IMG/VR virus record: IMGVR_UViG_3300036760_000301
Span: 1-35,046 of that record
From: a virus
Direction: 5' to 3' (one strand)
DNA length: 35,046 nt
Made by a program: the position numbers and the translations under genes. Each line of letters opens with the position of its first letter. Position 1 is the stretch's first letter. The notes under the pieces are model-generated. The model did not search any database. It was given only the letters and a program-made list of their open reading frames with translations, and was not told the DNA's origin. This document shows positions 1 through 35,046 of the stretch, piece by piece.

Positions 1-127
1 CAAATGAGAAATTACCACGGCATTCTTCCTCGCTAAATTTGTGTCGGGCAAATGAGAAATTACCACGGCATTCTTCCTCGCTAAATTTGTGTCGGGCAAA
101 TGAGAAATTACCACGGCATTCTTCCTC
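1..127. repeat. 48-bp tandem repeat array, left end
   Basis: Two full 48-bp units (1-48, 49-96) and a partial third (97-127) stand head to tail. Each contains a 17-bp core beginning CCACGGCATT. The third copy leaves the pattern after its core and runs into CGATTATTT. The first 85 bases are identical to the last 85 of the window, so this array and the one at the right end are probably one array interrupted where the map was opened. The true copy number cannot be known from this sequence. Confidence 0.95.
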
Positions 128-128
128 C

Positions 129-190
129 GATTATTTCTATTAGGGCGCCGCCTCCTATTAGGCGGAAACGTAAAGATTATTTCTATTAGG
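129..190. repeat. ATTATTTCTATTAGG direct repeats
   Basis: The sequence GATTATTTCTATTAGG occurs at 129-144 and again at 175-190. A third CCTATTAGG lies between them at about 153-161 inside a GC-rich inverted repeat. The reverse complement CTAATAGG occurs twice at the other side of the 48-bp array (34790-34817), so the array is flanked by oppositely oriented copies of one motif. Function unknown; a binding site or recombination end is possible. Confidence 0.75.
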
Positions 191-193
191 AGC

Positions 194-225
194 TTGCGCC
201 GTATTGTAATCGACGCGTATCTTTG
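194..225 (+). promoter_or_regulatory. Bacteroidota-type promoter for the tRNA-like locus
   Basis: TTG at 194-196, a 21-base spacer and TATCTTTG at 218-225 match the Bacteroidota consensus (-33 TTTG/TTG and -7 TAnnTTTG). Transcription would start near 231, only a few bases before the tRNA-like fold that begins at 235. No coding start follows before two terminators, so the product is most likely a short non-coding transcript. Confidence 0.7.
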
Positions 226-234
226 CACCCACAT

Positions 235-327
235 AGCGGGCGCTGGTCTTAGGTAGAACCACCCCCTAATCGCGTGGCACAAGCGCGAGGGTATGGGAAG
301 CTGGGGGTTCGAATCCCTCCCCCGCTA
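235..327 (+). tRNA. tRNA-like gene, anticodon arm unresolved
   Basis: The T arm is canonical: GGGGG (303-307), loop TTCGAAT, CCCTC (315-319). The acceptor stem pairs 235-241 with 320-326, with one C-C mismatch at its inner end. The D arm pairs TGGT (244-247) with ACCA (258-261) around a loop containing AGG. The region between (262-302) does not fold into a normal 17-nt anticodon arm; it forms ACCC (261-264) with GGGT (289-292) enclosing a TCGCG/CGCGA hairpin (270-288) whose loop lacks the usual U33. CCA is not encoded. It may be a degenerate class II tRNA, a tRNA mimic, or a tRNA folding in a way I did not find. I assign no amino acid. Confidence 0.5.
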
Positions 328-340
328 CAAAGGTCGAATC

Positions 341-446
341 GGTGAAGTGGCTGTGTTATTCGTCGATAATAGTAGAAGGGGACTATATTTCAGACGTGAA
401 CCCCGATCCTTTCGGTTCGATCCTCCTTCTAAGCCGAAAGAGCCAC
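341..446 (+). ncRNA. structured RNA next to the tRNA-like gene
   Basis: This stretch is co-transcribed with the tRNA-like gene if the promoter at 194-225 is used. By eye it forms a branched fold: GTGGCT (347-352) pairs with AGCCAC (441-446), TTAT/ATAA makes a small hairpin (356-369), and a 9-bp stem (373-381 with 423-431, one G-U) encloses a GAACC/GGTTC hairpin (398-418). A T-loop-like GGTTCGATCC sits at 414-423, but it lacks a proper T stem and no ordinary cloverleaf fits. It could be a decayed tRNA or a phage small RNA. Bases 441-446 are also needed by the terminator stem, so the two folds exclude each other. Confidence 0.35.
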
Positions 447-500
447 CCCCTTAAACTTAACGCGTGGAAAGCGACGAGACGGGGGCGGCTTCATTTTTTT
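441..500 (+). terminator. rho-independent terminator with long loop
   Basis: AGCCACCCCC (441-450) pairs with GGGGGCGGCT (481-490) with one internal mismatch, leaving a 30-nt loop, and is followed by a T-rich run to 500. It would end the tRNA-like transcript. The right arm GGGGGCGGCT recurs in the second terminator downstream. Confidence 0.6.
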
Positions 501-525
501 GATTCATACGTTTACTAAAAGGTGT

Positions 526-557
526 AAAGCCGTCCTCGCAAGGGGGCGGCTTTTTTG
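526..557 (+). terminator. rho-independent terminator before the tail operon
   Basis: AAAGCCG followed by TCC (526-535) pairs with GGG and CGGCTTT (544-553), with one G-T pair, and runs into six Ts. It insulates the tail operon from the upstream RNA locus. Its T tract directly abuts the next promoter. Confidence 0.8.
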
Positions 558-559
558 TT

Positions 560-567
560 TATCTTTG
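560..567 (+). promoter_or_regulatory. -7 box of the tail-tip operon promoter (leaderless)
   Basis: TATCTTTG fits TAnnTTTG exactly. It ends five bases before the ATG at 573, so transcription should start at or within a few bases of the start codon and give a leaderless mRNA. The upstream -33 region overlaps the terminator stem and I see no convincing TTG at the usual spacing, so the -7 box carries the call. Confidence 0.6.
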
Positions 568-572
568 CCGCT

Positions 573-2384
573 ATGAGCTTAGGATTAAACTTTTTGGAAG
601 CCCCCAAACTATTCCCGACGGGCTTCAGTAATGACTCCTCCACGGAGCCCGCCGAGAATCCCATGATATGGCGTTTCACCCCCGTCGTTACGGGCGGCGG
701 CGGATGGGGATATATAGAATTACAAATATTGGAGCTGGGCGGCGGACCCCCTTTCATAACCACGTTCCCGCTTCCCGCGCAAGCCTTCTTTGCATTGGCG
801 GGGATTACCTTCTATGGCTCCGCCAACCCGGGACCAGGCGAGTGGTATATCCCGCAAGCCGATACAAGCGCCGAGTTGGACGATATGTTCAACTCGATTA
901 AGCAATTGGTAATAAACACGCCGTATTTTAAGAACAATTATAATTGGGTGGAGGCTCCGTCGCGAACGATAAGAGCTAAAGCCAAGTTCGACGGCGCGAC
1001 TTATGTGGGCGGTTTTGTGGACGGGACGGGAGGCAACCTTGGTTTCAATTCCGGGACGCCGGCGGATAAATATGACGCGGAAAGCGTCGCCGGGGCGGGG
1101 TGTTATGTTGACGTATTCGTATTTTCGGACGCGGCGGAGCGGGCTAAATTCCCAGCTTGCGACGCGTCGCCGGCGTCGGATAGATTCGAGGCGACAACCC
1201 GCCTTGAAAAACGCTTCACAGCGATCTTGCCGTTCGCCGATTTCGATTACGTGTTCGATATTCATGGGGTATTACGCCCTTTCCTTTGGGCGACGCAACC
1301 CACAGATTTCACACAGGCGGCGCTCCTTAACCCATGTCCCGGGCAGGTGGTGCGTTATATCGTCGCGGCGGGAACGTTCGAGGATAAATTTGGGGGGCGC
1401 GCCTATAACGAGATCGCCTATTACGGAGCGGACGGAACGCAGGGCTTCCACGCCTACTTTGCCGCCGAAAAGCAAAGCGTCGTCCACGAGGCGCTTTCGG
1501 ATAACGCCGCCGTGCGCGTCAATAATTATCGCCTATCGCCCACGCCGCCGTTCGTTCCCGTGAGTTTCCTTACGCGCCAACCACTCGTTAAGCGAACGAC
1601 GCGGCGGGCGCATGAGTTCCTCTACTTTTTCACCCCCGCCGATCCCGTGGAGGGGCAAGACAACACCGTGCGGATGGCTTACAACCTTGTTTTTGAAGAT
1701 GGATCCTCTTACCTTGGATCGGACGCTTTGACCGCCGCTAACACCGTGATACCCGCGGGCTTTGGCGGGGCTTGGTGGGCGGACGTATCGCTTTCGAGAA
1801 TCGAAGTCGACCAAGCGGCGACGATTGAAGATATAGAGACGGTCGCGGGCAAGCGCGTGCGCTATTGGTACGTTTACTTCGTGGACGATAATAATGGGAC
1901 CCGCACCGTTAGGCATCATTACGAACTAGACGAGGATCGTTGCCGCCCGCAAGTCGAACTCTATGCGCTGAACCCGATTGGCGGGTTCGACACGGTATCC
2001 GTCATGGGGCGCGTCGTGCGCAATAATAGCGCCGAGTACGGATCGCTCAACAAAACGGCGGAGTACGTCGATAACAGTCAAGTGGGTAACTCACTACGGG
2101 GGACGCGGGGTAATTTTGGCAATAAAACCACCGTCGTTTACACGCTGAATCTAGGCTACCAAACGCCGGAGGAGGCGGAATGGATACGGTCGCTACTCAA
2201 TTCCAACGAGCTATATCTACGGGACGAGGCGTATCTTAACGAATGGTCGCTCACGTCGCCAACCTACGACCGTAACTTTGAACCGTGTGTGGTTACGGGC
2301 GCGGCGTGGAGCGGGAGCGAGGACGAGCCGCAAAACATTACGATCACGGTGGAGGTGCAACGCGACAACACTATCGCAAAATGA
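573..2384 (+). CDS. large tail-tip/baseplate protein
   Basis: This 603-residue protein starts at ATG 573 (MSLGLNFLEA), placed immediately after a promoter -7 box; an upstream TTG in frame lies inside that promoter and is rejected. It is rich in Gly, aromatic residues and beta-type segments, with no signal peptide or membrane segment, as expected for a virion protein. I do not recognise a named domain. Its stop overlaps the start of the next gene (ATGA), which encodes a protein resembling Bacteroidota-phage tail-tip proteins, so the two probably form part of the distal tail or baseplate. It is separated from the rest of the tail genes by a reverse-strand gene and a non-coding region, and from the upstream RNA locus by two terminators. 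A receptor-binding role is possible but not shown. Confidence 0.65.
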   Translation: MSLGLNFLEAPKLFPTGFSNDSSTEPAENPMIWRFTPVVTGGGGWGYIELQILELGGGPPFITTFPLPAQAFFALAGITFYGSANPGPGEWYIPQADTSAELDDMFNSIKQLVINTPYFKNNYNWVEAPSRTIRAKAKFDGATYVGGFVDGTGGNLGFNSGTPADKYDAESVAGAGCYVDVFVFSDAAERAKFPACDASPASDRFEATTRLEKRFTAILPFADFDYVFDIHGVLRPFLWATQPTDFTQAALLNPCPGQVVRYIVAAGTFEDKFGGRAYNEIAYYGADGTQGFHAYFAAEKQSVVHEALSDNAAVRVNNYRLSPTPPFVPVSFLTRQPLVKRTTRRAHEFLYFFTPADPVEGQDNTVRMAYNLVFEDGSSYLGSDALTAANTVIPAGFGGAWWADVSLSRIEVDQAATIEDIETVAGKRVRYWYVYFVDDNNGTRTVRHHYELDEDRCRPQVELYALNPIGGFDTVSVMGRVVRNNSAEYGSLNKTAEYVDNSQVGNSLRGTRGNFGNKTTVVYTLNLGYQTPEEAEWIRSLLNSNELYLRDEAYLNEWSLTSPTYDRNFEPCVVTGAAWSGSEDEPQNITITVEVQRDNTIAK

Positions 2385-4804
2385 TACTGAATATTGAGTT
2401 CTACGTGAACGGGCTTGCCGTCGATTTCTATGCGAGGCAACCGCTGACGCTTACCAAGCAAAACGCCGCGCTGCGTCCCGTCGGGGAGCAGTTTCAAGAC
2501 TTCACTTACACCTTCAAATTGCCGCTAACCCAACGCAACCGCGCGGTATTTGGGCTTATAGACGAGTATGTACAGCGAGGGGAGTTCGCCCGCCAACCCG
2601 TTTATGAGGCGACGATTACTGTCAACGGCTATCAATTGATACGGGGCGAACTGACGGTAACGGGCGTAGACCACGCGGCGGGGGAGCTTGCGGCGCACAT
2701 CGTTTCGGACGCGATTGATTGGTCAAATGAATTGTCGAATATGAAGCTGACGGATTTGGCGTTCGACCCCATACCGTTCACGGGTTGGCGGGAGTCGCTG
2801 GCGAATCTAAACGACCCGACGCTTTCGTTCACGCCGCCGGAAACCTACCAACACTCGGATAAGTATGATTGGATACCGATTATCATCGCGTACGGGACGT
2901 TCTTTGTCCCCAACATTGCGACGGGTGGCAACCGTATCGGCAGACATTACACAACCCCCGACGGAGACTATACCTTCGACGGGGGCGTTTGGAAGATACG
3001 CGGTAACGATGGGCAGCCCGCGCTATATTACGGCGATGTTCCCTTCTCAATCTACGTTGTCGCGATCATACGGGCGATGTTCAGGGCGATTGGCTGGGGG
3101 GTAACGGGGGCGATTTTTGGCGACTCCAATTTTAAGCGGCTTATAATCCCGTTTTGTGGCAAGCGATTCGCTTGGAATTGGGGGACGCTGGCGACCGCGA
3201 AGCTATGCCGCGCCGCCGCCAATACCGTATCCGAAACGAACTTTACCAACCAATACCTTCACTTATCCGTCGCCACGGACTCGACGCTAGTGAAGGCGAT
3301 CCCCTACGCGAAGGCGGAGACCGAGATCGACTACTCGTATCTAGGAAAATTCGACGATACGATTAACGGCGACTCGGCCGGGTATTACCGCGTGATCGTA
3401 ACGGGCTGGTACAGCATAACTCTAACATTCGATATTACCAATTTCTTATTTACCGGTCCGCCCATCTTTGGTCCGCCTACGGATCGGTATGTGGTGGGAT
3501 GCGTTAAATATAAATCGAAAAAGGCGGCGGAATCCGATCAGTTTTACCAAGCGGACGGGCGCGCTATTGAGCTTGGGTATTTTCACCCCAATTTTCCCGA
3601 TACGCTCGGCGGCTATCTTTCGACGCTAGACGAGACGCCCACGCCGTATCATTACCCAACGCTCGGCTCGCACACTAAGGTTATCGACAACGTCTACTTA
3701 GAGGAGGGAGAGGTAGTGTACGCGTACCAGGCCTGCTATCTAGTCATTGCCGCCGCCCCCTTCACAGCCACCAACACCTTCACTATCGACAACCTTTGTA
3801 TAAAGTTTGAACACGTTGGCACGGGTGGACATCCCGTAACGGACGCGGCGAACTTCGTTACGGCGGACGTGGACGTGAACCTAGCTCACTCGCTCCCGGA
3901 CGACGCGTCGCCGTTTGATTGGCTGACGGATTTTGCCAACCTGTTTGGTCTTTACTTCACGACCGACCAAGCCAACAAGCGGGTCTCAATCTATACCTAC
4001 GACGAGCTATTAACGGCGGGGAACCAAGTCGATTTGACGGCTAAGGCGAACCTTCATACCGCGACGTCCACGCCGCCCGAAATATCGAAGCGTTACGAGT
4101 ACAAATGGGCGGAGGATAGCGACGACGCGCTCCTAGTTGCGGGGGAATACGATACGCATTTTGAGCCGTCGCCGTATTTTCAGCCCAACGAGCCGGGCGC
4201 CGAGGCGGTCGAAATTAAAAACTTCGCCCCGTGCAAGTTCCGTAAATATTCAATCGTCTTCGATTACGACAATAATTTCACCTCGCCTAGGTGGGTTCCG
4301 GTGGCGACGCTCACGCTCCCGTCAATCGCTTCGCTAGAGGCTATCGACAAAAAGCAAAACGATTTGTCTAACCTATCTATGGAATACGTCCATAGGATAA
4401 TCAAGGTCTATGGGCGAACGGCGACGACGACGTCGGGTATTGCGATTCGATATTTTGACGATTCGCTTGCGGTGGGGAGTAGGGATGTGTTCGATCACCT
4501 TGCCGAGAATATCGACGCGACGTTTACGGACGCGCCGACGCTCCCCGGGTACGATACGGCGCTGTGGAGTCTATCGTGGCGGGATAACTACGGGCTGTTT
4601 AAGATGTTGCGGGCAAAGGCTCTTTTGGACTTGATTAGCGGACGAATCATGGAACTAGACGTCTATCTCACAGAGGAGGATTTCGTCGCTATCACGAGCG
4701 AGACGCGGGTGGTTATCGACGGCGTCCTCTTTTTGCTGGAGGAGATTAAGGACTTCGACGCTTTCGGTGAGGGGCTTTCGACCGTTATCCTTAGACGGAT
4801 ATAG
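2381..4804 (+). CDS. tail-tip/baseplate hub-like protein
   Basis: This 807-residue protein starts at ATG 2381, overlapping the previous stop by four bases; a longer frame to 2285 would overprint the upstream gene and is less likely. Its N-terminus (FYVNGLAVDF, then a segment about 'FTYTFKLPLTQRNRAVFG') has the pattern of a large structural protein common in Bacteroidota phages, which begins with a beta-strand declaring a column-like element and a 'K-PLT--NR-IFG' motif. The remainder is beta-rich with many aromatic residues. By family resemblance and length it is probably a tail hub, baseplate or adhesion protein. A hairpin terminator follows it. The family placement is from memory of sequence patterns; the exact role is inferred. 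Confidence 0.6.
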   Translation: MILNIEFYVNGLAVDFYARQPLTLTKQNAALRPVGEQFQDFTYTFKLPLTQRNRAVFGLIDEYVQRGEFARQPVYEATITVNGYQLIRGELTVTGVDHAAGELAAHIVSDAIDWSNELSNMKLTDLAFDPIPFTGWRESLANLNDPTLSFTPPETYQHSDKYDWIPIIIAYGTFFVPNIATGGNRIGRHYTTPDGDYTFDGGVWKIRGNDGQPALYYGDVPFSIYVVAIIRAMFRAIGWGVTGAIFGDSNFKRLIIPFCGKRFAWNWGTLATAKLCRAAANTVSETNFTNQYLHLSVATDSTLVKAIPYAKAETEIDYSYLGKFDDTINGDSAGYYRVIVTGWYSITLTFDITNFLFTGPPIFGPPTDRYVVGCVKYKSKKAAESDQFYQADGRAIELGYFHPNFPDTLGGYLSTLDETPTPYHYPTLGSHTKVIDNVYLEEGEVVYAYQACYLVIAAAPFTATNTFTIDNLCIKFEHVGTGGHPVTDAANFVTADVDVNLAHSLPDDASPFDWLTDFANLFGLYFTTDQANKRVSIYTYDELLTAGNQVDLTAKANLHTATSTPPEISKRYEYKWAEDSDDALLVAGEYDTHFEPSPYFQPNEPGAEAVEIKNFAPCKFRKYSIVFDYDNNFTSPRWVPVATLTLPSIASLEAIDKKQNDLSNLSMEYVHRIIKVYGRTATTTSGIAIRYFDDSLAVGSRDVFDHLAENIDATFTDAPTLPGYDTALWSLSWRDNYGLFKMLRAKALLDLISGRIMELDVYLTEEDFVAITSETRVVIDGVLFLLEEIKDFDAFGEGLSTVILRRI

Positions 4805-4824
4805 ACGTCGCCCCCCAAGTAAAC

Positions 4825-4848
4825 AAGCCCAACCTTTCGGTCGGGCTT
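4825..4848. terminator. bidirectional hairpin between convergent genes
   Basis: AAGCCCAACC (4825-4834) pairs with GGTCGGGCTT (4839-4848), one mismatch, around a TTTC tetraloop. It sits between the end of the rightward tail operon and the end of the leftward gene, where a shared terminator is expected. The T tracts are short on both sides. Confidence 0.65.
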
Positions 4849-4874
4849 TCGGTTTCACTTAAATCTAAGCTATG

Positions 4875-5096
4875 TTATATTTTGGCGTGGGCGTTGCGAT
4901 GGACGGATTCGGCTTTTTGCGCCTCTTGATAGCGCGTAAACGCCTTAACCGCCGAGGCTTTGAGCGACGCCCTTCGTTCGCCCGTTGCGGTCAAATCCAA
5001 AATATCCGAGTCTATCGCGGCGTGTAATGCCTCTAACGCTAGCGCCCTTCGTCGCGCAAGGTAGTGGGCCTCTAAGATTATATCGTTGGTATCCAT
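4875..5096 (-). CDS. small reverse-strand protein, unknown function
   Basis: This 73-residue protein (MDTNDIILEAHYL...) is the only gene read leftward. The ATG at 5096 is preceded by TATTTTTG (5108-5101) and, 21 bases further, TTG (5132-5130), so the mRNA is probably leaderless; a longer in-frame start would lie upstream of that promoter's start point. The protein is largely alpha-helical, with acidic and basic residues alternating (LARRRALALEALHAAIDSD, KASAVKAFTRYQEAQKAE), and has no recognisable domain. Its own strong promoter, opposite direction and position next to the gene-free region suggest a regulatory or early role, but nothing in the sequence proves it. Confidence 0.6.
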   Translation of the reverse strand: MDTNDIILEAHYLARRRALALEALHAAIDSDILDLTATGERRASLKASAVKAFTRYQEAQKAESVHRNAHAKI

Positions 5097-5100
5097 TCGG

Positions 5101-5132
5101 CAAAAATACGAATCATATCGCAACCCCGCCAA
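5101..5132 (-). promoter_or_regulatory. leftward Bacteroidota-type promoter (leaderless)
   Basis: On the reverse strand TTG (5132-5130), a 21-base spacer and TATTTTTG (5108-5101) fit the -33/-7 consensus. The start codon at 5096 lies five bases beyond the -7 box, where transcription should begin. Confidence 0.7.
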
Positions 5133-5550
5133 CCCCTATCGACAAAACTATAAATATATTTTTAGTTACGCTATTTATTGAATATCTATAAATTACGACC
5201 ATAGCGCTAGGGTCGGCGATATGGTCGCGCCGCAAGCGAGTGGTTCGGCTTTTCCGAACAACTGAATCCAAGGGCTTCGATTTCGACGTGTTTGGTTCAG
5301 TCGCCAAATAAACCAATTTGACGGGCTTAAACCAAATCAACCGCCAAAACCACGACTACCACCACTAAACCCCGCCAATCGTCGCCAAAAGCGGCAAAGC
5401 CGGCAACGTCGCACCCCAATCCCTTTCCGTCGCGACGAAACCCCCACCCCAAATCATTCACAAAATCAATGAGACGGAATCGGGTCGCGCTAAAATACCA
5501 ACACCATTGAAAAAAAACACGTGTGCGCGAGCGCGGCGCGGGCGTTTCAC

Positions 5551-5583
5551 TACTAGTAATCTACTAGTAATCTACTAGTAATC
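5551..5583. repeat. three 11-bp iterons (TACTAGTAATC)
   Basis: TACTAGTAATC occurs three times without gaps at 5551-5561, 5562-5572 and 5573-5583. Each unit contains the palindrome ACTAGT, and an ACTAGTAG in the opposite sense occurs at 5650-5657. Period 11 places the copies on the same face of the helix, consistent with cooperative binding of a phage regulator or initiator. Confidence 0.85.
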
Positions 5584-5718
5584 TATTGTGTTTACCCCCT
5601 CAAGGGGCGACAAGCCCCCAAGAGGGGGGCGGATTATTAATAATTATTAACTAGTAGCTCGTGTGCGTGACGTGCGAGGGGGCGGCAGGGCGGGGGCAAG
5701 GGGTTGGCTTTCCGGCTT

Positions 5719-5748
5719 ATCGCCGTCGCCAACCGCCCCCAGCCCGCC
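5719..5748 (+). repeat. 30-bp dispersed repeat, intergenic copy
   Basis: These 30 bases (starting ATCGCCGTCGCC) are identical to 14173-14202, where they encode a Ser/Pro-rich linker of the prohead protease. The intergenic copy is not in any convincing reading frame. It suggests past recombination or duplication between the protease gene and this region. Confidence 0.85.
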
Positions 5749-5844
5749 CCCTCTCTTTGAAAATATTATTAATTTGTCAATAAACTTCAATATTTATTTG
5801 TGTAATATTGTATGATGGGATTATATTTTGAATGTATTTAGCTA

Positions 5845-5852
5845 TATATTTG
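5845..5852 (+). promoter_or_regulatory. possible -7 box of the late operon
   Basis: TATATTTG fits TAnnTTTG and lies in an AT-rich tract 22 bases before the first gene of the terminase operon. A TTTTG at 5826-5830 is only 14 bases upstream, shorter than the usual 19-21, so this promoter may be weak or need an activator, as late phage promoters often do. Confidence 0.4.
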
Positions 5853-5874
5853 CAAGATAAATTAAGCTTTAAGT

Positions 5875-6318
5875 ATGAAAGACTTAACCGATAGTCAAAT
5901 ATTAGAGTGGCTTGGAGACTACAACGAAATCGCCCATCACCCAACGCAACCTAACGAGGCTTATGCAAAGAAGCTGGAGGCGCTACTGTCCATTTACTTT
6001 GCTAACGCATGGAATTGCTGGGACGGTTGCCGCGAACGTCGCGGCGCTAGAATATTAAAAAGCCAAGCCAAGCTCCACGAGGCGGCGTTTCAGCTCCTTA
6101 GCTCCCAAATTCCCGCCGAATCGCTTGCGGATTTCAAAAACAAATACCGCCACGAGGAGTATATACTCGGCAAAATATTGTGGGTGCAAGACGCGCCGCA
6201 AGCGGTAGCCGATTGGTTTAAGGAAACCAAAGAGACCGCCCTTGCGTTAATTGAAGGCGCGGGCGGCGAAATTGACGCGCCCGCCAACAATAATGAACCT
6301 ACCCAAAGCGACGTTTGA
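5875..6318 (+). CDS. unknown protein at head of terminase operon
   Basis: This 147-residue, mostly helical protein (MKDLTDSQILEWLGDYNEIA...) is the first gene after the control region. I recognise no domain. Its acidic, low-complexity C-terminus (GGEIDAPANNNEPTQSDV) looks disordered. It overlaps the start of the next gene by 26 bases. A position directly before a terminase pair would fit a packaging accessory protein or an alternative small terminase, but no DNA-binding motif is evident. Confidence 0.6.
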   Translation: MKDLTDSQILEWLGDYNEIAHHPTQPNEAYAKKLEALLSIYFANAWNCWDGCRERRGARILKSQAKLHEAAFQLLSSQIPAESLADFKNKYRHEEYILGKILWVQDAPQAVADWFKETKETALALIEGAGGEIDAPANNNEPTQSDV

Positions 6319-6733
6319 AGAGAAACTGAATCGGATTTGCGTTCGCAGGCTCGTGTGCGAGGACGGGGTGTGGAACGCAAAGCTCGCACCCGTTGAGGGC
6401 GTGGGGGAATTTCCGCTCGACGACTTCCTCTTTATCGCCGCGACCGCCACTAGCGCCGGCGACATTTGCCGCTGTCTTGGATTCGACGAGCCTTCACTCG
6501 ACGAAGTATGTCGCCTCATTTGGGGGGTTCGCACCCGCGACGTGTTGATTTCAATACGACAAACATCTAAGACGGTCTTCAATTCCACGCTGTGGGAAGA
6601 GGCGGTCAAGTTCCGCAATACGAAATTACTTACGTTCGAGGCTAAAACGAGATTCAAACGCGTGGAGGCCACCAAACAAAGCGACACTAGGACGCTCGAT
6701 TCCGTCATTGACTTTAGCGCGCCCAAAACATGA
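6293..6733 (+). CDS. terS: probable terminase small subunit
   Basis: This 146-residue protein would recognise phage DNA and recruit the large terminase during packaging. The call rests mainly on position: its stop overlaps the start of the large terminase (ATGA). About residues 54-78 (ATATSAGDICRCLGFDEPSLDEVCRLIWG region) could form a helix-turn-helix. ATG 6293 is chosen because the longer frame to 6251 would overlap the upstream gene further. The C-terminal half is basic and helical, which fits an oligomerisation or large-subunit-contact region. It could instead be an unrelated accessory protein, with the preceding gene as the small subunit. Confidence 0.5.
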   Translation: MNLPKATFEEKLNRICVRRLVCEDGVWNAKLAPVEGVGEFPLDDFLFIAATATSAGDICRCLGFDEPSLDEVCRLIWGVRTRDVLISIRQTSKTVFNSTLWEEAVKFRNTKLLTFEAKTRFKRVEATKQSDTRTLDSVIDFSAPKT

Positions 6734-7959
6734 GAAAGCCGATTGTCATTACGGGCGCACACCCCGGACAGCAAGCGCTCATAACAGCCGTACTTTCGAG
6801 CGACGCGCGGCATTTCGCCATCGTGTGCCCGCGTCAGTGGGGAAAGACCACGGCTAGCTCCATGCTCGCGCTTCATTGGGCGATGCAACCAAAGCCGGCG
6901 CGCATTTGGTGGGTAACGCCGATCCGCGAGCAAGGCAAATCGATACTCGAAAACGTGATACTCAAACGGCTGCGCGACGCGGGGGCGATACGATCCATTA
7001 ATATGAGCGACCTTGTCGTATCATTCGTCAATGGAAGTTCGCTAGAGTTTAAGTCCGCCGATAGTAGGGATAGGCTTCGCGGTCCCTCCGTCGACTACCT
7101 CGTAATGGATGAGTACGCGTTCTTTCCGCCCGGGCTTTATGATTCGATCCTTTCGGCTATGACGATTCACAGGGGCAAAAAGACGCTATTCGTTTCCACG
7201 CCCAACGGGCGAAATGATTTCCACGCCCGCTATATTAGAGGCTTGGGCGACGACCCGGATTACGTTAGCCTGCGCTACACGATTGAATCGACGGGGATGC
7301 CCAATGTGATTAACGAAGTCGAAAGCCGCCGCGCCTTCACCCCCGATCTAGTGTACCGCCAAGAGTACCTAGCCGAGTTCGTAGAGGATAGCGGCTCGGT
7401 ATTCGCCAACGTGGCGCGCCCGCTTGCGGGTTTCGCCGAGCCAACGGCAACTAACTACGCGGGGGTGGACGTAGGCAAAACCCATGACCGCACCGCGATA
7501 TGCGTTTTGAACAACCGAGGCGAACTCGTCGCCTTCAAACGATTCGAACTCGCCGAACAGCGATTAACCGAGACAATGGTCGCTCGAATCGCCGATTTCC
7601 TTCGCCCGATCCGCAACTGCCAAACGTTAATCGAAATTAATTACGAAAGCACGGTGGTCGAAATGTTGCGGGGGAAGCTCTCCAACGTTCGATCCATGCG
7701 AACGACTGCGGAGAATAAGAACGATCTAATCGACAACCTAGTGTACCGCCTGCAAAGCGGGGGCGTTACGCTACCCAACAATAGAGAGACGGATGTGTTG
7801 TACGAGGAATTAGTTAACTTTGCGGTTCAGAGGGCGGGCAACGGCTGGCGTTTTGGCGCTCCGTCGGGGGGTTACGACGACTGCGTTATCGCTCTCGCTT
7901 ATGCCTTACGGTCGCTTATGAACGGATCGGGCGGCGTTGGGATTTACGTAATTAAATAA
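6730..7959 (+). CDS. terL: terminase large subunit
   Basis: The 409-residue packaging ATPase/nuclease shows all expected parts. The Walker A-like motif is CPRQWGKTT (residues 33-41), Walker B is LVMDEYAF (124-131, with D127 and E128), and the coupling motif is VSTPNG (155-160). The C-terminal RNase H-like nuclease domain has its first acidic residue in GVDVGKTHD (D247), a middle acidic segment around IEINYES (301-307) and the last acidic pair in GGYDDCVIALAY (D383/D384). It translocates DNA into the prohead through the portal and cuts it. The length is at the short end for the family but both domains are complete. It starts in an ATGA overlap with the small subunit. The portal, usually the next gene, lies 12.5 kb downstream. 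Confidence 0.95.
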   Translation: MRKPIVITGAHPGQQALITAVLSSDARHFAIVCPRQWGKTTASSMLALHWAMQPKPARIWWVTPIREQGKSILENVILKRLRDAGAIRSINMSDLVVSFVNGSSLEFKSADSRDRLRGPSVDYLVMDEYAFFPPGLYDSILSAMTIHRGKKTLFVSTPNGRNDFHARYIRGLGDDPDYVSLRYTIESTGMPNVINEVESRRAFTPDLVYRQEYLAEFVEDSGSVFANVARPLAGFAEPTATNYAGVDVGKTHDRTAICVLNNRGELVAFKRFELAEQRLTETMVARIADFLRPIRNCQTLIEINYESTVVEMLRGKLSNVRSMRTTAENKNDLIDNLVYRLQSGGVTLPNNRETDVLYEELVNFAVQRAGNGWRFGAPSGGYDDCVIALAYALRSLMNGSGGVGIYVIK

Positions 7960-7966
7960 ACACAAA

Positions 7967-8671
7967 ATGACACGCGTAACTATCCTTAATCAAGACCGCG
8001 AGTTCCCGACCGAATGGAGTGAAGTAACGCTAATTCAGTTCATTCGCGTTATGCGGGTGATTGACGGCGGCGCTCACGAGTACGATAACCCGGCTCTATA
8101 CGCCGCGATATTGGGTATAAGCGTCCTTGATTTTTACAAGATAAAGATCAAAGAGTTTATGCGTCTTTCCGCCAAGGCGGGGTACCTGTCCAAGCCGCCG
8201 GACTTTAACTTTTATAGTTCGTTCGAGTTTGGGGGGGTTAAGTATCAGTGCGCGAAGAGCCTCACCGAGATGCAGCTCGCCCAATTCCAAGATTTTGACA
8301 ATCTCGCGACACACTGCCGAAAGAAGCGGGAGAATCTATGGATCGCACTGCCCCAAATCTTCGCGATTCTTTATACCCCGCAAGGCGCCGATTACTCCGT
8401 CGAGACCAAGAGCGACGTCGAGGCGCGCGCCAAGCTCTTTGAGTCCGCGCCCGTAACCTTAATGTACGGGGCGTTCAATTTTTTCTTCATGGTCGAAAAG
8501 ACCTTGAGCGACAATTTCCAAACGTTTTTAGGAGAAATGACGACGATGAGCGAGAAGGCTTCCACATCCCCCTTATCCACCCATCCGATCATTGGGGCTG
8601 GTACTACACTATTTTCGAGGTTTGCGAGCGCGATCAAATCCGCATTGACTATTCGCTCAAAGGTAGCGTAG
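7967..8671 (+). CDS. tail assembly chaperone (G-like, zero frame)
   Basis: This 234-residue protein fits the G-like tail assembly chaperones of Bacteroidota and Firmicutes phages: a short beta start (VTILNQDREFP), the pattern 'EWSEVTLIQFIRVMRVI', a central 'FEFGGVKYQCAKSLTEMQLAQFQDF', then 'LPQIFAILYTP' and a C-terminal helical 'APVTLMYGAFNFFFMVEKTL'. Such proteins coat the tape measure before tail tube polymerisation. A second reading frame at -1 (8443-8769) has no usual start codon but encodes a sensible continuation, and a T-TTT-TTC slippery heptamer lies in phase at 8479-8485. This gene therefore probably yields a short and a frameshifted longer product. The C-terminal 40 residues of the zero frame overlap the -1 coding sequence. 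Confidence 0.65.
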   Translation: MTRVTILNQDREFPTEWSEVTLIQFIRVMRVIDGGAHEYDNPALYAAILGISVLDFYKIKIKEFMRLSAKAGYLSKPPDFNFYSSFEFGGVKYQCAKSLTEMQLAQFQDFDNLATHCRKKRENLWIALPQIFAILYTPQGADYSVETKSDVEARAKLFESAPVTLMYGAFNFFFMVEKTLSDNFQTFLGEMTTMSEKASTSPLSTHPIIGAGTTLFSRFASAIKSALTIRSKVA

Positions 8672-8769
8672 CGTCGTTCTTTTTGCTTTTGTCTTGCTTC
8701 GTAGATGCGGGCAAATACGAAACCGAAATCAAATTCCGCAACCAAATGACCCGCAATGCCAAGCCCTAG
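8443..8769 (+). CDS. -1 frame extension of the tail assembly chaperone (GT-like)
   Basis: This is an open -1 frame, not an independent gene: it begins just after a TGA at 8440 and contains no ATG, GTG or TTG in its 5' half. From about 8557 it reads GFHIPLIHPSDHWGWYYTIFEV and continues to RNQMTRNAKP. The 'WGWYYTI...' segment followed by a helical 'SFFLLLSCF' and charged end resembles the T domains that follow G-like chaperones in Bacteroidota phages. Translation would enter by -1 slippage at T-TTT-TTC (8479-8485); G-TTT-TTA at 8524-8530 is a weaker alternative nearer the switch in coding character. An AGGAG at 8530-8534 could pause ribosomes. The coordinates give the open frame; the fusion product starts at 7967. 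Confidence 0.6.
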   Translation, partial: VRARNLNVRGVQFFLHGRKDLERQFPNVFRRNDDDEREGFHIPLIHPSDHWGWYYTIFEVCERDQIRIDYSLKGSVASFFLLLSCFVDAGKYETEIKFRNQMTRNAKP

Positions 8770-9634
8770 CAACCTTCAGCTCACGCCCTACGTTATCCGC
8801 AGGCTGTTTTGCTGCATCGCCGATAAACACAAGCTCATTAACGGATGCGCGTTCGGCGACCCGTACCGCTATAACGCGGCAAGCGACTTAAAGTATCCGC
8901 TTCTTTTCGTCGAATTGCCGCTCCAAGCGAACGCGACGGGGGCTAGCCCGGAAGCGCACCTAACGGCAATGAAGGTCGTTTGGTATATCTTTGACCGGAC
9001 GGACGAGGAAGACCCGGACGAAAGCCTTATACGTATCTTGGATAAGACCTACCACCTAGCGCACGAGGTGATAGAAAGGATCGTCCAAGACATACGCAAA
9101 CGTCTTAGGGTGGGCTGGAAGATCGAACATGACTGGAGCCTACTATCCATTAGCGACGAAGCCAACGGCGTTTATTGGGCCAACAACCTTACCGGATGGC
9201 GGGTGGAGGTTACCTTCACCGCCGTTAATCCCGTCTACGGTTGCGATACCGGCTTTGAGTGCGCCAATATTTTTGAGTGTCTGTGCGAGCCTCAATACGA
9301 CAGACCGTTCGACCCATGTGGCTTTCCCCCGTGCGTTACCCCGGTACCGCCCGTGGTGGACGGCGACGGCGTAACGTCGGGTATTGGAACGCCCGGAACC
9401 ATGAACGTCGAAAATATGGAGGTTCCGCCTATTGGCGATTATCCATTTGGCGCGGTGGTTACGCTTTACGAGGCAGACCAAATAACTATTGTGGATCAAA
9501 GTACGTTTGTGTTTCCGGGTGTGGGCTTCTCGGTTGACACCTACCCCGATCTCATCACCACCCAATACTATATCTCCGTAACCGTGGGCGATTGCGAAAG
9601 CGATAAGGTATTGGTAACCCACGTCGTAGGCTAA
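8756..9634 (+). CDS. neck/tail-associated virion protein
   Basis: This 292-residue protein overlaps the end of the chaperone extension by 14 bases. Residues 1-165 (QLTPYVIRRLFCCIADKHKLING...) form a compact alpha/beta region followed by a cysteine-rich linker (about 165-195: YGCDTGFECANIFECLCEP and CGFPPC) and a beta-rich C-terminal domain of about 95 residues. Position between the chaperone and a gp10-like protein suggests a neck or tail completion protein, with the C-terminal domain as an Ig-like decoration. I cannot name the family. The eight cysteines in the linker may bind a metal or crosslink the particle. Confidence 0.55.
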   Translation: MPSPSNLQLTPYVIRRLFCCIADKHKLINGCAFGDPYRYNAASDLKYPLLFVELPLQANATGASPEAHLTAMKVVWYIFDRTDEEDPDESLIRILDKTYHLAHEVIERIVQDIRKRLRVGWKIEHDWSLLSISDEANGVYWANNLTGWRVEVTFTAVNPVYGCDTGFECANIFECLCEPQYDRPFDPCGFPPCVTPVPPVVDGDGVTSGIGTPGTMNVENMEVPPIGDYPFGAVVTLYEADQITIVDQSTFVFPGVGFSVDTYPDLITTQYYISVTVGDCESDKVLVTHVVG

Positions 9635-10173
9635 TGAGTAAGCCTGCGTTAGACCTAAAGAGCGCGCTAGTCGAAGAGATAGAGAGCATAGAGCACGCTA
9701 TTTTAGAGGTGTTTGCGTACTACTTAGAATCGGGACAATTCAGCGATCTTAAGGGGAAGGGTCGCGGGGGTGAGCGAACGCAAGCCCCGACGCTTCACGA
9801 CGTGGACGTTAAGAAGAATCGCCCACTGTCTAAGTCGATACGGGTCGAACATTCAAAGGACGGTACCGTGTTTCAGGTATTCGCAAACGACTATTTAATA
9901 TACCTTGATTCGGGGCGAAAGAAGGGGTTAAAGCCCCCGCCCATTTCCGCAATATTGAAGTTCATAGCCACTCGCCACTTGCGCCCCAAGAGCGGCGACG
10001 TAAACGCGTTCGCCTACGCGATCCAGAGGGCGATAGCCCGCGATGGGATAGCGGGGCGCAACATCATAAAGCGTTCGCTAACGTCATTAGACGATAGCAT
10101 TGGAAGCGTTCTGGACGGGCTTATTAGCGATTTTATAACCCTACTGCTAGTATCCAATCAAAATCCTAAGTAA
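9634..10173 (+). CDS. HK97 gp10-like neck/tail completion protein
   Basis: The 179-residue protein resembles the gp10-like neck proteins that join head and tail. After an N-terminal helix it has 'LSKSIRVEHSKDGTVFQVFANDYLIYLDSGRKKGLKPPPISAILKFI', the pattern of a substrate-like beta hairpin and 'Y-IYLDSGRKKG' loop seen in that family in Bacteroidota phages, and then 'FAYAIQRAIARDGIAGRNIIKRS' near the C-terminus. It overlaps the previous stop by one base (TAATG) and precedes the tape measure by two bases, so it is translated in one tail-assembly block. Confidence 0.65.
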   Translation: MSKPALDLKSALVEEIESIEHAILEVFAYYLESGQFSDLKGKGRGGERTQAPTLHDVDVKKNRPLSKSIRVEHSKDGTVFQVFANDYLIYLDSGRKKGLKPPPISAILKFIATRHLRPKSGDVNAFAYAIQRAIARDGIAGRNIIKRSLTSLDDSIGSVLDGLISDFITLLLVSNQNPK

Positions 10174-10175
10174 TC

Positions 10176-13100
10176 ATGGCTAATAGCGTAAAGATAATAA
10201 CGGTCAAGATTCTAGGAATCGACACCGCGCTTACAAGTACCGAGGAGCTGCAAGCGGCGTTCGATCAACTTAATGCCGAGCTATTGGCGATGGGTGATAC
10301 GTCGGGCAAGGCGTTCGACGATATGGTCGCCGACTTAGAACGAATCGAAGACGCAATCAAGGCGGCCGAATCCGTAGCCAAGGACGCCAATTTCGTTCCT
10401 AAGACGCTCAAAGAATTAGAGGACGCGTCCGAGTCGCTTAGACAAAAGCTGGCGGAAGTTCCACGTGGAACTGATAAATATAACGAAATACTAGAGGCGC
10501 TTCGCCCTATTGAGGCGCAGATATTCGCTATTGATAAAGACCTTGAGTTACTAGACCCCGAAAAGAACACCAAGGCTTTCGTCGACTTAGGCGATCAAGT
10601 CGTGAGCAGTTTCGAGTCGGCGACGTTCCTAGTGCAGAAGTTTAACGGCGAAAGTGAAGTAACGCAAAAGATACTTAGCGGGATTGAAACGGCGGTGTTT
10701 GCGGTGCAGCTTGCCCGCAATGTTAGTGAGGCGGCGCTTAGCGTCAAGACCTTACTGCGAATCAAGTCGACGAAAACGCTCAACGTCGTCCAAGCTGAGA
10801 GTAATAAACTAACCAAAGAGGGAGCGCAAGCCGCAAACAACGCCGGCGACGCGTCAATCAAGGCGGGTAAGGGCGGATTCATAGGAGGCGCGGGTATTAA
10901 GTTCCTAAGCGGCGCGCTCAAAGCGCTTGGAGTTGGAGCCCTCATTACGACCTTCCTTGGACTTATCGCCAACCTTGGCTCGCTAAAGCCCGCTATCGAC
11001 TTCGTAACGGACGCGTTCGAGGGGCTAAAGAAGGGCGCGGATGTGTTGTTTAAGTCTATTGGCCCCGCCATATCATCGTTACTTAGCGGCGACGTAACCA
11101 AAGCGTGGGGACAATTCACCAACGGTATCAAGAAAGGCGGAGTGGCGGCGACGAAAGAGTTTAACAGGCAGGGGCAGATCCGCGCGTTCGCCGCGAAGGA
11201 GCAGGCTTTGGAGCTAGCGCAAATAGGGCAAGCCGCGCAAGATCAACAATTGGCGCAAACGGAGGCGGGCGCGGCGGAGCTGGCGGCGCGGCAACAAAAG
11301 CGACTCGCCGAGCGCATCGTGTTGGAGAAAGAAAAGCTAACGGTCGTGGGCGAATTTACGGACGCGCAGGTGGCAATCCTTACCAGTGGCGACGCGAAGG
11401 CGATAGCCGCCGAGCAAGAGTCGCTCAAAGCGCAAGGCAAGCTATCCGACGACCGCCTCGAATTGATACGCGCCGTCGCCGCGACCGAGCAAGAGCTAGT
11501 CGCCAACGTCGCGGCGGAACGCAACCGAGCGATAGACGCGGAGCAAAAGCGGGTCGACGCGATTAAAGCGGCGGCGGACGAGATTCGTTCGACGAATGAA
11601 ACGACGGCGGCGCGCCTAGAGCAAATAGAATCCGATTCGGCGGCGGCGATAGCGAGTATTCGCAGGCGGCAGGCTAAAGGGGAAACCGTAAACCAGGCGG
11701 AGGTTACCGCTATTACAGCCAAAGCCGCGAACGAACGCCAAGCTATAGAGCTTGCCAACGCCGAGAAGGTATCGCAACTCGCCACCCAAATTGCCGAGGC
11801 GGAGATCGCGCAAAACGACCGAGCGTTAGAGGCGACGCAACACGCGTTCGACGCGGAGAACGCGCGGCGCGTGCAAACATCCGATTCGATAGAGGCCTTT
11901 GCCGCGATAGAGGCGGGAACGATTGAAGCCAACCGCAAGCTACGCGAAGCCGACTTAAACCAACAAGCGGCGCTACTGCAAAAGCAAATCAAAGCGCACG
12001 GGGGCTTAACCGAAAGCGACAAATTGGCGCAACAGGCCCTCGCCAAGTCTCGGCTCGACCTTACGAACGACGTGGAGCTAAAGACCCGCGACCTGAACGA
12101 AAAGACGATCCAACTCAAAATCGCCAACGACGAGCGCGCCGCGTCGCTAGAGATAGCCGCCAACAACCGAGTGGCCGATAACGCCGCAACCAAAGCAGAG
12201 CAAGAGCAAAAGCGCTTAGACGCGGCGACGGCCGCTAGCGACGCGAAGCTGGCGGGGGCTAAAAGTATCGACGAGATACAAGCGATAAGCGCGGAACGAA
12301 CGCAAGCCGTCGCCGCGTCCGAGGCTAAGATCGCGGGCTTCCTTCAAACCGAGCATGATCTAAGGGTGGATTCGCTAGACGTGGAAATCAAAAAGCTACA
12401 GGCGATAGAGGATAGCGGGCAAGCGACCGCCGAGCAGGTCGAACAATTGAAGGCGCTACAAACACAAAAGACCAACGTAGAGGTTAGCTTTGAACTAAAC
12501 AAAGCCAAGGCTGCCTCGGACGCGCAAGCCAACGCGCGAACGTTTAGCGAGGCTACACAGGACGCGATTGTCTCCACCGTGCAAGACCCCCTTAACGCCG
12601 CCGTCAACGGGTTGTTTAGTAAGGCTTTCAAGGGCGCTAGTTCTACCGTTATTCAGTCTATTAAGGACAACTTTGGAAAGCTAATGGACGAGGCAATCGC
12701 TTTCGCAGACCAGCTCAACGCCGCCCGCCAGCAAGAGCTAGACCAAGAGAGCGCCCGCAACCAAGAGCGCCTCACCCAAATAGACGACCAGCTTAGTCAG
12801 GAGGAGGAACGCGTCAATAAATTTGAGGGTATTCTCAACGAAAACGAAGACAAATCCACCGGACGAAGCGAGCTTGCCAACCAACAGCTAGACAACGAAT
12901 CGCAACACACGGAGGATTTAAAGAAGGAAAAGGAAGCGCTATTGGAGCAAGAGAAAACTATCGCCGCCGAGCAGGAGGAGCTGGCGAAAGCAAGCGAAGA
13001 GCGGCAAAAGAAGATCGCGGCGGGGCAAGCGGCGCTCACGGCGATCACGTCCGCGCTAGCTACGGCGCAAGCGTTCAAAGCGGTGGCGACGAGTTCCTTC

Positions 13101-13616
13101 GATCCGATCTCGCTGGCAATCGGTATCGCGTCCGCGCTCGCTTTTGTCGCTTCCATGTTCGCCGCGATAACGCAGGCGCAAGACGCGTTCGGCGAAATGG
13201 GTGGATACCTTAACGACGACGGTACGATTAGCTACGGCAAGGGTGGGCTGGTGGCGGGCCCTAGCCACGCGCAAGGCGGGGTAAGGGGCTCCGGTCGCTT
13301 CGCCAACGTGGAGGTGGAGGGGCGCGAGTTTATCGTGAATAAGGACGCGACGGAGAATAATCTGGGTCTACTTAGAGAGATTAACACGTTCGGCGCTTAT
13401 CGAAAATTCGACCACGGGGGGATACTTAACGCACCGGTTCCCCCGCCAATTACAAATGTTATCAACAATGGAGGGGGTGGATACGATATTTTGAACGAGC
13501 TGAATGACAACTTTGTTAATTTTGCAAACCGAGAGGTGGTAGTCGATTTACAAGAGCTTGCCAGCAAACAAGACAGACTCAATAAATTAATAGCTAAGGC
13601 GAAAGTCGGGAAATGA
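10176..13616 (+). CDS. tape measure protein
   Basis: At 1146 residues this is the longest protein of the window. It is almost wholly helical with long Ala/Glu/Gln/Lys coiled-coil stretches (about 340-900), a hydrophobic segment near 240-270 (SGALKALGVGALITTFLGLIANLG region) and a second near 965-1000 (SLAIGIASALAFVASMFAAI). These are typical of tape measure proteins, which set tail length and help DNA cross the cell envelope. At about 1.5 angstroms per residue the tail would be roughly 170 nm. The C-terminus has Gly-rich segments (GGYLNDDGTISYGKGG; GRFANVEVEGREFIVNKDA) often found there in Bacteroidota phages. It starts two bases after the neck gene and overlaps the protease start (ATGA). Confidence 0.9.
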   Translation: MANSVKIITVKILGIDTALTSTEELQAAFDQLNAELLAMGDTSGKAFDDMVADLERIEDAIKAAESVAKDANFVPKTLKELEDASESLRQKLAEVPRGTDKYNEILEALRPIEAQIFAIDKDLELLDPEKNTKAFVDLGDQVVSSFESATFLVQKFNGESEVTQKILSGIETAVFAVQLARNVSEAALSVKTLLRIKSTKTLNVVQAESNKLTKEGAQAANNAGDASIKAGKGGFIGGAGIKFLSGALKALGVGALITTFLGLIANLGSLKPAIDFVTDAFEGLKKGADVLFKSIGPAISSLLSGDVTKAWGQFTNGIKKGGVAATKEFNRQGQIRAFAAKEQALELAQIGQAAQDQQLAQTEAGAAELAARQQKRLAERIVLEKEKLTVVGEFTDAQVAILTSGDAKAIAAEQESLKAQGKLSDDRLELIRAVAATEQELVANVAAERNRAIDAEQKRVDAIKAAADEIRSTNETTAARLEQIESDSAAAIASIRRRQAKGETVNQAEVTAITAKAANERQAIELANAEKVSQLATQIAEAEIAQNDRALEATQHAFDAENARRVQTSDSIEAFAAIEAGTIEANRKLREADLNQQAALLQKQIKAHGGLTESDKLAQQALAKSRLDLTNDVELKTRDLNEKTIQLKIANDERAASLEIAANNRVADNAATKAEQEQKRLDAATAASDAKLAGAKSIDEIQAISAERTQAVAASEAKIAGFLQTEHDLRVDSLDVEIKKLQAIEDSGQATAEQVEQLKALQTQKTNVEVSFELNKAKAASDAQANARTFSEATQDAIVSTVQDPLNAAVNGLFSKAFKGASSTVIQSIKDNFGKLMDEAIAFADQLNAARQQELDQESARNQERLTQIDDQLSQEEERVNKFEGILNENEDKSTGRSELANQQLDNESQHTEDLKKEKEALLEQEKTIAAEQEELAKASEERQKKIAAGQAALTAITSALATAQAFKAVATSSFDPISLAIGIASALAFVASMFAAITQAQDAFGEMGGYLNDDGTISYGKGGLVAGPSHAQGGVRGSGRFANVEVEGREFIVNKDATENNLGLLREINTFGAYRKFDHGGILNAPVPPPITNVINNGGGGYDILNELNDNFVNFANREVVVDLQELASKQDRLNKLIAKAKVGK

Positions 13617-15355
13617 TAAAGGTTCTTTACGCGGATTTTGACGAAGAGGATGGCGACGAAACGTCGGGCGTTACCGCGATTGGGCTTGTTGAATTTCCCG
13701 CGAATGAAACCAAGGCCGTCGCGCTGTCCAAGACCCCGCCGCTCGAAATGAAGTTCGGCTTTCAGCCCGATAAGCAATACCTGACCGGCGTACTGCTTAT
13801 ACCCGATCAGGCTATTTATCGCAAGGACGAAAGCAACGGTGGCGAACCCTATTGGGTGGCGTTCTCCGCAGCGGTTATTGAGCGCCTACGCAATAAGTTT
13901 ATGCGACTCGGACTTATTAACAAATTCAATTTTGAGCATATTAGTTCGCTCCCCGTGGAGGCGACCATGATTGAAACGTGGATTTCCCAAGACCCCGCCG
14001 CCGATAAATCCGCGAAGTTTGGATTCAATCTCCCCGCCGGAACTTGGTTTGCGACCGTCCATATCCCAAATAAAGATTTTTGGGACGAGGTCGTTAAGAC
14101 GGGTCGCGTGTCGGGTTTTTCGGTGGAGGCGCTCTTAAGCTTCATTCAGCCACAAACGCAGCCCGCCAAAGAATCGCCGTCGCCAACCGCCCCCAGCCCG
14201 CCAAAAACAGAGACCGGTATCGCGGAGGTCAAGGCAACCATAGCCGATTCGCTCAAGGCCATGGCGAGCGATCTTGAACGATATACCGCCGTAGTGAAAC
14301 TATTAAAGAAGCGCGACCCCGTACTCATGAGTTTAATCCAAGTCGCGATTAGGGGGCGTTGGGACGACATTTTCAAAGCCATAACGGACACTAAGAACAA
14401 CGCGGGCTTTAAGTATTACGTCCGCTGGGAAGACGAAATTATCGCCGCCATAACCAAGTGGGGCGGCAAAGCCCCAGGCGTTATGCAAAGCCAATCAAAT
14501 AACGCAAATAGCATTGAAGACAAATTCACTAATTATTTAAACGAAACATTCGATAGTATGTTTAATTTTTTCACCCCAAAAGGCGCCGCCAAACGCATGG
14601 GGCTTGAGCCAATAAAGCTCTCGAACGGCGACGACGCCTATTTCGACCCCGAGACAGGAGAGGTCTTTAAGGTTAAAGACGACGGCGCCCGCAACATTTT
14701 GCCCGGACTCTACAAGCGCAACGCCGATGGCGGGCTAGTGGAATTGAGCGCCGTCGCCACGCAAGTCGCGCAACCCACCGTCGTGGCTTTATCCGCCCCC
14801 GCGCCCGCCCCCGCCGCCCCGCCAAAAGTTCCACCCTCCAAACGGACGTACCCCCAGGTGGTATATCTTTTGGCTAAGGACGGTAAAAGTTATCACAAGT
14901 TCAACGTCGACTATGCGCTTGCGGACGGCACCATACTATCCGTCGACGAAACGACGGGTGAGGCGTGGCTTCTTACGGGCGAAATGGCGCCGGACGGAAC
15001 CTATACCGCAACCGACGGAACGATCATAGTGGTTGCGAGCGGCAAGGTATCCACCATAACCCCGCCAACGGCCCCGCCCCCGCCGCCCGCCCTTGGCTCC
15101 GAAACCGTCGCGCAGCTTGCGGCGCTATTAAGCGCCCACATTAAACCCTTAACCGAGCGCCTTGCGGCGTTAGAGGCTATCGACGCAAGCGTTACGGGTA
15201 AAGCCCCCGGACGCGGCGCCCCCGATGTGGCGACGCCCGACGCTAAATTGCCGCCCGTAAACGAAACCTTGGACGTAAAGATGGCGCGTATGTTCGTCGC
15301 CACCACGGAGAAGAACCAAAAAGCGACCGCCGAAAAGTGGCGCCTACCCAACTAA
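13613..15355 (+). CDS. XkdF-like prohead protease fused to a scaffold-like region
   Basis: Residues 47-175 match the XkdF-type serine protease family: 'YLTGVLLIPDQAIYRKDE', 'YWVAFSAAVIERLRNKFM', 'KFNFEHIS' with H109, 'ETWISQDP', 'GTWFATVHIPN' and 'GRVSGFSVEALL' with S170, the likely catalytic serine. The protease matures the capsid by removing scaffold. A Ser/Pro linker (about 180-200) leads to some 380 residues with no second enzyme domain: helical, charged, with Pro-rich spacers and a beta 'DGT' motif region (about 438-490) also seen in Bacteroidota phage scaffolds. Protease and scaffold are probably one polypeptide. Bases 14173-14202 of the linker recur in the non-coding region at 5719. 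It precedes the capsid gene as expected. Confidence 0.8.
   Translation: MIKVLYADFDEEDGDETSGVTAIGLVEFPANETKAVALSKTPPLEMKFGFQPDKQYLTGVLLIPDQAIYRKDESNGGEPYWVAFSAAVIERLRNKFMRLGLINKFNFEHISSLPVEATMIETWISQDPAADKSAKFGFNLPAGTWFATVHIPNKDFWDEVVKTGRVSGFSVEALLSFIQPQTQPAKESPSPTAPSPPKTETGIAEVKATIADSLKAMASDLERYTAVVKLLKKRDPVLMSLIQVAIRGRWDDIFKAITDTKNNAGFKYYVRWEDEIIAAITKWGGKAPGVMQSQSNNANSIEDKFTNYLNETFDSMFNFFTPKGAAKRMGLEPIKLSNGDDAYFDPETGEVFKVKDDGARNILPGLYKRNADGGLVELSAVATQVAQPTVVALSAPAPAPAAPPKVPPSKRTYPQVVYLLAKDGKSYHKFNVDYALADGTILSVDETTGEAWLLTGEMAPDGTYTATDGTIIVVASGKVSTITPPTAPPPPPALGSETVAQLAALLSAHIKPLTERLAALEAIDASVTGKAPGRGAPDVATPDAKLPPVNETLDVKMARMFVATTEKNQKATAEKWRLPN
14173..14202 (+). repeat. 30-bp dispersed repeat, coding copy
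   Basis: Identical to 5719-5748. Here it encodes part of the Ser/Pro-rich linker SPSPTAPSPP between protease and scaffold-like regions. Confidence 0.85.
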
Positions 15356-15375
15356 CAACTTAACGCACTCTCATC

Positions 15376-16341
15376 ATGTCTATTACCCTTCCCGCCGCGA
15401 CGCCGCTTACGGCTCCGGAAATTTACATAGAAGCGATGCTCTCCAGCAATATGTACGCTAATGGAGGCAACACGATCCTTACCGCCGTCAAAGGCGAAAT
15501 AGGGGTCAATCGCGCTATCTCCACCAATCCCGAGCGTCCCTTCGAATGCAACCCGACGGACGACTGCGGCGACCTTACGGTGGAGGCGGTATCTATGCGC
15601 GCCTGCAAATACAAGACAAAGTTGCATATTTGCAAGGACACCATAGAATCCACGCTAGACCAAAAACCCCCGTTCGTCGCGGCGGCGGGATTTAACCCAC
15701 CCAACGGAATGACTACGATTACCGATTTGGTCGAAAGTCAGGTGTTGCGATGGATTAACCGAAATACGGATATGTACCTCTGGCGTAGCAGTACGGCGCT
15801 TTCGCCGTCCACTTGCGGCGAAACCCCGCTAGAGTTGTGCGATGGATGGATACGACAAATGGAAAATGACGCGACCGTGATCGACGTTCCGTCGCCCGTC
15901 GTCGTCACGCCCTCGAATATCCTTAGCGAGCTTCAGCGCATTTACGCGTTAATACCGCCGGAGATTATCGGCGACCCGGCGCTAAAAGCGGACTTGAAAA
16001 TCTACGCGGGCGTCGAGCTTTTGCAGATTCTTACGATAGCGTACCAAAATGGCAATCAGCTTACAACCCTGTTCGCTACTGTCAGGGTTGGGAACGACGC
16101 CTACACCTATAACGGAATCCCGATCATCTTTACGCACGGGCTCCCCGTCGCGGCGGGTGTGCCGCGCATCGTTTGCACGCCCGGCAAAAACCTTGTGATC
16201 TTAACCGACTTGCAAAGCGACGCCGAATCTATGCGTCAGATTGATTTGAGCCTTACGTCCGCCAACGATAGTATCTTATTCGTAGGCTCTCGTAAGGTTG
16301 GAGCGGGCGTCATTTGGGGTAGCCAAGTTGTACTTTACTAA
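15376..16341 (+). CDS. major capsid protein
   Basis: The 321-residue protein directly follows the protease/scaffold gene and has the size and pattern of HK97-fold capsids of Bacteroidota phages: an N-terminal 'APEIYIEAMLSSNMYANGG' region, a Cys-containing 'RPFECNPTDDCGDLTVEAVSMRACKYKTKLHICKDTIE' segment, a helical spine about residues 175-235, a 'YNGIPIIFTHGLP' beta segment and a C-terminal 'RKVGAGVIWGSQVVLY'. It forms the icosahedral shell. The spaced cysteines are unusual for an intracellular protein and may bind metal or stabilise the shell. A consensus Shine-Dalgarno sequence follows its stop, serving the next gene. Confidence 0.8.
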   Translation: MSITLPAATPLTAPEIYIEAMLSSNMYANGGNTILTAVKGEIGVNRAISTNPERPFECNPTDDCGDLTVEAVSMRACKYKTKLHICKDTIESTLDQKPPFVAAAGFNPPNGMTTITDLVESQVLRWINRNTDMYLWRSSTALSPSTCGETPLELCDGWIRQMENDATVIDVPSPVVVTPSNILSELQRIYALIPPEIIGDPALKADLKIYAGVELLQILTIAYQNGNQLTTLFATVRVGNDAYTYNGIPIIFTHGLPVAAGVPRIVCTPGKNLVILTDLQSDAESMRQIDLSLTSANDSILFVGSRKVGAGVIWGSQVVLY

Positions 16342-16347
16342 AGGAGG
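16341..16347 (+). promoter_or_regulatory. strong Shine-Dalgarno AAGGAGG
   Basis: AAGGAGG lies nine bases before the ATG at 16356. Most genes here have no Shine-Dalgarno, in line with Bacteroidota translation, so a consensus site at a gene expected to be needed in hundreds of copies is notable. Confidence 0.7.
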
Positions 16348-16355
16348 ATAAGATT

Positions 16356-17174
16356 ATGAGTTGCTGTAAATTCACGGGAAACTTTGACGGCGATCCTGAA
16401 GACGATTGCTCTTACAACCCCGGAGGCTTGGTCTCCGTTAAGATCGCCAACGCTTGCGACGTGCAGGCGATAGAAGAGTACGAGGGGTACTACCCCGCTC
16501 TCAACACCCAACCCACGCTCGGCCCCCCGGCTTATCCATTCGGATTAACCGATCCCGCCGACCAGAAGCTGGCGCTTTACAAAGAACACGCCGTCGCCGA
16601 CATTATCATGCTCCCACAGGCGGGTCCGATTCCGCGCTTTCAATGGTTTGATGTGATATTTTCGGACTTCACCGCCGGCGCTATTATCGAGCTTATCGGC
16701 GGCGGCAAAGCGGGCGCAAAATATTGGCAGCACACGTTAACGCTAGTGGTGCCGCTCACCGATCAGTGGGCGCTTAACAAGGTATACGAACTCGGTAACG
16801 CGAAGATTTGCGCGATCATCGAGATCAAACAGCAAAACTCCAAACTCGCCAAAGAGGTGGCGGCGATAACGGGGCTACCCAAGTCCCCCGAAAACCGCTT
16901 CTTTTTGATAGGCGGGCGTAACGGAATGCCCATGACGGTGGGGACAAACAACTTTGGGCCCACCCAAGACGACGTAAACGGGCAAACCCTCACCTTCGTT
17001 GGAGCTGAAATTCGCAACGCCCAAGAGATTACCCCCTTCATTGATTCGGGCTACAACACGGGAACAAGCGCGCCGGGCAAATACCTATCCACCCCTTACA
17101 TTTCGCCTAGCCCTTTCGCCGTCAATCTGCCCCTCAATAACCTGAACACCAAATTATTACAAGGAGCCGCCTAA
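16356..17174 (+). CDS. probable major tail tube protein
   Basis: This 272-residue protein follows the capsid gene behind the strongest ribosome binding site of the region, as fits a highly expressed tube subunit. Its N-terminus (CCKFTGNFDGDPEDDCSYNPGGLVSVKIAN) and a later stretch (PMTVGTNNFGPTQDDVNGQTLTFVGAE) have clear counterparts in the protein encoded at 17567-18142, so the two are probably paralogues with the tube-like beta-barrel fold. The rest is beta-rich with a helical segment near residues 130-175. The tube call is inferred from context and fold pattern. A GAAA hairpin follows. Confidence 0.6.
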   Translation: MSCCKFTGNFDGDPEDDCSYNPGGLVSVKIANACDVQAIEEYEGYYPALNTQPTLGPPAYPFGLTDPADQKLALYKEHAVADIIMLPQAGPIPRFQWFDVIFSDFTAGAIIELIGGGKAGAKYWQHTLTLVVPLTDQWALNKVYELGNAKICAIIEIKQQNSKLAKEVAAITGLPKSPENRFFLIGGRNGMPMTVGTNNFGPTQDDVNGQTLTFVGAEIRNAQEITPFIDSGYNTGTSAPGKYLSTPYISPSPFAVNLPLNNLNTKLLQGAA

Positions 17175-17188
17175 CGCTTATTAACAGC

Positions 17189-17210
17189 AATGGGGGCGAA
17201 AGCCCCCATT
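17189..17210 (+). terminator. GAAA-loop hairpin after the tube gene
   Basis: AATGGGGGC (17189-17197) and GCCCCCATT (17202-17210) form a perfect 9-bp stem capped by a GAAA tetraloop. No T run follows, so it is more likely an mRNA 3'-end stabiliser or partial terminator that lowers expression of downstream genes than a full stop. Confidence 0.6.
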
Positions 17211-17216
17211 ATTGCC

Positions 17217-17570
17217 ATGTTTGTAATAAATAGAGGAGAACGCAACATTGTTTCCGTCTTTAAGCCGCAAATATGCCCGCCACTTGCAAGCGTTTTCATT
17301 GGTCAGTTTGAGGAGGCGCTTACAGGCAAGAATTATTTCGTGGAGCTTACCATGGCTACGGCGTTGGAATCCGACCGTTTTGATTTCTTTTTCGACGAGG
17401 CCGCCGTAGCGGACCCGCTCAACGGAATAATTAGCCTCCCGGGTACCGGGAATTATATGTTCAGGCTTTACGTAGCCGCCGCTTACACCGAAGATCCCGT
17501 TTTGTTGCGCGAACCTATTTATCGCGAACTCTCCACCGTTCCTATCCTAGACGTGTCAAAAACCCCATGA
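17217..17570 (+). CDS. small virion protein, unknown
   Basis: This 117-residue, beta-rich protein begins MFVINRGERNIVSVF. ATG 17217 is chosen because the in-frame ATG at 17190 lies inside the hairpin stem. The pattern (an N-terminal strand, then 'PPLASVFIGQFEEALTGKNYFVEL', 'YMFRLYVAAA') resembles small single-domain proteins found in Bacteroidota phage late operons, usually annotated as structural. It overlaps the next start by four bases (ATGA) and probably acts with the tube-like protein that follows. Confidence 0.55.
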   Translation: MFVINRGERNIVSVFKPQICPPLASVFIGQFEEALTGKNYFVELTMATALESDRFDFFFDEAAVADPLNGIISLPGTGNYMFRLYVAAAYTEDPVLLREPIYRELSTVPILDVSKTP

Positions 17571-18142
17571 CCGCCCAAGAGCTATATATTTACACCTGCG
17601 CCCTTAACGGGACGTTCGATAAAGACTGCGGTTATATCGCGGGCGGCGTTTCGCGCATATTACTTACGGGCGACGATGTGAAGTTCACGGGTGTAGACCT
17701 TGCAAAGCGAGTCGTTTCGCTTTCGCGCTTCCACCCATTTTTCGCGCCGTCGCCGCCGTCGTTTATGGAATTGCCTATCGTGGACGGGAGCGGCGTATTT
17801 AACGAAACGTCCGAAATAATCGATGCGGGCAAGCGTTGGGTGCAGTCGCTTTCCGCGACGTACCGCCCGCTAGACTACGCCGCGCGCTTTTTCGTAACCA
17901 AATACCTAAACCGCAAAGTGCGAGCGTTAGTGTATGATTTGGCGGGGAACGCCCGCTGGCTGGGCGAACGCAACGCGCTTACCTTAACCGCGACGACGGA
18001 GGCTACGGGCGCGGGGGCGGAGGAGCTTAACGGCTATACTTTAGTCTTCACGGGGGCGGAATCCACGCCCGCCAAATTGGTCAACTTGGACTCATTCATT
18101 CCGACTGTAGACGCGTTGGCGACCACTTACGCTTATCAATAA
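17567..18142 (+). CDS. second tube-like protein, paralogue of 16356-17174
   Basis: The 191-residue protein shares an opening pattern with the putative tube protein (here CALNGTFDKDCGYIAGGVSRILL; there CKFTGNFDGDPEDDCSYNPGGLVSVKI), including the paired cysteines, and a C-terminal 'ELNGYTLVFTGAE' that matches 'DVNGQTLTFVGAE'. It is 80 residues shorter. Possibilities are a second tube subunit, a tube-initiator at the tail tip, or a tail terminator derived by duplication. It is flanked by overlapping or abutting genes in one operon. Confidence 0.55.
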   Translation: MTAQELYIYTCALNGTFDKDCGYIAGGVSRILLTGDDVKFTGVDLAKRVVSLSRFHPFFAPSPPSFMELPIVDGSGVFNETSEIIDAGKRWVQSLSATYRPLDYAARFFVTKYLNRKVRALVYDLAGNARWLGERNALTLTATTEATGAGAEELNGYTLVFTGAESTPAKLVNLDSFIPTVDALATTYAYQ

Positions 18143-18388
18143 ATGCTAATCTATACCTTCACAGACGGCGCGGGCCCGTACATTCAAATCGAAACGCCGG
18201 ACGGCGAACTCTGGTTCTTTCCAAAGAATCAAATGAACGTTCGCGGTTACGGAGACCGCGTGCGCGTGTACGGAAACGAGGGTGGCTTTCATTTAGACTT
18301 TAAGTACGACGAGATGTCGCCGCCCGCCGCAAGTGGAGCGGACGGAGCCGATATTATTTCAGGTATTATTTACGGATGTTGTTCATAA
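18143..18388 (+). CDS. small beta-rich virion protein, unknown
   Basis: An 81-residue protein starting directly after the previous stop. It has alternating strands (MLIYTFTDGAGPYIQIE, LWFFPKNQMNVRGYGDRVRVYG) and ends in YGCCS, a vicinal cysteine pair like those in neighbouring proteins. No family recognised; operon position and composition suggest a virion or tail accessory protein. Confidence 0.5.
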   Translation: MLIYTFTDGAGPYIQIETPDGELWFFPKNQMNVRGYGDRVRVYGNEGGFHLDFKYDEMSPPAASGADGADIISGIIYGCCS

Positions 18389-18389
18389 G

Positions 18390-19016
18390 ATGGCTATACT
18401 ATTAATAGATAACGGCTCCAACCTTCTTATCCAACGTTCGCCCACCGAGCGCGTCTATCTTGCAAAGAATAGGCACGTTCCCTATGTTAAGCCCATTGGC
18501 GGCGGCGACGCGCAGGTGTTGGTTTATAGCGACACGTCAAAGGTTTTTGTCGAGGCTTTCAAGTTGAGCGAGGTCGCCTCCCCAACGCTGACGATGGCGA
18601 ACGTCGCGACGGATTTGCCGCCTTATTTTTTCGAGTGCTGCTCCGCCGCGTCCTCGTGCTGCGCCGACTGGTCGCTCACATCCTCACAACTCTTCACTAT
18701 GGTTCCGACGGGGGGCGGCGGGGGAACGACTCGGACGATGGCGTTCAGCGCTTTGATTACGCCCAACAATTGCTGCGCGGGGATCGCCACGGCGGACATT
18801 AGCCACTTCTATACCGGAATCGACAACAACTCGGTCACTTACACATCGCTAGTTAAATCGGCGCCCATTGGCTGGGCGTTCATTCCCACGGTGTTGCCAC
18901 AACTTTTCGGCGCGACCTTAACGGGACCCGCCGCGCTCGCCACGCCCGCCGCGCACTGCGTGATCATCTTCACGATGTGTGGCGTAAGCCGGGCGTACAT
19001 TTTTAGCTACACCTGA
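18390..19016 (+). CDS. cysteine-rich virion protein, unknown
   Basis: This 208-residue protein starts at ATG 18390, one base after the previous stop; a longer frame would overlap that gene. The first 65 residues resemble the neighbouring small protein in style (MAILLIDNGSNLLIQ, VYLAKNRHVPYV). The middle holds three CC pairs (FFECCSAASSCCADW and NNCCAG) and a glycine run, and the C-terminal third is hydrophobic and beta-like. The cluster of vicinal cysteines points to metal binding or a disulfide-stabilised extracellular part. It may be a decoration or adhesion protein. Confidence 0.5.
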   Translation: MAILLIDNGSNLLIQRSPTERVYLAKNRHVPYVKPIGGGDAQVLVYSDTSKVFVEAFKLSEVASPTLTMANVATDLPPYFFECCSAASSCCADWSLTSSQLFTMVPTGGGGGTTRTMAFSALITPNNCCAGIATADISHFYTGIDNNSVTYTSLVKSAPIGWAFIPTVLPQLFGATLTGPAALATPAAHCVIIFTMCGVSRAYIFSYT

Positions 19017-19018
19017 TA

Positions 19019-19261
19019 ATGGACGCGACCACCGTCATACCGCTCCTCGCTCTTGCCTTATCGGTTGTGGGCGTTTATGTGCGAAATCAAATAGCGGAGG
19101 CCGAAACACGCGTGCGCTTAACCCGATTAGAAAAAGACCACGATGGGCTAGAAGCGACGGTAACGAGCGAGATAAAGCAGCTCAGCGCGGAGATGCGAGA
19201 TACCCGCGAAGAGATGCAACGCCTTCGCTACACCTTACTAAATTTACAAAACGATAAATAA
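19019..19261 (+). CDS. membrane-anchored coiled-coil protein (XhlA-like holin partner)
   Basis: The 80-residue protein has one N-terminal membrane segment (residues 5-22, VIPLLALALSVVGVYV) followed by a charged coiled coil (ETRVRLTRLEKDHDGLEATV...EMQRLRYTLL). This arrangement is the mirror of, but similar to, XhlA-type haemolysin/holin-partner proteins. It sits directly before another small membrane protein in a lysis-like pair. Function by analogy only. Confidence 0.5.
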   Translation: MDATTVIPLLALALSVVGVYVRNQIAEAETRVRLTRLEKDHDGLEATVTSEIKQLSAEMRDTREEMQRLRYTLLNLQNDK

Positions 19262-19262
19262 A

Positions 19263-19463
19263 ATGAAACTTCTCTTACCACTTTTGTTACATCCCCGCAC
19301 GTCTCTGGCGGGCTTGGGAATCATAGTCGCCGTTATCGCCGACATAGCCCACGGTAAGCCTATCGACGCGCTGACGCTCAAGGAAGCGTTCACCGCGTTG
19401 ATTGAGCTTGCGGTGGGCTTTGGCTTTATCGTATCCGCCGACGCGCACAACACACCCGTCTAA
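19263..19463 (+). CDS. probable holin
   Basis: A 66-residue protein with two hydrophobic segments (about 3-25, LLLPLLLHPRTSLAGLGIIVAVIADIA, and 41-59, EAFTALIELAVGFGFIVSA) separated by a short polar turn. Size and topology suit a small class II holin that would open the inner membrane for the endolysin. The endolysin gene lies 2.8 kb downstream in the same operon. Its stop overlaps the next start by one base. Confidence 0.5.
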   Translation: MKLLLPLLLHPRTSLAGLGIIVAVIADIAHGKPIDALTLKEAFTALIELAVGFGFIVSADAHNTPV

Positions 19464-20170
19464 TGAACGCCTACCCCCTAACGCTTATCACGCGCGACGG
19501 CGAAACGGTCGTCGCCTACGATTCCGACGGCGCGGGGTTCGCCACGGTATCGCCGACCGCGTCCTATGTTTACGCGCGCACAGAGGAGGGGTGGAAGAAA
19601 TGTGAAGTCTCCGACTTGGAGCGAATAGACGTGCAATGTGGGACGCGCTGCGATAAGTGCGTAGCCCAACGCGAGCGACGCGAAACCGACTTGCGGGCGG
19701 CGCTGGTCGAAACGAACGCCCGCCTTGACGCGCTACCCGGGTTAATCGCCTCCGCCGCGACGAGCATGGAAACCGCCGCGACGCAAACGGGCGCGGCGAC
19801 CGCAACCCGCGACGTTGCGCAAGCCAACGTAACGGCGCAAGAGGCGACGGTCGCGCAACTATGGGAGACGGCGCAATCGCTGGAGGGCGTCGCTGGGCAA
19901 GAGATGGCCCTTCAAATCGCACAACAAAACCACGCCAACGCCGTCGCAACTTTGACGGCGCTCAAGCAACAACTCGCGGCGGCGCAAGCGCAATTCGTCG
20001 CCGCCGATAAGTCGCTCACCGCGGCGACTTCGTTACTTGAAAAAACGCAAGCGGAGCTTGCGGAGAAGACCCCGTTTCCCGCCGCGTATGAGGAGGAGCT
20101 GGGGGCGTTCCGCGACGAGGCGATTAGCGAGGAGGTCGCGGCGGAATGGGAGGCGGCTATCTATGCCTAA
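19463..20170 (+). CDS. coiled-coil protein with Cys-rich segment, unknown
   Basis: The 235-residue protein has a beta-type N-terminal 50 residues (LTLITRDGETVVAYDSDGAGF), a short segment with CGTRCDKC (about residues 59-66) that could hold a metal, and then about 150 residues of Ala/Gln/Thr/Glu-rich helix typical of a long coiled coil. No signal peptide. It might be a tail fibre-like, spanin-like or scaffold protein; nothing decides between these. It overlaps the next gene by eight bases. Confidence 0.5.
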   Translation: MNAYPLTLITRDGETVVAYDSDGAGFATVSPTASYVYARTEEGWKKCEVSDLERIDVQCGTRCDKCVAQRERRETDLRAALVETNARLDALPGLIASAATSMETAATQTGAATATRDVAQANVTAQEATVAQLWETAQSLEGVAGQEMALQIAQQNHANAVATLTALKQQLAAAQAQFVAADKSLTAATSLLEKTQAELAEKTPFPAAYEEELGAFRDEAISEEVAAEWEAAIYA

Positions 20171-20807
20171 TATTTCGCAATATAAATATAACGAACTAGC
20201 GAAACTCACGCGCCCGGAACTGACGGCGATAGACAACAAAATAAAGAACCGAATATTCGTAAAAGGATGGAACGCGCTAGACCAACAGACCCCAAGAGCC
20301 GCCGACCGACCGAGGGGTTTTTTTCGTTATCGCACGGGAAAGTTGCTCAAATCGATCTTCCTTTCGGTTTACAGGCGCGGTACGATCACCATGACCGTGC
20401 TAAGGGAGCGGGTGATCGTGCGGTCGCTAGAGCGGCGTTACGGGATAATTTTCGCCTTCTCGCCTTCTGACAAAAAATTCGCCGATAGGGTGGTCGAACT
20501 TAATATAAAAAGAAATGGCAAGGATTCCCGTCGCCGCCGCGTCGCCGAAAATAGTGCGGCGCACGATACCGAGAGCCGCCCCAACGCGCGAGGACTCGGA
20601 CAAAAACTTCTTTGTAATATCGCTAGGCACACAAGTCCCGTTGCCCGTAGTCAACCTAGAGGCGAGGGGGCGAGACTACCTTGCATTCGGAGAGGACAAT
20701 CTCTTTCCGCAAGAAACGGCAAACCTTGCCTTAACCCCGACGCACGGCGCTATATTAAAGAGCATAGCGTCGTTCACTTACGGCGCGGGATTTGTCTGGG
20801 ACCGTAG
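20163..20807 (+). CDS. possible neck/virion morphogenesis protein with overlapping 3' end
   Basis: The first 118 codons look genuine: MPNISQYKYNELAKLTRPEL, then 'YRTGKLLKSIFLSVYRR...TITMTVLRERVIV', the 'TG-L--SI' pattern of gp10-like neck proteins. After about 20515 the frame runs 97 more codons inside the portal gene in another frame and turns into an Arg-rich sequence typical of shadow translation. In the other two frames stop codons lie at about 20500-20507, just where a gene would normally end before the portal start. Either a one-base indel hides the true stop, or a long overlap is real. The functional protein is probably about 115 residues. Confidence 0.45.
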   Translation: MPNISQYKYNELAKLTRPELTAIDNKIKNRIFVKGWNALDQQTPRAADRPRGFFRYRTGKLLKSIFLSVYRRGTITMTVLRERVIVRSLERRYGIIFAFSPSDKKFADRVVELNIKRNGKDSRRRRVAENSAAHDTESRPNARGLGQKLLCNIARHTSPVARSQPRGEGARLPCIRRGQSLSARNGKPCLNPDARRYIKEHSVVHLRRGICLGP

Positions 20808-21858
20808 CTTTCCGCAAATAAACGCGTTCTTTGAAAACGCGCGTAACGGGGTGGGAGACTTGCTTAATGATGTGTTACGAAAAGTTGTTCACGATTACGC
20901 AGTACACGGCGGATTCTACCTATTGCTACGCCCCGGCGGCATAGGCAACGCGCGGATCGGGGCGGTGGACTTCCTTCCGTTCGAGCAGATGCGTGTAAAG
21001 GCTAACGAGGACGGCGACGTCGTCGGTTTCGTTCGTTCCTACAATTGGGCGCGCTACAACAAAAATAAAGCAAAAACCTACGTTCCGTTCGACCCGTCCA
21101 CGTTCAGTAATAGTGAGGGACAGGTTCTTTACAAGTGGGACTACAACGCCGCGCTAGGCGTGTACCCGATTCCTAATTATTGGGGTATAAAGGAATATAT
21201 CCAGCTCGATAAAGCGATAGGCGTGTTTTACAAAAACACGATTCGCAACGGGCTTATGCCCTCCGCCGTCGTTAATGTACTTAACGTTCCCGACGGCGAA
21301 AAGCGCGAGGCGATTGCTAAAATGATTCGCGACGAATACACGTCAGAGGAGAACGCCGCTAAATTCTTTTTGATTTTCACGGAACCCAACACCTACGAAG
21401 GAGCGCAGGGAGTACAGGTTACTCCGTTCGCAACGGGCGATAACGCCAATATGTTTAACGAGGTGCACACGCAGACGGTTCAGCAGATATGCTCCGGGCA
21501 CCGTTTCCCACCGTCGCTTGCGGGCGTGTCCAACGGATCTCTTTCTATTACGGGCAACAGCGAGGAGCTCACGATTAACCTGCAGATCGCACAAGCTAAT
21601 ATTTTCGATCCCTATAAGCAATTCATTCTTAGGGCGTTCAGGCAAATCGCGACGTTTAACGGGCTTAGGTTTGATTTCGACATAGCCACCAACCTTCCAG
21701 CCGACGTGTGGGTTTCGCCAAATCTTTTAGCCCTCTTCAATTCGGGCGTGATTACGCTCAATGAACTTCGCTCTGAAATTGGCTTACGCCCCATGGCGCT
21801 CACCGATGTTCCCGCTATCGCCGCCGCCGATCCCAACACCCTACGCCTTCCCAAATGA
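20515..21858 (+). CDS. portal protein
   Basis: The 447-residue protein has portal hallmarks: an N-terminal 'YLAFGEDNLFPQETANLALTPTHGAILKSIASFTYGAGF' where a core entity binds, a 'YAVHGGFYLLLRP' segment with 'VDFLPFEQMRVKAN', and a late helical region 'VHTQTVQQICSGHRFPPSLAGVSNGSLSITGNSEELTINLQIAQ' ending in 'GVITLNELRSEIGLRP', the closing motif shared by HK97/PBSX-type portals. It forms the dodecameric vertex ring for DNA entry. It lies far from the terminase and downstream of capsid and tail genes, which is unusual. It overlaps the connector gene by four bases (ATGA). Confidence 0.9.
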   Translation: MARIPVAAASPKIVRRTIPRAAPTREDSDKNFFVISLGTQVPLPVVNLEARGRDYLAFGEDNLFPQETANLALTPTHGAILKSIASFTYGAGFVWDRSFPQINAFFENARNGVGDLLNDVLRKVVHDYAVHGGFYLLLRPGGIGNARIGAVDFLPFEQMRVKANEDGDVVGFVRSYNWARYNKNKAKTYVPFDPSTFSNSEGQVLYKWDYNAALGVYPIPNYWGIKEYIQLDKAIGVFYKNTIRNGLMPSAVVNVLNVPDGEKREAIAKMIRDEYTSEENAAKFFLIFTEPNTYEGAQGVQVTPFATGDNANMFNEVHTQTVQQICSGHRFPPSLAGVSNGSLSITGNSEELTINLQIAQANIFDPYKQFILRAFRQIATFNGLRFDFDIATNLPADVWVSPNLLALFNSGVITLNELRSEIGLRPMALTDVPAIAAADPNTLRLPK

Positions 21859-22403
21859 AAGACATATATTTCACAACTCAACAGGAGTTCAACACGGCGC
21901 TCCCCGTAAGTCGCAATCTTGACGTTAATTGGTGGAAGCCCGCCATGATTAACGCCCAATACCAAGACCTTAAACCCTGCCTAGGCGATGGACTGTTTTA
22001 TGAGATAGAATCGCAAATCGACACGGGAACGATTACCGTCGCAAACGAAGCCTTGCGTTTGGAGCTTGTCCGCGCCGTCGCCAATTTCACAATGTACCAC
22101 TACGGCTATATAGGTGGCGTGTGGCGCCACGAAAATATAGGCAACAAAGCCAACGCAGACCCAACGGTAACCGATCCAAACTCGACCGAAAGCGCGCACC
22201 TGCGCAACGAGTATCGAAACTACGGAGAGACGTGGCGGCAATTAGCTATCGATTTCATTAATAAAAACATAACAAATTACCCATTATATGAACGATTTAT
22301 TAAAGACTCCTGCGGATGCGGGGACAAGGGTTGTGGAACCTTCGGCGGAATCCAGCCCTATAAAAAAAGAAACCGCGGCGGCTCCGCGTGGAACCGAGAC
22401 TAG
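21855..22403 (+). CDS. head-tail connector-like protein
   Basis: The 182-residue helical protein follows the portal as head-tail connectors usually do. The opening 'MKDIYFTTQQEFNTALPVSRNLDVNWWKPAMINAQYQDLKPCLGDGLFYEI' fits the DUF6712-type connector proteins known from Bacteroidota phages, followed by helices with 'VRAVANFTMYHYGYIGG'. The C-terminus is cysteine-rich (DSCGCGDKGCG) and basic. Its last 39 codons overlap the endolysin start in another frame. The connector role is inferred from family pattern and position. Confidence 0.6.
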   Translation: MKDIYFTTQQEFNTALPVSRNLDVNWWKPAMINAQYQDLKPCLGDGLFYEIESQIDTGTITVANEALRLELVRAVANFTMYHYGYIGGVWRHENIGNKANADPTVTDPNSTESAHLRNEYRNYGETWRQLAIDFINKNITNYPLYERFIKDSCGCGDKGCGTFGGIQPYKKRNRGGSAWNRD

Positions 22404-22980
22404 CGCCGCCACCAAACCAAAGCCGTCGCCGTTCGACGCGTGGGCGGACTTATGCGCGGCGTGGGAGGGCGGACGGGTCAATAATACACTCGACCACGGC
22501 GGCGACACCAATGGCGGGATAATATGGGCCACCTACAAACGGCTATCCCCCGAACTAGGCATGGATCCCTCCTACGAGGCGTTCGTTAAATTGGACGCGG
22601 CGGGGGCGCGCAGGTTTATGAAGTGGTATTGGGACTCGGTTAGCGGCGACTCGCTTCCCCCCGCCGTCGCTATTTTTGCGTCGGATTACCATTTTAATAC
22701 GGGAGGAAACGCCGCCGGCGGAATCTTTGGCGTCGCCCGTCTCCAGCTAGTCCTTAATAGATTAACGGGCAAGGGGCTTGCCGTCGACGGCTTTATGGGC
22801 CCCCACACCCTTGCGGAGGCTAACGCCGTAAAGCCCGCAGTCCTACTCGACGCTTACGCCGCAGAGCGGTTCGTGCATTTAAGGCAAATCGTTGGCGGCG
22901 ACCCCCCGCAGGCGGCATTCATTACCGGCTGGCGCAACCGCGTCGCCGATATGCAACGCCTTGCGGCTAGCTACCTGTAA
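22288..22980 (+). CDS. GH108-type endolysin (muramidase)
   Basis: The 230-residue lysin cleaves peptidoglycan at the end of infection. Residues 49-120 carry the GH108 pattern 'FDAWADLCAAWEGGRVNNTLDHGGDTNGGI' with E60 of EGG as catalytic acid, then 'FMKWYWDSVSGDSLPPAVAIFASDYHFNTGG'. The C-terminal region (LTGKGLAVDGFMGPHTLAEAN) resembles the small peptidoglycan-binding half usual in this family. Residues 1-48 are a low-complexity Pro/Ala/Lys/Thr leader that overprints the connector gene for 116 bases; there is no hydrophobic signal, so the holin would release it. GTG near 22335 is an alternative start. A strong terminator follows. Confidence 0.85.
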   Translation: MNDLLKTPADAGTRVVEPSAESSPIKKETAAAPRGTETSAATKPKPSPFDAWADLCAAWEGGRVNNTLDHGGDTNGGIIWATYKRLSPELGMDPSYEAFVKLDAAGARRFMKWYWDSVSGDSLPPAVAIFASDYHFNTGGNAAGGIFGVARLQLVLNRLTGKGLAVDGFMGPHTLAEANAVKPAVLLDAYAAERFVHLRQIVGGDPPQAAFITGWRNRVADMQRLAASYL

Positions 22981-23002
22981 AATATCAGACGATTCTATCA
23001 TT

Positions 23003-23030
23003 AACCCACCCCCTGCGGGGTGGGTTTTTT
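23003..23030 (+). terminator. strong rho-independent terminator ending the late operon
   Basis: AACCCACCCC (23003-23012) pairs perfectly with GGGGTGGGTT (23017-23026) around CTGC, followed by Ts to 23030. It separates late transcription from the early promoter at 23113-23144. Confidence 0.93.
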
Positions 23031-23083
23031 ATTGCGCAAAAGTGGCTTGCACGCTTTGTGTGGCGGGTGAAAGAAAAAAAGTA

Positions 23084-23144
23084 AAAAATACTTCAAAAAT
23101 TAACGTCTAAAATTTGGACGTTAAATTTTAACGCCCTATCTTTG
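23084..23144 (+). promoter_or_regulatory. early promoter 1 with inverted-repeat operator
   Basis: TTTG (23113-23116), a 20-base spacer and TATCTTTG (23137-23144) form a textbook Bacteroidota promoter. TTAACGTC (23100-23107) and GACGTTAA (23117-23124) make an inverted repeat with a 9-base centre that covers the -33 element, so a bound protein would block or modulate transcription. A nearly identical element occurs at 26837-26897; 41 bases (23084-23124) match it exactly. Confidence 0.88.
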
Positions 23145-23175
23145 TAGTGTCATTTAACCCCAACCAAATAAGACA

Positions 23176-23679
23176 ATGAATACGACCCCCGCAGCCACCG
23201 CCCTCGCAGCCTACGCAGCCGCCTCCGCCGCCGCCTACGCCGCCTACGCCGCCGTCGCCCTCGCAGCCGCCTACGCAGCCGCCGACGCAGCCGACGCCGC
23301 CTACGCAGCCGCCTCCGCCGCCGCCGCCGCCTCCACCACCCTCGCATCCTACGCCGCCTCCGCCGCCGACGCCTCCGCCGCCGCCGACGCCTCCGCCGCC
23401 GCCGACGCCTACGCCGCCGCCACCGCCGCCGCCTCCACCACCCTCGCATCCTACGCCGCCTCCGCCGCCGACGCCTCCGCCGCCGCCGACGCCTCCGCCG
23501 CCGCCGACGCCCTCGCAGCCGCCACCCCAATCGGCGACGCTCTATCTGCATATAGAATCGCTATCGCCGTCGCCGATAACGAAACAAATGCGTTCGCTAG
23601 ATACCAAGGCTACGAGCGCGCGAGCAAAACTCTGAGAAAAACACTTGACGGAATAGTAATACAATCAAGCAACGAATAA
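23176..23679 (+). CDS. alanine-rich repeat protein
   Basis: A 167-residue protein, first in early operon 1. Residues 1-118 are almost only Ala with spaced Tyr, Ser, Asp and Thr, in short registers such as AAYAAASAAA and SAADASAAADA. This should form one or more long helices, like alanine-rich antifreeze-type or filamentous repeat proteins. The last 50 residues (IGDALSAYRIAIAVADNETNAFARYQGYERASKTL...) look globular and helical. An 81-bp block is exactly duplicated in the gene, so repeat number likely varies. GCC is used for nearly every Ala. Similar Ala-rich proteins occur in other phages without known function. The Arg-rich frame on the opposite strand is an artefact of this composition. Confidence 0.75.
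   Translation: MNTTPAATALAAYAAASAAAYAAYAAVALAAAYAAADAADAAYAAASAAAAASTTLASYAASAADASAAADASAAADAYAAATAAASTTLASYAASAADASAAADASAAADALAAATPIGDALSAYRIAIAVADNETNAFARYQGYERASKTLRKTLDGIVIQSSNE
23329..23409 (+). repeat. 81-bp exact repeat, copy 1 (in Ala-rich gene)
   Basis: Identical to 23431-23511, with starts 102 bases apart. Both encode STTLASYAASAAD-type helix, in frame (27 codons), and are themselves built from shorter GCC-rich units. Confidence 0.9.
23431..23511 (+). repeat. 81-bp exact repeat, copy 2 (in Ala-rich gene)
   Basis: Second copy of the block at 23329-23409. In-frame duplication without stop codons suggests expansion and contraction by slippage or recombination. Confidence 0.9.
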
Positions 23680-23727
23680 AGACAAAGACCTTTCTAATAT
23701 TCAAAAAAACTTAACCCACCCCAAATC

Positions 23728-24108
23728 ATGGCAAAACCCTTCACCCCCCCACAGTTCCCCGTAGCTGTCAAAGACCTAACGCGGACACAGATCGTGAGCT
23801 TTATCCTTCAGGGCTGTCCGATCAATATCCACACCAAACATCCGAGATTAGCGCCTCGCGATTGGAAGATCGACGAGGATAATCCCAACTATCCTAGCCC
23901 CAATACAGTGATGTCCGACCTCAAGGCACTCTGGGAAGAACGCTTCGCGAGCGACGACGAGGACGCGCTAAATCACATGGACGGCGGCGCCGATTGGCGC
24001 GAAGCCCGTAAATCGGGACGCTCGCCCCTCTTTCACTTTTGGCACGACTCGTCCGAACACATTATGCGTTTCGAAGCTCCCGCCCCCAACGACGACGACA
24101 ATGACTAG
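23728..24108 (+). CDS. unknown early protein
   Basis: A 126-residue protein with a helical start (VKDLTRTQIVSFILQGCPINIH) and an aromatic, acidic C-terminal half (DWREARKSGRSPLFHFWHDSSEHIM...PNDDDND). No family recognised. It overlaps the next gene by eight bases, so the two are co-translated. Acidic tails like this one are common in phage proteins that bind host nucleic-acid enzymes, but there is no direct evidence here. Confidence 0.6.
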   Translation: MAKPFTPPQFPVAVKDLTRTQIVSFILQGCPINIHTKHPRLAPRDWKIDEDNPNYPSPNTVMSDLKALWEERFASDDEDALNHMDGGADWREARKSGRSPLFHFWHDSSEHIMRFEAPAPNDDDND

Positions 24109-24748
24109 CGACGACCCCAAAGACCAAGCCCTCGAACTCCGCGAGGCGAAAGCGGAAGCCGAAAACCAAGAGCGCGAGCCCTATAAGGGCAAGCGCGAGC
24201 GGCAAGCGCCGTGTGGCTGTTACTACGCCCACTGGGAAGTCCACGACCGAGATTGCGATTTATTACCTAAACAAAATAACCAAAAAATGAACCCGCACAC
24301 CAACCCATCCAACTCCGACCGCCTGTTTAGAATAATACTAACACAACGGATCGCCGAGGCTTTGATAAAGATCGCGTACCGTCTCGATAAAGCATCGGAC
24401 GGGGCTTATGATCGCCTCGAAAAAAACCTGAATTTTCGCGATGGATATAACGGCTTAGACGTTATATCCGATAAAAATTTCGACGGCATTATTGACGCCG
24501 CGGAGGATAAGGCGCGGGAGTTCCTAAGAGCGCTAACCGTGGCCGTAAATGAGTCTTTTGAGGGCGGCCTTAAAGAAGCGAGCGAGCGCTCCCACAAAGT
24601 CAAGGCGGCCTCAATAAGAGGCCGCTTCATTCCCTTCGCAAGCGCCGCCGCCCTCAACACGGACCCTCGCAATGTCGCCGCCGGACTATTTCGTTTACAT
24701 CCCGTAATAGTACTAAAAGGAACTCACCCACCCCTAACCACAGCCTAA
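24101..24748 (+). CDS. unknown early protein with small Cys/His motif
   Basis: A 215-residue protein. The N-terminal 60 residues are highly charged and include CGCYYAHWEVHDRDCDL (about 38-54), whose spaced Cys and His could bind zinc. From about residue 63, where another ATG (24287-24290 region) could start a separate protein, follows a helical domain (SDRLFRIILTQRIAEALIKIAYRLDKASDGAY...). The last 40 residues look less convincing. It may be two genes fused or one two-domain protein. No function assigned. Confidence 0.5.
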   Translation: MTSDDPKDQALELREAKAEAENQEREPYKGKRERQAPCGCYYAHWEVHDRDCDLLPKQNNQKMNPHTNPSNSDRLFRIILTQRIAEALIKIAYRLDKASDGAYDRLEKNLNFRDGYNGLDVISDKNFDGIIDAAEDKAREFLRALTVAVNESFEGGLKEASERSHKVKAASIRGRFIPFASAAALNTDPRNVAAGLFRLHPVIVLKGTHPPLTTA

Positions 24749-24753
24749 TCGAA

Positions 24754-24858
24754 GTGGCGACCCTTCGCCGAGACGCGGCGATAGCTATGCTGTTCAAAGC
24801 CATGCGCGCCAACTGCACCGCCGATTTGGAGCGAACCCTGATCGAAGAATTTAATTAA
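24754..24858 (+). CDS. possible very small ORF
   Basis: A GTG start at 24754 would give 34 residues (VATLRRDAAIAMLFKAMRAN...), ending TAA at 24856-24858. The stretch between the neighbouring genes is only 138 bases, and the peptide has an amphipathic helical pattern. The frame is open further upstream with no better start. Weak support. Confidence 0.25.
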   Translation: MATLRRDAAIAMLFKAMRANCTADLERTLIEEFN

Positions 24859-24886
24859 TCCATTCAACATTTAAGAAACGCAAAAT

Positions 24887-25117
24887 ATGCAAACTAGTAT
24901 CATCCCCTTATCCCCGCCCGTAAACCTCGCCGACGCGAAAGTCGCCCGTAAGTTAGCCGCCGCGCCCGACAAGGATAAGCTTACCGCCGCTATCGCCGCC
25001 GTGTCTTTCATGATCGGCGAAATGAAGTCCTTTGAGGGCGAAGCTGTCAGCGTCCGAATCGACCGGTGGTTATGCGAGTGCCTAGTGCGGATGCAAGAGG
25101 AGGTCGACACGCTATGA
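24887..25117 (+). CDS. small early protein, unknown
   Basis: A 76-residue helical protein (MQTSIIPLSPPVNLADAKVARKL...). The start lies in the context ACGCAAAATATG, one of several genes here with CGCAAAA just before ATG in place of a Shine-Dalgarno. The stop overlaps the next start (ATGA). No family recognised. Confidence 0.6.
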   Translation: MQTSIIPLSPPVNLADAKVARKLAAAPDKDKLTAAIAAVSFMIGEMKSFEGEAVSVRIDRWLCECLVRMQEEVDTL

Positions 25118-25596
25118 TTAGATCAAGAGTAGAATACCTTGCGTTTGCGTGGGTCCATGCGAATGACTTGGCGCTGCGCTTGGAGCGCCATTACAATCAA
25201 TCAGACGACGCCGATAGGGATCATTTCCACGCCGCGTTCAAAAATGCGCGCGGCATCGCAAATAAAGCCTTAGAAGCGTTGGCGAGTTATTGCGACGGCG
25301 AACCCGACGTGCGGGAGCGGCAACCCACAAATAACCACACGTCGCCGCTTGTTGGCTTGCGCAAGGTGGAGGGGTTGCCTATCGACTACGCGGGCGAATG
25401 GCGGTTTAACGGAGACCGCGATGAATTGAAAACATTGTTCAATATTGCATATAAAGCAACGAGGCATATACGCAAAAACGACGCGTCCGACACTGTGATG
25501 TCTCATGCGATCCTTGCGGTTCGCGACGCGTGCGACGCGTGCCTTACGACGGCGGCTACGGGCAAAACGAAAGGGGGCGGCGATGAACTACACTAA
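25114..25596 (+). CDS. unknown early protein
   Basis: A 160-residue helical protein with HYNQSDDADRDHFHAAFKNARGIANKALEAL in the first half and a Lys/Gly-rich end. ATG 25114 overlaps the upstream stop (ATGA) and is preferred over the longer frame. Its stop overlaps the next gene by 14 bases. No function recognised. Confidence 0.6.
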   Translation: MIRSRVEYLAFAWVHANDLALRLERHYNQSDDADRDHFHAAFKNARGIANKALEALASYCDGEPDVRERQPTNNHTSPLVGLRKVEGLPIDYAGEWRFNGDRDELKTLFNIAYKATRHIRKNDASDTVMSHAILAVRDACDACLTTAATGKTKGGGDELH

Positions 25597-25801
25597 AATC
25601 GAATGGACGGAACGCACGTGGAACCCCACGAACCCCGATTGGGCGCGCGACCTACGCGACCAATGCGCCGCCGCCAACGTCCCATTCTTTTTTAAGCAAT
25701 GGGGCGGAACCAACAAAAAGAAAGCGGGTCGCCTGCTGGACAGGCGAATCCATAACGGCTATCCATTAATCCACAAATTAACCCAAAACCCAAATGGCTA
25801 A
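25583..25801 (+). CDS. internally deleted Gp37/Gp68 (DUF5131) family remnant
   Basis: This 72-residue protein joins the two ends of a much longer phage family. Residues 1-17 ([17 protein letters not shown]) match the family N-terminus 'TKIEWTE-TWNP', and residues 18-60 ([38 protein letters not shown]) match its C-terminal '[31 protein letters not shown]'. Normal members have roughly 200 or more residues between these, including a cysteine cluster typical of radical-SAM-like proteins; all of that is missing. The junction is in frame, so the deletion product can be translated. It may be a neutral remnant or a small protein kept for the C-terminal motif. Confidence 0.7.
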   Translation: [72 protein letters not shown]

Positions 25802-26366
25802 TCCCCAACCCCAACCCCAACCCAATACTCGGCCGCTTTACGATACGCCAATAATTGACGAAAGTGGCGCCCGAATCGTCGACTGGGCGAAATCGCCGGA
25901 CGTTCAGCGCGACCTGCGCCATCTTTGCGACGCGTGCGTTAAGGCGCATCGTGTAAATTCGCACGTCAAATTCGCGAAGACTTGGAGTGATCTCTCGCTT
26001 ATCGAAGAATCGACGGCGGAATCAATCGAAAAATACGCGTACGGCGTGGCAACCGAACTCTATAACGACCTTCTCGAACACGCAGATATACTCGCCAATC
26101 AAGACGACCCCAATAGGCGGCGTGAGCTTGACGGAGCAATGAACTCCGCTTTAGAGGAGCGGCTATCCAAGAGCGCGGTCAAGTTACTTTTGCCCGCCGT
26201 TTACGCCCTCGTGGGGACGTTCCTTCGCTGCCGCCTAGATAAGTACAGGGCGCTCGACCCCGCCGCCACTTTGCCCGCTAAAATCGACTTTACGTTCTTT
26301 CGAAGAGCGTCGCTCCAGCTAGATCTATTTGCCGCCATAGAAGCGGCTGCGGGGGGTACGGCGTAA
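25794..26366 (+). CDS. unknown early protein
   Basis: A 190-residue protein that starts within the last eight bases of the preceding gene. After a Pro/Gln-rich leader (MANPQPQPQPN) it is mostly helical with a few aromatic residues (DVQRDLRHLCDACVKAHRV..., LDKYRALDPAATLPAKIDFTFFRRASLQLDLF). No domain recognised. Its stop overlaps the next ATG by one base. Confidence 0.6.
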   Translation: MANPQPQPQPNTRPLYDTPIIDESGARIVDWAKSPDVQRDLRHLCDACVKAHRVNSHVKFAKTWSDLSLIEESTAESIEKYAYGVATELYNDLLEHADILANQDDPNRRRELDGAMNSALEERLSKSAVKLLLPAVYALVGTFLRCRLDKYRALDPAATLPAKIDFTFFRRASLQLDLFAAIEAAAGGTA

Positions 26367-26833
26367 TGACTCACGACGAAATAGGCGCAAGGCTTTCCTT
26401 AATTGAGGATCGCCTTGCGCGCGTGGAGGCGCAACTTACGCTCAATTCGAACGACCGCGCTATGAACGCCCGCGCTCCGCAAGTCCAGCAGCAAGACCCG
26501 CAAGCGCCGCGACCCGATCCCGACTGGATTAAATTCGTTGGCGACCGCGCATTTATCGAAAGTAATGGTAGCTATCCCGCCCATTGGGGCGCGCCTAGCC
26601 AACGCCAGATCGACGCGTTCTTTAAGGGGGGCGGTAATATTGAAGGTTTTTCGGCGATTCGGATTGCCGAGTTCTTCCCGATGAGCAAAATGAGCCGCGC
26701 GGTTGGCTTCGTTAAAGAGGGAAAGAAATGCACGCTCAGGCTCGTGCCGGCCGCCCCCGCATCCTCTTTGCGGTCCCCGCAAGCGGACGCGAGCGGATCG
26801 GATACGCATACGGTGGACGGGCTTACTTTTTAG
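26366..26833 (+). CDS. unknown early protein with N-terminal coiled coil
   Basis: The 155-residue protein begins with a short coiled coil (EIGARLSLIEDRLARVEAQL), a disordered Gln/Pro/Ala linker, and a domain of about 80 residues (PDWIKFVGDRAFIESNGSYPAHWGAPSQRQIDAFFKGGG...). It is the last gene of early operon 1, directly before promoter 2. No family recognised. Confidence 0.6.
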   Translation: MTHDEIGARLSLIEDRLARVEAQLTLNSNDRAMNARAPQVQQQDPQAPRPDPDWIKFVGDRAFIESNGSYPAHWGAPSQRQIDAFFKGGGNIEGFSAIRIAEFFPMSKMSRAVGFVKEGKKCTLRLVPAAPASSLRSPQADASGSDTHTVDGLTF

Positions 26834-26836
26834 CTT

Positions 26837-26897
26837 AAAAATACTTCAAAAATTAACGTCTAAAATTTGGACGTTAATTTTTAACGCCCTATCTTTA
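26837..26897 (+). promoter_or_regulatory. early promoter 2 with inverted-repeat operator
   Basis: TTTG (26866-26869), a 20-base spacer and TATCTTTA (26890-26897) repeat promoter 1, with the last base of the -7 box changed from G to A. The same inverted repeat TTAACGTC/GACGTTAA lies at 26853-26860 and 26870-26877. The weaker -7 box predicts lower basal activity than promoter 1 under the same control. Confidence 0.85.
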
Positions 26898-26946
26898 TAG
26901 CGTCAAATCCACTAACGCCCGCCTGAGCGGTATCAGGCACAAGACT

Positions 26947-27486
26947 ATGAGTATCCCTTATCCCCGCCCAGCAACTCTCGCGGAGCATGACGCAAACATT
27001 GGATACAGGCTCTCGCAACCCGCCGAATCGCATTGGTATAATGACGACTCGGTCGAGGTGAATACCCTCACGGTTCACTTCGTGGGCCAAGAGGTCGGAT
27101 TTCCTGAATCCTTAGACTTCCCCGTCGACGGGGTACTATTCGACAAACCCACCGAGGTTATCGCGTTCCTTACGGAAGAGGGCGTGCGATGTGGCGGACT
27201 TTTGGAGTCCTTTGAGTTCCACCGCGACGGCGTTACGCGATTCCGATGGGACGCGAACCGCGATGTATGGGCGGTGAACCCGGACAAGATTGAAGTCTTC
27301 TATATTGCCCGGTACAGGGCGATACAAGATAAGATGCGCGACGCCAACAAGAAGGCGCAAGAGGACTACGATAACGACCTTTATGAACTTGGACAGAGGC
27401 TCCAACGCCTCCAAGATAAAGCCGAAAAAGAGTGCGAGGACGCGCTCGAAGCCCTTAACGCAAGGTATCCCCAATTCGCAGACTGA
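26947..27486 (+). CDS. unknown first protein of early operon 2
   Basis: A 179-residue protein: a beta-rich first two thirds (GYRLSQPAESHWYNDDSVEVNTLTVHFVGQEVGFP, TRFRWDANRDVWAVNPDKIEVFYI) and a C-terminal coiled coil (AIQDKMRDANKKAQEDYDNDLYELGQRLQRLQDKAEKECEDALEAL). The shape is that of an oligomerising binding protein. It is the first gene after the operator-controlled promoter 2, a favoured place for regulators, but no DNA-binding motif is evident. Confidence 0.6.
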   Translation: MSIPYPRPATLAEHDANIGYRLSQPAESHWYNDDSVEVNTLTVHFVGQEVGFPESLDFPVDGVLFDKPTEVIAFLTEEGVRCGGLLESFEFHRDGVTRFRWDANRDVWAVNPDKIEVFYIARYRAIQDKMRDANKKAQEDYDNDLYELGQRLQRLQDKAEKECEDALEALNARYPQFAD

Positions 27487-27526
27487 TTCACCCGGGGCGC
27501 AAGCCCCCACTTTAACTTAACGCAAA

Positions 27527-28417
27527 ATGCATACACCAACAATTGACGTCGCCGCGCTTTATGCAATGGAGCAAAGATTCGTGGCGTCAAATAAGAACGT
27601 CGCGGGATGGACACAAGAGGAAATAGGCGACTATATGCGCGCTCTTAGCGACGCGCTGGGTATAGACAATAAGTTCGCGCCCTTTCTCGTATATCCCGCC
27701 GGCTTTGACAAGGCGACCGGTAAGGATAAATTAACTATCTACGCGTCGCGCTCTTGCGCCGACCAGCTTGCGGCAAGGCACAGGCTTTCGCAACAGATAA
27801 CGCGGCGGGAATATAACGCCGATATGTGTATCTACCTCGTGGAGGCGCGCGTAACCTTCCCGGATGGGCGAATGGTGGAGCGGTCGGGTACGAAATTCAT
27901 GGGCGCGACAGCGAAGGGGTCTTTTCCTACGGGCGAGAACGCCGCGAACTTTCTCTTAACGGCTGAGACTAAAGCCTTTCGGCGCGCAACGCTTGCCGCC
28001 TGTAACTGTAGCTTCTTGGACGAAACCGAGGTGGATACGCTAATTAAAATCCCCGAAGCTATACAGCCGAGACCGATCTCTATCGTAAGCGCCGCGCCCC
28101 CCGCGCCACCCCCCGCGCAACTCGCAAGCGCGGAGGACTTGGCGGCTATCAAGGCGAACGCCGCCGCTATCGACTCGAATCGCCTAAGCGATAAGAGCGC
28201 TAAGAATCTCGCGCACGTCGTTACGTCCATAGAGAAGGGTAATATTAAGACCGACTTAGACGCCAAATCCGCGCTGGCTTTTCTCGCCAAGGCGAAAGCC
28301 GAGGCGGAGGCTGAACCCGTATTGGCGACCGTCGTCGAACCCTCTCCGGTAAGCGCGAAGGAAGCGATGTTTCCCCCGCCCAACTCGCCCGCAGTCCTTG
28401 GCTATACACCCAAATAG
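27527..28417 (+). CDS. Rad52-like single-strand annealing protein
   Basis: The 296-residue protein resembles a widespread phage annealing family placed in the Rad52 superfamily. The signature segments are 'KLTIYASRSCADQLAARHRLS' (about 68-88) and 'TAETKAFRRATLAACNCSFLDETEVDTL' (about 146-173), the latter matching the usual 'ETKAKRR-TL--CGLG-LDETEV'. The C-terminal third is Ala/Pro-rich and probably flexible. It would pair homologous single strands made by the adjacent exonuclease. It precedes a PD-(D/E)XK exonuclease gene, the expected partner. The start shows the CGCAAAATG context. Confidence 0.6.
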   Translation: MHTPTIDVAALYAMEQRFVASNKNVAGWTQEEIGDYMRALSDALGIDNKFAPFLVYPAGFDKATGKDKLTIYASRSCADQLAARHRLSQQITRREYNADMCIYLVEARVTFPDGRMVERSGTKFMGATAKGSFPTGENAANFLLTAETKAFRRATLAACNCSFLDETEVDTLIKIPEAIQPRPISIVSAAPPAPPPAQLASAEDLAAIKANAAAIDSNRLSDKSAKNLAHVVTSIEKGNIKTDLDAKSALAFLAKAKAEAEAEPVLATVVEPSPVSAKEAMFPPPNSPAVLGYTPK

Positions 28418-28447
28418 CCACCCTCTTTTTATTTTCACCCGCCAATT

Positions 28448-29170
28448 ATGATACGCTTCGATCCCGGCCCCCATACTTACGCCAACACCGAGACGGGTCA
28501 GGTATACGCGTCCGTAACGACGTGGCTGGGCGAGACCTTCTTTACGCCCTTTGACGCGCTTGCCAATAGCGAGCGCGTCGCCGAGCGGGAGGGACGCGCC
28601 GCCGCCGAGATACGGGCGGAATGGGAAGCGAACGGCAAAGCCGCGGCGGACGTGGGAACGGCGATGGGTCTGGAGCTTCGCGACCGCTTGGAAGGATATT
28701 GGGAGACGGGCGAAGAGTCGTTCCTTGCGGATTTCCCCGACCTAATCGAACGCCTGCCGCCGCCAATTGAAGAGCCGCTATTCGAGTACATTGTTTGGAG
28801 CGACGACCTATCGCTGGCGGGGTCAATCGACTTGCTGGCGAACTACGGCGACCGTTATGTACTCGTCGATTTTAAGACAATAAACGACCCCATTTCGAGC
28901 GCGGACTTCAATCCCTATCAACGATATATGAAGCCGCCGTTGGGCTTCTTTAACGCCTCTAAGCGCAACCGATACGACCTCCAAGCGCAACTATACCGCC
29001 GTCTCCTAGGCGACGTGGGGGCGCCCGTGGAGTGCGCTATCTACTATGTAAACGTGAAATACTACAAACGCAAACAATTAATCGCCACCGACCGCCAACG
29101 CTGGATACCCTGCCGCGACGAGGATATGGCGGCGATAGCCTTAGAATATCGAAACCAACAATTAACGTAA
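28448..29170 (+). CDS. PD-(D/E)XK exonuclease (RecB/Cas4-like)
   Basis: The 240-residue protein has the nuclease core 'LAGSIDLLANYGDRYVLVDFKTI' (residues 123-145: D128 in SID, then D141 and K143 in VDFKT) and the following 'RYDLQAQLYRRLL' (Q179, Y183), which is the QxxxY motif of RecB/Cas4-like exonucleases. E113 in FEYIVW may complete the site. With the preceding annealing protein it forms a two-component recombination pair that resects and anneals DNA ends during replication. No Cas4-type iron-sulfur cysteines are present. Confidence 0.75.
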   Translation: MIRFDPGPHTYANTETGQVYASVTTWLGETFFTPFDALANSERVAEREGRAAAEIRAEWEANGKAAADVGTAMGLELRDRLEGYWETGEESFLADFPDLIERLPPPIEEPLFEYIVWSDDLSLAGSIDLLANYGDRYVLVDFKTINDPISSADFNPYQRYMKPPLGFFNASKRNRYDLQAQLYRRLLGDVGAPVECAIYYVNVKYYKRKQLIATDRQRWIPCRDEDMAAIALEYRNQQLT

Positions 29171-29171
29171 A

Positions 29172-29432
29172 ATGAACAATTATCCCTACGAAAATAGAGA
29201 GGCGCTATTAAGAACGCGCATCTTAGAGATGGAGGAGTTGAAAAACAATACCCCCGACGACGTGGACGCTATGAGTCATGTTGCTAGCAAAACCGGAATT
29301 AACTACAGCTTTATCGACTACCACTCGCGGATGGGTAGGATACGCAAATGGTGCGCGGAGGGGCGGGCTTTCGTATCCGAGTCGGAGGTGCGCGCTTTTT
29401 ATCAATCGTGGGTCGCTTCAAATAAAGCGTAA
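29172..29432 (+). CDS. small protein, possible helix-turn-helix regulator
   Basis: The 86-residue protein has residues 36-78 (AMSHVASKTGINYSFIDYHSRMGRIRKWCAEGRAFVSESEVRAF) that could form a helix-turn-helix of the excisionase/MerR kind: 'A--TG-----ID-----GRI----EGRA-VS-SEV'. The start context (ACGTAAAATG) matches its neighbours. It is the best candidate in the early region for the protein that binds the twin operators, but this is a weak inference. Confidence 0.5.
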   Translation: MNNYPYENREALLRTRILEMEELKNNTPDDVDAMSHVASKTGINYSFIDYHSRMGRIRKWCAEGRAFVSESEVRAFYQSWVASNKA

Positions 29433-29443
29433 GTTAAGGCAAT

Positions 29444-30550
29444 GTGGCGACAACTGACGATCTTGGCACCCCGATGCACGCGGAATTCAAGCCGCCGCGC
29501 TACCCACTCTATACTCCCGCCGAACAGCGCGAGCGTATTGATAGGCTCGCGAACTCTAGACCCCCTAAGCCCATGCTCGGCGACTTCATACTAGCGGGTA
29601 CGACCGCGCTATTGGTTGGCGAAGGCGGCACGGGCAAGACTTACTTCGCCCTGCAATTCGCCCTAAGTGTCATGTTTAGGGAGTATAGCTTTTGCGGGCA
29701 AGAGATCGGCGCTACGGGCGGGGTCTTCTATGTAGATTCGGATATGGGAGAGTGGGCGATGGCGAACAGGGTACGGGCGTTAATGAGGGAGCGGGGTTGG
29801 TTTCTTGACGACACAACGCACCTTCAATTCTGGTACGACGTGGAATCCATTGTGGAGGGCGAAGAGTTCGCCCCCGCAGTTATCGAGGAAAGACCCGCGC
29901 TCATTGTTATCGACAACCTGCGCGATTCGACCGCCGGCTTGGATATGGATAACAACTCGGACGCGGTGCGATTCTTTGCGTGGATAAGGGGCGTTCGCAA
30001 GCAAATCTCGGACGCGGTTACGGACGGATACCAACCCACGATCCTGCTCGTTCACCACGCCGCCAAGCATACAAACGGCAAGCTCCGATCAAACGACGTC
30101 CAGAGCGGGGCGGGGGCGATTACCAACGCGGTCGATTCCGTGTTTCACCTCTCAAAGAGCGAAATAGGCGACGGAATCCTCGTGATTCAGCGCACCAAGT
30201 CTAGGTTCGTCGCCGAGCAAGAGGGGGTATTGGTGGTAAAAATGTTGAGTAATTGTCAATTCGAGTACGTGAATCAAGCGCAAAGCGCGGCGTATCACCT
30301 TGGACGCGAGAAAGAGGATCGATCCCCTACGAGATTATCCTACCAGCAAACGTGCAAATCGGCTGTATCCATGTTCGAGGGCGGACAAACCCCGGCCTAT
30401 ATCCTCATGATCTTAAATCTATCCGCCGAACGGCTCGCTGAAATGCTCGAACGCCCCAGCGAAATCCACGCGCCCGCTAAAGCGTTACGCGAAAAATTAT
30501 TGAATATAACCCATGATCGCAAGCCCGATGCTTATGAAGCGCCTTTTTAA
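29444..30550 (+). CDS. RepA-like hexameric DNA helicase (AAA_25)
   Basis: A RecA-fold ATPase: Walker A GEGGTGKT (residues 59-66), 'GGVFYVDSD' after it, Walker B LIVIDN (153-158) and a late 'ILLVHHAAK' segment with the 'SGAGAITNAVDSVFHL' pattern of RepA-type helicases. It should unwind phage DNA at the fork. GTG 29444 is used as start; ATG 29474 is an alternative ten codons later. The gene overlaps the primase by 38 bases. Together they form a replication block typical of Bacteroidota phages. Confidence 0.8.
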   Translation: MATTDDLGTPMHAEFKPPRYPLYTPAEQRERIDRLANSRPPKPMLGDFILAGTTALLVGEGGTGKTYFALQFALSVMFREYSFCGQEIGATGGVFYVDSDMGEWAMANRVRALMRERGWFLDDTTHLQFWYDVESIVEGEEFAPAVIEERPALIVIDNLRDSTAGLDMDNNSDAVRFFAWIRGVRKQISDAVTDGYQPTILLVHHAAKHTNGKLRSNDVQSGAGAITNAVDSVFHLSKSEIGDGILVIQRTKSRFVAEQEGVLVVKMLSNCQFEYVNQAQSAAYHLGREKEDRSPTRLSYQQTCKSAVSMFEGGQTPAYILMILNLSAERLAEMLERPSEIHAPAKALREKLLNITHDRKPDAYEAPF

Positions 30551-31646
30551 AAACGCACGAAAGAAGTGTCCGCAATGTGGCGCTAGGCGCGGGCTTGCGG
30601 AATGGAAGGACGAGACGGGGGGCTGGTGCCACAATTGTAAGCAAAAAGTATATTACGATAAAACGCCCCAATATATTGACACTTACGCAATGAAACAAAC
30701 TGAAATACACCAACAACGCAAATACATAAGCGAACATGAAATGGAAGAAACACTCTTGCCGCACCTATATATCCTCAATCCGCTTTTCGAGGCGCTACAT
30801 AAGGCGCTGCGCATCCCCCGCGAAATCCTTATCGAAGCGTTTCGGTCGAACGGAGTTGGCACGGCTAACCGCGGCTACACGATATTCTGGCTTCGCAATA
30901 GCGACGGGCTATTCTGCCAGCCAAAATGGGTCGCCTACGGAGCGGACGCTCGCCGACGAAAGGATAAAGAGCCAATGGTTCCGTCCGCGTATAGCGCCGC
31001 GGCGGGGTACCGACCATGCCTATTTAACGCGCACCTACTCAAAGCCAACCGCGCGAAAGACGTGGCGCTGGTCGAAAGCGAAAAGACGGCGCTCCTTTGC
31101 ACCCTTGCGCGGCAATACGAGCGACAATATGTGTGGCTGGCGGTGGGCGGATCGCATCTTACAGAATCCAAGGCGGTCGAACTCAAAGGGCGACGCGTGG
31201 TTTACTATCCCGACAACGATAAGGCGGGACGCGAAGCCCTAACTAAAAGCCTCGACCTGCTTAGTCGCATGGGAATAGAAGCGGTAGAGGGGTACTATCC
31301 GCCGTCCATACTACAGAGGATGGGCGACCGCGGCGGCTGGGACTGGGCAGATTATCTACTTTGCACCGACGAGGGTCTCCGTCGCGTAAAAAACGCTTTC
31401 GACCCAAATACTACGATTAACGTGGACGTGTCCAATGAAGTCGCGACTAACGAAACGGCGCCCGAACTAGTCCCCGTATCTAAGAGGCTGGCGGCGGTGG
31501 TCGCCTGGTTCCACACGCACGGATCGCTCGTAACGGATGCGGAGATTAGAGCCGTCGTCGCGCTGTTCGCGAGGGCGGAGCGTGGCGACGATGGCGCGCT
31601 TGCCGAGCTAGAGTTAATCAAGAAAACCCATTCAAAAAACTTTTAA
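30513..31646 (+). CDS. zinc-finger/Toprim primase-like protein
   Basis: The 377-residue protein begins with a zinc ribbon (C19, C22, C39, C42: CPQCG and CHNC), then a middle segment 'GYTIFWLRNSDGLFCQPKWVAYG' and a Toprim-type domain with 'ALVESEKTALLC' (about residue 188) and 'VVYYPDNDKAGREAL' (about 228), whose Glu and Asp bind catalytic metal. It resembles the DUF6371-type primase-like proteins of Bacteroidota mobile elements. It would prime DNA synthesis next to the helicase. The C-terminal 70 residues are helical and may contact the helicase. Alternative starts at residues 6 and 8 would reduce the overlap with the helicase gene. Confidence 0.7.
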   Translation: MIASPMLMKRLFKNARKKCPQCGARRGLAEWKDETGGWCHNCKQKVYYDKTPQYIDTYAMKQTEIHQQRKYISEHEMEETLLPHLYILNPLFEALHKALRIPREILIEAFRSNGVGTANRGYTIFWLRNSDGLFCQPKWVAYGADARRRKDKEPMVPSAYSAAAGYRPCLFNAHLLKANRAKDVALVESEKTALLCTLARQYERQYVWLAVGGSHLTESKAVELKGRRVVYYPDNDKAGREALTKSLDLLSRMGIEAVEGYYPPSILQRMGDRGGWDWADYLLCTDEGLRRVKNAFDPNTTINVDVSNEVATNETAPELVPVSKRLAAVVAWFHTHGSLVTDAEIRAVVALFARAERGDDGALAELELIKKTHSKNF

Positions 31647-31648
31647 CT

Positions 31649-32080
31649 ATGACCCCCTTCATACCCCCCTATCTCCCCGACAAGAGCGACAACAACGCGT
31701 ATTGGCTGGACTTTGGGACGCTTTCGTTAGATCAAGCCAACAAACATCGCGGCTTCCTTAATTGGCTGCGCGAGAAAGGTCTCCCCCCGCCACTTAGAGA
31801 GTGGGCTTACAAGACAGACCCCGCAGATAGGGGCTGGTGCAAGGCGGACTATTGCTGGCTACGCGAACGCATAATACTCGAAGTGAACGGTGGCGCCACT
31901 AGTGGTGATAAGCAAGGCGGACGACACACCCGCAAGGCGGGCTATGAGAACGATATGTGGAAGCAACTCATTCACAGCCTAAACAGCTCGACGGCGCTTG
32001 CCTGTTCGCCGGCTATGCTCGGCGACCCCAAGTGGCGGGCGCTTTTTGGCGAGCTATTACGACGACGATCATTTAGTTAA
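31649..32080 (+). CDS. VSR/DUF559-like phage endonuclease
   Basis: The 143-residue protein fits a small PD-(D/E)XK phage nuclease family with the pattern 'D-------L-VEVEGG-----GRHTRG-GFE-D--K'. Here it reads 'DYCWLRERIILEVNGGATSGDKQGGRHTRKAGYENDMWKQ' in residues 67-106, with D67 and E78 in place. The residue after V is N80 where relatives usually have Asp or Glu, so the metal site is altered. It could resolve branched DNA or nick during recombination; the position beside primase and recombination genes fits. Confidence 0.6.
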   Translation: MTPFIPPYLPDKSDNNAYWLDFGTLSLDQANKHRGFLNWLREKGLPPPLREWAYKTDPADRGWCKADYCWLRERIILEVNGGATSGDKQGGRHTRKAGYENDMWKQLIHSLNSSTALACSPAMLGDPKWRALFGELLRRRSFS

Positions 32081-32093
32081 TCATTTAATAAAT

Positions 32094-32360
32094 ATGGTAT
32101 CAAAACCCCCAACCCCAACACCGCGCTCGCAAATCGACGCCGCGTGGGCGCTCGCGGAAGCGGGCAAACTCGGCGAGGCAATCGACGCGCTCATCGCAGT
32201 CGCCGGGCTACTAGTAACTATCGAAAAAGAAGTCGGCGGACGCACGAGCGTAACGAAAGAATTACGAAAAGAAATCAATCGCCGCATCGACACTATCGTC
32301 AAAACCAATCCCAACTTCGATTACCCCGCTCACATCCGTAAAATCTCTAAGAAAAAATGA
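32094..32360 (+). CDS. small helical protein, unknown
   Basis: An 88-residue protein (MVSKPPTPTPRSQIDAAWALAEAGKL...) starting at ATG 32094, after the preceding stop; the longer frame would overlap the nuclease. It has a helical hairpin-like core and a Lys-rich end (HIRKISKKK). No family recognised. It overlaps the next gene by four bases (ATGA). Confidence 0.6.
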   Translation: MVSKPPTPTPRSQIDAAWALAEAGKLGEAIDALIAVAGLLVTIEKEVGGRTSVTKELRKEINRRIDTIVKTNPNFDYPAHIRKISKKK

Positions 32361-32776
32361 ATAACACGATCATTACCATAAACCCAAAATGGGCGCAAAG
32401 GATTTATAGCCTCGAAAAGAAGTACGCGTATATGGAACGGACGGGTATATATTCGTGTGGCGACCGCTTTTTTCTTTATGAAACCAAACCCGTATCGCTC
32501 ATAACGGGATACTTTGCGTTAAATAAGGATAGCGCCGATTTGGGTTATCGGGGGCCGCGTGAGGATATTTGGCTTTTTACGGGAAAGGAATCGGGATTTA
32601 AAGATAAAGACGAATGCTTTGAATGGCTGTCAAATCCTTCGGCGGACTACGTCGCGCTATATATCCCCAACCCCATAAAGTTTGATCGCCCATTTAAGCT
32701 ATCCGATTTCGGCGTCATATCGCAACCCACAAATTTTTGTTACCCAAAATTTTTACCTCATGAGCTTACGACTTAA
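32357..32776 (+). CDS. ASCH/PUA-like phage protein
   Basis: The 139-residue protein fits the ASCH-like (PUA-fold) phage proteins: an N-terminal 'INPKWAQRIYSLEKKYAYMER', a strand region 'PVSLITGYFALNKDSADLGYRGPREDIWLF' and 'DYVALYIPNPIKFDRPFKLSDFGVISQPTNFCY', the last matching the usual 'Y-AL-I--P--F--P--L--FG----P--F-Y'. Such domains bind RNA or modified bases. It lies between unrelated small genes, and no partner is apparent. Function as an RNA or nucleotide binder is inferred from fold only. Confidence 0.55.
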   Translation: MNNTIITINPKWAQRIYSLEKKYAYMERTGIYSCGDRFFLYETKPVSLITGYFALNKDSADLGYRGPREDIWLFTGKESGFKDKDECFEWLSNPSADYVALYIPNPIKFDRPFKLSDFGVISQPTNFCYPKFLPHELTT

Positions 32777-33143
32777 AATCAATCTCGCTTACATCGCCGC
32801 GCTCCTTACGATAGGCGCGTGCATCGCCCTTGTCTGGGACGCTAATTTCCTTGCGACCCGGGTGATAAACCTCCAAATCCGCGCCACCCGCCAAGATTCG
32901 CTTATCAACACGATCCAACACGAGGCGATAGCCGAAGCGGCTGCGCGGTCGCAAGAGCTTAACAAGCTGCGCGACGACGTGTGGCGAGCGCGAAGCGACG
33001 CCGATTGGGTGTACGAACAGTTCGTGGAGTGGCGCTCGGTCGTGAGCGAACGCGAACCGTGTCCGCCGCCTTGCCCGCCTCCCGCGGGGATGGACACGAC
33101 GCTATATATCTTTGACAATCCACCGAAGGAGGGCGTGAAATGA
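32760..33143 (+). CDS. membrane-anchored coiled-coil protein (spanin-like)
   Basis: The 127-residue protein has one N-terminal membrane segment (about residues 8-26, NLAYIAALLTIGACIALVW) followed by a coiled coil (SLINTIQHEAIAEAAARSQELNKLRDDVWRARSDADWVYEQF) and a Pro/Cys segment (REPCPPPCPPPAG). That is the architecture of an i-spanin with a periplasmic coil. Its place among replication genes instead of the lysis block is unusual, so it may instead be a membrane anchor for replication. The start overlaps the previous gene by 17 bases. Confidence 0.5.
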   Translation: MSLRLKINLAYIAALLTIGACIALVWDANFLATRVINLQIRATRQDSLINTIQHEAIAEAAARSQELNKLRDDVWRARSDADWVYEQFVEWRSVVSEREPCPPPCPPPAGMDTTLYIFDNPPKEGVK

Positions 33144-33679
33144 GCGACGAGCATAATATGACGCCGCTCGAAGCCAACAACGCCGAGCGCGCCAAGGTAG
33201 AGGCGAGCCTCGCCTACCACCGAAAGAAGATTCGCGGGCTTATCCGCGAGCGTTCCGTACTTTGGCGGGCGTTCATTCCGCTTCGTAACGAGGCAATCCG
33301 CGCCGAAACGCAGGCGAAGCGCCTAGCCGAAACGCAAGCCAACCACGCCGCTTTAATCGCCCTACACGGCGACGGGGGGTGGCGGTCGTTTAGTGAATTG
33401 GTCGTCGATCTTTGTATTGATTTGCGCCTAGACGTGGCGATTTTATACGGGCGTTGCCGCGTGCAACCCTATCCAACCGTCAGACATTACCTCTTCTGGC
33501 TCCTCAAACACAACGGCGTGAACCCCACGGCGGCGGGGCGGTTAATTGGCGGCAAAGATCATGCGACCGCTATCTACGGCGCGGGGGAGTTCGGCCGCCG
33601 TATAGGCTGCGATACCCTCCACCGCGCAATTATTCGCAAATACAAGTTCGTGCGCTTCACGGACGACTTCACGAAATAA
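33140..33679 (+). CDS. protein with DnaA domain-IV-like C-terminus
   Basis: In this 179-residue protein the first 75 residues are a coiled coil (AERAKVEASLAYHRKKIRGL...AKRLAETQANHAALI). Residues 80-155 resemble DnaA domain IV: 'VVDLCIDLRLDVAILYGRCRVQPYPTVRHYLFWLLKHNGVNPTAAGRLIGGKDHATAIYGAGEF', with 'GGKDHATAIYG' matching the DnaA signature 'GGRDH-TV-HA' that reads origin boxes. No ATPase domain is present. It may bring the helicase to the phage origin or compete with host DnaA. AAGGAGGG stands a few bases before the ATG, a rare canonical ribosome binding site here. Confidence 0.65.
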   Translation: MSDEHNMTPLEANNAERAKVEASLAYHRKKIRGLIRERSVLWRAFIPLRNEAIRAETQAKRLAETQANHAALIALHGDGGWRSFSELVVDLCIDLRLDVAILYGRCRVQPYPTVRHYLFWLLKHNGVNPTAAGRLIGGKDHATAIYGAGEFGRRIGCDTLHRAIIRKYKFVRFTDDFTK

Positions 33680-33691
33680 TCATTACGCAAA

Positions 33692-33937
33692 ATGAAAAAC
33701 AAAACCCCTAATACCGACGCAATCCTTCGCATCGTATCGCTCGATATATTGGACGCTTACGCGAAGGCGGCGGTGGCGCTTACAAATTACAACAAGCAAT
33801 GCGGAGACCCCGTTGCTTTTAGCGCCGAACAAAAGCCTATCGCAAGGGCGCTTGCGGACAATGTAGCCATGGCGGCTATTGACGTTACTGACGCCGTGCT
33901 GGAGGCTATACGTAAAGAGAATGGGCGTCCCCTCTAA
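33692..33937 (+). CDS. small helical protein, unknown
   Basis: An 81-residue helical protein (MKNKTPNTDAILRIVSLDILDAYAKAAVAL...) with the CGCAAAATG start context. It overlaps the methyltransferase start by 17 bases. No family recognised. Confidence 0.6.
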   Translation: MKNKTPNTDAILRIVSLDILDAYAKAAVALTNYNKQCGDPVAFSAEQKPIARALADNVAMAAIDVTDAVLEAIRKENGRPL

Positions 33938-34835
33938 ATCCCCCGTCGCGCACTACGGCGGCAAGGCGAATATGGTGGGGCACATCCTCCCGCTCATTCC
34001 GCCGCACGAATTGTATTGCGAGCCTTTTTGCGGGGGAGCGAACGTGTTTTGGTCGCGTCCCTTGCTTGCAAGCGGACAACCGCCGTCGCCTATTGAAGTC
34101 CTTAACGACCTTAACAGAGACCTTATCAACTTCTATCGCGTCTTTAAAGATAACCCCGACCGCCTCGTTGCAATGATCGCCGGGACGTTGCATAGCCGCG
34201 CCGAGTTCGACCGGGCTAGGGACGTACTACGCAAGCCCGCAGACCACGACGCGACCACCCGCGCGTGGGCGTATTGGGTGACGGCTTGTATGAGCTACAA
34301 CGGCAAGGGCAATAACTATGCTTTCGGCAATAAATTACCATCGGATCGGCCCAAGAGGTTTGATCGTTGCACCAGGTCCACCGCCAACCGCCGCGAAGCC
34401 TTGCAGGTCGTGGACGCGGGCGGCGTGAACGTCTGGGCGAAGCGGCTCGCGCTAGTGAACGCGGAATGTAAGGACGCGCTTTATTGCATAAAGACTTATG
34501 ATACCAAGAGGTCGTTCTTTTATTGCGACCCGCCGTATATCAACACCGAGCAGGGTAACTACGCGGGGTACGGAGAGCCGCCTTACATTGCGCTCCTTGA
34601 AACGCTGGCGGGGATTAAGGGTAAATTCATCCTTTCGTCCTATCCCAACGCGATCCTTGCGCTAGCGGTCGCCGAGTACGGCTGGCGGGTGGATAGCTTC
34701 GATAAGTCGTTAAGCGCCGCGAAGGCTGTGGACGGCAAGCGCGTCGAACGCCGCACGGAATTGCTGGTACGCAACTTCGACGACAACATCCTAATAGGAG
34801 CGCCCGCTTCTAATAGGAGCTTTCAATTATTTTAG
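33921..34835 (+). CDS. Dam-type DNA N6-adenine methyltransferase (D12 class)
   Basis: The 304-residue enzyme has the class signature: 'PVAHYGGKANMV' at the start, motif I EPFCGGANVF (residues 34-43) for the methyl donor, and motif IV DPPY (203-206) in FFYCDPPYINTEQGNYAG. Length is usual for the family. It would methylate adenine in a short palindrome, likely protecting phage DNA from restriction or marking replicated strands. ATG 33921 is preferred, since the longer frame overlaps the preceding gene. The last codons (ILIGAPASNRSFQLF) lie on the CTAATAGG repeats that flank the 48-bp array, so repeat DNA encodes its C-terminus. Confidence 0.9.
   Translation: MGVPSKSPVAHYGGKANMVGHILPLIPPHELYCEPFCGGANVFWSRPLLASGQPPSPIEVLNDLNRDLINFYRVFKDNPDRLVAMIAGTLHSRAEFDRARDVLRKPADHDATTRAWAYWVTACMSYNGKGNNYAFGNKLPSDRPKRFDRCTRSTANRREALQVVDAGGVNVWAKRLALVNAECKDALYCIKTYDTKRSFFYCDPPYINTEQGNYAGYGEPPYIALLETLAGIKGKFILSSYPNAILALAVAEYGWRVDSFDKSLSAAKAVDGKRVERRTELLVRNFDDNILIGAPASNRSFQLF
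34790..34817. repeat. CTAATAGG repeats at right flank
   Basis: CTAATAGGAGC occurs twice (34792 and 34810 region), 18 bases apart, in the opposite sense to the CTATTAGG copies at 137-190. The 3' end of the methyltransferase gene is built on them. They flank the array on the other side of the circular junction. Confidence 0.75.
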
Positions 34836-34849
34836 CCGTGGTAATTTCT
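34835..34849 (-). repeat. inverted copy of the array core
   Basis: These 15 bases (GCCGTGGTAATTTCT) are the exact reverse complement of part of every 48-bp unit (for example 34920-34934). A transcript from the left could fold them into a 15-bp hairpin with a 70-base loop, which may also end transcription of the early operon. Confidence 0.85.
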
Positions 34850-34879
34850 ATTGTGGCGTTGAGATTCTATTGTAAGGAA

Positions 34880-35046
34880 CCACGGCATTCTTCCTCCGAT
34901 TATTTGTTGTTCGCGATCAAGAAATTACCACGGCATTCTTCCTCGCTAAATTTGTGTCGGGCAAATGAGAAATTACCACGGCATTCTTCCTCGCTAAATT
35001 TGTGTCGGGCAAATGAGAAATTACCACGGCATTCTTCCTCGCTAAA
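34880..35046. repeat. 48-bp tandem repeat array, right end
   Basis: Cores start at 34880, 34928, 34976 and 35024, exactly 48 bases apart. The first unit keeps the period but has a different 24-base middle (CGATTATTTGTTGTTCGCG...) between the conserved stretches; the others match the left-end units. The last 85 bases equal positions 1-85. Confidence 0.95.

Follow-up and report, generated by a model that had tools for sequence, protein, structure and literature searches.

Positions 194 to 500 of the viral genome analyzed here would encode, in a reading over which belief and doubt are about evenly balanced, a transcribed, non-decoding chimera built on the captured top half of a host tRNA-Met and probably trimmed by tRNA-end enzymes. 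The window is the whole of IMG/VR virus record IMGVR_UViG_3300036760_000301 (35,046 bases). A preliminary description had placed a consensus promoter, a tRNA-like fold, a second branched RNA, and a terminator in this region, with no gene among them. Its core proposal, a promoter-driven, non-decoding RNA with a tRNA module, fits the evidence given below, and the second RNA is not supported as a distinct structure. The absence of a gene was borne out: the element contains no long plus-strand reading frame, and there is no convincing gene upstream of the ATG at 573.

A single 48-bp tandem repeat recurs at either end of the record (1-127 and 34920-35046), and the two ends overlap exactly over 85 bases; the genome thus looks circular or terminally repetitive, opened within the repeat, and the record is probably near complete. 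Inverted copies of GCCGTGGTAATTTCT lie alongside the end repeats, and repeats of CTATTAGG/CTAATAGGAGC occur near the record ends at 129-190 and 34791-34820; this region may serve in packaging or as an origin of replication. Profile searches identified a terminase, portal, endolysin, protease, helicase/primase, exonuclease, and D12 DNA methyltransferase, and many of the virus's proteins matched no family. The portal's relatives among isolated phages are exclusively phages of Nonlabens and Bacteroides, i.e., Bacteroidota phages, and since the promoter described below is also of the Bacteroidota type, the host probably belongs to the Bacteroidota and possibly to the Ignavibacteria. Because terminase relatives reach 34% identity at most and searches of viral contigs gave no relatives of either the first gene product or the portal, the virus is, by these comparisons, an orphan. 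Elsewhere in the window, a second stretch without a recognized gene (4805-5874; 1.07 kb) contains CTACTAGTAAT three times (5550-5585) along with several G+C-rich hairpins, and a long CCGCCG-rich tandem repeat (23189-23526) lies within the open reading frame at 23176-23679.

The consensus promoter of the preliminary description is present on the plus strand at 194-225, but it is of the Bacteroidota sigma-ABfr type rather than sigma-70, and a scan of the promoter region found no sigma-70-like site. It consists of TTG (194-196), a 21-base spacer, and TATCTTTG (218-225), which fits the sigma-ABfr consensus, TTTG/TAnnTTTG (PMC7366714, PMC6847099). The TATCTTTG octamer occurs five times on the plus strand of the whole window against 0.26 expected: once before the RNA (218), three times close upstream of genes (560, 23137, and 33107), and once within a gene (8986). 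A TTG-N18..22-TAnnTTTG pair arises in 1.4% of shuffles of 128-555. Since the T of the promoter element has been placed at −12 (PMC6847099), transcription is predicted to start at about 230/231. By the same rule, transcription from the copy at 560 would start at 572, one base ahead of the in-frame ATG at 573, and the mRNA of the first gene is possibly leaderless.

At the other end, the intrinsic terminator proposed to close the locus was confirmed at 440-500 (plus strand), where a stem (440-450/481-491), most of whose pairs have probabilities above 0.9, is followed by T7 at 494-500, one of only two T7 runs on the plus strand. A simple terminator scan gave no excess over shuffles in this region and missed the structure because of its long loop; as modeled, it is a sound intrinsic terminator, with the proviso that both promoter and terminator of the element rest on consensus matches. 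A second intrinsic terminator follows on the same strand at 527-556, with a 12-pair stem (stem-loop 527-552) and T6 at 551-556. The downstream part of the transcript between these signals and the tRNA-like part (331-438, plus strand), which had been described as a second branched RNA, has no supported structure or family: an Rfam search returned nothing meaningful, and the fold energy of the whole transcript is at chance level (z = −0.21 versus shuffles). A search for antisense targets of the RNA within the genome gave matches of 12 to 13 bases only.

The part of the element that most clearly connects it to tRNA is 303-329 (plus strand), an exact copy of the 3' end of an elongator tRNA-Met comprising the T arm (303-319), the 3' acceptor strand (320-326), A73 (327), and then CA. 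The T arm, with the loop TTCGAAT, stands as originally described, save that one of its five pairs is G-U. Exact matches to 303-329 were found at 43 loci in about 85,000 genomes, and each of the 43 is an elongator tRNA-Met(CAU) gene in a record from Ignavibacteria or related Bacteroidota, a confinement due in part to the fact that the 27-mer leaves out tRNA genes encoding CCA. The shorter stretch 305-327 is present in 25 viral contigs, 24 times within tRNA-Met genes called by ARAGORN and once within a tRNA-Met-like sequence (L092). When 231-499 was searched against 391 Ignavibacteria-class genomes, matches appeared in 181; among the matches listed, all were confined to about 303-340 and most started exactly at 303, and none of the 391 genomes contained a full-length match. 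With exact matches found only in host tRNA-Met genes, 303-329 is most simply explained as derived from host tRNA-Met. The same search turned up five tRNA 3'-end matches with an exact 106-base spacing in one genome (G446, contig C83, 120969-121418).

The element thus has 27 bases identical to the elongator tRNA-Met(CAU) of Ignavibacteria/Bacteroidota, and CCA is unencoded in both; it differs in that its 5' two thirds are unrelated, it has no anticodon arm, and about 94 bases separate its acceptor ends. The 72 bases at 231-302, compared with about 200 tRNA 5' parts, are similar only at the level of shuffles (P = 0.77), and a full-length diverged tRNA-Met was rejected on comparison of the 5' part with tRNA-Met alone (P = 0.98). 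This upstream part nevertheless contains the strand TAGCGGG at 234-240 (plus strand), which pairs perfectly with 321-327; in the host tRNA register, A235 is position 1 and T234 pairs with A73. Between the two acceptor strands lie a weak D-arm-like hairpin with GG in its loop (244-261, plus strand; pair probabilities of 0.37 to 0.72) and, in the place of the anticodon arm, a TCGCG/CGCGA hairpin (270-288, plus strand) whose loop is not of the U33 type. The stretch 255-310 also resembles the terminator at 439-492 to a degree reached in 7 of 2,000 shuffles, a post hoc observation.

Taken alone, the acceptor complement is weak evidence (P = 0.013 when anchored near the predicted start and 0.068 anywhere). 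With the tail fixed, shuffling the upstream part gave an intact T arm plus a seven-pair acceptor helix drawn from the first 14 bases in 0.45% of cases, and the same joint minimum-free-energy criterion held for 0.25% of random genome windows, although shuffles test only what shuffles model and the feature was picked by a reader scanning the whole window. The acceptor helix has a probability of about 0.98 in 231-330 versus 0.02 in 231-499, and in the calculated ensemble of the longer RNA the tRNA-like form makes up a minor share; extension to 505 restores it as the minimum-energy fold. The calculated balance between tRNA-like and other folds of the transcript is therefore delicate, and during transcription the tRNA-like form would emerge first. 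Of the tRNA-like fold first proposed, then, the acceptor helix (234-240/321-327) and T arm remain, while neither a tRNA call nor the folding energy, which is ordinary (z = 0.20 versus shuffles for the tRNA-like part), supports it further.

Software found no decoding cloverleaf, in line with the preliminary description. ARAGORN called no tRNA or tmRNA under default, intron, mitochondrial, or tmRNA settings, and Rfam gave no tmRNA match. The general tRNA model (RF00005) scored 16.1 bits against a gathering threshold of 29, with the alignment limited to the T arm and both other arms deleted. The best Rfam match, tRNA-Sec (RF01852) at 234-327, reached 25.4 bits against 47 (genome-wide E value of 1.3e-4), and no TCA corresponding to its UCA anticodon occurs in any anticodon loop of the element. 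A purpose-built covariance model trained on 35 phage tRNAs had its best match in the window at 285-326 (24.4 bits; E value of 1.3e-5). Because the alignment deletes the anticodon and D arms, it essentially scores the T arm, and such scores call for caution since a 28-bit match falls inside an open reading frame of L065. Two hallmarks of tRNA are present, namely, a T arm with a TTCRANY loop (303-319) and an acceptor stem (234-240/321-327); by both pair probabilities and sequence comparison, there is no anticodon arm that would present a decoding triplet and U33.

The element as a whole is known in a single copy. We found no relatives of it: DNA searches of phages and plasmids gave no match, pattern searches that included the insert and terminator or the terminal repeat returned nothing, and the sequence around terminase relatives showed no comparable intergenic RNA. 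A pattern search for long RNAs with exactly the same acceptor gave four matches, of which three are ordinary viral tRNA-Met genes, and the TAGCGGG upstream of those three is due to chance. Separately, these searches brought up viral tRNA-like genes that ARAGORN misses (L188, L246, L203, L194, L216, L215, and others), which combine a good acceptor and T arm with long, non-canonical lower halves; L188, L246, and L203 have the stretch GAGTGAAACGGA in common, and several of the missed genes contain a CAT-containing loop. In L190, L241, and L217, which are tRNA-Met-like or other tRNA-like genes, about 20 to 40 extra bases in the anticodon loop resemble small introns.

In the chimera reading, a Bacteroidota phage would have taken 27 bases, comprising the T arm and 3' acceptor strand, from the elongator tRNA-Met gene of a host, and these would now form part of a small non-coding transcription unit. 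From a start 3 to 4 bases ahead of the matching 5' acceptor strand, the polymerase would run to the 440-500 terminator. The RNA would fold into an acceptor-plus-T-arm stack in which the D/anticodon half has been swapped for unrelated sequence, so that it could not decode. Host RNase P and RNase Z may then trim this top half, freeing the downstream RNA, and CCA may be added to it, since none is encoded; the product would be a stable, non-decoding, tRNA-shaped RNA, which would most likely serve as a processing or stability module or else compete for enzymes that recognize the top half of tRNA. We favor this reading because it explains promoter, pairing, and terminator together, although it is unusual. 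In its favor are the framing promoter and terminator, the 27-base identity, the joint acceptor and T-arm fold, the tRNA-Sec match over 234-327, the portal relatives confined to Bacteroidota phages, and the failure to find an integrase or resolvase that would account for the fragment as an attachment site. The lack of tRNA similarity in the upstream part, the weak acceptor complement on its own, the ordinary fold energy, the minor share of the tRNA-like form in 231-499, and the lack of relatives of the whole element count against it.

The exact identity with a host tRNA 3' end raises the main alternative, one left out of the preliminary description, namely, that 303-331 is an attP core, a host tRNA-Met 3' fragment that restores the split tRNA gene, and that the acceptor complement and promoter are coincidental. 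A host-identical stretch running from the T stem to the tRNA 3' end and preceded by sequence without tRNA similarity is the classic signature of such sites, and these fragments are very common, with 3' tDNA fragments in 3,760 of 3,919 mapped islands, 1,836 using the T-stem region (PMC4383910). Candidate arm sites are the direct repeats at 129-144 and 175-190. However, tyrosine integrases are the only ones known to target tRNA genes (PMC4383910), and searches with Pfam, PHROGs, and NCBIfam recognized no tyrosine or serine recombinase, integrase, or resolvase in the apparently near-complete genome, nor did the tyrosine integrase profile PF00589 match anywhere in it in a search that included positive controls, an absence that holds insofar as the record is near complete and its genes are recognizable. 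No lysogen of the virus was found, and a portal search of 395 genomes returned distant relatives only. The element shares with attP and attR tRNA fragments the host-identical piece and differs from them in having no integrase found, a promoter just upstream, and a matching 5' strand, and its joint fold from the predicted start, at the shuffle and window frequencies given above, is improbable by chance. On balance, we consider an attachment site rather unlikely.

It is also improbable that the element is a dead relic, in which recombination left a piece of host or phage tRNA-Met behind an old promoter and any RNA made is functionless. Phages commonly carry canonical tRNA-Met genes that end in this way (the 25 viral loci above), conservation of the element is not seen in any relative, and its fold energy is ordinary, all as such a relic would have it. 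Gradual decay, though, does not leave 27 bases undrifted beside a remainder that is wholly unrelated, and the compact genome keeps the promoter, the matched 5' strand, and the terminator. It is very improbable that software overlooked a decoding tRNA whose anticodon arm is unusual or carries an intron, for although ARAGORN, run at half its threshold and permitting introns, proposed a tRNA-Arg(ACG) (235-328; 15-base intron), other lowered-threshold calls in the same 620 bases overlap and contradict it, the D-arm and anticodon-arm sequences have no similarity to tRNAs, the RF00005 match covers the T arm only at 16.1 bits, and the pairing probability of the anticodon stem is near zero.

Acceptor/T-arm stacks such as the one the chimera would form are recognized by RNase P, RNase Z, the CCA-adding enzyme, and EF-Tu. 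The toxSAS FaRel2 provides a precedent for recognition of the tRNA top half alone: it reads the acceptor stem, and a tRNA-Gly minihelix is among its substrates (PMC11559606). The YrlA-type bacterial Y RNAs, known in mycobacteriophages, resemble the element in being non-decoding and in their tRNA-like module, and a competitor role against anticodon nuclease has been suggested for the YrlA tRNA-like RNA (PMC7790460); the element itself was rejected as a YrlA Y RNA, having no Rfam Y RNA match in a genome without a TROVE (PF05731, Ro60/Rsr) gene. The complete tRNAs of phages T5 and T6 counter tRNA-targeting defenses (PMC11555353, PMC13096335) and are likewise phage-borne tRNA sequences with their own promoter, but they are decoding, whereas the window element cannot decode. 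A role for the RNA as a decoy against tRNA-targeting defenses is possible but speculative. That it is a dedicated phage tRNA mimic, joining a host tRNA-Met top half to a new lower half, with its own promoter and host-processed ends, and engaging or blocking a host enzyme or toxin that reads the acceptor/T arm, we regard as a doubtful extension.

These readings differ in what they would mean for the virus. Were 303-331 an attP core, it would predict, for an orphan virus, both the lineage of the host and the site of insertion, and it would show how easily attachment fragments can be mistaken for tRNA mimics. An expressed chimera would amount to a viral tRNA mimic built from the host's own tRNA end, and it would offer a simple route by which a phage can engage tRNA-processing or tRNA-targeting enzymes.
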